Origin: Fructobacillus americanaquae
Lineage (GTDB): Bacteria > Bacillota > Bacilli > Lactobacillales > Lactobacillaceae
NCBI RefSeq assembly: GCF_024029775.1
Contig: NZ_CP097122.1
Span: 1,303,001-1,367,000 of the forward strand
Direction: 5' to 3'
DNA length: 64,000 nucleotides
Shown: positions 1 to 64,000 of the stretch, piece after piece
How the letters are laid out: every line of letters begins with the position of its first letter
Numbering within the stretch: position 1 is the first letter of the stretch
Notes under the pieces: generated by a model
What the model was told of the DNA's origin: nothing
The model's database searches: none
What the model saw: the letters and a program-made list of their open reading frames with translations, nothing else
Program-made: the position numbers and the translations under genes

Positions 1-3000
1 CAGGGAATGACTGGGATTGTTGGTCCAAATGGTTCTGGAAAATCAAATATTATTGAAGCCATCCGTTGGGTGATGGGGGAACAGTCGGCTAAAGATTTGC
101 GAGGCAATAAAATGGCCGATGTCATTTTTGGTGGAACAAAGAACCGCAAACCCTTAAACCGGGCGGAAGTTTCGATTACCTTTGACAATGCTGATCATTA
201 TATTGCTTCTGATTTTACCGAAATTCGAATTACTCGAAGGTTGTACCGGACAGGAGAATCCTCGTATCAATTAAACGGGACGGAATGCCGGCTCAAGGAT
301 ATCCATGAACTCTTTATGGATACCGGTCTTGGTCGGGATGGCTTTTCAATTATTTCCCAAGGTCAGGTTGAAAAGATTTTTTCAGCGAAGCCGGAAGAAC
401 GACGGGGAATCATTGAAGAAGTCGCTGGTGTCTATAAGTACAAGCAAAATAAGGACAAGGCCGAAAAGGACTTGGCTGCCACGGAAGATAACTTGGACCG
501 TGTTGATGATATTATTGCTGAAGTGGAGGGGCGATTAAACCCTTTGGCTGACCAGGCTCTCAAGGCCAAAGACTATTTGGTTAAGCGCGAAAGTTTTGAA
601 AAATTAGACCAGGTGCGATTGACCCGATCGATTTTGTTGCTGCAGGGACAAGTGGCTGAACAAAGTCAGGAGGCCGGTAAAACCAAGGAAGCTGTTGCTT
701 ATCAGCAAAAACAGGTAAGCTTAATTCAGGATAATCTTGGTCAAAGTCGTGGCCAATTAGAGGCTATCCAGCACGACCGTGACAACTTACAGGCAGAGAT
801 TGTTGCCAAGGCTCAGGAAAAAGAACGGTTGATTGGGAATCAGAAGCTGGCCTCACAAGAGCAGGCCACACTGGTTCGTGATTTAGCCCATTTAGTTGAT
901 CAACAAAAAGACGAACAGGTTCAAGTCGAAAAAACGCAGGCTGAGTTAACTCAGGTACAAAAGCAACTGGCGGCCTTAGTCGACCAAGAACAATCATTAA
1001 AACAGACTATCAAGCAAATTGACCAGGAGCATGGTGCCACCAAGATTGATGCAGTGCAAAATGAACTGGCTGAAAACCGCAATGCTTATGTGACCACGAT
1101 GCAAGCGATTGCTTCCTTACATAATAAGCTGACTTATCAAGAAAAAGCCTTGGCCCAAACGGAAGCACAGTTAGCTTTGAAAAAGACGGCGATGACAAAG
1201 GCCCAGGATGATTTAAAAGCGGCAGAAAGTGCCTTGGCAGCTTATCAAAAAGAACATCCAGACCAAACGACTGGTGAAAATCCTTTTGAGGACCAAGTGG
1301 CACAGGCAAAGAATGCTTTAGCAGATGCCAAGGTAGCGGCTCAGGATCAACAAAAAAGTTGGCAAGAGGCGGCCTATGCCCTCGATCAGCAGCGGTCGCG
1401 TTATCAGGCAGAAGCTTCATTAGATGATTATGCTGGTTTTTATCAGGGTGTTAAGAACCTGATGGTGCCTGCTGTGCGGCAAAACTTTCCAGGCATCAAG
1501 GGCGTCGTTGCGGAATTGTTAACGGTTCCAAAATCCTACACGAAGGCGATTGAAACCGTCTTGGGTGGGGCGTTACAGCAAATTGTAGTGGACACGACTC
1601 AAACGGCTAAGTCGATTGTTGCCTACCTGACTAAAAACAAAAAGGGTCGGGTAACCCTTTTGCCGATTGATACCATTCGCCCTCGTCAGGCCCGTGACAT
1701 AGCCGCTGCTAGCCGTGAAAATGGCTATATTGGCTTAGCTGCTGACTTAGTTTCCGTGCCGGCTGGGATGGAAAATATCCTCTCTTCATTGCTGGGGACA
1801 ACCTTGGTTGTTGAAGATTTGGCGGCGGCTACACAGGTTGCTCGGGCTTGTCAAAATCGTTTGCGAGTTGTTTCATTGGACGGTCAGTTGGTCAATGCCG
1901 GTGGTTCTATTACCGGTGGTGCTAACTTTCGTCAAGGGCCATCTGTTCTGTCCCGGCAGGCTGATTTAAAGGAAAAAGAAGCGGCGTTAGCCAAGCAACA
2001 GGTGCTGGTTGCCGACCTGGCTGAAAAGCGTAATCAAAGCCAAAATCAGGTCAACACCTGGCAAGAAAAATTGGCGGACTTGATGCAACAAAGTCGAGAC
2101 TTTGTTGCCCAGGGGCAGCAAGTTGATTATGAATTGGCCAGCTTAAAGGATACCGTTGATCGCCACCAAACCAGCGTGCAAACACTATCTTTGGATCTAG
2201 CAGATTTGCAGGTTGCTAAAGAGGACGCTGAACAGGAACAGGCAGCGGCCCAAACGGCATTGACTGAAAATGAGGATAAGAAGGGGACAATCGAAGGGAA
2301 CACCGCTGATTTGACCGCCGAGTTGGACCAGTTAACTAAGGACCAACAAGCTTATCAGGGCCAAAAAGCCGAATTCCAGGCAGAACTCGCGAAAGTTTCC
2401 GCTCAGCGTTCGGCTCAGGAGGAAAATCAGCACCGCTTGACCGAAACTTTGACAAAGGGGCAAGACCACTTATTGTCACTGCAAGAGCAGGCTGGGCAGA
2501 TGCAGGAAAACCTCGACCAGGCAAAGAGCACTGAAGAACTGAGTCAGGCGGTCACTGATTTGTCGACTGCCTTAACAACGGCCCAGGAAAAGGCTGATTT
2601 GTTAGCTGATCAATGGGCCAAATTATCAACGACGGTCAAGGAAGAGGAAGAAAAACTTGCCTTGGCCCAAGAAGAGTTGAATAACGAGGTTGTTGACCAG
2701 TCAGCTGCTAATCATCGTTTGCAAAGTAGCCAAGAACGCTTGGCTAAGCAAATTGCAACGTTGCGCCAGACCTATGGTCTGACCGTAGAATCAGAGAATG
2801 ACGTGGTTGCTTCTGATTTGTCTGACCAAGAAGTTGACCAAACATTGGCTGAGACCAAGAAGGCCATCGATGCACTGGGGCCAGTGAACATCGCGGCCAT
2901 CCAGGAGTATGATGAAATTAAAGATCGCCACGACTTCTTGACCAGCCAAGCAGAAGATCTGAAGGCAGCCAAGGAGACCCTGCAGGATACAATCGATGAG

Positions 3001-3489
3001 ATGGACCAAGAGGTTCAGATTCGTTTTCAGGAAACCTTTGATGCCATTGCAGCTAATTTCTCAGATGTCTTTACGAAGATGTTTGCGGGTGGCCAGGCCC
3101 AAATTGAGTTGACCGACCCAGAACACTTGCTAACGACTGGAATTGACATTAAGGCGCAACCGCCTGGCAAAAAATTCCAGCAAATGTCGTTGTTATCTGG
3201 TGGTGAAAAGGCCTTGACTGCCATTTCGTTGTTGTTTGCGATTTTGCAGGTTCGCCCTGTACCATTTGCCGTCTTGGATGAGGCTGAGGCAGCCTTGGAT
3301 GAGGCGAACGTCGACCGTTTTGCGGCTTATTTGAAAAATTTTGCTGGCGATACCCAATTCATCACGATCACGCATCGCAAGGGAACGATGGTTGCTGCTA
3401 AAATCTTGTATGGTGTTACAATGCAAGAAGCAGGGGTTTCAAAGATGGTCGCGGTTAACCTGGAAGAGGCACACCAACAACTCGCTTAA
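1..3489 (+). CDS. smc: Chromosome segregation ATPase SMC (5'-truncated by window)
   Basis: SMC forms the DNA-entrapping, ring-shaped core of the bacterial condensin with ScpA/ScpB and helps separate origins during replication. The open frame runs to the window edge, so the true start and a few N-terminal residues are missing; about 1,162 codons are visible against a usual length near 1,180. Visible marks are the Walker A loop GPNGSGKSN almost at the start, two long Q/A/E/K-rich coiled-coil arms, a globular hinge around residues 480-640 with Gly-rich GGSITGGA at its end, the ABC signature LSGGEKALTA and the Walker B stretch VLDEAEAALDEANVDRF near the C-terminus. In most SMCs the Walker B reads DEVEAALD or DEADAALD, so the chemistry looks intact. 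It is followed after 19 nt by ftsY, the same smc-ftsY order as in other Firmicutes. Confidence 0.97.
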   Translation, partial: QGMTGIVGPNGSGKSNIIEAIRWVMGEQSAKDLRGNKMADVIFGGTKNRKPLNRAEVSITFDNADHYIASDFTEIRITRRLYRTGESSYQLNGTECRLKDIHELFMDTGLGRDGFSIISQGQVEKIFSAKPEERRGIIEEVAGVYKYKQNKDKAEKDLAATEDNLDRVDDIIAEVEGRLNPLADQALKAKDYLVKRESFEKLDQVRLTRSILLLQGQVAEQSQEAGKTKEAVAYQQKQVSLIQDNLGQSRGQLEAIQHDRDNLQAEIVAKAQEKERLIGNQKLASQEQATLVRDLAHLVDQQKDEQVQVEKTQAELTQVQKQLAALVDQEQSLKQTIKQIDQEHGATKIDAVQNELAENRNAYVTTMQAIASLHNKLTYQEKALAQTEAQLALKKTAMTKAQDDLKAAESALAAYQKEHPDQTTGENPFEDQVAQAKNALADAKVAAQDQQKSWQEAAYALDQQRSRYQAEASLDDYAGFYQGVKNLMVPAVRQNFPGIKGVVAELLTVPKSYTKAIETVLGGALQQIVVDTTQTAKSIVAYLTKNKKGRVTLLPIDTIRPRQARDIAAASRENGYIGLAADLVSVPAGMENILSSLLGTTLVVEDLAAATQVARACQNRLRVVSLDGQLVNAGGSITGGANFRQGPSVLSRQADLKEKEAALAKQQVLVADLAEKRNQSQNQVNTWQEKLADLMQQSRDFVAQGQQVDYELASLKDTVDRHQTSVQTLSLDLADLQVAKEDAEQEQAAAQTALTENEDKKGTIEGNTADLTAELDQLTKDQQAYQGQKAEFQAELAKVSAQRSAQEENQHRLTETLTKGQDHLLSLQEQAGQMQENLDQAKSTEELSQAVTDLSTALTTAQEKADLLADQWAKLSTTVKEEEEKLALAQEELNNEVVDQSAANHRLQSSQERLAKQIATLRQTYGLTVESENDVVASDLSDQEVDQTLAETKKAIDALGPVNIAAIQEYDEIKDRHDFLTSQAEDLKAAKETLQDTIDEMDQEVQIRFQETFDAIAANFSDVFTKMFAGGQAQIELTDPEHLLTTGIDIKAQPPGKKFQQMSLLSGGEKALTAISLLFAILQVRPVPFAVLDEAEAALDEANVDRFAAYLKNFAGDTQFITITHRKGTMVAAKILYGVTMQEAGVSKMVAVNLEEAHQQLA

Positions 3490-3508
3490 TCACATAGGAG
3501 AGTAGTCT

Positions 3509-4825
3509 ATGGGACTTTTTGATATTTTTAAGAAAAAGAAGGAAGCTCAGGAAAATCAGTCGGCCGAAGTTGGTCAGCAGACAGCACCTGAGTCAACAGT
3601 AAGAGACTCAGAAAAGCAGTTAACTGATGCAAATCAAGATCAGCCGGCCGAGAAAAGAGCAAAGGCAGTAACAGAGGATCAACAGGACCAGCCCGCTACA
3701 AAAACAGCTACTGAAACAACCGGACCGGCAGGGGCTGACAAAGACAAAGCTGACCAAGAGTCTGCTCAAGTGCTTACAGAGGATAGTGACAACGAACGTG
3801 AATTTGATCAACCTGTCACTGCTGAGCATAAGCAGAGTCAGGACCAAGGGCAAAAGCAAGATCAAAACGCGGACCAAGGCCAAGACGAGCAATCCAACCA
3901 GGCGGTCTATGACCGCGGCTTGAAGCAATCTCGTCAGGGCTTTGCTGACCGATTTAACCGCTTTTTAGCCAACTTCCGTTCGGTTGATGAAAACTTCTTT
4001 GAGGAGTTGGAAGATACCTTAATTGGGGCTGATTTAGGCTTTGATTTGGCAATTCAAATTTCCAACCAAGTTCGTGAAGCTGTTAAGGTGCAAAATATTA
4101 AGGATAAGGGCCAAATTCGTTCTTTGATTATTGAACAGATGGTGGCACAATATGATGCTCAAGGTCAAAATGAAGACCAATCCATGCATTTTGCACCAGC
4201 AGGTCAACCAACCGTGATTCTCTTTGTTGGAGTAAATGGTGTCGGCAAAACGACGACCGTGGGGAAATTAGCTTCAGCCTATCAAAAAGAAGGTAAAAAG
4301 GTCCTTTTGGCAGCAGCGGATACCTTCCGTGCGGGTGCGGTGAAGCAACTGCAGGAATGGGGTAACCGGGCTGATGTACCGGTTGTGGCTGGGCCTGAAA
4401 AGGCCGATCCGGCTTCTGTTGTCTATACGGCGGTTGAACGAGCCAAAGAGGAGCACTATGATGTCTTGTTCGTTGATACGGCCGGTCGCTTACAAAATAA
4501 CGTCAACTTGATGCAAGAGCTAGCCAAGATCAATCGAGTTGTTAAGAAGGTCTTGCCAGATGCCCCACAAGAGGTTCTGCTGGTTTTGGATGCAACGACG
4601 GGGCAAAATGCTTTGCAACAGGCCAAGTTGTTCCAGGACTCTTCTGATGTGACTGGGATTGTCTTAACTAAGATGGATGGGACAGCTAAAGGTGGTATTG
4701 TTTTTGCCATTCGTGACAGCCTGCATTTGCCAGTCAAATGGATTGGCTTTGGTGAAAAGGCAACTGATTTACGCGTCTTTTCGGCTGAGGACTTTGTTTA
4801 TGGTATGTTCAAGGACTTGGTCTAG
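3509..4825 (+). CDS. ftsY: Signal recognition particle receptor FtsY
   Basis: FtsY is the membrane-associated GTPase that docks SRP-ribosome complexes at the SecYEG translocon. The 438-aa protein has an unusually long acidic, Gln-rich, low-complexity A domain (about residues 12-135), then the NG domain. GTPase motifs are GVNGVGKTTTVGKLA near residue 240, DTFRAGAVKQL, DTAGR near 323, TKMDGTAKGG near 387 and the closing GFGEKATDL. The start is ATG 3509 behind an AGGAG. It sits between smc and ylxM-ffh, so receptor and particle protein are probably made from one transcript. The A domain is poorly conserved between species and is likely to contact membrane lipid or SecY. Confidence 0.97.
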   Translation: MGLFDIFKKKKEAQENQSAEVGQQTAPESTVRDSEKQLTDANQDQPAEKRAKAVTEDQQDQPATKTATETTGPAGADKDKADQESAQVLTEDSDNEREFDQPVTAEHKQSQDQGQKQDQNADQGQDEQSNQAVYDRGLKQSRQGFADRFNRFLANFRSVDENFFEELEDTLIGADLGFDLAIQISNQVREAVKVQNIKDKGQIRSLIIEQMVAQYDAQGQNEDQSMHFAPAGQPTVILFVGVNGVGKTTTVGKLASAYQKEGKKVLLAAADTFRAGAVKQLQEWGNRADVPVVAGPEKADPASVVYTAVERAKEEHYDVLFVDTAGRLQNNVNLMQELAKINRVVKKVLPDAPQEVLLVLDATTGQNALQQAKLFQDSSDVTGIVLTKMDGTAKGGIVFAIRDSLHLPVKWIGFGEKATDLRVFSAEDFVYGMFKDLV

Positions 4826-4828
4826 GCG

Positions 4829-5170
4829 ATGGATTTAGACAAAAAAAATCAGGTGAATGCTTTATTACCGTTTTATGGACCGTTGTTGACGGTTAAGCAA
4901 CAAAATTACTTGCGGGCATATTTTGAGGATGATTATTCCATCATTGAAATTGCCGAGGCCGAAGTTGTTAGCCGGCAAGCCGTTTCGGATAACTTGAAGC
5001 GTGGCGTTGATTCTTTGGAACACTACGAGGCCGTTTTAGGGCTCTACAAGGATTCAGTCCACCGGCAGGCGCAAGAACAGGATTTGCTGGATTACGTTGC
5101 CGAGCACTATCAAAACGATCAACATTTAAAGCAAATTTTAGACCAACTGGTTAACCAAGAAATTAATTAA
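4829..5170 (+). CDS. ylxM: YlxM-family SRP-associated HTH protein
   Basis: This 113-aa protein belongs to the UPF0122/YlxM family, whose members have a sigma-factor-like helix-turn-helix and are linked to SRP in Firmicutes. The family N-terminus is recognisable (LLPFYGPLLTVKQQNYLRAY), and the HTH-like part is the following segment with VVSRQAVSDNLKRG (about residues 45-60). The gene starts 3 nt after the ftsY stop and precedes ffh, as expected. In streptococci YlxM has been reported to affect SRP GTPase activity; assigning that role here is by homology and position. Confidence 0.93.
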   Translation: MDLDKKNQVNALLPFYGPLLTVKQQNYLRAYFEDDYSIIEIAEAEVVSRQAVSDNLKRGVDSLEHYEAVLGLYKDSVHRQAQEQDLLDYVAEHYQNDQHLKQILDQLVNQEIN

Positions 5171-5210
5171 GGGGGAAGCCGGAGTCCCGAAGTGGCCCGG
5201 CCAAGCAATC
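5171..5210 (+). promoter_or_regulatory. ffh translation-initiation leader with hairpin between SD and AUG
   Basis: The purine run GGGGGAAG is followed by GCCGG (5178-5182) and its complement CCGGC (5197-5201), then nine bases and the ATG. Folding the hairpin would bring the purine run to about 11 nt from the start. The run overlaps the hairpin by one base. Whether this is a structural bridge or a regulator of initiation is inference. Confidence 0.4.
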
Positions 5211-6686
5211 ATGGCTTTTGAAAACTTGACACAGCGCCTCTCCAAGACGTTGAAAAATCTAACCGGTCAGGGCAAGATTAAAGAAGAAGACCTACAGGCC
5301 TCTCTTCGTGAAATCCGTTTAGCCTTACTGGAAGCCGATGTTTCTTACTCGACAGTGAAGAAGTTCATCGACCAAATTCGCCAAAGGGCGAAGGGCCAAG
5401 AAATCCTGGAAGGGCTGAATGGCGCCCAACAGGTTATCAAAATTGTTAATGAGGAGTTAACAGCCTTGATGGGGGACCAAGCGGTTCCACTCAATAAATC
5501 AGAAAAGATTCCGACAACCATCATGATGGCTGGCTTGCAAGGGGCTGGTAAAACGACCACCATTGCCAAATTGGCTTATAAGTTAAAGCGCGAAAATAAC
5601 GCTCGTCCACTTTTGATTGCAGCCGATGTTTATCGTCCAGCCGCCATTGATCAGTTGGAAATCTTGGGAAAAGATTTGGAGGTTCCAGTCTTTTCACAGG
5701 GGACAGATGTTGATCCACGTGAAATCGTCAAGGCTGGGTTAGCCCAGGCCAAGAAAAACAAAAATGATTATGTCTTGATTGATACGGCCGGTCGTTTGCA
5801 AATTGATGCCGAATTGATGGCTGAGTTGAAGGACATCGAAACGATTGCTCAACCAGATGAAGTGCTCTTGACGGTCGATGCGATGACCGGACAGAATGCA
5901 ACTGAAACAGCCCAAGGCTTTGCCAACGAGTTGCACTTGACCGGTGTCGTTTTAACTAAGTTGGATGGTGATACCCGTGGTGGTGCTGCCTTATCAATAC
6001 GTGATGTCACGGGTCAGCCAATCAAATTCGTTGGTCAAGGTGAAAAGCCAACCGACCTGGATGTATTTTACCCAGACCGAATGGCTTCACGAATTTTGGG
6101 CATGGGGGATATGCTGACCTTTATCGAAAAGGCTCAGCAAGAAGTGGACGAAAAGAAGCAGGCCGAGCAGCTTGAAAAGATGCGCCTGAACACTTTTGAC
6201 TTCAATGACTTTATCGACCAGCTGCACCAGGTTCAAAACATGGGACCAATGGAAGACTTACTGAAGATGATTCCTGGAATGGCCGGAAATCCAGCTTTAG
6301 CGAACCTGCAAATTGATGACAAGCAGTTTGCCCATATGGAAGCGATTATCTCCTCAATGACGAAGGCTGAACGGGAAGATCCCGACTTGTTGAATCCATC
6401 TCGCCGTCGTCGTTTGGCAGCGGGTGCAGGGCGGCCAATTGTGGAAGTCAACAAGATGATTAAGCAATTCGACCAGATGCGCAAAATGATGAACCAAGCT
6501 TCAAACGGAAACTTCTCCGGCATGGAATCCATGATGGGGCAAACCGGAATGGACATGTCTCAAATGATGGGGGGCATGGGTGGTGGTATGCCAAGTGGCA
6601 ACTTTGGCCAAAAGGTTCAAAATTTTGCTATGAAGCAAGCAGCCCGGAAGATGAAGAAGTTAAAGAAGAAGCGTGGCAAAAAATAA
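5211..6686 (+). CDS. ffh: Signal recognition particle protein Ffh
   Basis: Ffh is the GTPase and signal-sequence-binding subunit of SRP and binds 4.5S/scRNA through its M domain. The 491-aa protein has an N domain (1-85), the GTPase domain with GLQGAGKTTTIAKLA near residue 107, DVYRPAAIDQL, DTAGR near 190 and TKLDGDTRGG near 249, and a C-terminal Met-rich M domain ending in a lysine-rich tail. The start MAFENLTQRL matches the family. The leader is odd: the purine run GGGGGAAG (5171-5178) is separated from ATG 5211 by a GC-rich hairpin, and nothing closer to the ATG looks like a Shine-Dalgarno. The SRP RNA gene was not found in this window. Confidence 0.97.
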   Translation: MAFENLTQRLSKTLKNLTGQGKIKEEDLQASLREIRLALLEADVSYSTVKKFIDQIRQRAKGQEILEGLNGAQQVIKIVNEELTALMGDQAVPLNKSEKIPTTIMMAGLQGAGKTTTIAKLAYKLKRENNARPLLIAADVYRPAAIDQLEILGKDLEVPVFSQGTDVDPREIVKAGLAQAKKNKNDYVLIDTAGRLQIDAELMAELKDIETIAQPDEVLLTVDAMTGQNATETAQGFANELHLTGVVLTKLDGDTRGGAALSIRDVTGQPIKFVGQGEKPTDLDVFYPDRMASRILGMGDMLTFIEKAQQEVDEKKQAEQLEKMRLNTFDFNDFIDQLHQVQNMGPMEDLLKMIPGMAGNPALANLQIDDKQFAHMEAIISSMTKAEREDPDLLNPSRRRRLAAGAGRPIVEVNKMIKQFDQMRKMMNQASNGNFSGMESMMGQTGMDMSQMMGGMGGGMPSGNFGQKVQNFAMKQAARKMKKLKKKRGKK

Positions 6687-6804
6687 TTAGTGCCTGTTGT
6701 TAGTGAAACGATACGATAGCAGGTGACCGGTGGCAGTCATTGCCTATGGTAGAAAAAGAGGCGACATACCCCAGTTATGGAACGTAGCTACAGATAGGAA
6801 AATG

Positions 6805-7611
6805 ATGACGATTAAACTAATTGCAACTGATTTAGACGCCACCTTTTTACGAGCGGACAAGAGTTTTGACCGCCAGGCTTATCAGGTAATGGTCGATTTA
6901 GCCAAGAAAAAGAATGTAACCTTTGTGGTCGCAACAGGTAATCATCCAGATAAGGTGGCCAAATACTTTGCTGGGGCTAACCAGGACTTTATATTGATTG
7001 CTAACAATGGCGCTGAAGTCGTTGAAGAGGGTGAGATTATGAAGACTTACCCAATTGAGCCGGCCGTTTTTCAGCCAATTGTGGAAACCGTTTTAGCTAA
7101 TCGCGACAGAGTCTCAATGGGCTTAGTCTTTACTGGCGTCACCCAGGCATTTATTCTGAAAGAAATGGCCGCTTTGGGGTATGGTGACCGTAAGGCACAG
7201 CAATATTTCCAGGATTTGAAGATTGTGGATAATTTGAGTGAAATTAACGAACCAATTTTGAAGATGACGGTCGATCTACCAGACTTTGAACGTCCTTTCA
7301 TGGAAGCGGTTAATAACCATCAGCTGCCAATCCACGTCACAACTTCGGGTTATGGTGCCGTCGACTTAGTCAATCCAGCTGTGAACAAGGGTGTGGCCTT
7401 AAAGGATTTAGGCGATCAGCTAGGTATTGCGCCAGAAGAGATGGCCGCCTTTGGTGATGGCTTGAATGATTTGGAAATGTTGCAATTGGTTGGTCATCCC
7501 TTCGTGATGCCGAATGCCGATTCTGAACTCTTTACTTACAAGTTTGAGGAAGCGGTTGCTGATTCCAACAATGATGGGGTTTTGAAGACTATTTTAGCTA
7601 ATATCCTTTAA
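6805..7611 (+). CDS. Cof-type HAD-superfamily sugar/nucleotide phosphatase
   Basis: This is a HAD phosphatase of the Cof subfamily (C2B cap), 268 aa, probably cytosolic and acting on small phosphorylated metabolites such as sugar phosphates, FMN or PLP. Motif I is DLDAT at residues 9-13, where the usual DxDGT glycine has become Ala. Motif II is the VVATGN stretch, motif III the conserved Lys region before the cap exit, and motif IV GDGLNDLEM near the C-terminus. An upstream in-frame GTG at 6730 would add an atypical N-terminus; ATG 6805 has AGGA at the correct spacing and gives the family start. Substrate cannot be predicted from the sequence. Confidence 0.88.
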   Translation: MTIKLIATDLDATFLRADKSFDRQAYQVMVDLAKKKNVTFVVATGNHPDKVAKYFAGANQDFILIANNGAEVVEEGEIMKTYPIEPAVFQPIVETVLANRDRVSMGLVFTGVTQAFILKEMAALGYGDRKAQQYFQDLKIVDNLSEINEPILKMTVDLPDFERPFMEAVNNHQLPIHVTTSGYGAVDLVNPAVNKGVALKDLGDQLGIAPEEMAAFGDGLNDLEMLQLVGHPFVMPNADSELFTYKFEEAVADSNNDGVLKTILANIL

Positions 7612-7686
7612 GCAGAGGGAAAACTAGTCATTGATTTTTACTAAGTAATTGGTGCAAATGAGCCGTTGGTTTATTAATCAACATTT

Positions 7687-7713
7687 AAAAGCAATCGAAT
7701 GATTGCTTTTTTT
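7687..7713 (+). terminator. Rho-independent terminator after HAD gene
   Basis: A 10-bp stem AAAAGCAATC/GATTGCTTTT with a GAAT loop runs into a T tract. Confidence 0.85.
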
Positions 7714-7752
7714 AGTGCTGAAACTACGTTTTTTAGGTCAAACGGGACCGGC

Positions 7753-7779
7753 TAGACCAATCTGTTTTTATGCTATAAT
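7753..7779 (+). promoter_or_regulatory. Promoter for sortase/ruvA
   Basis: There is an extended -10 (TGcTATAAT, 7771-7779) with a weak -35-like TAGACC 15 bp upstream. It lies between the HAD terminator and the sortase start. Confidence 0.6.
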
Positions 7780-7870
7780 AGTGGCATTAAGTCAAACGGT
7801 TTAATGCTGATTTTTACTAAAAAAATCAGTATCATGAGACAACGAAAAACTGTCAGGAGGATGCAGCCAA

Positions 7871-8632
7871 ATGACTGACCGCATGAGGAAGTGGGTGCAA
7901 CGCCTGCTTTGGTTAATAATTATCGGAATAATTGCTTTGTTGGGCTATCGTTGGGCTGAATCACAGCCCGCATTAAGTCCAGTAAAAACGGTGCCAAAAC
8001 AGCTGTTTGGTCAAACAAAAATTTATAGTCAAAATGATCGACAACAGATTGCCGGCAAAATTAGTGCTCAAGATCAAAGCGCTAAAGGATTAACAAAGCA
8101 AGGCTTTGTGGCGATTCCCAAGTTATCGATTTTACTACCAATTTACGATAATGCCTATTCAGCCGTTGCCTTGAATGTAGGGGCTAATACGGCACAAAAA
8201 GGTACCCCTGTACCAACAATGGGACAGGGAAACTATACGTTAGCTGCTCATAATTGGGATAATGGTTATACAGCCTTTTCGGCTTTACAACAGAAACTTA
8301 ATCAAAATGCACCTTATTATCAAAATGGTCAAGCGGGAAATTCAAGCTGGTTAAATGGTCAGTCAATCTACCTGGCTAATGGTGATGGGGTCTTTACTTA
8401 CCAGATTACCGGTCAGGTTGGTGTTGATGAGAATGATGGCTCTGTTTTGAATCCTGATGACCGTGATGACGGTAAGGCAAAAATTACGATTATTACCTGC
8501 CTCTTCCCTGATACGACGAAGCGTATCATTACCAATGCTAAGTTCATGAAGTTTGAATCTTGGGCCGATGCTAGCAATGATGAAGTTGGCTATTTTGATA
8601 CGAAAAAGCAAAAAATTAACTTAGTTCCGTAA
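7871..8632 (+). CDS. srtA: Class A sortase
   Basis: Sortase is a membrane-anchored cysteine transpeptidase that cleaves LPxTG-type signals and joins surface proteins to peptidoglycan. The 253-aa protein has an N-terminal transmembrane anchor (about residues 12-29) and an extracellular sortase fold. The catalytic triad is visible as His127 in TLAAHNWDNG, Cys210 in IIITCLF and Arg218 in TTKRII, in the expected order and spacing. The start is ATG 7871 after CAGGAGG. It is placed before ruvA with a 36-nt gap, so it may be co-transcribed. No LPxTG substrate gene is present in the window, which suits a housekeeping sortase. Confidence 0.92.
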   Translation: MTDRMRKWVQRLLWLIIIGIIALLGYRWAESQPALSPVKTVPKQLFGQTKIYSQNDRQQIAGKISAQDQSAKGLTKQGFVAIPKLSILLPIYDNAYSAVALNVGANTAQKGTPVPTMGQGNYTLAAHNWDNGYTAFSALQQKLNQNAPYYQNGQAGNSSWLNGQSIYLANGDGVFTYQITGQVGVDENDGSVLNPDDRDDGKAKITIITCLFPDTTKRIITNAKFMKFESWADASNDEVGYFDTKKQKINLVP

Positions 8633-8668
8633 TCTGCTTTACGGTAAAATAGATATCCAGGAGTTATT

Positions 8669-9292
8669 ATGTATGAATATTTGCGGGGCGTGATTACCCA
8701 GGTTTGGCCAGGTTATATCGTCTTAGAAAGCAAAGATGGTATTGGCTACAAGATTTTTCCGGCGAATTCCTATCACTACACTGTTGACCAGGAAGCCCAA
8801 GTTTTCGTCGAACAAATTGTTCGTGAAACGGAGTTAACCCTTTATGGTTTTGCCTCGATGACGGAAAAGGGACTGTTTAACAAGTTGTTAAATGTTTCAG
8901 GCATTGGGCCTAAATCAGCTTTGGCAATCCTAGCTGGTGCAGACCCAGCTTCCTTGGTGGCAGCCATTGACCAAGATGAAGTTGGCTATTTGACGCAGTT
9001 TCCCGGGGTGGGAAAGAAAACCGCGCAACAGATTATCCTGGATTTGAAGGGGAAAATGGCGGACTTTGCGAACTTAGCTCAAGATCAAGAGCTTCGCTTA
9101 GGCCTTGACCTGTCAGATTCTGCTCGCTTGGTTGCCAGTGATAGCCAAAATCTGGCCGATGCCATGGCGGCTTTGGAAGCCTTGGGTTATGCCCAAAAGG
9201 ATATTAAAAAGGTCAAGAAGGCCTTGGCCGGCGAAAAGGGCAAGACAGAGGAGCTGATTTCAAAAGCTCTGGCCCTGCTAGTTTCAGCATAA
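8669..9292 (+). CDS. ruvA: Holliday junction branch-migration protein RuvA
   Basis: RuvA binds four-way junctions as a tetramer and loads the RuvB helicase for branch migration. The 207-aa protein shows the N-terminal OB fold (MYEYLRGVITQVWPGYIVLE), two helix-hairpin-helix motifs (NVSGIGPKSALAIL near residue 75 and QFPGVGKKTAQQI near 110), a flexible acidic linker and the C-terminal UBA-like domain III (AMAALEALGYAQKDIKKV) that contacts RuvB. The usual partner ruvB does not follow: the next gene is a deoxynucleoside kinase. Downstream recombination is completed in Firmicutes by RecU, encoded at 32 kb in this window. Confidence 0.96.
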   Translation: MYEYLRGVITQVWPGYIVLESKDGIGYKIFPANSYHYTVDQEAQVFVEQIVRETELTLYGFASMTEKGLFNKLLNVSGIGPKSALAILAGADPASLVAAIDQDEVGYLTQFPGVGKKTAQQIILDLKGKMADFANLAQDQELRLGLDLSDSARLVASDSQNLADAMAALEALGYAQKDIKKVKKALAGEKGKTEELISKALALLVSA

Positions 9293-9399
9293 AGAACTGG
9301 TTAAATGCGGTGTAAGCAACCGTTTGTCACAAGAGCGCAAGCTGGGGTTTTCTTTTCAGCAATGAGGGAAGGCCATGGTAACAAAACAGAGGAGCATGT

Positions 9400-10032
9400 A
9401 TGGTGATTATTACAGCAGGAATGATTGGTGTTGGGAAAACAACGTTGACTGGTTTGATTGCAGACCATTTTGAAACGCAGGCCTTTTTTGAACCAGTAGG
9501 GGATAATCCGGTTTTGCCACTGTATTACAAGGATCCAAAGCAGTATGGTTTTTTGCTCCAAATTTTTTTCTTAAACCGTCGTTTTGAGATGATTAAAAAG
9601 GCGTTGGCTGATGATAACAATGTTTTGGATCGGTCAATTTATGAAGATGAACTCTTTACAGAGGAAAACCATAAGGACGGCAATATTTCTGATATGGAAA
9701 TGGACGTTTATCATAATTTATTGACGCGCATGATGGACGAACTGCATGCTTTGCCGAAGAAGGCGCCCGATTTGATGGTTTATGCTGATGCCGATTTTGA
9801 GACAATTTTAGCTCGAATTAAGAAGCGTGGCCGGGATTACGAACAGTTTGATGGTAATGATGAATTGAAGGCCTACTACCGCAAGATGTGGGAAGCTTAT
9901 CAGGGGTGGTTTGACTCTTATGACCAATCACCAAAGATTAAGGTTAACTTGCAGCAGTATGATTTGGAAGATCCAAAAAATCAAGAAATTGTCCTGGGTC
10001 AGATTGATGATGCTTTGAAGGCAATCCGTTAA
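9400..10032 (+). CDS. Deoxynucleoside kinase (deoxyadenosine/deoxycytidine kinase family)
   Basis: This enzyme phosphorylates salvaged deoxynucleosides to 5'-monophosphates, feeding dNTP pools. The 210-aa protein has a P-loop GMIGVGKTT at residues 7-15, the DRS-type motif NVLDRSIYEDELF that places the catalytic base and substrate-binding residues, and an Arg-rich LID KKRGRDYEQ near residue 146. These are typical of the dGK/dAK/dCK family of lactobacilli, where kinases often work as heterodimers. A second kinase is not adjacent, so whether it is homo- or heteromeric is unknown. Start ATG 9400 follows AGAGGAG. The exact base preference cannot be read from the sequence. Confidence 0.9.
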   Translation: MVIITAGMIGVGKTTLTGLIADHFETQAFFEPVGDNPVLPLYYKDPKQYGFLLQIFFLNRRFEMIKKALADDNNVLDRSIYEDELFTEENHKDGNISDMEMDVYHNLLTRMMDELHALPKKAPDLMVYADADFETILARIKKRGRDYEQFDGNDELKAYYRKMWEAYQGWFDSYDQSPKIKVNLQQYDLEDPKNQEIVLGQIDDALKAIR

Positions 10033-10040
10033 TTACCCGG

Positions 10041-10077
10041 ATAAAAAAGCCTGTCTTTTAAAGACAGGCTTTTTTAT
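10041..10077. terminator. Bidirectional terminator between kinase and mscL
   Basis: A near-perfect inverted repeat around GCCTGTCTTT/AAAGACAGGC is flanked by A and T tracts, so it can serve the plus-strand kinase and the minus-strand mscL transcript. Confidence 0.9.
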
Positions 10078-10082
10078 CTACT

Positions 10083-10535
10083 TTATTGATTGCTAGCAGA
10101 TTGGGATTGTGAGTCAGTTCCATCTGTTGCTGTAGTTTGGGCGTTGGTTGTTTGCTGTTGATCAGCTAAAATCTTTTTGATGTCTTGAAGTACAAGCAAT
10201 TCATCGCTTGGAGCTGGTGCGGGTTTTTGCTTTGGCTTAATAATGTACTTGCTGATGATCTTAATCAGAAGAAAAACAACAAAGGCTGTAATCAAGAAAT
10301 TGATAACATCATTCAAAAAGGCGCCATATTTGAATGTCAGGTGCTTGTAGGGAACCCACTTTAAACTGTTTAAGTCGTTTCCCCCACCAGTGAAAAAGCC
10401 AACCAAGGGGTTAATCAGGTTTGTTGTCAATGATTTGACTAAACCAGAGAAAGCACCACCAATGATTACCCCAATTGCTAGGTCAATCATATTACCACGA
10501 TTAATGAAGGCCTTGAATTCTTTGATGAAATGCAT
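10083..10535 (-). CDS. mscL: Large-conductance mechanosensitive channel MscL
   Basis: MscL is a homopentameric membrane pore that opens under high bilayer tension during hypo-osmotic shock. The 150-aa protein has the amphipathic N-terminal helix (MHFIKEFKAFINRGNMIDLAIGV), TM1 with the conserved Gly/Ala face (AIGVIIGGAFSGLV), a periplasmic-type loop, TM2 (FLITAFVVFLLIKII) and a C-terminal helical bundle (LLVLQDIKKIL). The tail beyond residue 125 is a Gln/Thr/Ser-rich extension not needed for gating. An extended -10 (GATAAAAT, reading minus) overlaps the rqcH stop codon, so mscL has its own promoter but could also be read through from rqcH. Confidence 0.96.
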   Translation of the reverse strand: MHFIKEFKAFINRGNMIDLAIGVIIGGAFSGLVKSLTTNLINPLVGFFTGGGNDLNSLKWVPYKHLTFKYGAFLNDVINFLITAFVVFLLIKIISKYIIKPKQKPAPAPSDELLVLQDIKKILADQQQTTNAQTTATDGTDSQSQSASNQ

Positions 10536-10575
10536 ATTACTTACTCCTTACATGATTCAGAATAAGTCTATTTTA

Positions 10576-12288
10576 TCACGAATGTTTCAATTTTTGCACT
10601 AAAAGTGGGTCAGGTGTGACGTAAGTAGTCGATTGGCCTTCAAAAATAACGTAACCGGGTTTGGCGCCGTTTGGCTTCCGCAATTTTCCTGCTGGTAAGT
10701 AATCAACGGGGACATTGGCTGAATCGCGGGCCTTTGAGAAATAAGCAGCTAATTTAGCAGCTTCTTCGATGGTTTCTTGTGATGGATTGTCAGAATGGAT
10801 AATGACATGAGAACCAGGTAACTTCTGTACGTGCAGCCAGATGTTCTGGCGGTTAGCCTTTTTTAGGGACAATTTGTCATTTTGGAGATTGTTTTTGCCA
10901 ATCTCAATCAGCGTGCCATCACTAGCCGTAAATTGGTCGGGAGCAGATAAAACATGTTTTGGTTTTTTCGTCTGTTTTCCCTTGGTCTTGATCTTGACTT
11001 TTTCGCGTAGGTAGCCCTGTTCAATCAATTCAACCTTGATGTCAGCAACGTCTTTGGGCGAAGCCACTGCCAATTGGCTAGCGATTTGATTAAAGTAGTC
11101 AATTTCTGCTGCAGTAGTTTTCAGCTGCTCTAAGACATAATCCTTGGCTGAGCGGAGCTTACGGTACTTACGGAAATAACGGTTGGCATTTTGTAAACCG
11201 TCAAAGCGGGGGTCGAGGTCAATAGTCAGCAACTGGTTATTGTCATAGTAATTTTCGATTTCAACCGAATGCATGCCTTTATGAACGAGGTGCGGATAAG
11301 TAATCAGCAAGTCGCCCTTGACCTTAAAGCTTTCAGCATTTTTTGAATCTGTCAGGGTCTGTTGGAGCTTTTTTTCCTTGGTTTGATTTTTTTTCAATTC
11401 GTTTTTAACCAGGCGAACTAAGGTCCCGGCCTGCTGGTTAACGCGGTCGGCTTCCGCCTGACCCTGGAAGTAGGCATCCAATAAATCACCGAGTGTGTCA
11501 TAAGGCTGGCCTGCTTGTTCAGAATCCCAATCAAAAGCGGCAAAGGTATACTTGTTGTCTACTTGATAAAGGGTCGGCTGTGGTGAGTCGAAATGAGCCA
11601 ACCAGTCCTGAGCTGTTTGCATGGCATTTGCCCCAGTTTCCAAATGCTTGGCCAAATTCTTGGCTGAAAGAGTGGCAAATCCTTGGTAGGTTTGCTGAAT
11701 GGCTTTTGGCCAGTCAACCTTGTCCATGTCTAGTAAAATTTTAGCCAAAGCCGTCAAATCTTGGCCAAATGGATTGGTCATATTTTGGGCAGGGGGCAGG
11801 GTATAGGTCGCACCGGGAATCAATGACCGGACACGGTTTTGGTCAGCTGGGACGTGTTTGATTAGTTCCAAAATGCGCTGATCTTTTTCTCGAACTAAAA
11901 AGAGGTTTGAATGCCGACCCATCATTTCAAGCGTTAAAATCAGTGTTTGATCATCGCCCAGTTCATCGTGTGTACTAATCGAGAAGTGAAGAATTCGGTC
12001 ATTTTCTACCTGTGCAACCGAACTTAACCGGGCTCCTTCTAAGTTACGACGCAAGAACATCGCAAAATTGGGCGGCGTAGCCGGATTCTGGTAGGGAATT
12101 CGAGTCACTTGGGCTCTGGCATAGGCTGGGTTAGCCGAAAGCAAGACCGGATAGTTCTGACCATTATTGCGAACGACCATTATGATCTCGTTCGGGTAAG
12201 GCTGGTGAATTTTCGTAATACGGCCACCAGCGAGTTGTTCATTTAATTCTTTGGCCAACGAATGGACAAAGAGGCCATCAAGGGGCAT
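10576..12288 (-). CDS. rqcH: Ribosome quality control protein RqcH (NFACT family)
   Basis: RqcH (Rqc2/NEMF homologue, once called fibronectin-binding protein) binds peptidyl-tRNA-obstructed 50S subunits and adds alanine tails that mark stalled chains for degradation. The 570-aa protein carries NFACT-N from the start (MPLDGLFVHSLAKELNEQL, with MFLRRNLEGARL near residue 80), helix-hairpin-helix and coiled-coil middle parts (about 270-420), and NFACT-R at the C-terminus (NIWLHVQKLPGSHVII). The start is preceded by GGAGGAAAGAC and a TATAAT -10 (12321-12326 on the minus strand). No terminator separates it from mscL. The gene is usual in Lactobacillales. Confidence 0.93.
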   Translation of the reverse strand: MPLDGLFVHSLAKELNEQLAGGRITKIHQPYPNEIIMVVRNNGQNYPVLLSANPAYARAQVTRIPYQNPATPPNFAMFLRRNLEGARLSSVAQVENDRILHFSISTHDELGDDQTLILTLEMMGRHSNLFLVREKDQRILELIKHVPADQNRVRSLIPGATYTLPPAQNMTNPFGQDLTALAKILLDMDKVDWPKAIQQTYQGFATLSAKNLAKHLETGANAMQTAQDWLAHFDSPQPTLYQVDNKYTFAAFDWDSEQAGQPYDTLGDLLDAYFQGQAEADRVNQQAGTLVRLVKNELKKNQTKEKKLQQTLTDSKNAESFKVKGDLLITYPHLVHKGMHSVEIENYYDNNQLLTIDLDPRFDGLQNANRYFRKYRKLRSAKDYVLEQLKTTAAEIDYFNQIASQLAVASPKDVADIKVELIEQGYLREKVKIKTKGKQTKKPKHVLSAPDQFTASDGTLIEIGKNNLQNDKLSLKKANRQNIWLHVQKLPGSHVIIHSDNPSQETIEEAAKLAAYFSKARDSANVPVDYLPAGKLRKPNGAKPGYVIFEGQSTTYVTPDPLLVQKLKHS

Positions 12289-12383
12289 TGTCTTTCCTCC
12301 TTCAAAGGGGTATCAGTTCTATTATAACGAAATCAGCATCGAAAAAGTGATGAAAGCAAGGAATTGGGCACTGATTTGGTCAC

Positions 12384-12415
12384 AAAAAAACCTCACTACA
12401 CAGAGTGAGGTTTTT
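12384..12415 (-). terminator. Terminator of rpmF
   Basis: A stem AACCTCACT/AGTGAGGTT is followed, on the minus strand, by a run of seven T. It ends the monocistronic rpmF transcript before the rqcH promoter. Confidence 0.85.
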
Positions 12416-12420
12416 AAAAC

Positions 12421-12594
12421 TTACTTATTTTCGGTCACTTGCTTACCGTTGTACATCCCTGATGGAGAGACGCGATGAGCAACGCGGTATTCACCAGTAG
12501 TCTTGTCCAAAACAATGTTTGGCACATTCAAACCGATGTGTCCGCGGCGGTTACGCTTGTGAGACTTAGAATTTTTGTTTGATGGGGTAGCCAT
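12421..12594 (-). CDS. rpmF: 50S ribosomal protein L32
   Basis: This 57-residue ribosomal protein was read directly on the minus strand: it starts [20 protein letters not shown], includes [21 protein letters not shown] and ends VTENK. No cysteine is present, so it is the zinc-independent form of L32. An AGGAGGTGCC ribosome-binding site precedes the ATG at 12594. The gene is alone, without the upstream yceD (DUF177) gene that often accompanies rpmF, and has its own strong promoter and terminator. Confidence 0.95.
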
Positions 12595-12632
12595 GCTGGC
12601 ACCTCCTTTCGGTTCAATTTATCAACCTGTTA

Positions 12633-12661
12633 AGTTTATCTAATTTATAAGGGAATGTCAA
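12633..12661 (-). promoter_or_regulatory. Strong sigma-A promoter of rpmF
   Basis: On the minus strand, TTGACA (12656-12661), a 17-bp spacer and TAAACT (12633-12638) lie just upstream of the rpmF ribosome-binding site. Confidence 0.85.
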
Positions 12662-12714
12662 CTGGTGGAATCTTTTTTCCTTGTAAAATCTTTGAAATAA
12701 TCGGCTAAAAAGGC

Positions 12715-12743
12715 TTAACGAACGGCCTTAGTTCTGTTAAAAT
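12715..12743 (+). promoter_or_regulatory. Promoter of the DUF1361 gene
   Basis: TTAACG, a 17-bp spacer and TAAAAT with an upstream TG (extended -10) precede the membrane-protein gene. Confidence 0.6.
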
Positions 12744-12800
12744 AGATGATATTAAATTATCTCTTCTCTTGGCGTTTAAAGGGGGAGTCAAACGAATGTA

Positions 12801-13469
12801 ATGGGGTACAAAAACGCGATGACGAAACGAAATGTAATGAATATGCTAGTTGTTCACCTGGTCGTCTTGGCCTTTATTTTGTTCGTTTTAGTGACGCCAA
12901 CCCATTTTGACTTCTTAATGTGGAACGTCTTTTTGGCTTTGTTGCCATTGGACTTCGCCTTGTTGGTGCTCATTTTTAAATCGAAGCTGCTACAAGCATT
13001 TTTTTCCTTTCTCTGGTTGTTGTTTTTCCCAAATACCATGTATATGATCACGGATTTTATTCATTTGCAATATATTAGCGATTCATTGGACGTTCGTTAT
13101 CAGTATTTTAATTATTCAGTTTTATCAGCTGGGATTTTTATTGGTGTTTATCTAGGCATTCTTTCATTGGAATTACTAATTCAAAAGTTCTTTATTAAAA
13201 GAAGCGGGTTAACCGTCTTGGTGCTTTTGGCCATTGTTTCACTGGTGTCGTCCATTGGTATTTATCTGGGACGGTTCTTGCGGCTAAATTCTTGGGATGT
13301 CTTTACAAACTTTAAGTTTGTACTGGCCAATACACAGGATGCCGTTTCGGCCCACATGGTTGCCTTTGTCCTGCTTTTTGCGGCTGCTCAGTTTGCGATT
13401 TTAGTTGTTTATCACTTTGGTGATCGCTTATTGGCTAATTTGGCTGTTGAAGGTAGCCAGCACGATTGA
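12801..13469 (+). CDS. DUF1361-family integral membrane protein
   Basis: This 222-aa polytopic protein has about seven hydrophobic segments and the DUF1361 hallmark motifs: FFPNTMYMITDFIHL around residues 74-88 and GIYLGRFLRLNSWDVF near 152. The family has no established function. The start is uncertain: ATG 12801 lies 15 nt after GGGGG, and ATG 12819 (MTKRNVMN) is further. An ATG at 12796 is immediately followed by TAA and overlaps the chosen start (ATGTAATG), a minimal start-stop. The gene stands between its own promoter and the infC promoter and seems monocistronic. Confidence 0.8.
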   Translation: MGYKNAMTKRNVMNMLVVHLVVLAFILFVLVTPTHFDFLMWNVFLALLPLDFALLVLIFKSKLLQAFFSFLWLLFFPNTMYMITDFIHLQYISDSLDVRYQYFNYSVLSAGIFIGVYLGILSLELLIQKFFIKRSGLTVLVLLAIVSLVSSIGIYLGRFLRLNSWDVFTNFKFVLANTQDAVSAHMVAFVLLFAAAQFAILVVYHFGDRLLANLAVEGSQHD

Positions 13470-13493
13470 GCTTGAATAAAAATTAGAAAAGTC

Positions 13494-13522
13494 TTGACTT
13501 AAAGATGAAAAGTGCGTATAGT
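13494..13522 (+). promoter_or_regulatory. Promoter of infC-rpmI-rplT
   Basis: TTGACT (13494-13499), a 17-bp spacer and TATAGT (13517-13522) predict a transcription start near 13529 and a leader of about 160 nt. Confidence 0.8.
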
Positions 13523-13528
13523 ATTGAT

Positions 13529-13688
13529 TGTTGAACAAGTAGGAGCACCCGCTTCTCGCCTCGTGACGATTGCTGTTGCTAGGCAGATACACGTTGTACT
13601 TTTTGTACAGTCAGGTAAAGTGGGTGAACTTCGGTTTGCCCATTTTTTTCTTCGTTGTTCACAACAAAATTTTTGGAGGTACCTAGCC
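13529..13688 (+). promoter_or_regulatory. L20-type attenuator leader of the infC operon
   Basis: The leader contains CACCCGCTT (13546-13554), which can pair over nine bases (one G-U) with AAGTGGGTG (13618-13626), the 5' arm of the downstream terminator. The two pairings exclude each other. Firmicute infC operons are known to be repressed by ribosomal protein L20 acting through such a leader, so L20 binding is the likely switch; that this particular leader binds L20 is inference. Confidence 0.7.
13617..13649 (+). terminator. Intrinsic attenuator within infC leader
   Basis: A 13-bp stem (13617-13629 with 13634-13646, including G-U pairs) is closed by a UUCG tetraloop and followed by a T tract. 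It is located 40 nt before infC. Confidence 0.85.
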
Positions 13689-14207
13689 ATAGCACGTCAA
13701 CCACGACAAGTTGATTTAGTCAACGATAATATCCGAGCAAGTCGGGTTCTATTAATTCATGACGGTAAGCAAGAGGAAATGTCAACGCGTGATGCACAAA
13801 ACATTGCCGATGACTTGGGACAAGATTTGGTGCTTGTCCAGGCCAATGCTGTACCACCTGTTGCCAAAATCATGGATTGGGGAAAGGCCAAGTTCGAAGC
13901 GCAAAAGCGTCAAAAAGAACAACGCAAGAACCAAAAGGTTGTCCAGGTGAAGGAAGTCCGGATGTCACCAGTGATTGATTCTGGTGATTTCGAAACGCGG
14001 AAGAAAGCTGCCATTAAGTTCCTTGAAAAGGGAAACAAGGTGAAGTTGAACTTGCGTTTCCGTGGCCGGATGATTACTCACCAAGATATTGGACGCGAAG
14101 TCTTAGAACGAATGGCCAACGAATTGGACGATATTGCCAAGGTTGAACAACGTGCTAAGATGGATGGTCGCCAGATGTTTTTGGTCTTAGCTCCTAAAAA
14201 GGGTTAA
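13689..14207 (+). CDS. infC: Translation initiation factor IF-3, apparent AUA start
   Basis: IF-3 binds the 30S subunit, keeps subunits apart and proofreads the start codon and initiator tRNA. The protein has the N-terminal domain ([13 protein letters not shown] near residue 13), a Lys/Arg linker and the C-terminal domain. No ATG, GTG or TTG lies at a sensible distance from the clear GGAGG (13675-13679). The in-frame codon at the ideal 9-nt spacing is ATA (13689), giving 172 residues beginning [13 protein letters not shown], the normal IF-3 size. A GTG further upstream (13512) is inside the promoter and would translate the leader terminator, so it is rejected. A non-standard start is a known IF-3 autoregulation device in other bacteria. 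Confidence 0.85.
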
Positions 14208-14265
14208 GCAGATTCATTTTGACCGGTCGCTAGATACTTGAAAAACGATAGGAGAATATGGACTC

Positions 14266-14463
14266 ATGCCCAAGATGAAGACTCACCGCGCTTCAGCAAA
14301 GCGTTTCAAGAAGACAGCTAAGGGTGGCTTTAAGTCAGCCTCAGCTTACACATCACACCGTTTCCACGGTAAGACAAAGAAGCAACGTCGTCAATTACGT
14401 GGTACTCGGATGATGAATAAGGCAACCATCAAGAAGTACGCCAAGTTGTTGTCTACCCTCTAA
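14266..14463 (+). CDS. rpmI: 50S ribosomal protein L35
   Basis: This 65-aa basic protein begins [20 protein letters not shown] and ends in the family-typical KYAKLLSTL. It is placed between infC and rplT, the universal order, and preceded by GGAGAATATGG. It is translated from the L20-regulated transcript and assembles late into the 50S subunit. Confidence 0.97.
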
Positions 14464-14506
14464 TTTAAAGGGTCGTTTAATTAATACTATTTAGGAGGAA
14501 TTACCC

Positions 14507-14926
14507 ATGCGAGTTAAGGGTGGTACAGTTTCACGCGCACGTCGCAAAAAGTTTATTAAGTTGGCTAAGGGTTACCGTGGCCAACGTCGCATCAATTATA
14601 AGGTTGCTAAGCAACAAGTCTACAAGTCATACTTGTACGCTTACCGTGATCGTAAGAACCGCAAGCGCGACTTCCGTAAGTTGTGGATTGCTCGGATTAA
14701 CGCGGCAGCCCGGATGAATGGTTTGTCATACTCAAAGTTGATGCACGGTTTGAACATGGCTGGTGTCGAATTGAACCGTAAGATGTTGGCTGATTTGGCC
14801 GTATCTGACTTTGATACTTTTGCTAAGTTGGCTGACCAAGCAAAGCAGGCCTTGGAACAAGGTTCTGTCTTGGTTCAGGAACGTACAGCAGCAACAACTG
14901 AAACAACTGTTAAGGTTGAACGTTAA
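14507..14926 (+). CDS. rplT: 50S ribosomal protein L20
   Basis: L20 binds 23S rRNA early in 50S assembly and is the expected repressor of its own operon. The protein starts [20 protein letters not shown], and the family body ends near residue 115 ([12 protein letters not shown]). The 139-aa length exceeds the usual 115-120, leaving a Thr/Val-rich C-terminal extension of about 20 residues (beyond [12 protein letters not shown]). Start ATG 14507 follows AGGAGG. Two terminators close the operon. Confidence 0.97.
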
Positions 14927-14944
14927 TTTTAATGAACGCCTATC

Positions 14945-14982
14945 AAATCAGACTTAGAATATTCTAAGTCTGATTTTTATTT
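14945..14982 (+). terminator. First terminator of infC-rpmI-rplT operon
   Basis: A perfect 16-bp inverted repeat AAATCAGACTTAGAAT is followed by T's. Confidence 0.85.
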
Positions 14983-14984
14983 TC

Positions 14985-15020
14985 AGCCCAAGCCGTTTCA
15001 GGCTTGGGCTTTTTCTTTTT
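14985..15020 (+). terminator. Second, tandem terminator
   Basis: A 10-bp stem AGCCCAAGCC/GGCTTGGGCT and an interrupted T tract follow the first terminator directly. Confidence 0.9.
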
Positions 15021-15203
15021 TTGATGTGCATTTTCTAATTTTTTTGCCAATTTTTGCGTTGAATCGGGTCGCTTTTGCCCAAGCTAGGGGATTTTATGTT
15101 AAACTAGATGTAATTGAAATCGAGACAAGAAGAGGCCAATAATCCAAGCTGCCTTTTCAAGATGATTCGCTTTAAAAAAGTAGTAACGACAAAAGGATAG
15201 AAC

Positions 15204-17099
15204 ATGACAGATTTAAGAATAATTCCCTTTGGGGGAGTGCGTGAAAACGGCAAAAACATGTATGCCGTTTCGGTCAACGATGAAATTTTCATCTTAGATG
15301 CCGGACTCAAGTACCCCGAGACGGAACAACTCGGGATTGACGTTGTCATCCCTGATTTTGAGTACCTCGTTAATAACCAAGAAAAAATTGCTGGAATCTT
15401 TTTGACACACGGTCATGCAGATTCGATTGGTGCTTTGCCATACTTGTTGCAACAGCTGCAGGTGCCAATTTTTGGTTCTGACTTGACCATTGCTTTGGCG
15501 AAATTAGCCATCCAAGCAGAAGCTGATTTAAAGGCTTTTGATGATTTTCACGTGGTTAATGAAAATACTGAAATTGATTTTGGTGCCGTTAAGGTTTCAT
15601 TCTTCAATACCACGCATACCATTCCCGAAGCTTTAGGAGTCGTTTTGGGAACGGATGAGGGTCAGATTGTTTATACTGGTCATTTTAAGTTTGACCAAAC
15701 AGCAGAAGATTCTTATCAAACAAATTATGCTCGTTTGGCTGAAATTGGTGCTAAGCCAGTTTTGGCATTGTTAGCTGATGCGGCCGGAACTGAAGATATT
15801 GGCAAGCCAATGGTGAGCGAGAAGAAGATTCATCAGTATGTTGAAGACAGCTTTGTGGCTGCCAAAGGCAAGCGAATTATTGTCGCTGTGGTCGCTTCTA
15901 ATATTCAGCGTGTCCAGCAGGTTATTGACGCTACGGCCAAGACTCATCGTCGCTTGATTTTTTCTGGGCAAGATGTGGAACAAATCGTTCATGCTGCTTT
16001 GAATTTGGGAAAGTTGAATTTGCCATTGCCAAAGGAAGAACTTTTTGCTGATTTGAAAGATTTAGAGACATTGCCGGCAGGCCAAATCGTTGTTTTGGAA
16101 ACCGGTAAAATGGGCGAACCCGTTAAAAATTTGCACAAGATGGCTAAGGGTGAAAATCCTAATATTAGCTTGGGCGCTGCTGATTTAGTCTTTATTGCAA
16201 CAACACCGTCTTTTGCTGTTGAGTCTTATGTGGCCCAAACACGAAACTTGCTCTTCCAACAAGGAGCCGACGTCAAACAGATTTCAGCTGATTTACGGTC
16301 ATCTGGTCACGGATCAGCTGAAGACGTGCAGATGATGATTAATTTCATGAAGCCAGAATTTTTCTTCCCTGTTTCCGGTGAATTCCGAGTGATGGTGACG
16401 GCAAAAACTGCCGCCGAGGAAGTCGATATTCCAGCAAAAAAAATTATCATGGCTAAGCGTGGTGATCAGTACGTTTATGATGGCCAAACTTTTGAAAAGA
16501 AGGGTGGCTTTACGATTGGGGAAACCATGATTGACGGTGATTCTTTGAATGACATCGGTAATGTCGTTCTTCGTGATCGTCGGATTTTATCTGAAGATGG
16601 TGTCTTTGTCACAGTCGTAACAATTGATCGCAAGAAGCGCAAGGTTGTTTCAAAGCCAAAGATGACGTCTCGGGGTTTTGTTTATGTTAAGGCAAACCGC
16701 GACTTGATGAAGGAGGCTGGTAAGCTGACGATTGATGCCATTGAAGACTATTTGAAGAATGCGAAAGCCTTTGACTGGAATGAACTTAAGAATGGTGTTC
16801 GGGAATCATTGTCTCGTTTCTTGTTTAATGAAACTCGTCGCCGGCCAATGGTAATGCCCGTGGTGATGGAAGTCAACCAAAACCGCCGACCACACCATTC
16901 AAAGGGGCAAGAAACTGCTGGTCAAAAGGGGAAGAAGACCAACGGGAATAAAGACCAAAAAAAGGGTCAAAAAAAGTCGGGACAAGGTAACAACCAAAAG
17001 AAACAAAATAATCAAGTAAAGCAAAATAAGCCCAAGAATCCGGGAAGTAAGGGCAAGGGTCAAAAGAACCAAGCCAAGCAACAAACTGTCAACCAATAA
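15204..17099 (+). CDS. rnjB: Ribonuclease J2-like protein with degenerate metal site
   Basis: This metallo-beta-lactamase/beta-CASP RNase J family protein (631 aa) belongs to the mRNA decay machinery. The family start GGVRENGKNMY is clear. The metal-binding motif reads HGHADSIGA (H69, H71, D73, with Ser74 where active enzymes have His). The later TGDFKFD position is TGHFKFD (His160), and the HGE motif is SGE (Ser391). SGHGS is retained. Losing these ligands fits the poorly active J2 paralogue that supports RNase J1 in a complex, rather than a catalytic J1. Residues after about 555 form a disordered Lys/Gln/Asn/Gly-rich basic tail, likely RNA-binding. No second rnj gene lies in the window. Start ATG 15204 follows AAAGGATAG. 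Confidence 0.88.
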   Translation: MTDLRIIPFGGVRENGKNMYAVSVNDEIFILDAGLKYPETEQLGIDVVIPDFEYLVNNQEKIAGIFLTHGHADSIGALPYLLQQLQVPIFGSDLTIALAKLAIQAEADLKAFDDFHVVNENTEIDFGAVKVSFFNTTHTIPEALGVVLGTDEGQIVYTGHFKFDQTAEDSYQTNYARLAEIGAKPVLALLADAAGTEDIGKPMVSEKKIHQYVEDSFVAAKGKRIIVAVVASNIQRVQQVIDATAKTHRRLIFSGQDVEQIVHAALNLGKLNLPLPKEELFADLKDLETLPAGQIVVLETGKMGEPVKNLHKMAKGENPNISLGAADLVFIATTPSFAVESYVAQTRNLLFQQGADVKQISADLRSSGHGSAEDVQMMINFMKPEFFFPVSGEFRVMVTAKTAAEEVDIPAKKIIMAKRGDQYVYDGQTFEKKGGFTIGETMIDGDSLNDIGNVVLRDRRILSEDGVFVTVVTIDRKKRKVVSKPKMTSRGFVYVKANRDLMKEAGKLTIDAIEDYLKNAKAFDWNELKNGVRESLSRFLFNETRRRPMVMPVVMEVNQNRRPHHSKGQETAGQKGKKTNGNKDQKKGQKKSGQGNNQKKQNNQVKQNKPKNPGSKGKGQKNQAKQQTVNQ

Positions 17100-17182
17100 T
17101 TAAAATTTTAGGTGGTTAAACGGGGTTAATTCCTGACATTGGCATTTGCAGCAATTGGCAGTAATAGTTATCAATCATTTTG

Positions 17183-17212
17183 AAAAAAGACCCGTCAGGG
17201 CCTTTTTTCTTT
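17183..17212 (+). terminator. Terminator after rnjB
   Basis: A stem AAAAAAG-CCC/GGG-CTTTTTT with one internal mismatch is followed by T's, about 85 nt after the rnjB stop. Confidence 0.7.
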
Positions 17213-17260
17213 GTTAGAATAGAGGCGCAAGTTGCCTTATTAGAGTAAAAGGAGTTTCAC

Positions 17261-18172
17261 TTGGAAAAGACATTGATTGAAATCAAAGACCAGGCTGAGG
17301 CCGAATTTAACCAGGAACACTACCATCAGGCAGCTGGTCTATTTGTGACAGTTTACCAAGAAGAGCAAACTTTGACCCTCAACCGCCAGTTGGTGCTGGC
17401 GCTAAAAGAGGACCAACAATACCAATTAGCCAAAGATTATGCTTCTGATTTTTTGTCCGATTATGCGCAACATGAAAATTTGTTCTTGTTGTACTTTGAC
17501 CTGCTTTTGCAAATACAAAACTTTGTGTCCGCCCAACAATGGGCTTTGCAGAGTCCAAACCAGGAACTAATCGAAGGTCTGTTGGTACAAATTCGAGACG
17601 GTGAAAGGAAGGCCGAAAACCAGCAGGGGCAGACGCTTAAGACGATTGCCCAGCATTTTTATCATCTTAGCGACGAATCGATGGTGGCACAACAGGAACG
17701 CTACCAACAAGCCTTACACTTGCCCGTAGCTACCTTTGTCACAGGGGCGAAATTCTTACTAGTTGATCCCTTTGCCAGTCCGCTGATGCGCAGTACGCTT
17801 TTGAGTGACCTACAGGAGCTTGGGGAGACTGGGGTTGTGACCTACCAATGGCTTGATCAAGAACGCCATCAAATTGATTTGCAGGCTATCTCGCCCGTGT
17901 TCACCAATCAGATCTTTCAAAAACTTGTTGCGGCTTTGGATGACCAAGTTGGTCAAGAAGATCCAATTGCCTACCAGGCTTTGTTTGACCAGCTACGTTT
18001 AGAAGCCATGCTATTGTTTCCGCGATTAGAAGAAAGTATCTTGGATGCCATGGCCTGGGTGGATGCTGACTTGTCAGCCTTTTACCAAGAGCAGGCACCA
18101 GAAGAAGAGACTAAACAAAAACAGGTACACGACTTGGTTTTGCAGGCATTGGCTGAGCTGGCAGGGCAGTAG
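17261..18172 (+). CDS. TPR-like protein of unknown function upstream of tuf
   Basis: I do not recognise a named family with certainty. The 303-aa soluble protein is Gln/Leu/Glu-rich and helical. The first 100 residues look like tetratricopeptide repeats (AEAEFNQEHYHQAAGLFVTVY, then QLAKDYASDFLSDY). There is no signal peptide or membrane segment. Start is TTG 17261, fixed by AAAGGAG six bases upstream; a TAGAAT -10 with TG lies at 17212-17220, right after the rnjB terminator. It ends 20 nt before the first tuf promoter. A role in protein-protein scaffolding is only a guess from the repeat fold. Confidence 0.75.
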   Translation: MEKTLIEIKDQAEAEFNQEHYHQAAGLFVTVYQEEQTLTLNRQLVLALKEDQQYQLAKDYASDFLSDYAQHENLFLLYFDLLLQIQNFVSAQQWALQSPNQELIEGLLVQIRDGERKAENQQGQTLKTIAQHFYHLSDESMVAQQERYQQALHLPVATFVTGAKFLLVDPFASPLMRSTLLSDLQELGETGVVTYQWLDQERHQIDLQAISPVFTNQIFQKLVAALDDQVGQEDPIAYQALFDQLRLEAMLLFPRLEESILDAMAWVDADLSAFYQEQAPEEETKQKQVHDLVLQALAELAGQ

Positions 18173-18191
18173 ACTCCTTAGCAAATGGGTG

Positions 18192-18220
18192 TTTACAAAA
18201 ATTCGAGAACTTAGTATAAT
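18192..18220 (+). promoter_or_regulatory. tuf promoter P1
   Basis: TTTACA (18192-18197), 17 bp, then TATAAT (18215-18220): a near-consensus promoter about 125 nt before tuf. Confidence 0.8.
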
Positions 18221-18259
18221 AAGTGTCGGCTTAAGTGCCAGAAAAACGCAGTTTAATGG

Positions 18260-18288
18260 TTGCCTTTATGGCCCAGGCGTTGTAAAAT
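18260..18288 (+). promoter_or_regulatory. tuf promoter P2
   Basis: TTGCCT (18260-18265), 17 bp and TAAAAT (18283-18288) form a second promoter, giving a tandem arrangement suited to high expression. Confidence 0.65.
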
Positions 18289-18345
18289 ATAAACATACGA
18301 TTTTCTCGGGACAAAAACTGAGAGATAAAATTGGAGGAAACTACA

Positions 18346-19533
18346 TTGGCTAAGGAAACTTACGTTCGCAATAAGCCCCACGTTAACATTGGTACGATCG
18401 GACACGTCGATCACGGAAAGACTACTTTGACTGCTGCTATCTCAAAGGTATTGGCAGAAAAAGATGGTGGAACTGCTACTGATTTCGCTGAAATCGATAA
18501 CGCTCCTGAAGAAAAGGAACGTGGTATCACGATCAACACGTCTCACATCGAATATGAGACTGATGCTCGTCACTATGCCCACATCGATGCCCCTGGTCAC
18601 GCGGATTACGTTAAGAACATGATCACTGGTGCTGCTCAAATGGATGGTGCCATCTTGGTTGTTGCCGCAACTGATGGTCCTATGCCACAAACTCGTGAGC
18701 ACATCTTGTTGGCTCGCCAGGTTGGTGTTGAACATTTGGTTGTCTTCTTGAACAAGACTGACTTGGTTGACGATGAAGAATTGATCGACTTGGTTGAAAT
18801 GGAAGTTCGTGAATTGCTTTCAGAATATGATTTCCCAGGCGATGACATTCCTGTTATCAAGGGTTCAGCTTTGAAGGCTTTGGAAGGTGATGAAGAACAA
18901 GCTAAGGTCATCATGGAATTGATGGACGCTGTTGATTCATACATCCCAACTCCAGCACGTGAAGATGACAAGCCATTCTTGATGCCTGTCGAAGACGTAT
19001 TTACGATCACTGGTCGTGGTACTGTTGCTTCTGGTCGTGTTGACCGTGGTGTTTTGACTACTGGTACTGAAGTTGAAATCGTTGGTTTGAAGGATGAAAT
19101 CCAAAAGACTACGGTTACTGGAATCGAAATGTTCCGTAAGACTTTGGAAGAAGCTCAAGCTGGTGACAACATTGGTGCTTTGCTCCGTGGTGTTGACCGT
19201 GACCAGATCGAACGTGGTCAAGTTTTGGCTGCTCCTGGTTCAATCAAGACTCACAAGAAGTTCATGGCCGAAGTTTATGTTTTGACTAAGGACGAAGGTG
19301 GTCGTCATACACCATTCTTCACTAACTACCGTCCACAATTCTACTTCCACACTACTGATGTTACTGGTGTTGTTGAATTGCCAGCCGGTGTTGAAATGGT
19401 TATGCCTGGTGACCAAGTAACGTTCGACGTTGAATTGATTGCACCAGTTGCCATTGAAAAGGGATTGAAGTTTACTGTTCGTGAAGGTGGCCACACTGTT
19501 GGTGCCGGAACTGTTACTGAAATCGAAGAATAA
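18346..19533 (+). CDS. tuf: Elongation factor Tu
   Basis: EF-Tu delivers aminoacyl-tRNA to the ribosomal A site. Starting at TTG 18346 gives 395 aa, the normal length; the earlier in-frame TTG at 18331 overlaps the GGAGG ribosome-binding site and is rejected. G motifs are GHVDHGKTT (19-27), [21 protein letters not shown] and SALKAL, followed by domains II and III (ending [13 protein letters not shown]). Codon use is strongly biased (GGT, AAG, GTT, TTG), as for highly expressed genes. It is monocistronic, with two promoters and a strong terminator. Confidence 0.98.
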
Positions 19534-19550
19534 TAATTTATTATTTCTTC

Positions 19551-19580
19551 AAAAGCCCACTTTAGTGGGCTTTTTCTTTT
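19551..19580 (+). terminator. tuf terminator
   Basis: An 11-bp stem AAAAGCCCACT/AGTGGGCTTTT with a two-base loop is followed by T's. Confidence 0.92.
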
Positions 19581-19604
19581 GCTTAAAATTGCACGTTCCA
19601 AATT

Positions 19605-19650
19605 AAAACCCGCTACTGTCAGTAATTACTGAACAGCCAGCGGGCTTTTT
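19605..19650 (-). terminator. Terminator of the 43-aa gene
   Basis: The long hairpin is built on CCCGCT/AGCGGG with an inner ACTG-type stem. On the minus strand it ends in a short T run; T's on the plus side could also give a back-up stop for tuf. Confidence 0.65.
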
Positions 19651-19656
19651 TAAGTT

Positions 19657-19788
19657 TTATTTGTCTTTTTTAATACCCAAAGCCTTGTCTCGCGCTTCCT
19701 TATCTTGCTGTGTATCAAGAATGGGTAGGTCGATGAGTTCTTCTAAGGGTGTGTTAATGTGCTCTTCTTGGTTGACAATTCGTCCCAT
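19657..19788 (-). CDS. Conserved-looking small protein, 43 aa
   Basis: This short acidic open frame was read on the minus strand: it begins MGRIVNQEEHINTPLEELID and ends ALGIKKDK. It has a GGAGG ribosome-binding site at good spacing before the ATG, a TATAAT -10 further upstream (about 19821-19826, minus) and its own hairpin terminator, which together argue for a real gene. Composition is charged, with no membrane segment. I know no function for it. Its neighbour is a methyltransferase gene on the same strand, but it has a separate promoter. Confidence 0.6.
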   Translation of the reverse strand: MGRIVNQEEHINTPLEELIDLPILDTQQDKEARDKALGIKKDK

Positions 19789-19851
19789 GAATTTTGCCTC
19801 CGTTTTATTGATTGGCGTTATTATACCATTTTACCAGTTGATATGCTGGGA

Positions 19852-20376
19852 CTAACGGTCTTTGCGTTCAATCAAATAAGTTAAATCAGAATGGGTTTGG
19901 TAGCTGGCCTTATCTGTATCATTTGTGATGGAAACATCGAAGTTGGCTGCCTGCTGGTTCCGGGTTAAGTTGACAATCAAGAGGCCATCATCTTTAAGGT
20001 GGTCCCAAAGAAGGGTAATTTGTTTGTTGAGTGTTTCTCGGTTCGGAAGGGAAGTGCCGGTGTCGGATCCATAATCAAGGATGGCAAGGTCAAGTTTTGA
20101 AATTTTACCAATTTGTGCCTGCAACTTGTCTTGAGTCAAAACGCCGTTGATAACATCAACGCGGTCTTGTAGGCCGGCCATAAAAAGAGAAGAAGCGATT
20201 TGGTTCGCATTTTCTTTCTCTTCGCTAAAGGTCAAGACTTGGCCCTGTGAGCCCACACGGCTTGATAAAAAGCGTGTGTTTAAGCCGATACCAGCAGCAC
20301 CATCGACAACGAGGTTACCAGGTGCGACTGTTTCTTCAAGTGTACTTTGAATAAAATGTCGATTTGAAATTTGCAT
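19852..20376 (-). CDS. Class I SAM methyltransferase, YtqB/MnmM-like
   Basis: This 174-aa protein has a Rossmann methyltransferase fold and resembles the MnmM/YtqB family (tRNA mnm5s2U34 methyltransferase, formerly rRNA methyltransferase PF06962). The SAM-binding motif I reads VVDGAAGIGLNT (residues about 23-34) in place of the family's DATAGNGHDT, motif II is LTFSEE, and the LAILDYGSD region replaces the usual FNLGYLP. The lineage is therefore recognisable, but the key loops have drifted, so the substrate or even the activity may have changed. Start ATG 20376 follows AAAGGAGCTCGCG. The gene faces away from leuS. Confidence 0.65.
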   Translation of the reverse strand: MQISNRHFIQSTLEETVAPGNLVVDGAAGIGLNTRFLSSRVGSQGQVLTFSEEKENANQIASSLFMAGLQDRVDVINGVLTQDKLQAQIGKISKLDLAILDYGSDTGTSLPNRETLNKQITLLWDHLKDDGLLIVNLTRNQQAANFDVSITNDTDKASYQTHSDLTYLIERKDR

Positions 20377-20429
20377 CGCGAGCTCCTTTTTCTTTTCTAA
20401 TCTTTAGTATACGAATTTTTACTGATTTA

Positions 20430-20438
20430 TGCTATAAT
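20430..20438 (+). promoter_or_regulatory. leuS promoter (extended -10)
   Basis: TGcTATAAT lies just upstream of the T-box leader, with no good -35, so it is an extended -10 type. Confidence 0.65.
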
Positions 20439-20444
20439 GAAGGT

Positions 20445-20675
20445 ACTTTTCAACAATAGTAGTGATTGCGGAGCGTCAGAAAGTAAGCGGGGCTGAAAGC
20501 TTGCCAACCAAAATCATGAACTCGGTTGAAACCCCTACCGGTGAAGTGGAGTAGTCGGTACGTCTTGCTGCGTTAAGGCAACTTCGAGGTTCAAGCAATT
20601 GAACAAAACGTAGGTGGTACCGCGATGATAATCGCCCTATGTTAGGCCCAAGTGGCTTAACATAGGGCGTTTTTT
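20445..20675 (+). promoter_or_regulatory. T-box riboswitch, leucine specifier
   Basis: The classical T-box element AGGTGGTACCGCG is at 20612-20624. Leader helices carry a specifier CTC (Leu) at 20521-20523. The intrinsic terminator CGCCCTATGTTA.../...TAACATAGGGCG (20633-20669) with a T tract overlaps the antiterminator. Uncharged tRNA-Leu is expected to pair with CUC and the T-box bulge and allow leuS transcription. Confidence 0.95.
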
Positions 20676-20693
20676 AGTAGATGGAGGAATAAA

Positions 20694-23126
20694 ATGGGAT
20701 ACGATCACAAAACAATTGAGAAAAAGTGGCAAAATTTTTGGGATAAGAATCAAACCTTTGCAGCATCAGATAAATCAGATAAGGAAAAGTTTTATGCCTT
20801 AGACATGTTTCCCTATCCATCTGGCCAAGGATTACACGTAGGTCATCCAGAAGGATATACAGCCACAGATATCGTATCGCGTTTTAAGCGCGCTCGTGGC
20901 TTTAATGTTTTGCATCCAATGGGTTGGGATGCTTTTGGTTTGCCAGCCGAACAGTATGCTTTAAAGACGGGTCACAATCCCGCAACCTTTACGGACCAAA
21001 ACATTCAAACTTTTAAGAACCAAGTGAAGTCATTGGGCTTTTCTTACGACTGGGACCGTGAAATTAAGACAACGGATCCTAGCTATTACAAGTGGACGCA
21101 GTGGATTTTTGAAAAGCTCTATGAAATGGGCTTGGCTTATGAAGATGAAATCATGGTTAACTGGGCTCCTGATTTTCCAGGTGGTGGCCTGGTCGTGGCC
21201 AACGAAGAAGTGATTAACGGCAAGACGGAGCGTGGTGGATATCCTGTTTACCGTAAGCCAATGAAGCAATGGGTTTTGAAGATTACGGCCTATGCTGACC
21301 GTTTGATTGATGATTTGGATGACTTGGATTGGCCTGAAGCGATTAAGGAGCAACAGCGCCACTGGATTGGTCGCTCAATTGGTGCCGCTATTCGCTTTGC
21401 AGTTGATGGGCATGCCGGTCAGCAGATTGAAGTTTTCTCAACTCGTCCAGATACTTTGTTTGGCGCTTCTTACCTGGTTTTGTCACCAGAACATGATTTG
21501 GTTGACCAGATTACGACCGCTGATCAAAAGGAAGCCGTGGCGGCTTATCAAGAAGAAATTGCCACTAAGTCTGACTTGGAACGAACTGATTTGAACAAGG
21601 ATAAGTCAGGGGTTTTCACTGGAGCTTATGCGAAGAACCCGGTTAATGGCGAATTGTTGCCAATCTGGATTGCCGACTATGTCTTAGCTTCTTATGGAAC
21701 TGGTGCTGTGATGGGCGTGCCAGCGCATGATCAGCGTGATTACGACTTTGCTAAAAAGTTTGACTTGCGCATTCTTCCAGTTATTGAGGGTGGCAATATC
21801 GACAAGGAAGCTTATAGTGGCGAAGGCGTACACATTAACTCAGGCTTTGTCGACGGCTTGGGTAAGCAAGAGGCTATCGATAAGATGATTGCTTGGTTAG
21901 AAGAAAATGGTGCTGGTGAAAAGAAAGTTAACTACCGCTTGCGTGACTGGATTTTCTCTCGTCAGCGTTACTGGGGTGAACCAATCCCTGTTATCCACTG
22001 GGAAGATGGCACACAGACGTTGGTCCCAGAAGATGAATTACCATTGCGTTTGCCAGAAATGACAGAGGAACAATTGAAGCCTTCTGGTACTGGTGAATCA
22101 CCATTGGCCAATGCTAAGGACTGGTTGGAAGTGACTCGTGAAGATGGCATGAAGGGTCGCCGTGAGACCAATACCATGCCACAATGGGCTGGATCATCAT
22201 GGTACTTCTTACGCTATATCGATGCAAAGAATGACCAGGCTTTGGCTGATCCTGAGAAATTAGCTTACTGGAAGAATGTTGACTTGTATGTCGGTGGGGC
22301 AGAACACGCTGTTTTGCACCTCTTGTATGCTCGTTTTTGGAACAAGGTCTTGTATGACCTTGGCGTGGTCAAGGAAAAGGAGCCATTCCAAAAATTAGTT
22401 AACCAAGGAATGATTTTGGGTGCTAATCACGAAAAGATGTCCAAGTCGAAGGGCAATGTGGTTAACCCTGATGACATCGTCAACGAGTATGGAGCCGATA
22501 CGCTTCGAATTTATGAAATGTTTATGGGACCTTTGACTCAGAATAAGCCATGGTCTGAAGAAGGGGTGACGGGATCTCGTCGTTGGTTAGACCGTGTTTG
22601 GCGCTTGCTCATCAATGAGGATGGTTCTGTAACGGACAAGTTGACGGATAAAACCGATGACACGCTCAAAAAGGAATACAATTTGACGGTCAAGAAGGTG
22701 ACGGAAGACTTGGAAAACATGCATTTCAATACTGCTATTTCAACGTTGATGGTCTTTGTTAATGATGCCTATAAGGCCGACAAGCTTCCAGCTGCCTACA
22801 TGGAAGGTTTCGTGCAAATGTTAGCACCATTTGCACCACATTTGGCCGAAGAATTGTGGCAAAAGTTGACGGGTTCAAAGGAATCAATCACTTATGTTGC
22901 TTGGCCAACGTATGACGAAAAGGCCTTGGTCGACGATACAAAGGAAATTATTTTCCAAGTGAACGGTAAGGTTCGTTCAAAGCAGGTTTTGTCAGCTGAT
23001 GCCAGTCAGGACGACTTGATTGCAGCAGCTCAGGCTGATGAAAAAGTTCAAAAGAACTTGGATGGCTTAGAAGTCAAAAAAATTATTGCCATTCCAGGTA
23101 AGTTCGTTAATATTGTTGCGAAGTAA
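20694..23126 (+). CDS. leuS: Leucyl-tRNA synthetase
   Basis: This class I synthetase charges tRNA-Leu in the cytosol. The 810-aa length is normal for bacteria. Visible signatures are the HIGH-type [12 protein letters not shown] (near residues 40-51), the editing CP1 region from about 220 to 400 with its TRPDTLFG motif, and KMSKSKGN near residue 581. The C-terminal tail ends [16 protein letters not shown], as in the family. Start ATG 20694 follows GGAGG. Expression is controlled by the T-box leader directly upstream. Confidence 0.98.
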
Positions 23127-23240
23127 GAGCGAACGTGTTATCTTGGTGTTTAGCTGATTTAATTGAAACAATCCAAGAATAGCCCGTTAGGAAGACGGAT
23201 TTTTCTTCCTAATGGGATACATATTAAAGGTGATACCGGT

Positions 23241-25397
23241 ATGAGCCAGGATTTTTACAATAAACAAGAGGGTGACCAAGAAAAAAAGGACCTGACGCCA
23301 CTTGATGAAAAACATCTAACGGCTGACGAGCTGCTCGCCAAGTTAGAGCAAAATCTTCGTCCCAAAACCAAGCAAGAAAAAATGGCTGCTTTTTGGCCAA
23401 GACGGTCGCAACGACAAAAACAGAATTTAAATCATAGCGGCCCAAAAGATAATCCAAAAAAATTGTCTGAATCCGAGCTTGAAGTCAAACGACCAGCAGT
23501 AGCAACAAAAAAATCAGCCTTCTTGAAGCGCCGGTCAACGCAGTCGGCCAACCAAAAAGATAGTGATGAGAACCAGCAAGTTGATGACGTCACAACGGCT
23601 TTGGCAGACCAAACAGTGGCTTCGTTGGGACGGTCTGCCAGTGATGAGCAGGCGCTGGACCAAAGCCAGGGCGGTGGGAATACTGCCTTGGTCCGGGGGT
23701 CCTTTTGGTTATCATTTGGAAACATTGTTTCTCGCCTCTTAGGAGCAGTTTATATCCTGCCGTGGTTGGCCATGCTTGGCAAGGCAGCTAACCAGGGCAA
23801 TGCGCTCTTTTCGCAAGGGTATAATATCTATGCCATCTTGCTTTCAATTGCGACATTTGGTTTTCCATCAGCCATTTCCAAGGTAATGGCCCAGCTAATT
23901 GCTAAAAAAGATCAGGATGGATTGTGGGCCCTTACTAAGCGCTCACTACAAATCGGGGTAGTGCTTGGCATTATCTTTTCGACCTTGCTGTACGTTGCAG
24001 CGCCACTCTTATCGAACGGCAATGCTCAGGGTGTGCCAGTTTTGCATTCTTTGGCACCGGCTGTCTTGGTCTTTCCAGTGATGTCGATGGTCCGGGGAAT
24101 TTTCCAGGGCCACCAATTGATGCATATTTCAGCCTTGTCTGATATTTGGGAGCAGGTTGGCCGTGTGATTTACTTGCTGTTAGCTACCTGGATCGTCTTA
24201 AGCCATGATAGTAGCAACTGGACCGGGGCCGTTGTTCAATCAACCTTTGCTGCCTTTATCGGAGCACTCTTCTCATTGGCTGTCTTGGGTTATGGTTGGG
24301 TGCGCTATGCGCGATTGATTCATCCAGTTGCCGGCGTACCGGATGAACAAGCCGCTTTGACAAAAATGAGTGCTGCCAACCAGCCAGCAGTTGCTGAAAA
24401 GCAAACAGCGACTGACCAACCTTTGCATCGCCATCAGCAACAAGATGAAAGGCAAGACCAAAAGGCCCAGCCAACTGGGCCGAAAGCATTATCGCTGGTC
24501 ATCAATATTTTGAAAGAATCATGGCCATTTGTTGTAATAGGTTCCTCAACGAATTTGTTCTTGTTCGTTGACCAGTACACGTTCTTTCCATTGATGAAGG
24601 CTTTTTTTCATACGAGTCTTAGTCAGTTACAGATTGATTTTGCCTTGTTTTCGGCCAATCCGAATAAATTAGTGATGATTGTCATTTCTTTTGCCACCAG
24701 TATTGCGGCCACGGCTTTGCCAATCTTGGCAGCCAAAAAGGCGGCTAAGCAAATGGGCGCCCTAAAGGAACAGCTAATTGCTGTTTTGCGGTTGACCTCC
24801 TTAGTCTTAGTGCCATCTGCTCTTGGTATGTATGCTGTTTCGGATCCTTTATACCGATTCTTTTACCCAATTGATCAAACGGTCCAAGCCGGGGTTTACT
24901 TGCTCCAGTTCTCAGCTGTTTTGACGATTATTATGTCCTTCTTTATGCTGTTGTCCTTTGTTTTGCAGGCCTTATCACATGGTAAAGAAGTAATGCGGGC
25001 CTTTGGTTATGGCTTGTTCATTAAGGTTGTGATTCAAGCACCGTTGATTTACCTTTTCCAAGGTATGGGAGCTTTGATTGCCACAGCCCTTGGCCTAGGT
25101 TGGTCGCTCTACTTGATGATGAAGTACTTAAAGGAACATTACCAAGTTTCGTTGAGAACGATTCAGGATACTTGGGTCAAGACTTATCTATCAGCGGCCG
25201 TCATGGCTATCGTTGCCTTTGTGTTAACTTGGCTTTCAAAGACCTTCTTGCTGACAACGGCAACAAAGATCGGTGCAGGTTTAGCAACTGCTTTAGGGGT
25301 TGTCGGTGGACTGGCCGTTTTGCTGGTTTTATATCGCCGTTTTGGCCTGTTAAATCAGGTTTTAGATCGTGGGCATGAACCAGACCAAGTTGAATAA
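23241..25397 (+). CDS. MurJ/SpoVB-type lipid or polysaccharide flippase with long cytoplasmic N-terminus
   Basis: This 718-aa member of the MOP exporter superfamily probably flips lipid-linked cell-wall precursors. The first 150 residues are hydrophilic, Lys/Gln/Asp-rich and of low complexity. The transmembrane core starts at about residue 155 (LVRGSFWLSFGNIVSRLLGAVY) and has about 14 helices, with a second charged Gln-rich insert in the middle (near residues 370-415). Start ATG 23241 has AAAGGTGA seven bases upstream; the in-frame TTG at 23163 is rejected. It is preceded by leuS without a visible terminator. Whether the substrate is lipid II, teichoic acid or exopolysaccharide units cannot be said. 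Confidence 0.82.
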   Translation: MSQDFYNKQEGDQEKKDLTPLDEKHLTADELLAKLEQNLRPKTKQEKMAAFWPRRSQRQKQNLNHSGPKDNPKKLSESELEVKRPAVATKKSAFLKRRSTQSANQKDSDENQQVDDVTTALADQTVASLGRSASDEQALDQSQGGGNTALVRGSFWLSFGNIVSRLLGAVYILPWLAMLGKAANQGNALFSQGYNIYAILLSIATFGFPSAISKVMAQLIAKKDQDGLWALTKRSLQIGVVLGIIFSTLLYVAAPLLSNGNAQGVPVLHSLAPAVLVFPVMSMVRGIFQGHQLMHISALSDIWEQVGRVIYLLLATWIVLSHDSSNWTGAVVQSTFAAFIGALFSLAVLGYGWVRYARLIHPVAGVPDEQAALTKMSAANQPAVAEKQTATDQPLHRHQQQDERQDQKAQPTGPKALSLVINILKESWPFVVIGSSTNLFLFVDQYTFFPLMKAFFHTSLSQLQIDFALFSANPNKLVMIVISFATSIAATALPILAAKKAAKQMGALKEQLIAVLRLTSLVLVPSALGMYAVSDPLYRFFYPIDQTVQAGVYLLQFSAVLTIIMSFFMLLSFVLQALSHGKEVMRAFGYGLFIKVVIQAPLIYLFQGMGALIATALGLGWSLYLMMKYLKEHYQVSLRTIQDTWVKTYLSAAVMAIVAFVLTWLSKTFLLTTATKIGAGLATALGVVGGLAVLLVLYRRFGLLNQVLDRGHEPDQVE

Positions 25398-25411
25398 TTT
25401 AATTAATTGTT

Positions 25412-25437
25412 AGTCAGACCTTTGTCTGGCTTTTTTT
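25412..25437 (+). terminator. Terminator after flippase
   Basis: An 8-bp stem AGTCAGAC/GTCTGGCT with a CTTT loop is followed by T's. Confidence 0.88.
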
Positions 25438-25575
25438 ATATCAAGAATCAAATCATCATGGTTTTTCTCATCTCTGCTTTTGTTTGGAAAAAGTTGGCTA
25501 CTAGGCTGAAGATATGGGTCTTCTATGATATTATGAGAGACAGTGATAAATTCTTTTTTGAAAGAGAGGCTCGCC

Positions 25576-26550
25576 ATGCAAGCTTTAACAAAATCTTGGC
25601 GTAAGGCGGCACTGACAAGTGCTGTTTTCGTAATCTCCGTTGGACTACAGGTTTTTGGATTGAATTATTTCTTAATCCCCAATAGCATTTTTTCTGTTGG
25701 AATTAATGGAATTTCGCAATTACTGTCCCTGTTGGTCTTTGATGCTTGGCATTTACGGATTCCAACTGGATTGTTCTTTTTGATTTTCAATATTCCAATT
25801 GGTGTGATGGGCTGGAAACTAATTGGTGGTAAATTTACCATCCTCTCCTTTATTAACGCGATGGTGGTGGCTTTGGCTCTGATTTTCGTGCCAGTCCATC
25901 CTTTTACCACTCAACCGCTGTTGGCCTCACTCTTTGGGGGCCTCTTAGTTGGTGCTTCGGTTGGAGTTGCTTTGCGGTATGGTTTTTCAACTGGGGGCTT
26001 TGACATTATTTCGATGGTTGTGCAAAAGCGAACTGGAAAGTCAATTGGCGCCTTTAACAACGCAGTTAACTTTGTGATTGTCTTGATTGCTGGTTCCTTT
26101 ATTGGTTGGCAAAATGCTCTGTACACGTTGATTGGCATTTATGCTACTGGACGAGTAATCGATGCAATTTATACCGGTTACCAAAAACTCACAGCTTTAA
26201 TTGTTACAAGTCGGGGACCGGAAGTCATCGACGCTTTGCACCGTGATTTGATTCGTGGCATTACTATTTTGCCTTCAGAAGGTGCTTATACGAAGCGGGA
26301 GTCAACGACATTGATGATGGTGCTATCTCGTTTTGAACTCTTTGAAATGCAGGAAACTGTTCGCCAGGTCGACCCAAAGGCCTTTATTAATTTCTTGTCA
26401 ACGGTTTCCGTTGCGGGTGAGTTTTGGGATGCCGACCGGCAATTACAAATGAAAAAGTCAATGGGACCAAAGGCGGTGACAATTGACGCTCAATTGGAGG
26501 CTGAACAACAGTTGGCCGATCAGTTGGATCAACTAAAGGATGAGGATTAA
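25576..26550 (+). CDS. YitT-family membrane protein (DUF161/DUF2179)
   Basis: This 324-aa membrane protein has five or six helices in the first 190 residues, with NYFLIPNSIFSVGINGISQLL and GFSTGGFDIISMVVQ typical of YitT, and a C-terminal cytosolic DUF2179 ferredoxin-like domain (GITILPSEGAYTKREST). The family is common in Firmicutes with several paralogues and no agreed function; transport has been suggested. Start ATG 25576 with GAGAGG upstream is preferred to the GTG at 25543. It is placed between a terminator and the guanine operon promoter, so it is probably monocistronic. Confidence 0.88.
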   Translation: MQALTKSWRKAALTSAVFVISVGLQVFGLNYFLIPNSIFSVGINGISQLLSLLVFDAWHLRIPTGLFFLIFNIPIGVMGWKLIGGKFTILSFINAMVVALALIFVPVHPFTTQPLLASLFGGLLVGASVGVALRYGFSTGGFDIISMVVQKRTGKSIGAFNNAVNFVIVLIAGSFIGWQNALYTLIGIYATGRVIDAIYTGYQKLTALIVTSRGPEVIDALHRDLIRGITILPSEGAYTKRESTTLMMVLSRFELFEMQETVRQVDPKAFINFLSTVSVAGEFWDADRQLQMKKSMGPKAVTIDAQLEAEQQLADQLDQLKDED

Positions 26551-26589
26551 ATTCTCATCTTTTTATAATTTAATGTTCGGGAATTTTTA

Positions 26590-26618
26590 TTGCTAAATGA
26601 GAAAAAACCGAGTACAAT
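26590..26618 (+). promoter_or_regulatory. Promoter of the guanine operon
   Basis: TTGCTA (26590-26595), 17 bp, then TACAAT (26613-26618) give a start near 26625, about 20 nt before the riboswitch aptamer. Confidence 0.65.
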
Positions 26619-26644
26619 TATCAATAATAATTTAAGAGAAATTT

Positions 26645-26708
26645 ACAGATATATCGCTGGAAAATGGCCAGCAGTCTCTACCGCGCCCCAAAAGTCGTGA
26701 CTATCCGT
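26645..26708 (+). promoter_or_regulatory. Purine (guanine-class) riboswitch aptamer
   Basis: The P1 helix is ACAGATA (26645-26651) with TATCCGT (26702-26708), one mismatch. P2 is GCTGG/CCAGC with a seven-base loop ending TGG. The J2/3 core is TCTACC, and the P3 loop contains CC for the loop-loop pairs. The ligand-specifying base, in GACTAT, is C, as in guanine/hypoxanthine sensors (U in adenine sensors). The element is placed before guaB and expected to shut the operon off when guanine is plentiful. Confidence 0.88.
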
Positions 26709-26733
26709 GAATGCCAATCAAGGTTTTTTGAGG

Positions 26734-26776
26734 GAGCATTTTGCGGAGCTGTGGTAGCTGCAAAGTGCTCTTTTTT
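26734..26776 (+). terminator. Riboswitch expression-platform terminator
   Basis: GAGCA.../...TGCTC closes an approximately 11-bp stem with G-U pairs, followed by six T. AATGC at 26710-26714 can pair with GCATT in the 5' arm (26736-26740) as an antiterminator adjacent to P1. Confidence 0.85.
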
Positions 26777-26810
26777 GGTCGATCTTGTAAGCAGGATGGT
26801 GAGGAGAATC

Positions 26811-27923
26811 ATGGCAGAATTTAAGATTAAAAATAAGTTCGTCCCAATGGGTTTGACCTTTGAAGATATGAAAATGGTCGCCAAAAATCAAGACGAAATT
26901 TCAGTTGATGCCGTTTCTTTGGAAACGGAATTGACGCCTACACTCAAGCTGAAGATTCCTTTGCTATCAGCCGCAATGGATACTGTCACAGAAGCTAATT
27001 TTGCCATTACCCTGGCACAGTTTGGTGGCTTAGGTGTTGTTCATAAGAATATGACAATCGCTGATCAAGCCGGTGAAATCAAGAAGGTGAAGGAACACCA
27101 AGTTGATTTGAATCAATTCCCCAATGCAGCTTTGGATGCCAAGGGGCGCTTGATTGTTGCCGGTGCCGTTGGGGTAACCAATGACACGGTGGACCGTGCT
27201 GGTGCAATGGTCGCTGCTGGTGCTGATGCCATTATTTTGGATTCTGCTCACGGTCAATCAGAAGGGGTTTTGCGTAAGGTTCGCGAAGTTAAGAATGCTT
27301 TCCCTGACGTCAACATCATTGCTGGCAACATTGCCACTGAAGGCGCTGCTTCTGATTTGTATGATGCGGGTGCTGATGTCGTCAAGGTTGGAATTGGACC
27401 TGGATCGATCTGTACAACACGTGTTGTTGCCGGAATCGGTGTACCACAGTTGTCTGCCATTCGCGATGCTGCTAAGGAAGCTAAGCGCCGTGGCAAGGCA
27501 ATCATTGCTGATGGTGGTGCTAAGACGCCCGATGACATCATGAAGGCTATTGCAATGGGGGGGAACGCCGTGATGCTCGGTTCAATGTTCTCAGGCACAA
27601 AGGAAACCCCCGGGGCAGTCTTTGAAGACAACGGACAGAAGTTTAAGTTTTACCGTGGTATGGGATCCATTGCTGCTATGGAAAATGGTTCAAAGGACCG
27701 CTACTTCCAGGGCGAAGTTAACGAAGCTAAGAAGATGGTCCCAGAAGGAATTGAAGCCCGGGTTGCCTATAAGGGTACTTTGGCTGACATTTTGTTACCA
27801 ATCTTGGACCACTTACGCAAGGAAATGGCCGAAATGGGTGTGCACAACGTGCAAGAAGCCATTGACCAGGCCGAAAACGTTGAAAAGACGACTGACGTCT
27901 TTGACTACCAGGCTTCTTTGTAA
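26811..27923 (+). CDS. guaB: IMP dehydrogenase, catalytic subunit-like (CBS-less, altered C-terminus)
   Basis: IMPDH oxidises IMP to XMP with NAD+, the committed step of guanine nucleotide synthesis. The protein is 370 aa against the usual 485-495. The CBS pair is absent: HKNMTIADQ is followed after a short linker by FPNAALDAKGRLIVAGAVG. The catalytic loop GIGPGSICTT has Cys201, ADGG is at 233-236, GSM near 257, YRGMGS at 281-286, and the flap Arg-Tyr at 297-298. The N-terminal LLVPA strand has become MKMVAKN, and the C-terminal GGLR-GMGY-G segment is the divergent DHLRKEMAEMG, with the cation-binding ESHPHD tail missing. Start ATG 26811 follows GAGGAGAATC; an in-frame ATG at 26664 lies inside the riboswitch. 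It leads the operon with its paralogue and guaA. Confidence 0.93.
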   Translation: MAEFKIKNKFVPMGLTFEDMKMVAKNQDEISVDAVSLETELTPTLKLKIPLLSAAMDTVTEANFAITLAQFGGLGVVHKNMTIADQAGEIKKVKEHQVDLNQFPNAALDAKGRLIVAGAVGVTNDTVDRAGAMVAAGADAIILDSAHGQSEGVLRKVREVKNAFPDVNIIAGNIATEGAASDLYDAGADVVKVGIGPGSICTTRVVAGIGVPQLSAIRDAAKEAKRRGKAIIADGGAKTPDDIMKAIAMGGNAVMLGSMFSGTKETPGAVFEDNGQKFKFYRGMGSIAAMENGSKDRYFQGEVNEAKKMVPEGIEARVAYKGTLADILLPILDHLRKEMAEMGVHNVQEAIDQAENVEKTTDVFDYQASL

Positions 27924-27958
27924 TTTTTACGAACACAAACATTTGATCGGGAGAAATT

Positions 27959-28918
27959 ATGACTGACATGAATACACGACATGGCTTGGGGTACGACGAA
28001 ACCCTTTTGGTCCCAGCAGCTTCAAACGTTTTGCCACATTTAGTCGACTTGAAGACGCATTTGGGCGTATTGGCGTTGAATAATCCATTGGCAGCTGCAG
28101 CAATTAATCCAGCTGCTAATCAACAAGAAGTTGTTTTGGCTGTGGCTCAATCTGGTGGATTGGGCTTGGTTGCTGCTAGTGAAGCTGTTGCAGATCAAGT
28201 GGCAGCTGTTGAAGCTGTGCGTGCCGCAACTGTTGATTTGGATCAGCACCCACGGACTTTGGCAACTGAAGATGGTCACGTGTCCGTTGGTGCTGAAATT
28301 TGGTTGGCCGCTGATGTGAAGGAGCGCGCATTGGCACTTGCTGGTGCTGGCGCTTCTGCTTTGTTCCTATATTTAAATGATGATTTGACGGCTGATATTG
28401 CCGCTGAAATTAAAGACTTGAAGGCGGCCTTGAGCCACGTTACTTTGGCCGTTGGAACCATTGAAGATCCTGCAGTTGCTAAGGAACTCTTCGACTTGGG
28501 TGTCGATGCCGTGATTGCTGGTCGTTCAGTTCATTCTGACTGGCCTGATGACATTCACTATCCATTCTTGACGACTGTGATGGGCATTGCTGAAGTGGCA
28601 GACTCAATGGATAAGACGGTTATCGCTCAGGGCGGTATCCATTATTCAGGTGATGTTGTTAAGGCTTTGGCCGGTGGCGCTAATTTGGTCATGGTCTCTG
28701 ATTACCTTGCCAAAGAAGACGTCGCTGAAGACGCTGTTTTCCAAATTGATGGTGGTTTACGGGCCGGAATGGGGTATACTGGTTCACATACGGTTGCTGA
28801 TTTAAAAGAGTCCGCACAATTCGTTCAAATCACAGATAACGGCTTGAAGGAATCACATCCGCATGATGTGGAAATCACTAAAAAAGCGCCAAATTACGTT
28901 GAACAGGAAAGAGACTAA
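27959..28918 (+). CDS. IMPDH-fold paralogue lacking catalytic loop and flap, with canonical C-terminus
   Basis: This 319-aa protein is an IMP dehydrogenase relative. It begins GLGYDETLLVPAASNVLPHL, close to canonical IMPDH, and ends GGLRAGMGYTG ... GLKESHPHDVEITKKAPNY, nearly identical to the normal enzyme. In between, the SxGGLG strand survives, but the Cys loop is replaced by VIAGRSVHSDWPDD (no cysteine), and the sequence jumps from GGANLVMVSDYL straight to VFQIDGG, deleting the roughly 55-residue flap with its Arg-Tyr. It should therefore be inactive alone. It lies 35 nt after guaB and 3 nt before guaA. It retains exactly the parts the guaB product has lost, which points to a partner subunit; this is inference. 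No CBS domain is present. Confidence 0.85.
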   Translation: MTDMNTRHGLGYDETLLVPAASNVLPHLVDLKTHLGVLALNNPLAAAAINPAANQQEVVLAVAQSGGLGLVAASEAVADQVAAVEAVRAATVDLDQHPRTLATEDGHVSVGAEIWLAADVKERALALAGAGASALFLYLNDDLTADIAAEIKDLKAALSHVTLAVGTIEDPAVAKELFDLGVDAVIAGRSVHSDWPDDIHYPFLTTVMGIAEVADSMDKTVIAQGGIHYSGDVVKALAGGANLVMVSDYLAKEDVAEDAVFQIDGGLRAGMGYTGSHTVADLKESAQFVQITDNGLKESHPHDVEITKKAPNYVEQERD

Positions 28919-28921
28919 GCC

Positions 28922-30463
28922 ATGACCACAGGTAATGACAAAATCTTAGTATTGGACTACGGGTCCCAATACAACCAATTGATTACGCGACGCGTTCGAG
29001 AACTCGGCGTTTTCTCTGAATTGAAGTCATCGAAGATGACGATTGATGAAATTAAGGAATACAACCCTAAGGCAATTATCCTTTCGGGTGGTCCAAAATC
29101 AGTTTACGATGACGATGCTTATCCAATTGACCCTGAAGTATTCAAGTTGGGGGTTCCAGTCTTGGGTGTTTGTTACGGGATGCAATTGATGGCCCAACAT
29201 TTGGGTGGTAAGGTCGAAGCAAACCCTGGAAACGGGGAATTTGGTCAGACCGTCATCAAGCAAACTGCCCCTTCAAAACTCTTTGCTGGTACACCAGAAG
29301 AGCAAGTTGTCTTGATGTCACACTCGGACAACGTCACAAAGTTGCCTGACAACTTTGTTGTGGCTGTTGGTTCTGAAAAGACGCCAATTGCAGCGATTGC
29401 TAATGATGATGACCGTCTATACGGCGTTCAATTCCACTCTGAAACAACATTGTCTGAACACGGTAAGGAAATCATTAAGAACTTTGTCATTGATATTGCC
29501 GGAGCGGACGCTTCTTGGACAATGGCTGGTTTCATTGATGAACAAATCGAAAAAATTCGCGCCGAAGTTGGTGACAAGAAGGTCTTGCTTGGTTTGTCTG
29601 GTGGGGTTGACTCATCTGTTGTTGGTGTCTTGTTACAAAAGGCCATCGGCGACCAATTGACTTGTATCTTTGTTGACCATGGTTTGTTGCGTAAGAATGA
29701 AGCACAACAAGTGATGGATATGTTGGGTGGCAAGTTTGGTTTGAACATCATCAAGGTTGATGCACAGGATCGTTTCTTGTCAAAGCTGGCAGGTGTTACT
29801 GATCCAGAGCAAAAGCGTAAGATTATCGGTAACGAATTTATCGAAGTCTTTAACGATGAAGCCATCAAGTTGAAGGACGTTGACTTCTTGGCCCAGGGAA
29901 CGTTGTATACGGATGTGATTGAATCTGGTACGGATACGGCCCAAACAATTAAGTCACACCACAACGTTGGTGGTTTGCCTGAAGAAATGAACTTTACTTT
30001 GATCGAACCTTTGAATAAGTTGTTCAAGGATGAAGTTCGTGCCTTGGGTGAAGAGTTGCAAATGGATCACGAGTTGGTCTGGCGTCAACCATTCCCAGGA
30101 CCAGGTCTTGGTATCCGAATCATGGGTGAAATCACTGAGGACCGGTTGGAAACTGTCCGTGAATCCGACTTTATCTTGCGCGATGAAATCGCCAAGGCTG
30201 GTTTGGAAGGTGATGTTTGGCAGTACTTCACTGTTTTGACAAACAATAAGTCTGTTGGTGTCATGGGTGATTACCGGACGTATGAATACACGATTGCTGT
30301 TCGTGCTATTACTTCTGTTGATGGTATGACAGCGGACTTTGCCCGCTTGCCATGGGATGTGTTGCAAAAGGTTTCTTCACGAATTGTCAACGAAGTGGAT
30401 CACATCAACCGCGTCGTGTACGACATTACCGCTAAGCCACCTGCAACGGTTGAATGGGAATAA
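28922..30463 (+). CDS. guaA: GMP synthase (glutamine-hydrolysing)
   Basis: GuaA converts XMP to GMP using ATP and glutamine. The 513-aa protein has the class I glutamine amidotransferase domain with the nucleophile Cys84 in GVCYGMQLM and the HSE of GVQFHSE, then the ATP pyrophosphatase domain with the PP-loop [10 protein letters not shown] near residue 225 and the C-terminal dimerisation domain ending KPPATVEWE. The gene follows the IMPDH paralogue by 3 nt and completes the IMP-to-GMP route in one riboswitch-controlled operon. Confidence 0.98.
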
Positions 30464-30573
30464 ATAATTATAAGGCGCAGAACTCAAAGTGAACAGCATA
30501 ATTTAATGGCATTTTAAGCAAAGTGCAATTAATAAAGTTTACTTGGTTTGTGGCCAATAGCTCGTTAAATTTT

Positions 30574-30606
30574 AAAGCCAGTTCTGAAAAATCAGAACTG
30601 GCTTTT
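30574..30606 (+). terminator. Terminator of the guanine operon
   Basis: A 14-bp stem AAAGCCAGTTCTGA/TCAGAACTGGCTTT is followed by a short T run, 110 nt after guaA. Confidence 0.85.
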
Positions 30607-30645
30607 GTAGTTGGTATAAAAAATGTTGCTAGACGATCAAAAAAA

Positions 30646-30804
30646 TTGACTATACAAGAAACACATAAACATTATAAGAAAATTGTTAACTTTGCAACAG
30701 CAAAGGCTATGGTGATTACGGATCATCAGACTTTCATTAGTGACAGAACCGGACAACTGAGCAAAAATAACGTTAAATTGAATCCAGCCATTCGGCTGTT
30801 TTTT
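30646..30804 (+). ncRNA. Possible small RNA unit in the guaA-ilvE gap
   Basis: The 417-nt gap between guaA and ilvE holds a -35-like TTGACT (30646-30651) with CATTAT 18 bp later, about 110 nt of sequence without a convincing reading frame, and a hairpin CAGCC/GGCTG followed by six T (30785-30804). A plus-strand terminator here, after the guaA terminator, implies separate transcription. No known RNA family is recognised. The -10 is weak and a decayed gene is an alternative. Confidence 0.25.
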
Positions 30805-30880
30805 ATTTTGTAGCGCTGATTTATCGGACATCAAATGATTTAGTTGGTTAACCTGATTTTTTAAGTTGTAAAATCGGCTA

Positions 30881-31915
30881 TTAGACCAGAGGGACATCTT
30901 GGACCCAACCTTCAGGACCTTTTTGGTCGCCGTATTGGATACCAATCAAGCGGTCATAGAGTGCTTGGGTCTTTGGGCCAACTTCAGTTTCTGAGAAAAA
31001 GACATGTTTCTTTCCTTCGTGGGTAATGGAACCAACAGGTGAAATGACGGCCGCTGTTCCCATGGCCCCAGCTTCGGCAAATTGATCCAAATCATGGATT
31101 GAAATTGCTTCCTCCACCGGATTCATGCCCATTTCTTCAGCCAAGGCCAAGAGGGAGTATTTTGTAACAGAAGGGAGAATTGATGGTGACTTTGGCGTCT
31201 TGAATTGGCCATCCTTGGTAATACCAAAGAAGTTTGCAGAACCGAGTTCCTCGATATACTCATGTTCGCGTGGGTCCAAGTAAACGACATCGGAATAGCC
31301 GGCCTTGTGGGCGTTGTCACCGGGCAACATCGAAGCGGCATAGTTACCACCAACCTTGGCTTGTCCGGTTCCACCGTGGGCAGCACGGTCAAATTCAGAA
31401 GTTACAAAGGCTGTTGGCGTCAAGCCACCTGGATAGTAGGCACCAACTGGCATGGCAAAGATGGTGAACAAGAAGTCGTGGCCAGGGTGGACACCGATTT
31501 CAGGCGAAGTCGAAAGCAACAATGGTCGCAAGTACAAAGAGCCACCGGACTCGTAAGGTGGGATGAAATCCTGGTTAGCCTTAACCACTTCCTTAACGGC
31601 TTCAACAAACTTATCTTCTGGATAAGGCGCCATTAACAAACGTTCTGCTGAGTTATGCATTCGATGGGCGTTACGGTCAGGGCGGAAGATGTTCACACCA
31701 CCATCCTTACGCCGGTAAGCCTTCAAGCCTTCGAAAACTTCTTGCCCATAATGCAAGGCGACAGCTGATTCGCTCAAATGGAGGGTTGAATCAGTAGTCA
31801 ATTCGCCTGGTTGCCACTGACCATCGTGATATTCGGCCTTATAGCGGTAGGGCAGGTCATGATAACCAAAACCCAAGTTATTAAAATCGAGGTCGCTTTC
31901 TTTTGTTTTCGTCAT
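30881..31915 (-). CDS. ilvE: Branched-chain amino acid aminotransferase
   Basis: This PLP-dependent class IV aminotransferase interconverts Leu, Ile and Val with their 2-oxo acids. The 344-aa protein has the PLP lysine, Lys187, in QAKVGGNYA, the ALHYGQEVFEGLKAY substrate region near residue 62 and the GTAAVISPVG phosphate-binding loop. Start ATG 31915 follows AAGGAGAATTATT; an upstream in-frame start at 31939 is rejected. The gene is monocistronic, with no T-box or other leader visible. In lactic acid bacteria the enzyme often serves amino acid catabolism and flavour formation. Confidence 0.96.
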   Translation of the reverse strand: MTKTKESDLDFNNLGFGYHDLPYRYKAEYHDGQWQPGELTTDSTLHLSESAVALHYGQEVFEGLKAYRRKDGGVNIFRPDRNAHRMHNSAERLLMAPYPEDKFVEAVKEVVKANQDFIPPYESGGSLYLRPLLLSTSPEIGVHPGHDFLFTIFAMPVGAYYPGGLTPTAFVTSEFDRAAHGGTGQAKVGGNYAASMLPGDNAHKAGYSDVVYLDPREHEYIEELGSANFFGITKDGQFKTPKSPSILPSVTKYSLLALAEEMGMNPVEEAISIHDLDQFAEAGAMGTAAVISPVGSITHEGKKHVFFSETEVGPKTQALYDRLIGIQYGDQKGPEGWVQDVPLV

Positions 31916-32061
31916 AATAATTCTCCTTCTTTTACTCAATGATTAATCTTATATTAAAATAAAATGAGAAAAAGTCAAGGGGTTTTATGAGATTTCCATC
32001 AATCTGCCTTATTGATGGAATATGTTAAAATAAGCGTAACTTAAAATTTCGAGGAAACACG

Positions 32062-32769
32062 ATGGTGAATTATCCCAAGGGTGTCCATGGCGATGGACAG
32101 CAAGTGCAAAATCAAATTCAACGTGGCAAGAAGACGCAAAAGGGTCTCCTCTTTGGTCGGCGGGGGATGGCTTTGGAGAGCCTGATTAACGATGCCAATG
32201 AATACTATTTGGCCAACCATCTTGCGGTTATTTATAAGAAACCGACACCGGTGACGATTGTCAATGTTGATTATCCAGCCCGATCAGCAGCCAAAATCAC
32301 GGAAGCCTATTTTCAGCAGCCATCAACAACCGATTATAACGGCGTTTATCAAGGCCGTTATGTTGATTTTGATGCGAAGGAAACCAAGAACAAAACTTCG
32401 TTTCCAATGAAGAACTTCCATGAACACCAAGTCCGCCACTTATCCGAGGTGGTGGCCCAGGGAGGCGTTGGATTTGTCCTCATCAAATTCACGCTCCGAG
32501 ATGAAACCTACCTGTATCCGGCACCAGACTTGATTTACAATTGGCAAGCTCTGAATGGCCACCGGTCATTGCCATATGCCGATGTCGTAGCAGCAGGTTA
32601 CTTGGTCAAACCAAGTCTGATGCCCAGCCTGGATTATTTGCGGGCGCTTGATGATTACTTGGCAGATTTGTCGGTTGGTAAGCGGGTAGGTCAGCCCAAT
32701 CAGTCTCAAGCAGTGGGCGGTAATCGTCTAGTCAAACAATCGCAATCCGACGGACGGCACCCGCTATGA
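32062..32769 (+). CDS. recU: Holliday junction resolvase RecU
   Basis: RecU is the Firmicute resolvase that cleaves Holliday junctions and modulates RecA. The 235-aa protein has an N-terminal stalk region (VNYPKGVHG), GRRGMALESLINDAN near residue 33, and the catalytic core TTDYNGVYQGRYVDFDAKETKN with the Asp, Glu and Lys ligands. The C-terminal 30 residues are a polar extension. A TG-TAAAAT extended -10 lies about 25 nt upstream. It overlaps the next gene by four bases (ATGA). The penicillin-binding protein gene often paired with recU is not adjacent here. Confidence 0.95.
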   Translation: MVNYPKGVHGDGQQVQNQIQRGKKTQKGLLFGRRGMALESLINDANEYYLANHLAVIYKKPTPVTIVNVDYPARSAAKITEAYFQQPSTTDYNGVYQGRYVDFDAKETKNKTSFPMKNFHEHQVRHLSEVVAQGGVGFVLIKFTLRDETYLYPAPDLIYNWQALNGHRSLPYADVVAAGYLVKPSLMPSLDYLRALDDYLADLSVGKRVGQPNQSQAVGGNRLVKQSQSDGRHPL

Positions 32770-33323
32770 GTCGGATTTGGATGACGGGTTATCGGACCTA
32801 CGAATTGGGTGTCTTTAAGGAAAAGGACCCCAGGGTTCAAGTTTTGAAGTATGCTATCAAAAAAAAGATGATAGAACAGTTGGACCTAGGTCTGGAATGG
32901 GTAATTACAGGCGGTCAACTCGGAGTAGAGACCTGGGCGATTGAAGTTGCGCTGGATTTGAAAAGGGATTATCCAAATTTGCAGGTTGCTTTACTTTTGC
33001 CCTTTGGTCACTTTGGATCGCAGTGGCAGGAGGCGAGCCAGACGCGGCTGGCTAATTTAAAACAGCAGGTGGATTTTTACGCCGATGTTCATCAGGAAGA
33101 CTATCAAGGACCATATCAATTGCGCCAGTATCAGGAATTTGTCTTAAACCACACGGATGGTGCGGTGCTCTTGTATGATACCGAATTTCCGGGAAAATCT
33201 CAGTACGATTATCAAGCCATTTTAAATTTTCAGGCGCAGTCCCCATATCCACTGGAAATGGTTAGTATGGATGACTTGCAAGAATTTGCCAATGATTACC
33301 AGGAAAATCAGCACAACCAATGA
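32766..33323 (+). CDS. ypsA: YpsA/DUF1273 family protein (SLOG fold)
   Basis: This 185-aa member of the DUF1273 family begins SRIWMTGYRTYELGVF, with the GGQLGVETWAIEVAL motif (near residue 48) typical of SLOG nucleotide-binding folds and HTDGAVLLYD near 136. YpsA has been linked to cell division and NAD- or ADP-ribose-like ligand binding in other Firmicutes; the role remains unclear. The gene is translationally coupled to recU and is followed by gpsB, as in other Firmicutes, supporting a cell-cycle link. Confidence 0.92.
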   Translation: MSRIWMTGYRTYELGVFKEKDPRVQVLKYAIKKKMIEQLDLGLEWVITGGQLGVETWAIEVALDLKRDYPNLQVALLLPFGHFGSQWQEASQTRLANLKQQVDFYADVHQEDYQGPYQLRQYQEFVLNHTDGAVLLYDTEFPGKSQYDYQAILNFQAQSPYPLEMVSMDDLQEFANDYQENQHNQ

Positions 33324-33582
33324 GGAGGCGGAGATTTCTGAGACAAGAGGCGGAGCAAACTGATCGATTCGTCTTAAGACGACTTTATCCTGAGTACTAG
33401 GTGTTTTTCTGGCTTTAATCTATCCAGAAGCGACAAAAAGTTGGATAAAATGGCGAAAGTTAACGTTTGTTTAATCTGAAACAATTACATTAGTATTACT
33501 AGCATGACTGTCAAACTTGCTACTGCCAGGTTTTCCTGGTATTATTAGCCTAGTTCAATTAGAATTTAAAGGAGTGTTTCTT

Positions 33583-33966
33583 GTGGCTCAAGTAAAGTAT
33601 ACTCAAAAAGATATTTACAACCGTGTTTTTAAGGAAAAGCGCGTTGGTGTTGGCTATGATCCCAATGATGTTGATGGTTTCTTGGATGACATCATTTCTG
33701 ATTACGGTGTTTTCACTAAGCGCATTGAAGAATTGCAGACACAAGTCGGCCAATTGCAGACTGCTTTGAAGCAGACTCAAGAAGAGTTGAGTGCTAAAGA
33801 TCACGTTCGTGAAGCTCAACCGGTTGTACCAGCACCGGTCGTCGAGGAGGTGCCAGCATCTGCTCCAGTTCAAACGCCAACCGCAACACCAACTAATCTG
33901 GATCTCATTAAGCGCGTCGCGAATTTGGAACGAGCTGTATTTGGTTCAGAAAATGGTGCAAACTAA
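33583..33966 (+). CDS. gpsB: Cell division regulator GpsB
   Basis: GpsB is a small DivIVA-like coiled-coil adaptor that links penicillin-binding proteins to the division machinery. The start is GTG 33583, eight bases after AAAGGAG, giving 127 aa; an upstream ATG at 33517 has no family-like sequence. The N-terminal domain is DIYNRVFKEKRVGVGYDPNDV, then VDGFLDDIISDY, followed by a coiled coil, a Pro/Val/Ala-rich linker and the conserved C-terminal helix TNLDLIKRVANLERAVFG that drives hexamer formation. It lies between ypsA and rnpB, a typical location. Confidence 0.93.
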   Translation: MAQVKYTQKDIYNRVFKEKRVGVGYDPNDVDGFLDDIISDYGVFTKRIEELQTQVGQLQTALKQTQEELSAKDHVREAQPVVPAPVVEEVPASAPVQTPTATPTNLDLIKRVANLERAVFGSENGAN

Positions 33967-34018
33967 GTTAAAAAGTGGTAAAATTTTACTGCGATTAACA
34001 ATGGTTTAATTGTTTAAT

Positions 34019-34399
34019 AGCAGGTACCGAGTAATTGCGCATGATATTTCTCATGTGAGGAAGGTCCATGCTCGCACACTCTGCGATGGGTGTAGTGTTT
34101 GTGCTGGGATAAAAAATAAACCCAGGCATGGTGAAAACCATGACGGCGACTGAAATGGCTACGGCTTTGCTATGTCAAAATAGGTCTGAAAGTGCCATAG
34201 AAACGGATTCCTAGGTGAAAATTTAGGACTTGAGACGAGGTAAACCCCACAAGCGGGCAACCCAAACTTTGGTAGGGGCGGCTGACCTAGTGAACTGAAA
34301 TGATGGTCGGTATGGCGGCAACGCTTAGATAGATGATTACTGAAGGTGCTTAATCCCTGGTAAGTACTGGAACAAAACATGGCCTATAGGTACCTGTTA
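34019..34399 (+). ncRNA. rnpB: RNase P RNA (class B)
   Basis: This catalytic RNA trims tRNA 5' ends. The ends pair: CAGGTACC at 34021 with GGTACCTG at 34389. The conserved GAGGAAGGTCCATGCTCGC (P4/CR I), GGTAAACCCCACAAGCGGGC, AGATAGATGATTAC and ACAAAACATGGCCTATAG (CR V/P4 3' part) are all present in order. It lies after gpsB, as in other Lactobacillales. Ends are set by pairing, so they are approximate by a few bases. Confidence 0.95.
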
Positions 34400-34405
34400 C
34401 AGGGA

Positions 34406-34432
34406 GTCCACACTTGGTGTGGGCTTTTTTTT
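34406..34432 (+). terminator. rnpB terminator
   Basis: An 8-bp stem GTCCACAC/GTGTGGGC with a TTG loop is followed by eight T. Confidence 0.92.
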
Positions 34433-34447
34433 ATGGCTTTTTATTGG

Positions 34448-34524
34448 TAGAATAGGTAAGTGCGAAAAGAGCTTGACCATTTTGCGAGCTCTTTTTTGAT
34501 GTCTGCCATTGCAATGAATGGTCA
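34448..34524 (+). promoter_or_regulatory. Attenuator-like leader of the glnP-type gene
   Basis: TAGAAT (34448-34453) is followed by a terminator hairpin AAAAGAGCT/AGCTCTTTT with T's (34465-34497). Its loop TGACCATT is complementary over eight bases to AATGGTCA around 34518-34525, which would compete with the hairpin. Ligand and mechanism are unknown. Confidence 0.5.
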
Positions 34525-34574
34525 GATAACAAACAAATAAAACTGTTGGTTTGTGACTGACAAAAGGATTGAAT

Positions 34575-36062
34575 ATGTTCAAAACACTTAGCAAAAAAAT
34601 GCTGACTTGGTTAACCTTGGCCATCTTAGTCTTGCCTCTTTTACTAGCATCCGCAACAGCCTTCACGACTAAGGTGAATGCAGCTGAAACGGATCCAACT
34701 TTGGAGCGAATTCAAAAGAAGGGAACGTTGGTCGTTGGCTTGTCAGCCGACTATGCACCTTATGAATTTCATAGCCAAATCGATGGTAAGGACCAAATCG
34801 TTGGTTTTGATGTTTCCTTAGCAAAGGAGATTGCTAAGAAATTAGGCGTAAAAATTCAAATTGAAGACATGGGCTTTGATGCTCTCTTGGGTGCTTTGAA
34901 GACCGGAAAGATTGATATGATTGCTTCTGGTTTCTCAGCAACGCCAGAGCGAGAGACACAAGTTGACTTTTCCCATGTTTACCTGAAGTCACCGCAGACG
35001 ATGATTGTGCTGAAAACAAACAAAGCCAAGTATGAAAGTGGTGAATTGTCAGCCTTCTCCGGTCAAAAGATTGGGGCACAAACGCAAACTATCCAGGAAG
35101 ATGCTGCTAAGACAATTCCTGGGGCAACAGTTGTTTCACTGCAAAAATATCCCAACCTGATTTCTCAGTTGTCGCAAGGGGTTGTGGCGGGAGTCGTGGC
35201 TGAAAAGACGATTGCCCAAGCCTATGCGGATCAGAACCCCAAATTTGCCATGGTTGAACCAAAGTTTTCAACGGATTCCACGGGACAGACGTCGATTGCC
35301 GTTCCTAAGAATTCACCAGCCCTGGTTGCTAAGGTTAACCAGGTGATTGATAAAGTGACGACCGATGGTCAGTTTGATGGCTGGAAGAAGCAAGCTCAAA
35401 AGCAGATGTTTGCCTCCAAGGACAAGTCCTATTGGCAAAAGTATGGCCACTACTTTGTTGAAGGAACTGGCATTACTTTGGCCTTAGCTGTGGTTGGTGT
35501 CTTGATTGGGACCACTTTGGGGACTTTCTTTGCCCTCCTGAAGCTTTCATCTGTCTTTATCCTGAAGGCGATTGGTAATATTTACGTTGAATATATAAGG
35601 GGAACACCTTTGCTGGTCCAGGCCTTTATGGTCTTCTTTGGAACACAGGCGATCGGATTACACCTATCAGCCTTTGTAGCTGGTTCACTGGCAATGGGTT
35701 TGAATTCTGCTGCTTATGTGGCCGAAATCATCCGTTCTGGAATTGAATCGGTTGATCAGGGGCAAACAGAAGCTGCCCGGTCTTTGGGACTTTCCCATGC
35801 AAAAGCGATGCGCTTAGTAATCTTGCCACAGGCTGTCCGAACAATTTTGCCAGCTTTGGGTAATGAATTTGTTTCGGTCATCAAGGAAGGATCTGTTATC
35901 TCTGTTATTGGTGTTGGCGAATTAATGTATGAAACGGGCGTTGTTCAGGGAGCTTCTTTTGAACCATTTATGCCACTGGTGATTGCCTCATTGGTTTATT
36001 TCGTGTTGACCTTTACTATTTCGCGCGTATTGGGCTATGCTGAACGGCGCATGGATCGTTAA
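34575..36062 (+). CDS. glnP: Amino-acid ABC transporter, fused substrate-binding and permease protein
   Basis: This 495-aa fusion is typical of lactic acid bacteria. It has a signal sequence with a hydrophobic helix (about residues 10-31), an SBP_bac_3 domain (about 45-275, KGTLVVGLSADYAPYEFH, GFDVSLAKEIAKKLG) and a HisM-type permease with five helices (from 285) carrying the EAARSLGLSHAKAMR coupling loop. The likely substrate is glutamine/glutamate or another polar amino acid. Start ATG 34575 has AAAGGA upstream. The ATPase gene glnQ, normally next, is missing; the next gene is on the other strand. The protein must therefore use an ATPase encoded elsewhere. Confidence 0.88.
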   Translation: MFKTLSKKMLTWLTLAILVLPLLLASATAFTTKVNAAETDPTLERIQKKGTLVVGLSADYAPYEFHSQIDGKDQIVGFDVSLAKEIAKKLGVKIQIEDMGFDALLGALKTGKIDMIASGFSATPERETQVDFSHVYLKSPQTMIVLKTNKAKYESGELSAFSGQKIGAQTQTIQEDAAKTIPGATVVSLQKYPNLISQLSQGVVAGVVAEKTIAQAYADQNPKFAMVEPKFSTDSTGQTSIAVPKNSPALVAKVNQVIDKVTTDGQFDGWKKQAQKQMFASKDKSYWQKYGHYFVEGTGITLALAVVGVLIGTTLGTFFALLKLSSVFILKAIGNIYVEYIRGTPLLVQAFMVFFGTQAIGLHLSAFVAGSLAMGLNSAAYVAEIIRSGIESVDQGQTEAARSLGLSHAKAMRLVILPQAVRTILPALGNEFVSVIKEGSVISVIGVGELMYETGVVQGASFEPFMPLVIASLVYFVLTFTISRVLGYAERRMDR

Positions 36063-36080
36063 TTGAACATTTTTATTGAA

Positions 36081-36108
36081 GGTCCTTGCGATAGCAAGGG
36101 CCTTTTTT
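36081..36108 (+). terminator. glnP terminator
   Basis: A 9-bp stem GGTCCTTGC/GCAAGGGCC with a GATA loop is followed by six T. Confidence 0.92.
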
Positions 36109-36133
36109 CGATGGTTTTAATAAAAAAGGACGT

Positions 36134-36161
36134 AAAAAAAGAGTTGCCAGAGCAACTCTTT
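36134..36161 (-). terminator. Lactonase terminator
   Basis: A 10-bp stem AAAGAGTTGC/GCAACTCTTT is followed by seven T on the minus strand. Confidence 0.88.
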
Positions 36162-36179
36162 GAAAAAATCAGTTTGGTT

Positions 36180-37211
36180 TTAACCTTCGAACTTTACTCG
36201 GACACCTTCAGGGATGGCAAAGTCTTTTTGAACTAGCGTCAATTCACCGGTTTCTTGGTCACGTGAGAAGACGGAAACGTTATTTGTTTTTTGGTTAGCG
36301 ACAACCAAGAATTTTTCGGCGGGGTCAAAGTTCATATCGCGGGGAAATGAGCCTTCAGTTGAAACTGTTTGAATTAATTCAATTTCTGCTCCCATGTTGG
36401 ATGTTTGGAAGACAGAAACAGAATCGTGACCACGGTTTGACGTGTAGATGAAGCGGCCGTCTTCCGTCAAGCGTATAGCAGCAGCACCATTGTGTTCATC
36501 CCAGTCAGAAGGGATGGTTGAAATTGTCATGACATGGGCAAATGAGCCGTTTTCTGCGTCGTACTTCAACACAGAAAGCAAAGATGACAATTCCCCTAAT
36601 ACATAAGCATACTGTCCGTCAGGTGAGAAACGCAAATGACGTGGTCCAAAACCGTCTTCTGCCTTATAGCGAGCGACATCGGTCAACAAGCCGGAAGGGT
36701 CGACAGCAAGGGTAATGACTTCATCGGTCCCCAAATCAACAACAGCCAAACGGTTGTCAGGTGTTAGGTTGACATAGTGGACATGAGAGCTGTCTTGTTC
36801 TGGTCGAGGACCAGAACCGCTGTTATGCCAAGTGTCTTTTAAGACTAAGGAACCATCGGGTTGAATGGCATATACTTCAACTGTACCGCGGTGGTAGTAG
36901 CCGGCAAAGACTAATTGGCGGTCTTCATCAACGGCAATGTAAGCGGGGGCAGAACCCTCAGTTACATTCAAACCAATTGCAGACATGGGGCGAGTCGCGT
37001 TATCGAGTGAAACTACACCAGCTTCATCGCCACGCTTTTCGACGGCGTAAACAATGTTTTCCTTGGAAATTGCCAAGTAGGTCGGATTCGTGCCAGCAAA
37101 AACCAAGCGCGCATCGGACAATCGGCCGGTTGCTTCGTCAAAATCCGCTTCGTAAATGCCCTTTGAACTTTGGCGGGTATAAGTACCAAATAGTACGTGA
37201 TGAACAGTCAT
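36180..37211 (-). CDS. Lactonase family protein (YbhE-type beta-propeller, 6-phosphogluconolactonase-like)
   Basis: This 343-aa seven-bladed beta-propeller protein belongs to the lactonase_7 family, whose members include E. coli Pgl (6-phosphogluconolactonase of the pentose phosphate route). Marks are VLFGTYTRQSSKGIY at the N-terminus, DSSHVHYVNLTPDN (residues about 135-150), GPRHLRFSPDGQYAYV and YTSNRGHDSVSVF. Start ATG 37211 is chosen; a GTG four codons upstream overlaps the AGGAG. A role in hydrolysing 6-phosphogluconolactone suits heterofermentative metabolism by the phosphoketolase path; the substrate is by family only. Confidence 0.88.
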   Translation of the reverse strand: MTVHHVLFGTYTRQSSKGIYEADFDEATGRLSDARLVFAGTNPTYLAISKENIVYAVEKRGDEAGVVSLDNATRPMSAIGLNVTEGSAPAYIAVDEDRQLVFAGYYHRGTVEVYAIQPDGSLVLKDTWHNSGSGPRPEQDSSHVHYVNLTPDNRLAVVDLGTDEVITLAVDPSGLLTDVARYKAEDGFGPRHLRFSPDGQYAYVLGELSSLLSVLKYDAENGSFAHVMTISTIPSDWDEHNGAAAIRLTEDGRFIYTSNRGHDSVSVFQTSNMGAEIELIQTVSTEGSFPRDMNFDPAEKFLVVANQKTNNVSVFSRDQETGELTLVQKDFAIPEGVRVKFEG

Positions 37212-37440
37212 GTTCAGTGTCACTCCTTTTTTAATATTCTAACCAGGGTTATTGTAGCATATTTTTGCAATGGGCTCGACAGAGTAGCTAAAAAAGTAAC
37301 GACATGTTGATTCCTGATTTTTTGAGGAGAGGGGCTAAGTTACCATAGTATTACCAGGTGGAAAGCGTGGCCAAGGCTCTTTTTGAGGCAATGCTATGGT
37401 AAAATGTTTAGTAATAGAAATGTCATGAAAAGGAGCAACT

Positions 37441-38601
37441 ATGCCAAAAGAAAATGGAAAAAAATCGATTGGGTTGACATCGGTTAAGGGACTTAAAACT
37501 TTGACCGCAGTGGTCTTAGTCCTATTAATCATTTGGTTAGCCTACCAAGTACGCTTTATTTTTGGACCGATTGAATCCTTGGTTGCTGCGGTTGGAGCAC
37601 CTATCTTGATTGCTGGAGTCTTTTACTACCTATTGAACCCCTTGGTCACGAAATTAGAAACGAAGTTAGGCTGGAAACGCAAGCACATCGTCTTGGTCGT
37701 GATTGTTCTTTTCTTGCTAATCATGGTGGCGGCTATTGCCTTTTTGGCACGGATAATCACGGTTCAAGTAACGGAACTATTAATCCATTGGCCAACTTAC
37801 TTGCGTGAAGGTCAAAACTGGATTAAAGAGACTTTTGAAGGGCAACAGTATGATCAGTTACGCAATATTCTAGTCACGTCGAATGACCAAATTAACCGCA
37901 CAGCAATTGCTTGGGTGCAAGCACACATGGCTGCTAGCATTTCTGGTGTTGGCTACTTTGCTGCTCGCTTAAGCGAAGTTGGTGTTGTTTTGGTTTCAAC
38001 ACCTTTCATTTTGTATTATTTGCTAGTGGGCGGTGCTCATTTACCAGAATTTATCATCGATAAGTTACCGCCCAAAGTTCGATCATCAACGAAAAATCTT
38101 TTGGCAGAATTATCAGAACAGATTGCAAAGTATATTCGGGGGCAATTGGGAGTAGCGTTGTCCGTAATGATTATGTTTGCCGTTGGTTATACACTGATCG
38201 GCTTGCCTTCTGGAATCTTGTTGGCCATCTTGGCTGGTGTCTTGAATCTGATCCCTTACTTAGGCTCCTTCTTGGCCCAGATACCTGTGTTTGCGGTTGC
38301 TTTTGTCACCGGTGGGGTGAAGATGGCCGTTTTGGCAGCGATTGTCTTGGCGATTGAGCAGCCACTAGAAGGCCATGTCATTACGCCGAAAATTTTGGGG
38401 GATGCCTTGGATATCCATCCGGTGACGGTGATTGTTGTATTATTGGCTTCTGGTCAAATTTTTGGTCTGCTGGGCTTTATTCTGGCGGTCCCTGGCTACG
38501 CCGTCTTAAAGGTTTTGGTTGTCCATCTTTATACCTGGTGGCGGACAAACTCAAAATTATTTAAGGAAGAATTGGATAAAGAATTGGGAGAAACGAAATG
38601 A
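37441..38601 (+). CDS. AI-2E family transporter
   Basis: This 386-aa polytopic membrane protein of the AI-2E/PerM family has about eight helices, with N-terminal paired helices (residues 17-85), LARIITVQV near 100 and a C-terminal conserved block ([15 protein letters not shown] near 274, then [16 protein letters not shown]). Members act as autoinducer exporters, Na+/H+ antiporters or unknown; nothing here decides between these. A TGgTAAAAT extended -10 is found near 37392-37400. It overlaps trmL by four bases, so the two are co-transcribed. Confidence 0.87.
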
Positions 38602-39110
38602 CGAATCACGTTGTTTTATTTGAGCCGGTCATGCCGGCAAATACGGGAAATATCGCTCGAACAACTGCTGGTACGAATGCTGTCTTGCATTTAATCGAAC
38701 CCCTAGGTTTTGATATTTCAGATAAAGCGGTTAAGCGAGCTGGTTTGGACTATTGGGACCATGTTGATTTGGTCAAGCACGACTCCTTACCTGATTTTTT
38801 GGCTACCTTGAAACCAACTGATCACCTATACCTGGTTTCAAAATTTGCTAATCAGGACTATACGGATCCGGACTACACATTAGACGATGGTGATCATTAC
38901 TTCCTTTTTGGTAAGGAAACAACCGGGTTGCCTGAAGTCTTTATGCGTCAAAATCCAGAAAAGGCAATTCGGATTCCACAAAATGACGAACATATTCGTT
39001 CTTTGAATTTGTCGAACACAGTTGCGATTGTGGTCTATGAGGCCTTGCGCCAGCAAGATTTTGCGAACTTAGATAAGATTCATACCTACGAACAAGATAA
39101 ATTAAAATAA
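38598..39110 (+). CDS. trmL: tRNA (cytidine(34)-2'-O)-methyltransferase TrmL
   Basis: TrmL is a small SPOUT methyltransferase that 2'-O-methylates wobble C/cmnm5U34 in tRNA-Leu isoacceptors. The 170-aa protein has [12 protein letters not shown] (residues 15-26), [10 protein letters not shown], the [12 protein letters not shown] knot loop, and the C-terminal knot [24 protein letters not shown] typical of the family. It is coupled to the upstream transporter (ATGA overlap). Confidence 0.95.
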
Positions 39111-39125
39111 ATTTCTAAAAAAGGG

Positions 39126-39154
39126 TTGCGATTTAGAGATATGGTTGCTATAAT
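39126..39154 (+). promoter_or_regulatory. Promoter of tRNA-Glu
   Basis: TTGCGA (39126-39131), 17 bp and TGcTATAAT (39146-39154) lie 40 bp upstream of the tRNA. Confidence 0.8.
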
Positions 39155-39193
39155 AATATAGTTGTTTGATAGAGATATCAAACAACTGACCAT

Positions 39194-39265
39194 GGCTCGT
39201 TGGTCAAGTGGCTAAGACGCTGCCCTTTCACGGCGGAATCGAGAGTTCGATTCTCTCACGAGCTA
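39194..39265 (+). tRNA. tRNA-Glu (UUC)
   Basis: This is a 72-nt cloverleaf: acceptor GGCTCGT/ACGAGCT (first pair G-U), anticodon loop CTTTCAC with anticodon TTC, and T arm GAGAG-TTCGATT-CTCTC. CCA is not encoded. The gene has its own promoter and terminator, and an integrase remnant lies just beyond, so it may have been an attachment site. Confidence 0.96.
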
Positions 39266-39271
39266 CTAAAC

Positions 39272-39307
39272 GTCATCTAGTGCAAGACTGCACTAGATGG
39301 CTTTTTT
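39272..39307 (+). terminator. tRNA-Glu terminator
   Basis: A 13-bp stem GTCATCTAGTGCA/TGCACTAGATGGC (one G-U) is followed by six T. Confidence 0.92.
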
Positions 39308-39372
39308 GTTTGAATAAGGTTTTATATCAACGTTTGTAGCGTGTATAGAAGTATATAAAAATCTATGGTTTT

Positions 39373-39759
39373 CTAAACAAAATTCGCAAAAATTTGCAGA
39401 TAAGGGTACTTTTTGCCAAATTTGCAGAGGATTCGCAGTAAAAAACTTTCAAGAAATTCCATCGATTGATTGACTTCGCTATCTTTCAATTCGTCAATCA
39501 TGTGGGCATAAATTTTAAGCGTTGTTTTAATATCTTTGTGACCAAGTCGTTTCGAAATTTACTGGATAATATTGTGATTCATTAAGAGCATACTAGCATG
39601 CGTGTGGCGCAACCCGTGGAAAATAATATCATTAACGTTCAATTCATTGATCAACTTATCTAAATGTTTAGTAGCCGTTGCAATCGATAGCGGATAACCA
39701 TCTTTCTGTAAGACAAAGAAATGGTTATTGATGGTGTTTGATTTTTTAACCTGCCCCAA
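39373..39759 (-). pseudogene. Tyrosine-type integrase C-terminal remnant
   Basis: On the minus strand, a piece of a phage/ICE-type tyrosine recombinase can be read: FFVLQKDGYPLS, then the catalytic box HGLRHTHASMLLM. An in-frame TAA (39559-39561) follows NHNIIQ exactly where a residue before the conserved ISKRLGHKDIKTTLKIYAHM should be; the same frame then continues to a stop at 39373. The N-terminal two thirds are missing, since the catalase terminator abuts the 5' side. It is broken by truncation plus a nonsense codon. Its position 108 nt from tRNA-Glu fits a decayed element inserted at the tRNA 3' end. The boundaries are approximate. Confidence 0.85.
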
Positions 39760-39802
39760 AAAAGCTGCCCTCCTCTTCGTAATTCAAAGAGGGGAGCAGC
39801 TT
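39756..39802 (-). terminator. Manganese catalase terminator
   Basis: A 16-base near-perfect inverted repeat AAGCTGC...GCAGCTT is followed by six T on the minus strand. Confidence 0.9.
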
Positions 39803-39860
39803 CTTGCATATATAAGAAAGGACACTAATAATTGGCGAAAAATTTAGTTTGTAATGAAAA

Positions 39861-40661
39861 TTAGCCTTGGTTGTTCTTCAAGCGCTTATCGGCAGGCTTT
39901 ACCTCTGGCACACCACCCATGGCTTCAGGATGTTCTTGGTAGGCGAACTTGTGTCCATCCTTGGCTACCTGGCCTTCAAAGGCCTTTGATCCAGTACCGT
40001 CGGAGAAGCTCATGATGGTGTGGGCGAATTCTGAATGCTCGATATCGCCCATATCGCCAGGAACGATTACGCCGTACTTTTCTTCTAGTTCTTCTTGAGC
40101 CTTCATGAACTGAAGTTGGTGTTGTGTTTCACGAGCTAACAAGAACTTCAACATATCACGGATTCCCTTGTCTTCCGTCATATTGTACAGACGAGAAACT
40201 TGCAGGCGGGCCTGTGATTCGCGAACGACGTTGAAACGCATATCGGCCACTAAGTTACCAGATGAAGTCACGTAGCCGGCATTCCAGGCTGCACCGTTTG
40301 GATTCGTCAGGCCGGCGTTCAAGCCATGAACGAGTGCGTGTTCGGGGTCCATACCCGATAATGTTGCTGCCTTGAGTGGGTCGCCGGCAACGTCGGCATC
40401 AGAAATTGGCGCATCTTCAAGTAAATAGCCAATCATTGTTGAAATCATTTCCACGTGGCCGATTTCTTCGGTTCCAGTGTCTAAAAGTAAGTCTTTATAC
40501 TTTTCATCGCCAGTTGATGACCAGCCTTGTGAAAGGTATGACATCATGCCGGTTGTTTCGCCCCATTGGCCACCCAAGGCTTCTTGAAGTCGACGGGCCA
40601 TTAATGGGTCCGGACGGTCAGGCTTGGCGTTGTATTGCAATTTCCGAGTGTGCGTGAACAT
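39861..40661 (-). CDS. Manganese catalase (non-heme)
   Basis: This di-manganese catalase converts hydrogen peroxide to water and oxygen without heme, useful in organisms that cannot make heme. The 266-aa ferritin-like protein shows the metal ligands in TEEIGHVEM (residues about 66-74), RESQARLQ and ARETQHQLQF, and the GGVPEVKPADKRLKNNQ tail near the C-terminus. It is monocistronic, with its own terminator and an AT-rich promoter. It sits next to the integrase remnant and between conserved core genes, so acquisition with a mobile element is possible but unproven. Confidence 0.94.
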   Translation of the reverse strand: MFTHTRKLQYNAKPDRPDPLMARRLQEALGGQWGETTGMMSYLSQGWSSTGDEKYKDLLLDTGTEEIGHVEMISTMIGYLLEDAPISDADVAGDPLKAATLSGMDPEHALVHGLNAGLTNPNGAAWNAGYVTSSGNLVADMRFNVVRESQARLQVSRLYNMTEDKGIRDMLKFLLARETQHQLQFMKAQEELEEKYGVIVPGDMGDIEHSEFAHTIMSFSDGTGSKAFEGQVAKDGHKFAYQEHPEAMGGVPEVKPADKRLKNNQG

Positions 40662-40718
40662 AATTTCCTACTTTCTGTGCTATCCGTGAGAATATTTGTT
40701 AAAAATAAACAGTACCAA

Positions 40719-40736
40719 TTTATATTTATTTATAAA
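40719..40736. promoter_or_regulatory. AT-rich inverted repeat in catalase promoter
   Basis: TTTATA-6-TATAAA lies upstream of the catalase gene. It resembles a PerR/Fur-type operator in composition, but the spacer is one base longer than the PerR consensus, so the regulator is not established. Confidence 0.3.
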
Positions 40737-40888
40737 ATGATGACTATAAAACGCATATTCTCTAGTAATTAATATCAAAATTAGATGGAATATATAAACC
40801 TTTCCAATTTCAACATTTTGCGTTGGAATTAGTTTATCATGGACGACAATCATTGGTAAAGGAGAAATTAGAAAAATGGTCTAGACGG

Positions 40889-40910
40889 CCACGGATAAAG
40901 TCCGTGTTTT
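40889..40910 (+). terminator. Terminator-like hairpin in the ftsK leader
   Basis: CACGGA/TCCGTG with a TAAAG loop is followed by five T. The 355-nt catalase-ftsK gap also holds an AAAGGAG with ATG-GTC-TAG (40875-40883) just upstream, a TGcTAAGAT -10 (40948-40955) and an AGACC/GGTCT inverted repeat just before the ftsK ribosome-binding site. Function is unknown. Confidence 0.45.
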
Positions 40911-41016
40911 TGGTACTGAAAACACTAGGAGTGACAGAGTCGACTGTGCTAAGATAGAAGGAGTAAACTAGACATTTTTAGACCATTTAAACGGTCTGAG
41001 GCAAAGGAGAACCCTC

Positions 41017-43386
41017 ATGGCTAAGCAGACGAAACGTCGTAGTCAAAAGAAAAAGAAAGTAAGTCGGGCAGGTACTGCTGGCCAAATTGTTGCCCTACTG
41101 ATGATTATCTTATTATCAATTTTTGCAATTTTTCAATTAGGACTTTTTGGCATTTATTTGGCCGATATGGTGCGTTTTTTCTTTGGAAATCTATACCAAA
41201 TTACTTTGTTGCCGCTGATTGCTTGGGCTGCGGTTTATTTGGTGATGGATAAAAGTTATCCCTTTCCCGGTCGCATATATGTCGGAGTGGCGATGATCTA
41301 TCTGGCAACAGTCTTGTTGTCATCGATGCTTTTCTTCACACAGAACGAATTGCCAGGCGGTGGTTATGCTTCTCAAGTAATTCGATTGATCGGTCAGGAT
41401 ATGACTAACCAATCTGCTGGAACACCGGTTGGAGCTGGTATGCTAGGAGCCCTTTTATACCAAATAACCTTCACTCTCTTATCAAACGTTGGTGCGGCGA
41501 TTATTATCGTTGTTTTGTACCTTGCAGGTGTGATTGTCACTTTCCGTTTACCTGCTCGTGACCTGGCACAAAAAGGTGTCGTTAAGGCCCATGAAAACTT
41601 TGCGGAGTTTCAAAAGCAGCAGAGTCAAAAGCGTGATCAGCGCCAATTGCTGGCTGAGAAGAAGCAACAGAATTTGACGGAATTTGGTGACCACCCATTT
41701 GGCTTGAGTAAAATGGAACCAAAGGCAGATGAACCGTCGGCAGATCCATTTTCCCCGGATCCTCCCAAAGATATTGATGGTGCTGATTTGCCAGTAGAAG
41801 AAAGCCTGAATATGGGTGTCGACCCGGTTGAACCAACCATTAACTGGCAGGCACCGACAACGCCAAGCCCGGCTGTACCAGCGCAAGCTACTAATCCACA
41901 AGAGCATGAAGACGTCCACCTCAATGCCACTACTGTGGACGACGATGATTACCAGTTGCCACAAACCTCTCTCTTAACGAAGACTCAGCCAACCGACCAA
42001 ACCAATGAAGCCCAAGGCTTGAATGCAAAATCTCGTCTGGTCCATGACACATTGCAATCCTTTGGTGTGGACGCAACTGTATCCTCGGTTTCCTTGGGAC
42101 CAACGGTTACTCAGTATGAGCTCAAGCCGGGGCAGGGGGTCAAAGTTAACCGGATTGCTAATTTGGCGGATGACCTCGCCTTAGCCTTGGCGGCAAAATC
42201 AATTCGAATTGAAGCACCCATTCCTGGAAAGCCCTATGTCGGGATCGAAGTGCCCAACGATACACAGGCGGTCGTTGGTTTCCGCTCGATGATTGAACAG
42301 TCTAAAACCTTCGACCAAGGGTTGCTAACGGTTCCTTTGGGCCGTGACGTGGCTGGCAACATTGTGTCAGTGGACTTATCAGCAATGCCGCACTTACTGA
42401 TTGCTGGATCCACTGGTTCTGGAAAATCAGTTGGGTTGAATGGTATTATTGTTTCTTTGCTTTTAAAGGCCAAGCCGTCCGAAGTAAAGTTGATGATGGT
42501 TGACCCCAAGGTGGTTGAGCTTTCAATTTACAATGGTATTCCACATTTGCTGACGCCTGTTGTTTCTGATCCACGTAAAGCGGCGAAGTCGCTACAAAAG
42601 TTAGTCGATGAGATGGAAAACCGCTACGACCTACTGGCTCAATTTGGTAAGCGAAATATCGGCGAGTATAATGCAGCCGTAGACGATAACAATACTCATG
42701 CCAAGGAAACCGGTAATGCAATCATGACGAAGCTGCCTTATATTGTGGCAGTTGTCGATGAATTTGCTGATTTGATGGCAACGGTCGGCTCTGAAATTGA
42801 AGTTTCGATTGCGCGCCTGGGAGCCAAGGCGCGAGCGGCCGGTATTCACATGATTCTCGCGACCCAGCGGCCCGACGTGAAAGTGATTAACGGAACGATT
42901 AAGTCGAATATTCCTGGTCGAATTGCTTTTCGAACGGCATCGGGAATCGATTCGCGGACGATTTTGGATACAAACGGGGCCGAAAAGTTACTTGGTCGCG
43001 GGGATATGATTTTCGCCCCACCTGGCAAGGCTCATAAACGATTGCAGGGCGCCTTTATTTCTAATCAGGATGTGACCGCCATTGTTGATTTCGTCAAGGG
43101 TGAACAAGATGCCGTTTATGATGAAAAGATGACGGTCACTGATGAGGAAGTAGCCCAGGATGAAAATGGTGGTGGCGGTAACTCGGATGATGAATTGTTT
43201 GAGGAGGCGCTTGAATTCGTGATTGACCAACAGAAGGCCTCGACTTCATTGCTCCAACGTCGTTTCCGGATTGGTTATAACCGGGCGGCTCGCTTGGTTG
43301 ACGACCTTGAAAATGCCGGCTATATTGGTCCGGCTGACGGGGCTCGGCCACGCCATGTCAACGTTAGCAAGAAAACCGATGAATAG
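41017..43386 (+). CDS. ftsK: DNA translocase FtsK/SpoIIIE
   Basis: FtsK is a membrane-anchored hexameric ATPase that pumps chromosomal DNA through the closing septum. The 789-aa protein has four or five N-terminal transmembrane helices (about residues 25-180), a Pro/Gln-rich linker, the alpha-beta motor with Walker A IAGSTGSGKS (about 462-471) and Walker B AVVDEFADLM, and a C-terminal winged-helix gamma domain (ASTSLLQRRFRIGYNRAARL) that reads KOPS-type sequences. Start ATG 41017 follows AAAGGAGAACCCTC. Confidence 0.97.
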   Translation: MAKQTKRRSQKKKKVSRAGTAGQIVALLMIILLSIFAIFQLGLFGIYLADMVRFFFGNLYQITLLPLIAWAAVYLVMDKSYPFPGRIYVGVAMIYLATVLLSSMLFFTQNELPGGGYASQVIRLIGQDMTNQSAGTPVGAGMLGALLYQITFTLLSNVGAAIIIVVLYLAGVIVTFRLPARDLAQKGVVKAHENFAEFQKQQSQKRDQRQLLAEKKQQNLTEFGDHPFGLSKMEPKADEPSADPFSPDPPKDIDGADLPVEESLNMGVDPVEPTINWQAPTTPSPAVPAQATNPQEHEDVHLNATTVDDDDYQLPQTSLLTKTQPTDQTNEAQGLNAKSRLVHDTLQSFGVDATVSSVSLGPTVTQYELKPGQGVKVNRIANLADDLALALAAKSIRIEAPIPGKPYVGIEVPNDTQAVVGFRSMIEQSKTFDQGLLTVPLGRDVAGNIVSVDLSAMPHLLIAGSTGSGKSVGLNGIIVSLLLKAKPSEVKLMMVDPKVVELSIYNGIPHLLTPVVSDPRKAAKSLQKLVDEMENRYDLLAQFGKRNIGEYNAAVDDNNTHAKETGNAIMTKLPYIVAVVDEFADLMATVGSEIEVSIARLGAKARAAGIHMILATQRPDVKVINGTIKSNIPGRIAFRTASGIDSRTILDTNGAEKLLGRGDMIFAPPGKAHKRLQGAFISNQDVTAIVDFVKGEQDAVYDEKMTVTDEEVAQDENGGGGNSDDELFEEALEFVIDQQKASTSLLQRRFRIGYNRAARLVDDLENAGYIGPADGARPRHVNVSKKTDE

Positions 43387-43404
43387 ATGGATAAGTGAAG
43401 CTAA

Positions 43405-43448
43405 GAAAAAAGCGGAACTGCCAAAGTTGATGGTGGTTTCGCTTTTTT
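43405..43448 (+). terminator. ftsK terminator
   Basis: An 18-base arm AAAAAAGCGGAACTGCCA pairs with TGGTGGTTTCGCTTTTTT. Confidence 0.9.
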
Positions 43449-43510
43449 TGATACTTATTTTGGAAATAATTTGACGGGACGCATGTTCGGCAAGATGAGG
43501 GGGAGTTGCA

Positions 43511-43545
43511 TCAAAAACGCCACTCTCAAGAGCGGCGTTTTTTGA
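43511..43545. terminator. Terminator of ade operon (bidirectional)
   Basis: TCAAAAACGCC/GGCGTTTTTTGA with an inner CTC/GAG stem. The T tract is present on both strands; it serves the minus-strand ade operon. Confidence 0.85.
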
Positions 43546-43558
43546 TCAATTCTTCCAA

Positions 43559-44059
43559 TTATTCCTGGAAAAAGGGCACGATTTGTTTGGCAAATGAACC
43601 GTCGGGGTCGTTGACAAAGGTCTTGTAGGCGGCCCAGTAAGCATCTTCAATGAGGAGCGGTTCAGCAATGTTGTTTGGGATTGCCGTTCGTGGAATTCCA
43701 CCACGGTTATCGCGAGGACCATCGTATTTTTTTGTGAAGTCGTCGAAACGCTTTTCAATCACAATTGCTTCGGGACCAAACCAGTTATGGGGTTCCTTGG
43801 TTAAGAAGCTCTCTTCAATTTGGTAGGGTGTCCAATCGGGGAGGTCGACCGCAATTTTCATTGGGTGAACCAACATTTGTAACTGGACTTGGCCAAGAGC
43901 AATATCGGCGATAGCCCCCGCCATGGCTGAAGGCAAATGGCGGGCCTGATTTTCCTTGGCAACCAGGAGAAATTGGCCGGTCATTGTTTCATCGGCTGTG
44001 ACTTCTTGGCCGGCAAGAACGTTGAGTAATTCGGTTGGGGTAATATTAATAGCTTGCAT
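43559..44059 (-). CDS. Conserved hypothetical protein downstream of adenine deaminase
   Basis: I do not recognise the family. From ATG 44059 the product is 166 aa, soluble, beginning MQAINITPTELLNVLAGQEV, with a central WTPYQIEESFLTKEPHNWFG and a Gly/Pro-rich PRDNRGGIPRTAIPNNI stretch; no signal peptide or membrane segment is seen. A longer start inside ade (44110) would give unlike sequence. The gene follows ade by 10 nt with a weak ribosome-binding site, so it is probably translated after ade from one transcript. A functional link to purine use is only by position. Confidence 0.7.
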   Translation of the reverse strand: MQAINITPTELLNVLAGQEVTADETMTGQFLLVAKENQARHLPSAMAGAIADIALGQVQLQMLVHPMKIAVDLPDWTPYQIEESFLTKEPHNWFGPEAIVIEKRFDDFTKKYDGPRDNRGGIPRTAIPNNIAEPLLIEDAYWAAYKTFVNDPDGSFAKQIVPFFQE

Positions 44060-44069
44060 GAAAGATAGT

Positions 44070-45728
44070 TTAATCCTGAATTGGAATAAAGGCAAATTGC
44101 GTAAAGTCAAAGAGCCCTTGGTCGGTAATTTTCAACGAAGGAATTACGGGCAAGGCCATGAACGAAAGGGTTAAAAACGGATCGAAAGTTAGCGGTGAAA
44201 TTTCCGCAAAGGCCTCGTTTAGGGTTTGCTGTTTTTGGATTAATTCTTCGTAAGGCAGATCAGACATCAAGCCGCCAATCGGTAATGGAAGGGTCGTCAC
44301 CTGGCCATTTTTAACAACTACTTGGCCACCGCCGATTTTCTTGAGGGTTTCAACTGCCAAAACCATGTCGTCATCATTAACACCAGCAACAATCAAGTTG
44401 TGGGAATCGTGGGCAATGGTGGAAGCGATGGCCCCTTTTTTTAGAGAAAGCCCCTTGATGATCCCCAAACCGTGGCCGAGGTCGTGGTAGCGTTCAATCA
44501 CGGCTACTTTGGCGAAGGTTTCGTTTGGCGCGAAGTGCCCATTTCCATTAATCGGTACGCTTTCGACCTGGTGTTGTGTCGTAATGTGGTGGGGTTCAAT
44601 TTCAATGACATGGGCGGGCTTGTTGGCATCTAGTGGGAGAGCTAAATCAGCCTGTTCAAAGGTCAAATTGATTTGTTGACCGGGAAGCAACAAGACATCT
44701 TCTTGCCTATTTTTAAAGAATTGGCCACCAACCATGACCTGGTCGATAGTAACTTGTTTTGGATCGGTTAATATGACCAAATCAGCCTCAAAGCCTGGTG
44801 CCAATGCCCCAACATTTTGCAGGTGGTGGGCATTGGCGCCGTTATAAGATGCAAGGGTGTAGGCCAATTCAGGCGCGAGACCATTCTTGATAGCTAAGGC
44901 GATATTAAAGTTGATTGTTCCTTCTTTTTGGATGTCTGCAGCTGATTTATCATCGGTGGCAAAAGCGAAGTGACCCTCGTTGGCTTTGGTTATGGCAGGG
45001 AGGAGGGCGCGCTCGTCACGTTCAACAGTTCCTTCACGCAAGAAGACGGCCATTCCGGCGTTGACGCGGTCTAATGCTTCTTTTTTGCTGGTGGCTTCGT
45101 GGTCAGTGTCGATACCATAGGACCGGTAGACGGCTAGTTCCACAGGACCTAACCCTGCCCCGTGACCGTCGACGTGTCGGTGGGCCTCTTTTGCATCTGC
45201 AATTTTTTTCAACATGTCGGTCTGACCGTTAGCAACTGCTGGAAAATCCATCACTTCGGCTAAGCCGGCAATTTCTGGGTGTTGGTAGAAGGGACGGAGA
45301 GCATCTGCATCCAGTGTTGCGCCAGCGTGCTCAAATGGAGTCGCTGGCACGGAAGAGGGCAACATATAGTGGATATGCAGAGGTGTCTTTTTGGCAGAGT
45401 CGAGCATATATTGGATGCCTGAAATGCCGGCCACGGAAGCAATTTCATGTGGGTCAGCAAAAATGCGAGTAACGCCGTTTTCCAGAGAAAGCCGACCAAA
45501 TTCAGACGGGGTTAACAAGGAAGATTCAATATGGAGGTGAGCATCGATAAAACCGGGTACGAGAAAGCGGTCACTGCAATCAATGGTGGCTTTGGCCTCT
45601 AAGTCTTTGTTATCACCGACAAAGACAATTTTTTCGCCCTTAATCCAGAGATCCTTTTCCTCAAATTCCTGATTAAAGACGTTTAAGACTTGGCCACCGG
45701 TGAGGTGGTGATCGACTTGCTGTACCAT
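44070..45728 (-). CDS. ade: Adenine deaminase
   Basis: This amidohydrolase-superfamily enzyme deaminates adenine to hypoxanthine, moving adenine into the IMP/guanine pool. The 552-aa protein carries the metal motif FIDAHLHIESS near residue 60, FADPHEIA, HVDGHGAGL with conserved His, DHEATSKKEA and the late ATDDKSAADI. The C-terminal domain has AHDSHNLIVAG and ends near KITDQGLFDFTQ. Start ATG 45728 follows AAAGGAGTGCACA. No purine riboswitch is seen upstream. Confidence 0.95.
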   Translation of the reverse strand: MVQQVDHHLTGGQVLNVFNQEFEEKDLWIKGEKIVFVGDNKDLEAKATIDCSDRFLVPGFIDAHLHIESSLLTPSEFGRLSLENGVTRIFADPHEIASVAGISGIQYMLDSAKKTPLHIHYMLPSSVPATPFEHAGATLDADALRPFYQHPEIAGLAEVMDFPAVANGQTDMLKKIADAKEAHRHVDGHGAGLGPVELAVYRSYGIDTDHEATSKKEALDRVNAGMAVFLREGTVERDERALLPAITKANEGHFAFATDDKSAADIQKEGTINFNIALAIKNGLAPELAYTLASYNGANAHHLQNVGALAPGFEADLVILTDPKQVTIDQVMVGGQFFKNRQEDVLLLPGQQINLTFEQADLALPLDANKPAHVIEIEPHHITTQHQVESVPINGNGHFAPNETFAKVAVIERYHDLGHGLGIIKGLSLKKGAIASTIAHDSHNLIVAGVNDDDMVLAVETLKKIGGGQVVVKNGQVTTLPLPIGGLMSDLPYEELIQKQQTLNEAFAEISPLTFDPFLTLSFMALPVIPSLKITDQGLFDFTQFAFIPIQD

Positions 45729-45876
45729 TGTGCACTCCTTTTTTATTGTGAATTTTATCTAGTTTAGCACATGTCAACAGAGCTTTGGCGCTGATTTAAG
45801 CATTGGGAAAATCAGTTTTGTGAAGAAAATTGACTACTACCAATCATTTAGTCTATACCAATTGTTGATTTTGGGA

Positions 45877-45904
45877 TTGACTAAGTGACGAATACTGATA
45901 AAAT
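45877..45904 (+). promoter_or_regulatory. glmS promoter
   Basis: TTGACT (45877-45882), 16 bp and TAAAAT (45899-45904) with an upstream TG; the start is near 45911, leaving a leader of about 55 nt. Confidence 0.75.
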
Positions 45905-45965
45905 AGCAGTTGTTAACTTAAAAAGTATTACCAAACCAATTTTTTTTGAAAGCGAGAAATTTTGT

Positions 45966-47771
45966 ATGTGTGGAATTGTTGGAGTAACCGGTGTTGAACA
46001 AGCTTTGCCATGCCTTTTGCATGGTTTGCAAAAGTTGGAATACCGTGGTTACGATTCTGCCGGTGTTTATCTGATGGATAATGCAGGCAATGATGCCTAT
46101 ATTCGTGAGAAGGGACGAGTTGCCAAATTAGCTGAAAAGGCTAAGGCCAACGGCTTTATTGGGACTTCTGGTATTGCGCATACTCGTTGGGCAACTCATG
46201 GTAACGTGACCATTGAAAACGCCCACCCACAAAAGTCATCCGATGACCGTTTTTACTTGGTTCACAACGGCGTGATTGAAAATTACCAAGAGTTGAAGGC
46301 CGAATACTTGTCTGGTGTTCACTTTGTTTCTGAAACGGATACGGAAGTTGCCGTTCAATTGGTTGACAAGTTTGCTACCGAAGACGGTTTGTCAAACGTA
46401 GAAGCCTTCCGAAAGATGATTTCTTTGTTGGGCGATAACTCAGCTTATGGTTTCTTGTTAATTGATACGAAGGAACCTGGCACCCTGTTTGCCGCAAAGA
46501 AAAAGTCGCCACTTTTGGTTGGTGTTTCTGACCATGGTAATGTGGTGACGTCTGATGCCGCAGCGATGGTTGATGTGACAAAAGAATTTATTGAATTGCA
46601 CGATGGTGATATCGCCATCATTAAGCCAGACTCAGTCGCCGTTTATGATGCTCAAGCAGAACCAGTTGATCGCCAACATTTTACATTAGAAATTGACCCA
46701 GAAGATACTGATAAGGGTGCTTATCCCTACTACATGTTGAAGGAAATTGATGAACAAGCAGTCGTTGCTCGTAACATAGCTGCTCATTACTTCGATGAAG
46801 AGGGACAGTTGCAGGGAATCGGTTGCGCCATCACCGACAAGATGAAGGAAGCGGACCGTTTGTATATCGTAGCAGCTGGAACTTCTTACCACGCCGGTTT
46901 GGTTGGTAAGCGCTACTTCGAACAGTGGGCGAAGATTCCAACAGAAGTGCACATTGCTTCTGAATTTGCTTACGACCAACCAATGTTGTCAGCTAAGCCC
47001 TTCTTTATCTTCTTGTCTCAGTCAGGTGAAACAGCTGATTCCCGTGAAGTATTGTATAATGTTAAGAAGCAGGGCTTCCCAGGCTTGACGTTGGCTAACG
47101 TGATGAACTCAACGTTGACCCGCGAAGCTGATTTTGCCTTGCCAGTTTTGGCCGGCCCAGAAATCGCCGTAGCTTCAACAAAGGCCTATACGGCTCAAGT
47201 TTTGGTGCAGGCCATCTTGGCTTCAGCCTTAGGGAACCCTGGCTTTGATTTGAAGGCAGAATTGGCTAAGGTTGCTGTTGAAATCTCAGCTATTACGGAT
47301 GAAAAGGAAACTTTTAAGAAGATTGCCGAAACGGCCCTGAAGGACCAAAAGTCAGCCTTTTATATTGGGCGTGGCTTGGATGCTGCAGTTTCTTTGGAAG
47401 CAGCTTTGAAGTTAAAGGAAATTTCTTACGTGCAAACAGAAGGGTTTGCGGCCGGGGAATTGAAGCACGGTACGATTTCTTTGATTGAAGACGGCACACC
47501 GGTCTTTGCGCTGTTGACGCAGAAGAAGACGGCCGGATTGCTCCGTGGTGAAGTGGCTCAGGTGGCCGCTCGTGGTGCCAATACGGTGGTGATTACCTCA
47601 AAGAGCTTGACCAAGGATGGCGATGCCTTTGTTTTGCCTGAGGTGGCAGAACTGTTGATGCCAATCTTGGCCGTTATCCCAGCCCAGTTGATTGCTTATT
47701 ATGCAACATTGGATCGAAATTTGGATGTTGATCGTCCTCGTAACCTGGCAAAATCAGTCACGGTTCAATAA
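45966..47771 (+). CDS. glmS: Glucosamine-fructose-6-phosphate aminotransferase
   Basis: GlmS makes glucosamine-6-phosphate from fructose-6-phosphate and glutamine, the first step to UDP-GlcNAc and peptidoglycan. The start must be ATG 45966, so that Cys2 (MCGIVGVTG) becomes the N-terminal nucleophile after Met removal; the in-frame GTG at 45885 lies inside the promoter. The 601-aa product has the glutaminase domain (1-240) and two SIS domains, with SQSGETADSREV and the C-terminal DVDRPRNLAKSVTVQ. A glmS ribozyme is not present in the short leader. Confidence 0.97.
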   Translation: MCGIVGVTGVEQALPCLLHGLQKLEYRGYDSAGVYLMDNAGNDAYIREKGRVAKLAEKAKANGFIGTSGIAHTRWATHGNVTIENAHPQKSSDDRFYLVHNGVIENYQELKAEYLSGVHFVSETDTEVAVQLVDKFATEDGLSNVEAFRKMISLLGDNSAYGFLLIDTKEPGTLFAAKKKSPLLVGVSDHGNVVTSDAAAMVDVTKEFIELHDGDIAIIKPDSVAVYDAQAEPVDRQHFTLEIDPEDTDKGAYPYYMLKEIDEQAVVARNIAAHYFDEEGQLQGIGCAITDKMKEADRLYIVAAGTSYHAGLVGKRYFEQWAKIPTEVHIASEFAYDQPMLSAKPFFIFLSQSGETADSREVLYNVKKQGFPGLTLANVMNSTLTREADFALPVLAGPEIAVASTKAYTAQVLVQAILASALGNPGFDLKAELAKVAVEISAITDEKETFKKIAETALKDQKSAFYIGRGLDAAVSLEAALKLKEISYVQTEGFAAGELKHGTISLIEDGTPVFALLTQKKTAGLLRGEVAQVAARGANTVVITSKSLTKDGDAFVLPEVAELLMPILAVIPAQLIAYYATLDRNLDVDRPRNLAKSVTVQ

Positions 47772-47813
47772 GCGTGTGGCTGCCCAATCATCAAAAAACA
47801 ACACTAGTAACCA

Positions 47814-47845
47814 AAATGTCGGCGAATTTCAGCCGGCATTTTTTT
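47814..47845 (+). terminator. glmS terminator
   Basis: A 10-bp stem AAATGTCGGC/GCCGGCATTT is followed by T's. Confidence 0.9.
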
Positions 47846-47916
47846 GTTTGCCTGCTTTTTTCTGGTAAAATAGTGAAGAATGAATTAAATAACGAAAGTC
47901 GGACGGAGACAAAAAG

Positions 47917-48702
47917 ATGAGCCTGTTGGCAAAGGTATTTTCACATAAAAAAAAACATTTAGTTGGCCACCACTTGGTCTTAAATGAACTAAAAATTCCA
48001 AAGCACTTAGCCATTATTATGGATGGCAATGGTCGTTGGGCCAAACAACGGCATATGCCCCGGGTTGCGGGTCATAAGCAAGGGATGGAAACGGTCAAGA
48101 CGGTCACTAAATTAGCCTCCTCTGCCGGTGTTTCAGTTTTGACCCTCTATGCTTTTTCAACTGAAAATTGGTCACGACCCAAGGATGAAGTTTCTTTTTT
48201 AATGAAGTTACCGGTCACATTCTTTGATACCTTTGTACCAGAGTTAATTGAACAAAATGTTCGAGTAGAAACCATTGGCGCGATTGATGCCTTGCCAGAA
48301 GCAACTAAGCAGGCAGTTTACGATGCTAAGGAGAAAACCAGTCAAAATACTGGGATGGTTTTGAACTTTGCCTTAAACTATGGTGGCCAAAAGGAGATCG
48401 TTGATGCGGCGGCAATACTCGCTCAAAAGGTTCAAGGCGGCGACATGGCGGTTGAAGACATTAATCCGGCGACCTTTGCTGCTGCATTAACGACTGGCTT
48501 CTTAGGTGACTTGGCTGATCCTGATTTGATTATTCGGACTTCTGGTGAAGAACGGCTCTCAAACTTCTTGCCTTATCAGGCGGCCTATTCAGAGTTTTAC
48601 TTCACACCGGTTCTTTGGCCTGATTTTGACCAAGAACAGTTTGAGTTGGCCTTGGAAAGTTTTACCAAGCGTGACCGACGCTTTGGCAAGGTGAACTCAT
48701 AA
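47917..48702 (+). CDS. uppS: Undecaprenyl diphosphate synthase
   Basis: UppS is a cis-prenyltransferase that builds the C55 lipid carrier for peptidoglycan and teichoic acid synthesis. The 261-aa protein has the substrate-binding IIMDGNGRWAK (residues about 34-44), GHKQGMETV, TLYAFSTENWSRP, and the C-terminal DLIIRTSGEERLSNFLPYQ region followed by SEFYFTPVLWPDF. A TGgTAAAAT -10 lies around 47863-47871. It is first in the uppS-cdsA-rseP-proS-polC run common in Firmicutes. Confidence 0.97.
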   Translation: MSLLAKVFSHKKKHLVGHHLVLNELKIPKHLAIIMDGNGRWAKQRHMPRVAGHKQGMETVKTVTKLASSAGVSVLTLYAFSTENWSRPKDEVSFLMKLPVTFFDTFVPELIEQNVRVETIGAIDALPEATKQAVYDAKEKTSQNTGMVLNFALNYGGQKEIVDAAAILAQKVQGGDMAVEDINPATFAAALTTGFLGDLADPDLIIRTSGEERLSNFLPYQAAYSEFYFTPVLWPDFDQEQFELALESFTKRDRRFGKVNS

Positions 48703-48793
48703 AACCAGTAACAACATCTAACAGCCACCCGGATGAAAAAGTGGGTCGGTAGAAACGAAAAAAAGATTTAAATTGTGAAAGTGAGAAATTCCG

Positions 48794-49591
48794 ATGAAAA
48801 CGCGGATTATTACGGCCGTTTTGGCTTTGATTGTTTTTGTTCCTTTAATTATTGTTGGTGATTTACCATTGCTAGTGCTGACCATTGCCCTAGGAATTGT
48901 GGCGATGAGTGAAGTCTTAAAGATGACCCACACGCTATTGGTTTCTTTTGAAGCGCTGATTTCTTATATCGGAGTTGTCGCCATTATCTTGCCAAAAAAT
49001 TTTTGGCAAAGCGGTTTTTGGCCGGCAACGGTGAACAGCCAATCTGTGATTTACGGCCTGGCCTTTTTGTTTCTTGCTCGAACGGTTTTTGCCAAGAAGA
49101 GCTTTAATTTCCAAGATTCCGGTACGCTCTTTTTAGCCATGGTCTATATTGGAACAGGGTTCCACTACTTCTACTTGGCTGATTTCCGTGGCTTGCCCGT
49201 CTTATTCTTTGGTATGCTTTTAGTTTGGTTAACGGATTCTTTTGCTTATTTTGTCGGTCGGTCCTTTGGTAAGCACAAGCTGTCACCTAATCTTTCACCT
49301 AATAAGACTTGGGAAGGTTCTGTTGGTGGAACAGCCATTGCTGTGGCAGTTGTGGTTACCTTGTATGCTTTGACTAATGCTTTGCCATATGCCGTCTGGG
49401 ATTTGGTGATTATGGCTATTTTGCTGTCGATTGCTGGTCAAATTGGCGATTTGATTGAATCTGCTTTGAAACGCCACTTTGGTGTTAAGGATTCTGGCCG
49501 AATTTTGCCAGGTCATGGTGGAATCTTAGACCGCTTTGACTCCATGTTGGTTGTGATGCCACTGATGGCTGTTTTGGGAATGCTTCAGTAG
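48794..49591 (+). CDS. cdsA: Phosphatidate cytidylyltransferase
   Basis: CdsA activates phosphatidic acid with CTP to CDP-diacylglycerol, the branch point for phospholipids. The 265-aa polytopic membrane protein has about seven helices and the family C-terminal signature SALKRHFGVKDSGRILPGHGG, with LTDSFAYFVGRSFGKHKL before it. It lies between uppS and rseP. A hairpin with six T starts at its stop codon, which suggests partial termination before rseP. Confidence 0.96.
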   Translation: MKTRIITAVLALIVFVPLIIVGDLPLLVLTIALGIVAMSEVLKMTHTLLVSFEALISYIGVVAIILPKNFWQSGFWPATVNSQSVIYGLAFLFLARTVFAKKSFNFQDSGTLFLAMVYIGTGFHYFYLADFRGLPVLFFGMLLVWLTDSFAYFVGRSFGKHKLSPNLSPNKTWEGSVGGTAIAVAVVVTLYALTNALPYAVWDLVIMAILLSIAGQIGDLIESALKRHFGVKDSGRILPGHGGILDRFDSMLVVMPLMAVLGMLQ

Positions 49592-49622
49592 CAGCGAAAG
49601 CCGGTTGTCTGGCTGCTTTTTT
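49590..49622 (+). terminator. Terminator-like hairpin between cdsA and rseP
   Basis: AGCAGC (49590-49595) pairs with GCTGCT (49612-49617), and a T run follows. A competing AGCC/GGCT stem lies inside the loop. Confidence 0.6.
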
Positions 49623-49672
49623 CAGCAATAACCAGAACAAGAACTTTGTAGCTATTTTTAAGGATGAAATAA

Positions 49673-50926
49673 ATGAACATCACTGCGATAATCGCTTTTT
49701 TGATTGTTTTTGGCCTGTTGGTCGGTTTCCATGAATTTGGACACTTTATTGTCGCCAAAAAAGCAGGTGTCTTGGTTCGTGAGTTTGCCATTGGCATGGG
49801 CCCAAAAATTTTATCATGGTATAAGAATCAAACGGCTTATACGATTCGTCTCTTGCCCGTTGGTGGCTATGTGCGCATGGCGAGCGAAATGGAAAAGGAT
49901 GAGCTGGAAGCAGGACAACGTTTTCGATTGGTTTTAAATCAGGCCGGCGAGGTCGAAAGTATGGATGAGCGGGTTGACCAGGATGGCCCGGGTTTCTTTT
50001 TTCAAGTCGATTCAGCTGACTTAGTCCATGAGATGGTCATGACCGGTTACCGTCAAGATGAGGAAAACTTGTTGACGTTGAAGGTTGCCAAAACAGCGAT
50101 TAAGACCGACCAAGAGGGGATTACCACGCGCATCGCTCCCGCTACCATGTGGGTTGAATCAGCGCCTGTCTGGAAGCGGTTGTTAATTAACTTTGCGGGA
50201 CCGGCAATGAACTTTATTTTGGCGATTTTAGCGGCCGGAATCTTAAGTTTTGCCTTGCCATCCGTTCATTTTAATGAACCAATTATTGGCCAGGTGGTCA
50301 AGAGTGAACCGGCTGCTCAGGCAGGCATCCAGTCTGGGGATCAGATTCTAGCTGTCAATGGTCAAAGTGTCCAGAACTTTACTGATTTTGCCAATGAGGT
50401 TACCAAAAAAGCTGATCAGCCATTGCAATTGAAAATCAGTCGTTCTGGTAAGACACTGAATAAAACGGTCACACCGGAATTGATTGAGATTGCAGGACAA
50501 AAACAAATTCGAATCGGGGTTGGGGTCAAAAGTTATCGCGATCCACTAGCAAGAATTAAGTTTTCTTTCCTTAATACTGGTACATGGTTTACCCAGGTAG
50601 GTAATGGAATCAAGGATCTCTTTGTGGGTGGCTTTTCCATTAATAAGCTAGGTGGCCCCGTGATGTTAGCCAAGACCACTGCTCAGGCATCACATCAAGG
50701 ATTTGTAACGGTGCTGGCATTATTGGGCATTTTATCGGTCAACCTAGGCTTAATTAATCTTTTACCAATTCCGCCTCTAGATGGTGGTAAAATCTTTTTA
50801 GACCTTATCGAGGGAATCTTTAGGCGACCTGCGCCTGCCTGGTTGGCAACAATACTGACTGGTGCTGGAACAGCCTTACTGGTTGTCTTGATGATCTTAG
50901 TGACCATTAAAGACTTGGGTCAATAA
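49673..50926 (+). CDS. rseP: RIP metalloprotease RseP (site-2 protease)
   Basis: This intramembrane zinc protease clips membrane-bound regulators or signal-peptide remnants. The 417-aa protein has the zinc motif HEFGH at residues 20-24 in the first helix, a PDZ domain around 190-275 (GQVVKSEPAAQAGIQSGDQIL), and the third zinc ligand in NLLPIPPLDGGKIF near the C-terminal helices. A non-conserved insert (residues about 80-130) follows VRMASEMEKDE. The start ATG has no strong ribosome-binding site nearby (AAGGATG). Confidence 0.96.
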   Translation: MNITAIIAFLIVFGLLVGFHEFGHFIVAKKAGVLVREFAIGMGPKILSWYKNQTAYTIRLLPVGGYVRMASEMEKDELEAGQRFRLVLNQAGEVESMDERVDQDGPGFFFQVDSADLVHEMVMTGYRQDEENLLTLKVAKTAIKTDQEGITTRIAPATMWVESAPVWKRLLINFAGPAMNFILAILAAGILSFALPSVHFNEPIIGQVVKSEPAAQAGIQSGDQILAVNGQSVQNFTDFANEVTKKADQPLQLKISRSGKTLNKTVTPELIEIAGQKQIRIGVGVKSYRDPLARIKFSFLNTGTWFTQVGNGIKDLFVGGFSINKLGGPVMLAKTTAQASHQGFVTVLALLGILSVNLGLINLLPIPPLDGGKIFLDLIEGIFRRPAPAWLATILTGAGTALLVVLMILVTIKDLGQ

Positions 50927-51004
50927 TTATTTCAAATAACGTCGGTCGCTTGTTCATGATAGACCATTGCCTATTAAATTAAAATTAGTCGAAAGAAGGA
51001 CTTT

Positions 51005-52741
51005 ATGAAACAATCACAGCTTTTTATGCCAACCTTGCGGGAAGTTCCTGCTGACGCTGAAGTAAAATCACATCAACTGCTCTTGAAGGCCGGTTACATT
51101 CGACCTGTTACAGCTGGGATGTTTGCTTACTTACCATTGGCAAAGCGTGTATTGAACAAAATTGAAGCCATCATCCGGGAAGAAATGGAAGCAATTGATG
51201 CCAACGAAATGTTGGTACCTGAAGTTTTACCTGCTGAATTGTGGGAACGATCAGGTCGCTATGCAACTTACGGTCAAGATTTATATAAATTCAAGAACCG
51301 TCAGGACCGTGATTTTATCTTGGGCCCAACGCATGAAGAGACTTTTACGGAACTTTTTGCTAACGATGTGAAGTCTTACAAAAAGTTGCCATTAATGGTT
51401 TATCAAATTCAAGCCAAGTTCCGTGATGAAGGTCGTCCACGTTTTGGTCTTTTGCGGACGCGTGAGTTTATTATGAAGGATGCCTATTCATTTTCAGCTA
51501 ATCAAGCTGGCTTGGATGCTGCCTTTACTAAGATGGAAACAGCTTATGTCAAGATTTTTGATCGCATTGGAATTGATTACCGGGTAATTGTTGGTGATGC
51601 CGGTGCCATGGGCGGTTCGGATTCAAAGGAGTTTTCGGCACCTGCAGCTGCTGGAGAGGACACGATTGTCTACTCTGACCAAAGTGAATATGCGGCAAAC
51701 TTGGAAATGGCTAAGGATGCTTACGTTCGAAAAAGCAATGCACAAGAGGATCAAGAATTAGCAGAGTTACAAAAGATTGATACACCAAATGCAAAGACGA
51801 TTACAGAATTAGCAACTCTTTTGGACGAAGATCCGGCTCAGCTAGTGAAGACTATTATGGTGGTCACGCCTGATCAAGACTTGGTTGCAGTTGTGACGAC
51901 CGGTGACTATGAAGTAAATATGGTCAAGGTTCAAAATCATTTGGGTTATCCAGAAGTGGAACTGGCTGATGAAGGATTAGTCAAAGAAACTGTCGGGGCA
52001 TCATTTGGCTCATTAGGACCCGTTGGTTTGCCAGAAAAGGTTCAATTGTTGGTTGACGAAAGAGCTGCCGATTTGGTGAACTTTGCCGCTGGGGCCAATG
52101 AAGATGGTCAGCACCTCTTGAACGTGAACTGGGGTCGGGATGTTGAATTGAACGATGATCAGGTTGCTGATTTCCGGACGGCCAAGGAAGGTGATCTTTC
52201 CGTTGATGGTAAGGGAAAGCTACAATTTACCAAGGGAATTGAGATTGGTCACATCTTCAAATTAGGCACAAAGTATTCAAAGGCCTTGGGAGCGCAAGTG
52301 CTTGATGAAAATGGTCGTAATACTGACATGATTATGGGTTCTTATGGAATTGGCATTTCTCGTTTGTTGGCAGCGATTGCGGAACAAAAGAGCGATGACA
52401 GGGGACTGGTTTGGCCAGCAAGTGTTGCGCCATTCGCTGTTCACCTTGTACCAATCAACTTAAAGGATGATGACCAGGCGAAGGTGACAGCAGAATTGGA
52501 AGAATCACTGACTGCCCAAGGACTAGAAGTTTTGGTTGATGACCGTAAAGAACGTCCAGGTGTAAAATTTGCCGATGCTGATTTGATTGGTTTGCCAATT
52601 CGCATTACGATTGGCAAGAAAGCCGGTGAAGGGGTTGTAGAAGTCACTGTCCGTGCTACTCAATCTGAATTTGAAATGCGAATTTCAGAAGTAAATGAAT
52701 CGATTGCCGTCTTACTAGATGAACAAAAAGATGCACAGTAA
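51005..52741 (+). CDS. proS: Prolyl-tRNA synthetase
   Basis: This class II synthetase of the bacterial (long) type charges tRNA-Pro. The 578-aa protein has motif 1 in the first 60 residues (HQLLLKAGYIRPVTAGMFAY), motif 2 FRDEGRPRFGLLRTREF near 140, the YbaK-like editing insert (about 225-380), motif 3 MGSYGIGISRLLAAI and a C-terminal anticodon-binding domain. No T-box is present upstream. It ends in a terminator 23 nt before polC. Confidence 0.97.
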   Translation: MKQSQLFMPTLREVPADAEVKSHQLLLKAGYIRPVTAGMFAYLPLAKRVLNKIEAIIREEMEAIDANEMLVPEVLPAELWERSGRYATYGQDLYKFKNRQDRDFILGPTHEETFTELFANDVKSYKKLPLMVYQIQAKFRDEGRPRFGLLRTREFIMKDAYSFSANQAGLDAAFTKMETAYVKIFDRIGIDYRVIVGDAGAMGGSDSKEFSAPAAAGEDTIVYSDQSEYAANLEMAKDAYVRKSNAQEDQELAELQKIDTPNAKTITELATLLDEDPAQLVKTIMVVTPDQDLVAVVTTGDYEVNMVKVQNHLGYPEVELADEGLVKETVGASFGSLGPVGLPEKVQLLVDERAADLVNFAAGANEDGQHLLNVNWGRDVELNDDQVADFRTAKEGDLSVDGKGKLQFTKGIEIGHIFKLGTKYSKALGAQVLDENGRNTDMIMGSYGIGISRLLAAIAEQKSDDRGLVWPASVAPFAVHLVPINLKDDDQAKVTAELEESLTAQGLEVLVDDRKERPGVKFADADLIGLPIRITIGKKAGEGVVEVTVRATQSEFEMRISEVNESIAVLLDEQKDAQ

Positions 52742-52748
52742 GTTTGAC

Positions 52749-52774
52749 AAAAAGCCGATGTAGATCGGCTTTTT
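52749..52774 (+). terminator. proS terminator
   Basis: An 11-bp stem AAAAAGCCGAT/ATCGGCTTTTT with a GTAG loop lies immediately before polC. Confidence 0.88.
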
Positions 52775-52796
52775 GCTGTCATAGAAAGGTTTTGGT

Positions 52797-55700
52797 ATGC
52801 CACTGAGCCCAACAGAACAATTAGAACAATTACTGACCCAAACAAAGCAAGGGGAAGAAAACCGGGCGTATTTTCAAGGTGGATACTTAAAAGCGGTTGA
52901 GGTCAATCCGGTTGAAAAGTCCTGGCGCTTTGTTTTAGCGTTAAATCAGGTCTTACCCTTCCAGGCTTATCTGAGTCTTTCCCAGGGTCTGCAAGGAAAC
53001 TTTCAGCATGTTTCCTCAGTTGACTTGGCTGTTGAAGCAGCTGATACAACAGTTAGCGACGAAGTGATTCGCAACTATTTTCACCTCGCCTTAACTAAAA
53101 CTAGTCTGCCTTTTGCCGTTGGGCAACAGTTAGCGGCTTCTTCTCAAATTAGCCTGGTAAATGACCAGGAGGTGTTGATTGCCACGGCGATGCCAAACTT
53201 AGCAGCTACCATGACAAAGGCTGTTCTGGCTGAATTAGAGGAAGTGTATCAAAGCTTTGGCTTGCCTGATCTGGCCTTTACTGTCCAAGTCGATGAAAAG
53301 GTGCAGGAAAAGCTTTCACAAGATTATCAGTCCCACCATCAGGCTGTTCAAGAAAGTATTAACCAGGCCATCGAAAAGGCCAATGCGGCTAAGCCAAAGA
53401 AGTCTGCTTCCGGGGTTGCCCTACGCCTTGGCCGGGCAATCAACTCGGATTTCCCGGTTACTCGCTTAGAGGAAATCGACGGTGAAGAATCGCGGGTCGT
53501 TGTCGAGGGCTTTGTCTTTGCTGATGAAGTTCGGGAACTGCGGTCTGGTCGCCAGTTGATGACTTTAAAGATTACGGACTATTCCTCTTCTATTACAGCA
53601 AAGAAGTTTTCAAACAATGAACAGGATGAGGCCATCTTTGATCAATTAAAGGCGGGACAGTGGGTCAAAGTTCGTGGAAATGTTCAAGAAGACACCTATG
53701 CTCGTGAGTTAGCCTTAAATATCTATGACCTGCAAGTCGTTGACCATGAAAAGCGGGCCGAACCCTATGAAGGTGAGCAAAAGCGCATCGAACTGCATGC
53801 CCATACCAATATGTCTGGGATGGATGCGGTCACTGATTTTAATGGTTTGGCTGGCTTGGCTGAAAATTGGGGCCAGACGACGTTAGCAGTCATGGATAAC
53901 GGCAACGTTCAAGGTTATCCAACAGCGATTGCTGGGGCAAAAAAGCATCATTTGAAAATGATTTATGGCATGGAGGCCAATGTCGTTGAAGATGGTGATC
54001 CGATTGCATATAATTCCCGAGACTTAGACCTCTTGGCTAAGGATCAAACCTACGTCGCTTTCGATTTGGAAACGACGGGGCTGTCAGCCGTTTCGGATCG
54101 CATTATTGAATTATCGGCTGTCAAGATGGAATTAGGCAACGTGGTTGATAAGTTTTCAGAATATATCAATCCCGGCTTCCCACTATCCGAATTTACGACA
54201 AATTTAACGTCGATTACCGATGCCATGGTGGCTAATGCCAAACCGGAAAAAGATGTGATTAATGCCTTTAGGGAATGGTCCGCTGGAACGGTTTTGATTG
54301 GCCATAACGTGACCTTCGACGTGGATTTCTTGAATGCTACTTATGACCGGTATGGTGAAGTAGCAATTTCAAATCCTGTGATTGATACGTTGACCCTAAC
54401 GCGCTGGTTGTATCCTGACTATAAGTCTTACCGCTTGGGCACTTTAGCCAAGAAGTTTAGTATTGAGTTGGAACAGGCTCACCGAGCCATTTATGATTCC
54501 GAAACGACTGGTCACTTGGCTTGGAAGTTACTAAAAGAGGCCAAGGAACGTTTTAACTTATCAAATCTTAATCAATTAAATGATCATATGCTTGATGGTG
54601 GGGCTTGGCGCCATGGTCGACCATTTCACCTGTCTTTGTTGGTGCAAAACGAGACGGGCCTGAAAAATCTGTATCGCTTGGTTTCGGAATCAAACGTTCA
54701 ATACTTTAACAAGGTGCCACGGATTCCGCGGTCCGTTTTGGTGAAGTATCGCGAGGGACTGTTAATCGGAACGGGTGATACAAATGGCGATGTTATTGTC
54801 ACCCTAATTGAAAAAGGCTATCAAGCGGCTAAAAAGAAGGCTACTTTTTATGATTACCTGGAAATTCAGCCATTGGCAAACTATCAGCCAATGTTGGATA
54901 GTCAACTAATTGCTAATAAAAGTAAGCTGGAAAAGTTAATCAAGGAAATGATTCAGCTTGGCCAAGAATTAGGTAAGCCCGTTGCGGTAACGGGTGACGT
55001 CAAGTATACGAACCCTGAAGATAAAATTTATCGAAGTATCTTGATTGGGTCACAGCCGGGAAATCCGTTGAACCGGACGAACTTACCGGACTTGCACTTC
55101 CGTACGACCCAGGACTTGCTCGATCAATTTGCTTTCTTGGGTGATGATGAGGCTAAACAAGTTGTCATCACGAATACGCATGAAATCGCAAATCAGATTG
55201 AGGATATTTCGCCATTAAAGGAAGGATCATTCCCGCCAAAGATTCCAGAAGCCGGTGACGAATTGCGCGAAAAAACCTTTGCCGCTGCCAAGAAGGCTTA
55301 TGGCGATCCCCTGCCCGAGTTGATCCAGGAACGAATTGACCGCGAATTGAAGTCAATTATTGGGAACGGCTTTGCGCCTCACTACATGATTGCCCAACGC
55401 CTGGTGGCCAAGTCCAATAAGGACGGCTACCTGGTTGGTTCTCGTGGATCGGTTGGCTCATCCTTCGTGGCGACCATGTCTGGAATTACCGAGGTTAATC
55501 CTTTACCACCACACTATCGGTCGGCTCATGGTGATTACTTTGAGTTAGCCGATGAAAAGCAGTATGGTTCGGGCTATGACTTGCCTGACAAGGAAGACCC
55601 AAACCATCCCGGTGAAATGCTGATTGGTGACGGGCAAAACATTCCCTTTGAAACCTTCATGGGCTTCACCGGAAATAAGGTGCCTGATATCGATTTGAAT

Positions 55701-57110
55701 TTCTCGGGTGATTACCAGCCAATTGCCCATAACTATATGAAGGTGATGTTTGGTGAAAAGAAAGTTTATCGTGCCGGCACGATTGCGACCGTAGCCGAAA
55801 AAACGGCCTTTGGTTATGTGAAAGCCTATGAGCGTGACCATGATCAGCACTACCGTGGCGCTGAAGTGGAACGTTTGGCTTCTGGTATTACTGGGGTCAA
55901 GCGGACAACGGGGCAGCATCCTGGTGGCATCCTGATTGTCCCGGCTGATTATGAGATTTATGATTTTACGCCGGTGCAATACCCAGCTGATGACCAAACG
56001 GCCCTGTGGCAGACGACTCACATGGATTATCATTCCATTCACGATAACCTTTTGAAGATGGATATTTTGGGACATGATGATCCAACGATGGTTCGTACGC
56101 TCAAGGATTTGTCTGGGATTGATCCACAGTCAATTCCAGCCAATGATCCGGGTGTTTTGAGCCTCTTTACCTCAACTGAAGCCCTGGGGGTAACTCCTGA
56201 ACAAATTAATTCGAAGACCGGAACCCTTGGGTTGCCCGAATTTGGAACGAACTTTGTGCGCGGGATGCTAGAAGACACGCAGCCACACACTTATTCGGAA
56301 TTACTACAGATTTCTGGTCTGTCCCACGGAACGGATGTGTGGCTTGGAAACGCCCACGACTTGGTTGAAAACGGCACGGCGACAATCGCTACGGTGATTG
56401 GAACCCGTGACAAAATCATGACCGATTTAATTGGCTATGGTCTGCCTTCAGAAGATGCCTTTAACATCATGGAAAAGGTTCGAAAGGGAAAAGGGATTAC
56501 TGATGAGTACCAGGCTCTGATGCGTCAGCATGAGGTGCCAGAGTGGTATATCGAATCTTGTTTGAAGATTAAGTATATGTTCCCCCGAGCCCACGCGGCG
56601 GCTTACGTTTTGATGGCACTGCGGATTGCTTACTTTAAGGTCTACTTCCCAGCGGTCTATTACGCAACTTATTTCTCAGTCCGCGCCTCTGCCTTTGACG
56701 TAGTTGCCATGGCTCGTGGTAAGGAAGCAGTTAAATCATCTATCGCCAAGATTCGTGATCTTGGCAACGATGCTACCAAGGGTGACCAAGATTTGCAGAC
56801 CGTCTTGGAAATGGCTAATGAAGCATTAGAACGGGGGATTTCATTTAAGATGGTCGACCTTTATCGGTCGGAAGCGACGGATTGGGTCATCGATGGGAAT
56901 GAGTTGATCCCACCATTCTCAACAATTCCTGGTTTGGGCGATAACGTGGCCAAGCAGATTGTGGCGGCTCGTGTCGAAAAGAAGTTTATTAGTAAGGAAG
57001 ACTTGAAAAAGCGGGGAAAGGTTTCGCAGACCATTATTGAGTTCTTAACGTTGCACTCGGTCATCTCGGATTTGCCGGATGAAAATCAGTTGTCTTTGTT
57101 TGACTTTTAG
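52797..57110 (+). CDS. polC: DNA polymerase III alpha subunit PolC
   Basis: PolC is the replicative polymerase of low-GC Gram-positives with built-in proofreading. The 1437-aa protein has an N-terminal domain, an OB fold (about residues 225-320), the PHP domain start ELHAHTNMSGMDAV near 331, the DEDD exonuclease FDLETTGLS near 422 with HNVTFDVDFL, the second PHP part, and the C-family palm with DIDLNFSGDYQP, KRTTGQHPGG and MDILGHDDPT; the C-terminus ends ENQLSLFDF, a beta-clamp-binding sequence. Start ATG 52797 has GAAAGG upstream. Because the proS terminator sits just in front, it needs readthrough or a promoter inside proS. Confidence 0.98.
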   Translation: MPLSPTEQLEQLLTQTKQGEENRAYFQGGYLKAVEVNPVEKSWRFVLALNQVLPFQAYLSLSQGLQGNFQHVSSVDLAVEAADTTVSDEVIRNYFHLALTKTSLPFAVGQQLAASSQISLVNDQEVLIATAMPNLAATMTKAVLAELEEVYQSFGLPDLAFTVQVDEKVQEKLSQDYQSHHQAVQESINQAIEKANAAKPKKSASGVALRLGRAINSDFPVTRLEEIDGEESRVVVEGFVFADEVRELRSGRQLMTLKITDYSSSITAKKFSNNEQDEAIFDQLKAGQWVKVRGNVQEDTYARELALNIYDLQVVDHEKRAEPYEGEQKRIELHAHTNMSGMDAVTDFNGLAGLAENWGQTTLAVMDNGNVQGYPTAIAGAKKHHLKMIYGMEANVVEDGDPIAYNSRDLDLLAKDQTYVAFDLETTGLSAVSDRIIELSAVKMELGNVVDKFSEYINPGFPLSEFTTNLTSITDAMVANAKPEKDVINAFREWSAGTVLIGHNVTFDVDFLNATYDRYGEVAISNPVIDTLTLTRWLYPDYKSYRLGTLAKKFSIELEQAHRAIYDSETTGHLAWKLLKEAKERFNLSNLNQLNDHMLDGGAWRHGRPFHLSLLVQNETGLKNLYRLVSESNVQYFNKVPRIPRSVLVKYREGLLIGTGDTNGDVIVTLIEKGYQAAKKKATFYDYLEIQPLANYQPMLDSQLIANKSKLEKLIKEMIQLGQELGKPVAVTGDVKYTNPEDKIYRSILIGSQPGNPLNRTNLPDLHFRTTQDLLDQFAFLGDDEAKQVVITNTHEIANQIEDISPLKEGSFPPKIPEAGDELREKTFAAAKKAYGDPLPELIQERIDRELKSIIGNGFAPHYMIAQRLVAKSNKDGYLVGSRGSVGSSFVATMSGITEVNPLPPHYRSAHGDYFELADEKQYGSGYDLPDKEDPNHPGEMLIGDGQNIPFETFMGFTGNKVPDIDLNFSGDYQPIAHNYMKVMFGEKKVYRAGTIATVAEKTAFGYVKAYERDHDQHYRGAEVERLASGITGVKRTTGQHPGGILIVPADYEIYDFTPVQYPADDQTALWQTTHMDYHSIHDNLLKMDILGHDDPTMVRTLKDLSGIDPQSIPANDPGVLSLFTSTEALGVTPEQINSKTGTLGLPEFGTNFVRGMLEDTQPHTYSELLQISGLSHGTDVWLGNAHDLVENGTATIATVIGTRDKIMTDLIGYGLPSEDAFNIMEKVRKGKGITDEYQALMRQHEVPEWYIESCLKIKYMFPRAHAAAYVLMALRIAYFKVYFPAVYYATYFSVRASAFDVVAMARGKEAVKSSIAKIRDLGNDATKGDQDLQTVLEMANEALERGISFKMVDLYRSEATDWVIDGNELIPPFSTIPGLGDNVAKQIVAARVEKKFISKEDLKKRGKVSQTIIEFLTLHSVISDLPDENQLSLFDF

Positions 57111-57125
57111 CTCTGGCCAGCGGAT

Positions 57126-57239
57126 AGTTCACGTCGGATGTTTTCGATGGAACTGTTAGGCAGTTAATGCTTGATTTTTAAGTCGGTTCGCGAGATAGTT
57201 AATGTTTGCTTTTTCAGCAGGGCCGTGAGATAGTTAAGA
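57126..57239 (+). repeat. Imperfect 35-bp tandem repeat in the polC-permease gap
   Basis: AGTTAATG occurs at 57162 and 57197, with AGTTAAGA at 57232 (exact 35-bp steps) and AGTTCACG at 57126 (36 bp earlier). The best two copies share AGTTAATG-TTG-TTTTT, a GG step, and a GAGAT or similar end before the next copy. No reading frame is evident. Confidence 0.6.
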
Positions 57240-57290
57240 CAAAAGTGCACCACTGCTGTGGCGGATATCAGCAGTTATCAAAAAAATAAG

Positions 57291-57322
57291 AAAAGGAGCC
57301 GGCGCTTTGCCAGCCGGATAGC
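57291..57322 (+). promoter_or_regulatory. Permease initiation region with hairpin between SD and AUG
   Basis: AAAAGGAG (57291-57298) is separated from ATG 57323 by the hairpin CCGGC (57299-57303)/GCCGG (57313-57317). Removing the hairpin leaves a five-base spacing. The arrangement parallels that of ffh. Confidence 0.45.
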
Positions 57323-58774
57323 ATGCAATCATTTTTTAAACTCAAAGAAAACAACACCACGGTACGCCGTGAGGTGGTGGCCGGGATTACGACTTTCGTG
57401 TCCATGGCTTACATTTTCTTCTTGAACCCACAAATTTTGGGTCAAACGGGGATGCCAGCTTTGGCTGTCTTCGTGTCAGCCATTATTGTGGCCGTTTTTG
57501 GAACTTTGGCGATGGGCTTGTATGCCAACGTTCCTTTTGCTCTAGCCCCTGGAATTGGGATGCAGGCCTATTTTACTTATACCATCGTCTTTGGCTTTGG
57601 CTTTAAGTGGCAACAGGCTTTGGCCATTGTTTTCTTGGTTGGAATTTTGGATGTCATGATTACGTTGACCCATGGTCGCCAAGCAATCGTGAAGGCGATT
57701 CCAACTGAGTTAAAAGCCGCAATTGGTGGTGGGTTAGGTGTCTTTGTGGCCTATATTGGCTTGAAGAATGCTGGATTCATCAACTTTGTTATTGATGGTA
57801 ACAACTTGATTACCGTTAATGATCAAGCCTATCATGGTGGATCAGTTCATGGTCCATTGACCTCCTTGTTGGCTTCTGGTGGGGTAACACCAGAATTAAC
57901 GAAATTTACGCAAGCACCAGCACTTTTGGCCTTGATTGGCTTGCTGTTGCTAACCTTTATGTTGATTAAAAAGGTCCCAGGCGCATTTTTGATTACGCTA
58001 ATCGCAACGACTTTGATTGGTATTCCAATGGGGGTGACAGATGTGCAACTGTCATCAGCAACTTCTTTGTCACACGCCTTTGCTGAATTTTCATCTACCT
58101 TTGGTGCTGCTTTTGGTCCACACGGTATGCAGTCACTCTTTGGTACTTGGCAAAAGACCATTTTGGCGGTCGTAACGATTTTCGCAATGGGCTTAACTGG
58201 TTTGTTTGATGCGATTGGAACTTTGATTGGCATTGGTAACCAGACCGGTATTTTCTCTAAGGAAGACCAAGAAGCCTTTGTTGCTGATAACTCCTTTAAT
58301 TCGAAGATGGACAAGGCCTTGGTTGTCGATACCTTTACGACGACCTTAGCGGGAGCTGTTGGAACTTCGAATACGACAACCTTCATTGAATCAGCGACTG
58401 GGGTCGCGGCGGGTGGCCGAACTGGTTTGGCCAATGTCATTACCTCGATTGGCTTCATATTGATGCTTTTCTTGGCACCATTGGTATCGATTGTGCCAAC
58501 GGCCGCTATCGCACCACTGTTGATTGTGGTTGGAATCATGATGATGGCTGAGTTTAAAAAGATTGATTGGGCAGATTTGGCGGTCGCCTTGCCAGCCTTC
58601 TTTACGTCAATTTTTATGGCCTTCTCTTATTCAATTTCTTATGGAATTGCCGCAGGATTTATCTTTTATATTGTTGTCAAGATTGCCCAAAAGCAATTCA
58701 AGACGTTGCCACCAATTTTGCTGGTGATTACCGCCTTCTTCTTGATTAACTTTATCTTGATTGCGATTATTTAA
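57323..58774 (+). CDS. NCS2-family purine permease (guanine/hypoxanthine type)
   Basis: This proton-coupled nucleobase transporter of the AzgA/PbuG branch has 483 aa and about 13-14 membrane segments. Typical parts are the N-terminal VVAGITTFVSMAYIFFLNP, FALAPGIGMQAYFTYTIV near residue 72 and GTSNTTTFIESATGVAAGGRTGL near 350 with its conserved Glu. The likely substrates are hypoxanthine, guanine or adenine, which complements ade and the guanine operon. No purine riboswitch was found upstream. It is monocistronic with a strong terminator. Confidence 0.92.
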   Translation: MQSFFKLKENNTTVRREVVAGITTFVSMAYIFFLNPQILGQTGMPALAVFVSAIIVAVFGTLAMGLYANVPFALAPGIGMQAYFTYTIVFGFGFKWQQALAIVFLVGILDVMITLTHGRQAIVKAIPTELKAAIGGGLGVFVAYIGLKNAGFINFVIDGNNLITVNDQAYHGGSVHGPLTSLLASGGVTPELTKFTQAPALLALIGLLLLTFMLIKKVPGAFLITLIATTLIGIPMGVTDVQLSSATSLSHAFAEFSSTFGAAFGPHGMQSLFGTWQKTILAVVTIFAMGLTGLFDAIGTLIGIGNQTGIFSKEDQEAFVADNSFNSKMDKALVVDTFTTTLAGAVGTSNTTTFIESATGVAAGGRTGLANVITSIGFILMLFLAPLVSIVPTAAIAPLLIVVGIMMMAEFKKIDWADLAVALPAFFTSIFMAFSYSISYGIAAGFIFYIVVKIAQKQFKTLPPILLVITAFFLINFILIAII

Positions 58775-58789
58775 AGCAAAACAGGATTG

Positions 58790-58816
58790 AAAGACGACTT
58801 TTGTCGTCTTTTTTTT
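58790..58816 (+). terminator. Permease terminator
   Basis: A 9-bp stem AAAGACGAC/GTCGTCTTT with a TTTT loop is followed by T's. Confidence 0.92.
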
Positions 58817-58878
58817 GGTCAATTTCAGTACTGATTTGACAGAAAGAAGACTTTTACTAAGCGATTCAGACCGTTTTT

Positions 58879-58887
58879 TGCTATAAT
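58879..58887 (+). promoter_or_regulatory. Extended -10 promoter abutting the csp start codon
   Basis: TGcTATAAT ends seven bases before ATG 58894, so the expected transcription start coincides with the start codon. No Shine-Dalgarno is present. Confidence 0.65.
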
Positions 58888-58893
58888 AGAGCT

Positions 58894-59109
58894 ATGAAAT
58901 ATGGAACAGTAAAAATTTGGCAAGCCGAACGTGGCTATGGCTATATCACACCCGATCAAAAGGGACCGGACGTTTACGTCCATTTTAACGGCATTGCTGG
59001 TGATGGTTTTAAATCCCTTCACCAGGGGCAACGAGTTGCCTACGTCCTGGTTCAAGGCAAGGACGCCTTTCAGGCTGCCCAAGTCCAGGTTATCGACAGA
59101 AAGGACTAA
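58894..59109 (+). CDS. Cold-shock domain protein
   Basis: This 71-aa single cold-shock domain binds single-stranded RNA/DNA and acts as an RNA chaperone. RNP1 is GYGYITPD (residues about 14-21) and RNP2 VYVHFNG (27-33); the remainder follows the family, although it is more divergent than classical CspA (KIWQAERGYGY for KWFNAEKGFGF). The mRNA is likely leaderless. The stop is 2 nt before the nudF start, so the two genes are probably one operon. Confidence 0.9.
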   Translation: MKYGTVKIWQAERGYGYITPDQKGPDVYVHFNGIAGDGFKSLHQGQRVAYVLVQGKDAFQAAQVQVIDRKD

Positions 59110-59111
59110 GC

Positions 59112-59687
59112 ATGGCGGAAAAAGAACGGTTTTTATCAAAGCAAGATGTTTACCAAGGCAAGATTTTCTCTGTTGAGAAGCGCCATGTGGAACTTGCTGA
59201 CGGAAGTAAGGCGCAACGTGATATCGTCCACCATGCCTTGGCCGTTGGAATCTTGCCACTAGTAGATGCCGATCACGCTATCTTAGTTCGTCAATGGCGC
59301 GCTGCAGCCGATGATTTTGTTCTAGAAATCCCGGCTGGCAAAGTTGACAGTCGCGACCACGGAAACCAAGAGGAAGCCGCACGGCAAGCTGCTATCCGGG
59401 AACTCAACGAAGAGATTCGTTTTCATCCCGGTTCTTTGACGGCATTTGCGACTGTTTATGAAGCCATTGGCTTTACGGATGCAAAAATTGTCCTTTACCT
59501 AGCAACCGATATGACAGCTCTGGTAAATGCTAAACAACTGCCACAGGACCACGGCGAATCTTTGGACCTCTTGACGGTTTCCTATGATGAAATGGCCGCG
59601 CTTTATCAACGAGGCGAACTCAATGATCAAAAGACGTTGACGGCTTATTTCTACTGGACAAATTGGAGATTAACAAATGGCAAATAA
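59112..59687 (+). CDS. nudF: ADP-ribose pyrophosphatase (Nudix, NudF type)
   Basis: This Nudix hydrolase probably cleaves ADP-ribose to AMP and ribose-5-phosphate, removing a reactive metabolite. The 191-aa protein has an N-terminal dimerisation part (YQGKIFSVEKRHVEL), VRQWRAAADDFVLEIPAGKVD before the Nudix box, and the box core AAIRELNEEIRF, in which the usual Gly is Arg. Substrate residues beyond the box (ATVYEAIGFTDAKIVLYLA) are present. It overlaps the next gene by 11 nt. Confidence 0.9.
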   Translation: MAEKERFLSKQDVYQGKIFSVEKRHVELADGSKAQRDIVHHALAVGILPLVDADHAILVRQWRAAADDFVLEIPAGKVDSRDHGNQEEAARQAAIRELNEEIRFHPGSLTAFATVYEAIGFTDAKIVLYLATDMTALVNAKQLPQDHGESLDLLTVSYDEMAALYQRGELNDQKTLTAYFYWTNWRLTNGK

Positions 59688-59985
59688 TCATTTTTTCACC
59701 CGGTCAGGGCAAAGTCGTGAAGATAAGAAGCGGGCAAAGATACGCAAGCAAGTTGAGCGTGAATATGAAAAGGCCCACCCGGATCAAATTACAGTGGTGG
59801 AGCCGGAAAACCGAGCCGAGATGCGCCTGACTAAAAAAGGTCGCTTTGAACTGGGATCAAATGGTGAATTAACAGAAAAGGGTAAGACAGACCGTCTAGC
59901 ATACCGCTATAACCGTGGGATGATTTTAGTAGCAGTTTTGATTGTTTTGACCTATCTTTTCTTTTTCTTTGTCAATTTTAACTAA
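59677..59985 (+). CDS. Small membrane protein of unknown function
   Basis: This 102-aa protein has a highly charged N-terminal 75 residues (Lys/Arg/Glu-rich, SREDKKRAKIRKQVEREYEK) and a single C-terminal hydrophobic helix (MILVAVLIVLTYLFFFFVNF). It would sit with its charged part inside the cell. It is overlapped by nudF and followed after 21 nt by mtnN, so it belongs to this operon. I know no family function for it. Confidence 0.75.
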   Translation: MANNHFFTRSGQSREDKKRAKIRKQVEREYEKAHPDQITVVEPENRAEMRLTKKGRFELGSNGELTEKGKTDRLAYRYNRGMILVAVLIVLTYLFFFFVNFN

Positions 59986-60006
59986 AGATCAGCGAGGAAA
60001 CCTACT

Positions 60007-60684
60007 TTGAAGATTGGAATTATTACCCCAATGCCGGAAGAAAAAAAGGCATTGACGAACGCTATCCAAAACCCAGTTGAAAAAGACTTTGCTGATTTGA
60101 CAGTTTTGGTTGGTGAATATGCTGGTCAAAAAATTTTTTTAGCGGAATCAGGGATTGGTAAGGTCGCTGCTGCAACGGCAACGACGATTTTAACCCAGGT
60201 TTTTGACGTGGATTTGGTCATCAATACCGGCTCTGCCGGCGCATTGCAACCAGAATTAGCCATAGGTGACCTGGTGATTGGTACGAAATTAACATACTTT
60301 GATGCTGACGTTACGGTCTTTGGCTATGACTTCGGACAGTTGCCAGCCCAACCAGCTTATTTTGAAGCTGATGCAGACTTGGTTCAGGCGTTTGAGGCCT
60401 TGACGGATAGCCAGGCCGGTTTGATTGTCTCTGGTGATAGCTTTGTTCAACAAGACAAAAAAGAAGAAATTAAACAACACTTTCCGCAGGCCCTTTTGGC
60501 CGAAATGGAAGGGGCAGCCGTTGCCCAAGTTGCAACGCGTTTTAACGTACCGTTTATTGTCTTGCGGGGCGTTTCTGATTTGGCTAATGGTGAATCATCT
60601 GTGACTTTTGATGAATTCGTTGTCGAGGCCGGCCAAAAATCAGCCCAATTATTACTGGCTTACCTAGATTCATTGTCTGCCTGA
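60007..60684 (+). CDS. mtnN: 5'-methylthioadenosine/S-adenosylhomocysteine nucleosidase
   Basis: MtnN (Pfs) releases adenine from MTA and SAH, recycling the products of SAM-dependent reactions and feeding adenine to salvage. The 225-aa protein has the catalytic Glu in TPMPEEKKAL near residue 11, INTGSAGALQP, the MEGAAVAQVA ribose-binding region near 173 and the catalytic Asp in RGVSDLA near 196. Start is TTG 60007, with GAGG upstream. Adenine released here could be deaminated by Ade. Confidence 0.95.
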   Translation: MKIGIITPMPEEKKALTNAIQNPVEKDFADLTVLVGEYAGQKIFLAESGIGKVAAATATTILTQVFDVDLVINTGSAGALQPELAIGDLVIGTKLTYFDADVTVFGYDFGQLPAQPAYFEADADLVQAFEALTDSQAGLIVSGDSFVQQDKKEEIKQHFPQALLAEMEGAAVAQVATRFNVPFIVLRGVSDLANGESSVTFDEFVVEAGQKSAQLLLAYLDSLSA

Positions 60685-60736
60685 AGAGCGGATAGCCAGC
60701 AATTGAAAAAAATTTTGAGATAGAGGATAAAAAATC

Positions 60737-61393
60737 ATGATTGCAGTTTATAATCAGGCAGCAGTTGGCGATATTTTAATGCTAACCTTTGCGCCAGCGA
60801 CAAGCAAGGTGACCCAAGAAACCAAGGGACAGGTGACCAAGGTGGTTGATGCGCAAAGTAAGCAAACATTGGGCATCAATATTAATGGGGTCGGCCCAGC
60901 TTTAGCATTGACTGACCAAGCCGGTCAAGTTTTTTTGACGGAAAGCCAAGTTGCTCAAGTGAACCAGATTCTGCAAGATGCTGGTTTTGACGATGCTATT
61001 GCCGTTGAACAATCAAACTTGGTTGTTGGTGAAGTCGTTTCAATGACTGGACACCCTGATTCTGATCACTTGCACGTGACTCAGGCAAACGTTGGTAATG
61101 GGAAAAACCTCCAAATAGTTTCTGGTTCTCCGAACATGCAAGAGGGAATCCGTGTTGTTGTTGCTAAGCCCGGCACAATGATGCCTTCCGGTGCCATTAT
61201 TTGGGATGGCGCTTTGCGTGGTGTGCCATCAGCTGGGATGATTGTTTCTGGCCGCGAACTTAAGTTACCAGGTGCACCTGATAAGCCAGGTGCACTAGTT
61301 CTGCCAGCTGATTTTGGCCAAATTGGCCAGGCTTTTGATGCTGTTGCTGCCCAAAGTTTGTATGCGGACGGCTTGATTGATACAAACTATTAA
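60737..61393 (+). CDS. ytpR: YtpR-family tRNA-binding protein
   Basis: This 218-aa protein carries an N-terminal DUF4479 part (about residues 1-85) and a C-terminal EMAP/Arc1p-type tRNA-binding domain (LVVGEVVSMTGHPDSDHL, QIVSGSPNMQEG, VPSAGMIVSGRELKLPGA) similar to the N-terminal module of PheT. The family has no settled function; tRNA binding is by domain. It lies upstream of murC by 14 nt, a conserved association in Firmicutes. Confidence 0.92.
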   Translation: MIAVYNQAAVGDILMLTFAPATSKVTQETKGQVTKVVDAQSKQTLGININGVGPALALTDQAGQVFLTESQVAQVNQILQDAGFDDAIAVEQSNLVVGEVVSMTGHPDSDHLHVTQANVGNGKNLQIVSGSPNMQEGIRVVVAKPGTMMPSGAIIWDGALRGVPSAGMIVSGRELKLPGAPDKPGALVLPADFGQIGQAFDAVAAQSLYADGLIDTNY

Positions 61394-61407
61394 GAGGGGC
61401 GATTGTC

Positions 61408-62742
61408 ATGTCAGAGAAGTATTATTTGATCGGGATTAAGGGTACTGGAATGGGACCTCTTGCCCAAATTTTGCATGACCAAGGTAATGAGGTCTTGGGG
61501 TCGGATATTGACCAGTTTACCTATACACAGGCGCCACTTGAGCAGGCAGGCATTAAAATTTTACCTTTTGACGCTCAAAACGTTTTGGATAATCAGGATG
61601 CGACTTTTATCCGTGGTAACGCCTTTGAGGATGACCAGGTTGAAGTTCAGGCCGCATTACAAGCTGGGGTTAAGATGATTTCTTATCCGGAGGCCGTTGC
61701 TAGGCAAATTGACCAGGCCACGACTATTGCGGTCGCTGGGGCTCACGGTAAAACATCAACTACCGGTCTTTTGTCACACGTCTTTAAGAACGTTGCCAAG
61801 ACCTCTTACTTGATTGGGGACGGAACTGGCCACGGTGTGGCAGGTTCTGATTTCTTCGTTTTAGAGGCTGATGAATACCGGCGTCACTTTGCTCCATACC
61901 ATCCGGACTATGCCATTTTGACCAACATTGACTTTGATCATCCGGATTACTACCATGATTTGGCAGATGTTCGCTCGGCTTTTGTTGATTTTGCCAAAGG
62001 TGTTAAAAAGGGCATTGTGGCTTGGGGTGATGATCCAAGTTTGCAGAAGTTGGGAGTTGACGTGTCCGTTTACTATTACGGTGATCAGGCCGGCCGTGAT
62101 GACTTCTTGATTAGCAATGTTAAGAAGACGACTGCTGGCTCAACTTTTTCAGTCAGCTTTAAAGGGCAGGACTTGGGCGAATTTGCGATTCCAATTTTTG
62201 GTCAGCATAACGTCTATAATGCCACAGCGGTCATTGCCGTTGCATACCTGGAAGGTTTGGATTTGGCGAATGTTCGCGCGCACTTGTTGACTTATCCTGG
62301 GGTCAAGCGCCGCTTTTCTGAAAAGAAAGTTCAGGACATTGTCATTATTGATGACTACGCCCACCATCCAACGGAAATTCAAGCGACGATTGATGCTGCT
62401 TGGCAGAAGTACCCAGCAAAGGAAATTGTGGCGGTTTTCCAGCCGCACACATTTACTCGGGTGATTGCTTATAAGGATGAATTTGCCCAGGCTTTGCAGG
62501 CGGCTGATACGGTTTACTTGACGCCAATATTTGGTTCTGCCAGAGAAAGCAAAGGAACAGTTTCTGCCCAAGACATCGCCGATGCTTTGCCAAATGGCGC
62601 TGTTGTCTTGAAGGAAGACGATATATCACCACTGTTGAAACACCGTGACGCTGTTTTGGTCTTTATGGGAGCCGGTGATATTCAAAAGTACGAGTACGCT
62701 TATGAAAAACTGCTTGGCCAAACTTTGCCTGATTTGAATTAA
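61408..62742 (+). CDS. murC: UDP-N-acetylmuramate-L-alanine ligase
   Basis: MurC adds L-Ala to UDP-MurNAc, the first peptide step of peptidoglycan precursor synthesis. The 444-aa Mur ligase has the UDP-binding N-terminal domain (YYLIGIKGTGMGPLAQIL), ATP-binding AGAHGKTSTTG near residue 110, the central DEYRRHF and NIDFDHPDYY metal-site motifs, and the C-terminal DDYAHHPTEI. Start ATG 61408 follows GAGGGGCG. Confidence 0.96.
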   Translation: MSEKYYLIGIKGTGMGPLAQILHDQGNEVLGSDIDQFTYTQAPLEQAGIKILPFDAQNVLDNQDATFIRGNAFEDDQVEVQAALQAGVKMISYPEAVARQIDQATTIAVAGAHGKTSTTGLLSHVFKNVAKTSYLIGDGTGHGVAGSDFFVLEADEYRRHFAPYHPDYAILTNIDFDHPDYYHDLADVRSAFVDFAKGVKKGIVAWGDDPSLQKLGVDVSVYYYGDQAGRDDFLISNVKKTTAGSTFSVSFKGQDLGEFAIPIFGQHNVYNATAVIAVAYLEGLDLANVRAHLLTYPGVKRRFSEKKVQDIVIIDDYAHHPTEIQATIDAAWQKYPAKEIVAVFQPHTFTRVIAYKDEFAQALQAADTVYLTPIFGSARESKGTVSAQDIADALPNGAVVLKEDDISPLLKHRDAVLVFMGAGDIQKYEYAYEKLLGQTLPDLN

Positions 62743-62824
62743 GGGAAGACCCTTTAATCTAAGATTAAGATTTTTTTGTTATCATATAGATAGAAAAATT
62801 GACAATACCAATGGGAGGTATCTG

Positions 62825-63550
62825 ATGGATAATTTTGATATGAACGCTCGCCGCGATGTGACGGGCGCTGATGAAGGCATGAAGTCCTTCTTCCAGCGTG
62901 TTTATGGCTATATGGCAATTGCCTTGGCTGTAACGGCCGTTGCCGGCTATGTCGTTCAACATTTCTTTTTGCAACAAGTTGCCCAACTCTTTTTGGGTAG
63001 CTGGATTGGGATGGCAGCGGTTGTTGTCGTTGAATTGGTCATTGTGGCCATGATTCGCAACGCTTCATTTGCCAATGATCCCTCCAAGGCCTTTGGTCTT
63101 TTGATGGCCTTTTCGGCTGTCCAAGGCTTAACGCTTGGTTTGATTTTGGCTGTTTACACGGTTGCTTCAGTCGGTGCTGCCTTTATTTCAACTGCGGCTT
63201 TGTTTGCCGGTATGGCTGCCTATGGTTATTTTTCAAAGAAGTCAATGGCTTCAATGGGCCCAATCCTCTTTGGCTCACTGATTGGGATCATTGTGGCATC
63301 AGTAATTAATATCTTCATGGGTTCTTCAATCATGCACTTGTTGATTTCAGTGGCAACTGTTATCGTCTTTGCTTTGTACACCGCTTACGACAACAATACA
63401 TTGCGTCGGGTTTATGTTCAATTGTCAGCTAACGGTGCGAGTGAAGCTCAGACAACCGGGTTGGCCGTGTCTGGGGCTTTGATGCTCTACCTTGATTTCA
63501 TGAACATTTTCTACGCTTTGATCCAACTTTTCGGCGATAACCGAAATTAA
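62825..63550 (+). CDS. Bax inhibitor-1/YccA family membrane protein
   Basis: This 241-aa polytopic protein has seven hydrophobic segments in the TMBIM/UPF0005 pattern, with GYMAIALAVTAVAGYVV near residue 30, AVQGLTLGLILAVYT near 98 and the C-terminal YDNNTLRRVY and FMNIFYALIQLFGD with conserved Asp. Family members act as pH-sensitive calcium leak proteins (BsYetJ) or interact with FtsH; the role here is by homology. Start ATG 62825 follows GGGAGGTATCTG. It is monocistronic. Confidence 0.9.
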   Translation: MDNFDMNARRDVTGADEGMKSFFQRVYGYMAIALAVTAVAGYVVQHFFLQQVAQLFLGSWIGMAAVVVVELVIVAMIRNASFANDPSKAFGLLMAFSAVQGLTLGLILAVYTVASVGAAFISTAALFAGMAAYGYFSKKSMASMGPILFGSLIGIIVASVINIFMGSSIMHLLISVATVIVFALYTAYDNNTLRRVYVQLSANGASEAQTTGLAVSGALMLYLDFMNIFYALIQLFGDNRN

Positions 63551-63571
63551 CACGTCAGAAAAACTAACATC

Positions 63572-63594
63572 GCTCGCTTCGGCGAGCTTTTTTT
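63572..63594 (+). terminator. Terminator before polA
   Basis: A 6-bp stem GCTCGC/GCGAGC with a TTCG loop is followed by seven T. Confidence 0.92.
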
Positions 63595-63631
63595 GTGCTA
63601 AACTACAAACAAGTTAAATAAGGACTAACCA

Positions 63632-64000
63632 ATGACTAAAAAACTACTCTTAATTGATGGAAATTCGCTGGCGTTTCGGGCTTTCTACGCGATGTACCAA
63701 CAGCTAGACCGAATGGTAACACCGGAAGGATTACATACCAATGCCCTTGTGGCTTTTAATAACTTTTTAGAATCAATCGTCTTACCAATGCAACCTGACT
63801 ATGCTCTTGTCGCTTGGGATGCTCAATCAGGTAAGGAAACCTTTCGTGGTGATCTTTATGCTGACTATAAGAGTGGTCGGGATAAGACACCGGTTGAATT
63901 TAAGGAACAATTTCCATACCTGCGTGAAATGGTGTTAGCACATGGTCTTCATAACTATGAACAAAATGGTTTGGAAGCAGACGATATCATTGGGACACTA
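63632..64000 (+). CDS. polA: DNA polymerase I, N-terminal part (cut by window end)
   Basis: The frame begins at ATG 63632, after AAGGACTAACC, and runs open to the window edge (123 codons). The visible part is the 5'-3' exonuclease/FEN domain: LLLIDGNSLAFRAFYAM, DYALVAWDA, FRGDLYADYKSGRDKTP and GLEADDIIGTL, containing the acidic metal ligands and the conserved Lys/Arg. Pol I removes RNA primers and fills repair gaps. The polymerase domain lies beyond the window. Confidence 0.96.
   Translation, partial: MTKKLLLIDGNSLAFRAFYAMYQQLDRMVTPEGLHTNALVAFNNFLESIVLPMQPDYALVAWDAQSGKETFRGDLYADYKSGRDKTPVEFKEQFPYLREMVLAHGLHNYEQNGLEADDIIGTL

Follow-up and report, generated by a model that had tools for sequence, protein, structure and literature searches.

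A guanine-class riboswitch precedes a putative heteromeric IMP dehydrogenase, apparently split at least twice, in Fructobacillus americanaquae and other lactic acid bacteria

In the 64,000-nucleotide stretch of Fructobacillus americanaquae DNA analysed here (the window), a guanine-class purine riboswitch is followed by three genes, A, B and guaA, and the products of the first two both resemble IMP dehydrogenase (IMPDH). Our analysis makes it highly probable that A and B are obligate partners in a heteromeric IMPDH whose active sites combine residues of both, encoded in an operon that is switched off by guanine; the physical association of A with B, its stoichiometry and the inactivity of A alone are what we infer from the residue patterns. 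With only slightly less confidence, we consider that lactic acid bacteria have turned IMPDH at least twice into an obligate hetero-oligomer, made up of one catalyst and one subunit that only lends active-site residues, with nearly the same columns divided each time and the halves fused in two lineages, a naturally repeated example of complementary degeneration in a shared active site. In the proposed arrangement, A and B would be two diverged copies of an IMPDH without a CBS domain that together make one enzyme. Each working site would draw its catalytic portion from A and its lent portion from B. The subunits would probably alternate around a ring, such as A2B2, in which only A carries working sites.

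Division of IMPDH residues between A and B

Genes A, B and guaA follow the riboswitch in this order, with intergenic gaps of 35 and 3 bases (Table 1). An earlier note on this DNA had described the order as guaB-paralogue-guaA, and this holds. The term paralogue is apt in that B is an IMPDH-like relative of guaB, but B is not a second working guaB, because it has neither the catalytic Cys nor the flap and is complementary to A. The flap Arg-Tyr pair has an established role in IMPDH. Candidate assignments of B as a GMP reductase or as a second IMPDH were rejected for the same lack of Cys and flap and because B met no NCBIfam cut-off. The nearest named relatives were Fructobacillus sp. EFB-N1 and F. 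tropaeoli (B 96% and 95% identical, respectively). A had a PF00478 domain in which the Cys loop, the Arg-Tyr flap and the Glu of an IMPDH were kept. The sequence GAGGAG at 26801-26806 precedes the start of A listed in Table 1, which is likely the true one. The longest open reading frame for A (26664-27923, 419 aa) opens at an ATG inside the aptamer, a start that automatic annotation could choose and that may result in misplacement.

Table 1. Positions of the riboswitch, operon genes and selected residues in the window
Feature	Position	Strand	Basis
Promoter-like TTGCTA-17-TACAAT	26590..26618	+	One site, the number expected by chance; weak
Purine riboswitch aptamer	26627..26723	+	RF00167, 52.6 bits; covariation on 38 aptamers; P1 about 26641 to 26712
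C at purine specificity position (C74 of xpt)	26701	+	Read from sequence; xpt numbering
AATGC, proposed antiterminator 5′ side, overlapping 3′ side of P1	26710..26714	+	Sequence, folds
Intrinsic terminator with T-run	26730..26776	+	Hairpin 26730-26774, T-run 26771-26776; -23.2 kcal/mol, z -5.06
GCATT, proposed antiterminator 3′ side, part of terminator stem	26736..26740	+	Sequence, folds
Gene A, guaB-like putative catalytic subunit, 370 aa, without CBS domain	26811..27923	+	PF00478, 424.8 bits; own-site residues kept
Catalytic Cys201 codon of A	27411..27413	+	Alignment with IMPDH structures
Flap Arg297-Tyr298 of A	27699..27704	+	Alignment with IMPDH structures
Gene B, putative non-catalytic IMPDH-like subunit, 319 aa	27959..28918	+	PF00478, 164.6 bits; no Cys, no flap
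B residues 22-26 (SNVLP), lent part of NAD adenosine pocket	28022..28036	+	Alignment; pocket residues from PMC4342496
B residues 259-313, conserved IMPDH C-terminal segment: GGLRAGMGY and ESH (K+ ligands)	28733..28897	+	Alignment; K+ ligands from PMC4594927
guaA, GMP synthase, 513 aa	28922..30463	+	NF000848, 791.6 bits against 400

IMPDH is a textbook homotetramer. According to two structure papers, most of each active site comes from one subunit, and the neighbour lends C-terminal K+ ligands and the NAD adenosine pocket (PMC4594927, PMC4342496). The NAD adenosine sits on the adjacent subunit, where it contacts Ser-23′, Val-25′, Leu-26′, Pro-27′ and Ser-442′ (PMC4342496), and inhibitor complexes add the adjacent-subunit contacts Gly-444′ and the Tyr′ of IMSM. 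Using the lent and own assignments of these two papers, we scored ten lent sites and twenty own sites in 48 A/B loci and 24 single-gene IMPDHs. The 48 loci, near-duplicates included, came from Fructobacillus, Leuconostoc, Convivina, one unclassified strain and two genera labelled g18 and g19; 15 Leuconostoc rows entered this table, and all 19 Leuconostoc genomes were checked by motif. The DGG Asp, both flap residues (Arg and Tyr) and the Ba numbering of the IMSM Tyr were instead assigned from general background on the family. Canonical residues were drawn from the same 24 single-gene proteins, two of which are 492-493 aa, and the 100% score of these proteins is by construction.

The lent sites were kept at 480 of 480 positions in B and at 70 of 480 in A, so that most of the residues that an IMPDH lends to its neighbour, for the C-terminal K+ site and the NAD pocket, are missing from A. 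The own sites were kept at 958 of 960 positions in A and at 118 of 960 in B, where the Cys, the flap Arg and the flap Tyr were each found in 0 of 48 loci. Most of the own-site matches in B (93 of 118) fell in columns G300, S305 and G376, in all 31 Leuconostoc, Fructobacillus and Convivina rows. Residual lent sites in A of the same group were Val-25′ (16/31), Pro-27′ (12/31) and the K+ Glu′ (16/31). Sequences had been sorted by an RYFQ-type motif and length for A and by an ESH-type motif for B, and fused proteins had been cut at LL[VQ]PA.S.VLP. Because these selection motifs are some of the scored sites, which are therefore partly satisfied by construction, the count was repeated without the ESH and flap sites in the 36 loci with separate genes. 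Lent sites were then kept at 252/252 positions in B and 34/252 in A, and own sites at 646/648 in A and 84/648 in B.

Among 173 columns conserved in the 24 single-gene IMPDHs, only 5, 3 and 1 were lost in both A and B in three lineages, whereas independent loss would predict 25.0, 26.6 and 16.8 such columns (p = 5e-14, 8e-20 and 5e-11, respectively). Taken together, A and B carry nearly all of one IMPDH. The motif YSGD(V/I)VKA (including residues S237, G238 and V241 of locus L187) was retained by B in each of the three lineages but had been lost from A. We know of no role for this motif, which may mark an A-B contact.

Distribution, fusion and origins of the A/B division

A motif check found the same A/B division at 23 of 23 named loci and in all 19 Leuconostoc genomes. 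All 13 Fructobacillus genomes carried A and B, six of them as two genes and seven as one open reading frame of 674-678 aa, and the five g19 genomes all carried a fused form (685-706 aa). Among the 28 genomes of g18, 13 were split, 11 had a single gene and 4 had neither. These four (G137, G344, G371 and G388) contained guaA and gave no single-gene or split IMPDH match; three showed one weaker match (E about 1e-30) and G137 showed none. IMPDH is therefore dispensable in some relatives, and these four genomes may depend on salvage. A readthrough or fusion of A and B in g18, for which open frames of 687-703 aa had been reported in G379, G404, G418 and G422, was rejected, because A stops at TAG and B has its own start a few codons downstream. 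No further fused protein was found among the matches listed for 397 Lactobacillaceae genomes or, at E 1e-130, for 398 Bacilli genomes, in surveys that would not reveal every pair. In six g18 genomes (loci L181, L182, L183, L194, L195 and L196), tRNA genes of identical score flanked the split guaB locus, either on one side or on both; the locus could have been inserted at, or moved to, a tRNA site.

In a quick tree of 267 core columns, A did not form one clade (AU p = 1.6e-63). The g19 A clustered with single-gene IMPDHs of other genera, and all non-g19 A formed one group (support 96) near the single-gene g18 proteins. The position of B was unreliable, with long branches meeting, and the count of origins therefore rests on A. 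With A not one clade and found in two placements, the tree requires at least two origins of the A/B split. The B-only columns numbered 34 and 31 in the two lineages, and 27 of them were common to both (p = 5e-21). The single-gene relatives L089-L101 and L179-L193 were mostly 376-437 aa as open reading frames and therefore too short for a CBS insert, and the split forms branched among these short single-gene enzymes. In the guaA tree, 12 split g18 genomes grouped together (support 83) and G256 lay elsewhere. This tree showed no single simple inheritance within g18, for which transfer, separate splitting and differential loss may all be candidates.

Function of B and alternative readings

AlphaFold2 modelled B as a barrel with unplaced ends (pLDDT 75, pTM 0.77), and all 50 PDB matches listed for this model were IMPDHs. 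The conserved ends, residues 1-26 and 289-319, had pLDDT <50 with an alignment of 21 rows; these low values fit a need for a partner, or may only reflect the 21-row alignment. A model of the fused A-B protein of F. fructosus gave pTM 0.53, a value that does not place the barrels relative to each other and neither favours nor counts against the heteromeric reading.

The confident barrel of B, together with its three own-site columns kept in one group and the near-complete own sites of A (958/960), would also agree with a different reading, in which A works alone as a homomeric IMPDH whose K+ site and NAD pocket are altered or absent, while B is a regulator or sensor. We consider this unlikely, because the residues that B keeps (480/480) are exactly the lent ones lost by A, the same columns were involved in two separate origins, and A and B were repeatedly fused in the same order.

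The score of A against the NCBIfam IMPDH equivalog was 402.1 bits, under the cut-off of 481.5, which could indicate that A or A plus B has switched to another reaction, for example a GMP reductase-like one or other IMP/XMP chemistry. However, that model spans 450 positions and A has no CBS part, which is the likely cause of the low score. A retains the Cys loop, the flap Arg-Tyr pair and the Glu, the genome has a separate GMP reductase, and the operon ends in guaA, the user of the IMPDH product XMP, all of which make a switch very improbable. That B is merely a decaying, functionless relic of a duplication is strongly disfavoured and scarcely credible: its own catalytic residues are gone, but B is under purifying selection (dN/dS 0.025-0.239 in 13 of 13 pairs; 0.019-0.155 for A), its C-terminal segment is invariant in the alignment, and it is present in 19/19 Leuconostoc and 13/13 Fructobacillus genomes.

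The heteromeric IMPDH remains the preferred reading. No other IMPDH was found in a PF00478 search of the genome that holds the window, where the remaining matches were the GMP reductase (NF003966, 546.9 bits against 344) and a FabK-like protein (431.5 against 453.1). Should this cell convert IMP to GMP through a known IMPDH, the task must fall to A with B.

Predicted riboswitch control and comparison with known systems

The Rfam check proposed in the earlier note gave a full-length match of the window to the purine covariance model (RF00167, model positions 1-102 of 102), scoring 52.6 bits where the gathering threshold is 37, with E = 4.3e-6 for the whole window and 2e-8 for the leader alone. 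This was the sole RF00167 match in the 1.41 Mb genome. In an alignment of 38 aptamers (32 distinct), 87.6% of 767 cells paired, 14 of 24 pairs varied on both sides, and the covariation score was reached by 0 of 500 shuffles; a single P1 pair was broken in 31 of 32 rows. Folding energies of the whole leader (z -1.57) and of the aptamer alone (z -0.63) were unremarkable, and the aptamer call is based on the covariance model and covariation, not on folding energy.

The guanine subclass is recognised by C74 together with U47 and U51. In the xpt numbering, U47 falls at 26675, C48 (a U-to-C change) at 26676, U49 at 26677, U51 at 26679 and C74 at 26701, and the three subclass residues are all present. 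The C at the specificity base, the aptamer core and the L2/L3 GG-CC contact were as claimed, both GG-CC pairs being invariant in 32/32 distinct aptamers. The C in J2/3 in place of the usual U, which had been called tolerated, is present and alternates with T across relatives. The range 26645-26776 given earlier contains a real element but misses the beginning of P1 at around 26641. At the level of sequence, the window RNA is confirmed as a genuine guanine-class purine riboswitch with guanine or hypoxanthine as the predicted ligand, a further member of a well-known class and ordinary in itself. Elsewhere in the window, an RNase P class B RNA (34023-34391) and an L20 leader (13531-13655) were both ordinary. 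A second purine riboswitch match occurred elsewhere in G017, G018 and G029, with one of the two in G018 below the cut-off.

The terminator that had been described after the aptamer was borne out, as 0 of 200 shuffles folded as well as the 56-nt terminator piece (-23.2 kcal/mol, z -5.06); the hairpin was absent from the list of a simple terminator scan of the window leader. The competing AATGC/GCATT pairing was also present, and the leader cut at 26745 adopted this alternative pairing and no P1. An antiterminator that competes with a terminator and shares bases with P1 is the layout of an OFF switch, read here from sequence and folds. Bound guanine or hypoxanthine would hold P1 and bar AATGC from pairing with GCATT. 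With the antiterminator blocked, the terminator would form and GMP synthesis from IMP would be turned down. These features support a transcriptional OFF switch over A, B and guaA, with a predicted ligand response and presumed co-transcription.

A script detected a terminator in 23 of 25 leaders (none in L037 and L187). AATGC/GCATT recurred in leaders L035, L036 and L041, and as CAAATGC/GCATTTG in L056 and L192; for several others, the script, which takes the longest exact match, returned only other short matches of 4-6 bases, and conservation of the window pairing across all leaders is therefore not established. The riboswitch lay 5′ of A in 13/13 Fructobacillus genomes, 12/12 examined Leuconostoc, Convivina and L1_55_11 loci, and 12/13 split g18 loci, and before the fused gene in 1/5 g19 loci. 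Because it also precedes single-gene guaB in L187, L189 and G018, the switch is probably older than the IMPDH split, at least outside g19. At the g18 exception (L178, genome G404), no aptamer was found within 260 bases upstream of A. Just ahead of the gene, the L178 leader stops resembling the L174 leader, and its foreign part (L178:1-260) looks by eye like the beginning of a transposase gene on the opposite strand; the leader may be interrupted there by a mobile element or by a break in the assembly.

Guanine riboswitch control has been published for the S. aureus xpt-pbuX-guaB-guaA operon, which likewise has a guanine-class purine riboswitch over guaB and guaA (PMC2858708). The earlier claim of control over de novo guanine synthesis stands, with guaB-guaA downstream, but the view that this makes the element unusual was rejected, since S. 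aureus does likewise (PMC2858708). The window operon differs in having no xpt or pbuX between and in that its guaB is the pair A plus B. The GuaB homotetramers of V. cholerae, B. anthracis and M. tuberculosis share the family, the fold, the interface active site, and K+ ligands and an NAD adenosine pocket that come partly from the adjacent subunit (PMC4342496, PMC4594927). Both halves are on one polypeptide in those enzymes, whereas A and B carry them as separate proteins or as the two domains of a fusion. The closest relatives of A are single-gene IMPDHs of other Lactobacillaceae and g18, some of them behind a purine riboswitch, in which one protein has both halves. Human IMPDH1/2 and actinobacterial GuaB1/GuaB3 are further cases of more than one family member per genome, and differ in that they are not known to lack their own catalytic residues. 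In the open-licence PMC literature, we found no published split or heteromeric IMPDH and no B-like paralogue; the enzyme behind the riboswitch looks like an IMPDH variant unreported in that literature.

Isolated ancient examples are the usual basis for inferring how a homomer becomes a heteromer in which not every subunit is catalytic. The existence of close relatives with unsplit, split and fused forms of one central enzyme, with at least two origins and largely the same residues divided, would make this transition reconstructable and testable. For annotation, it matters that A is under the NCBIfam IMPDH cut-off and that B meets none. We also predict that, in these bacteria, any compound that spans two subunits of bacterial IMPDH would encounter an A/B interface.
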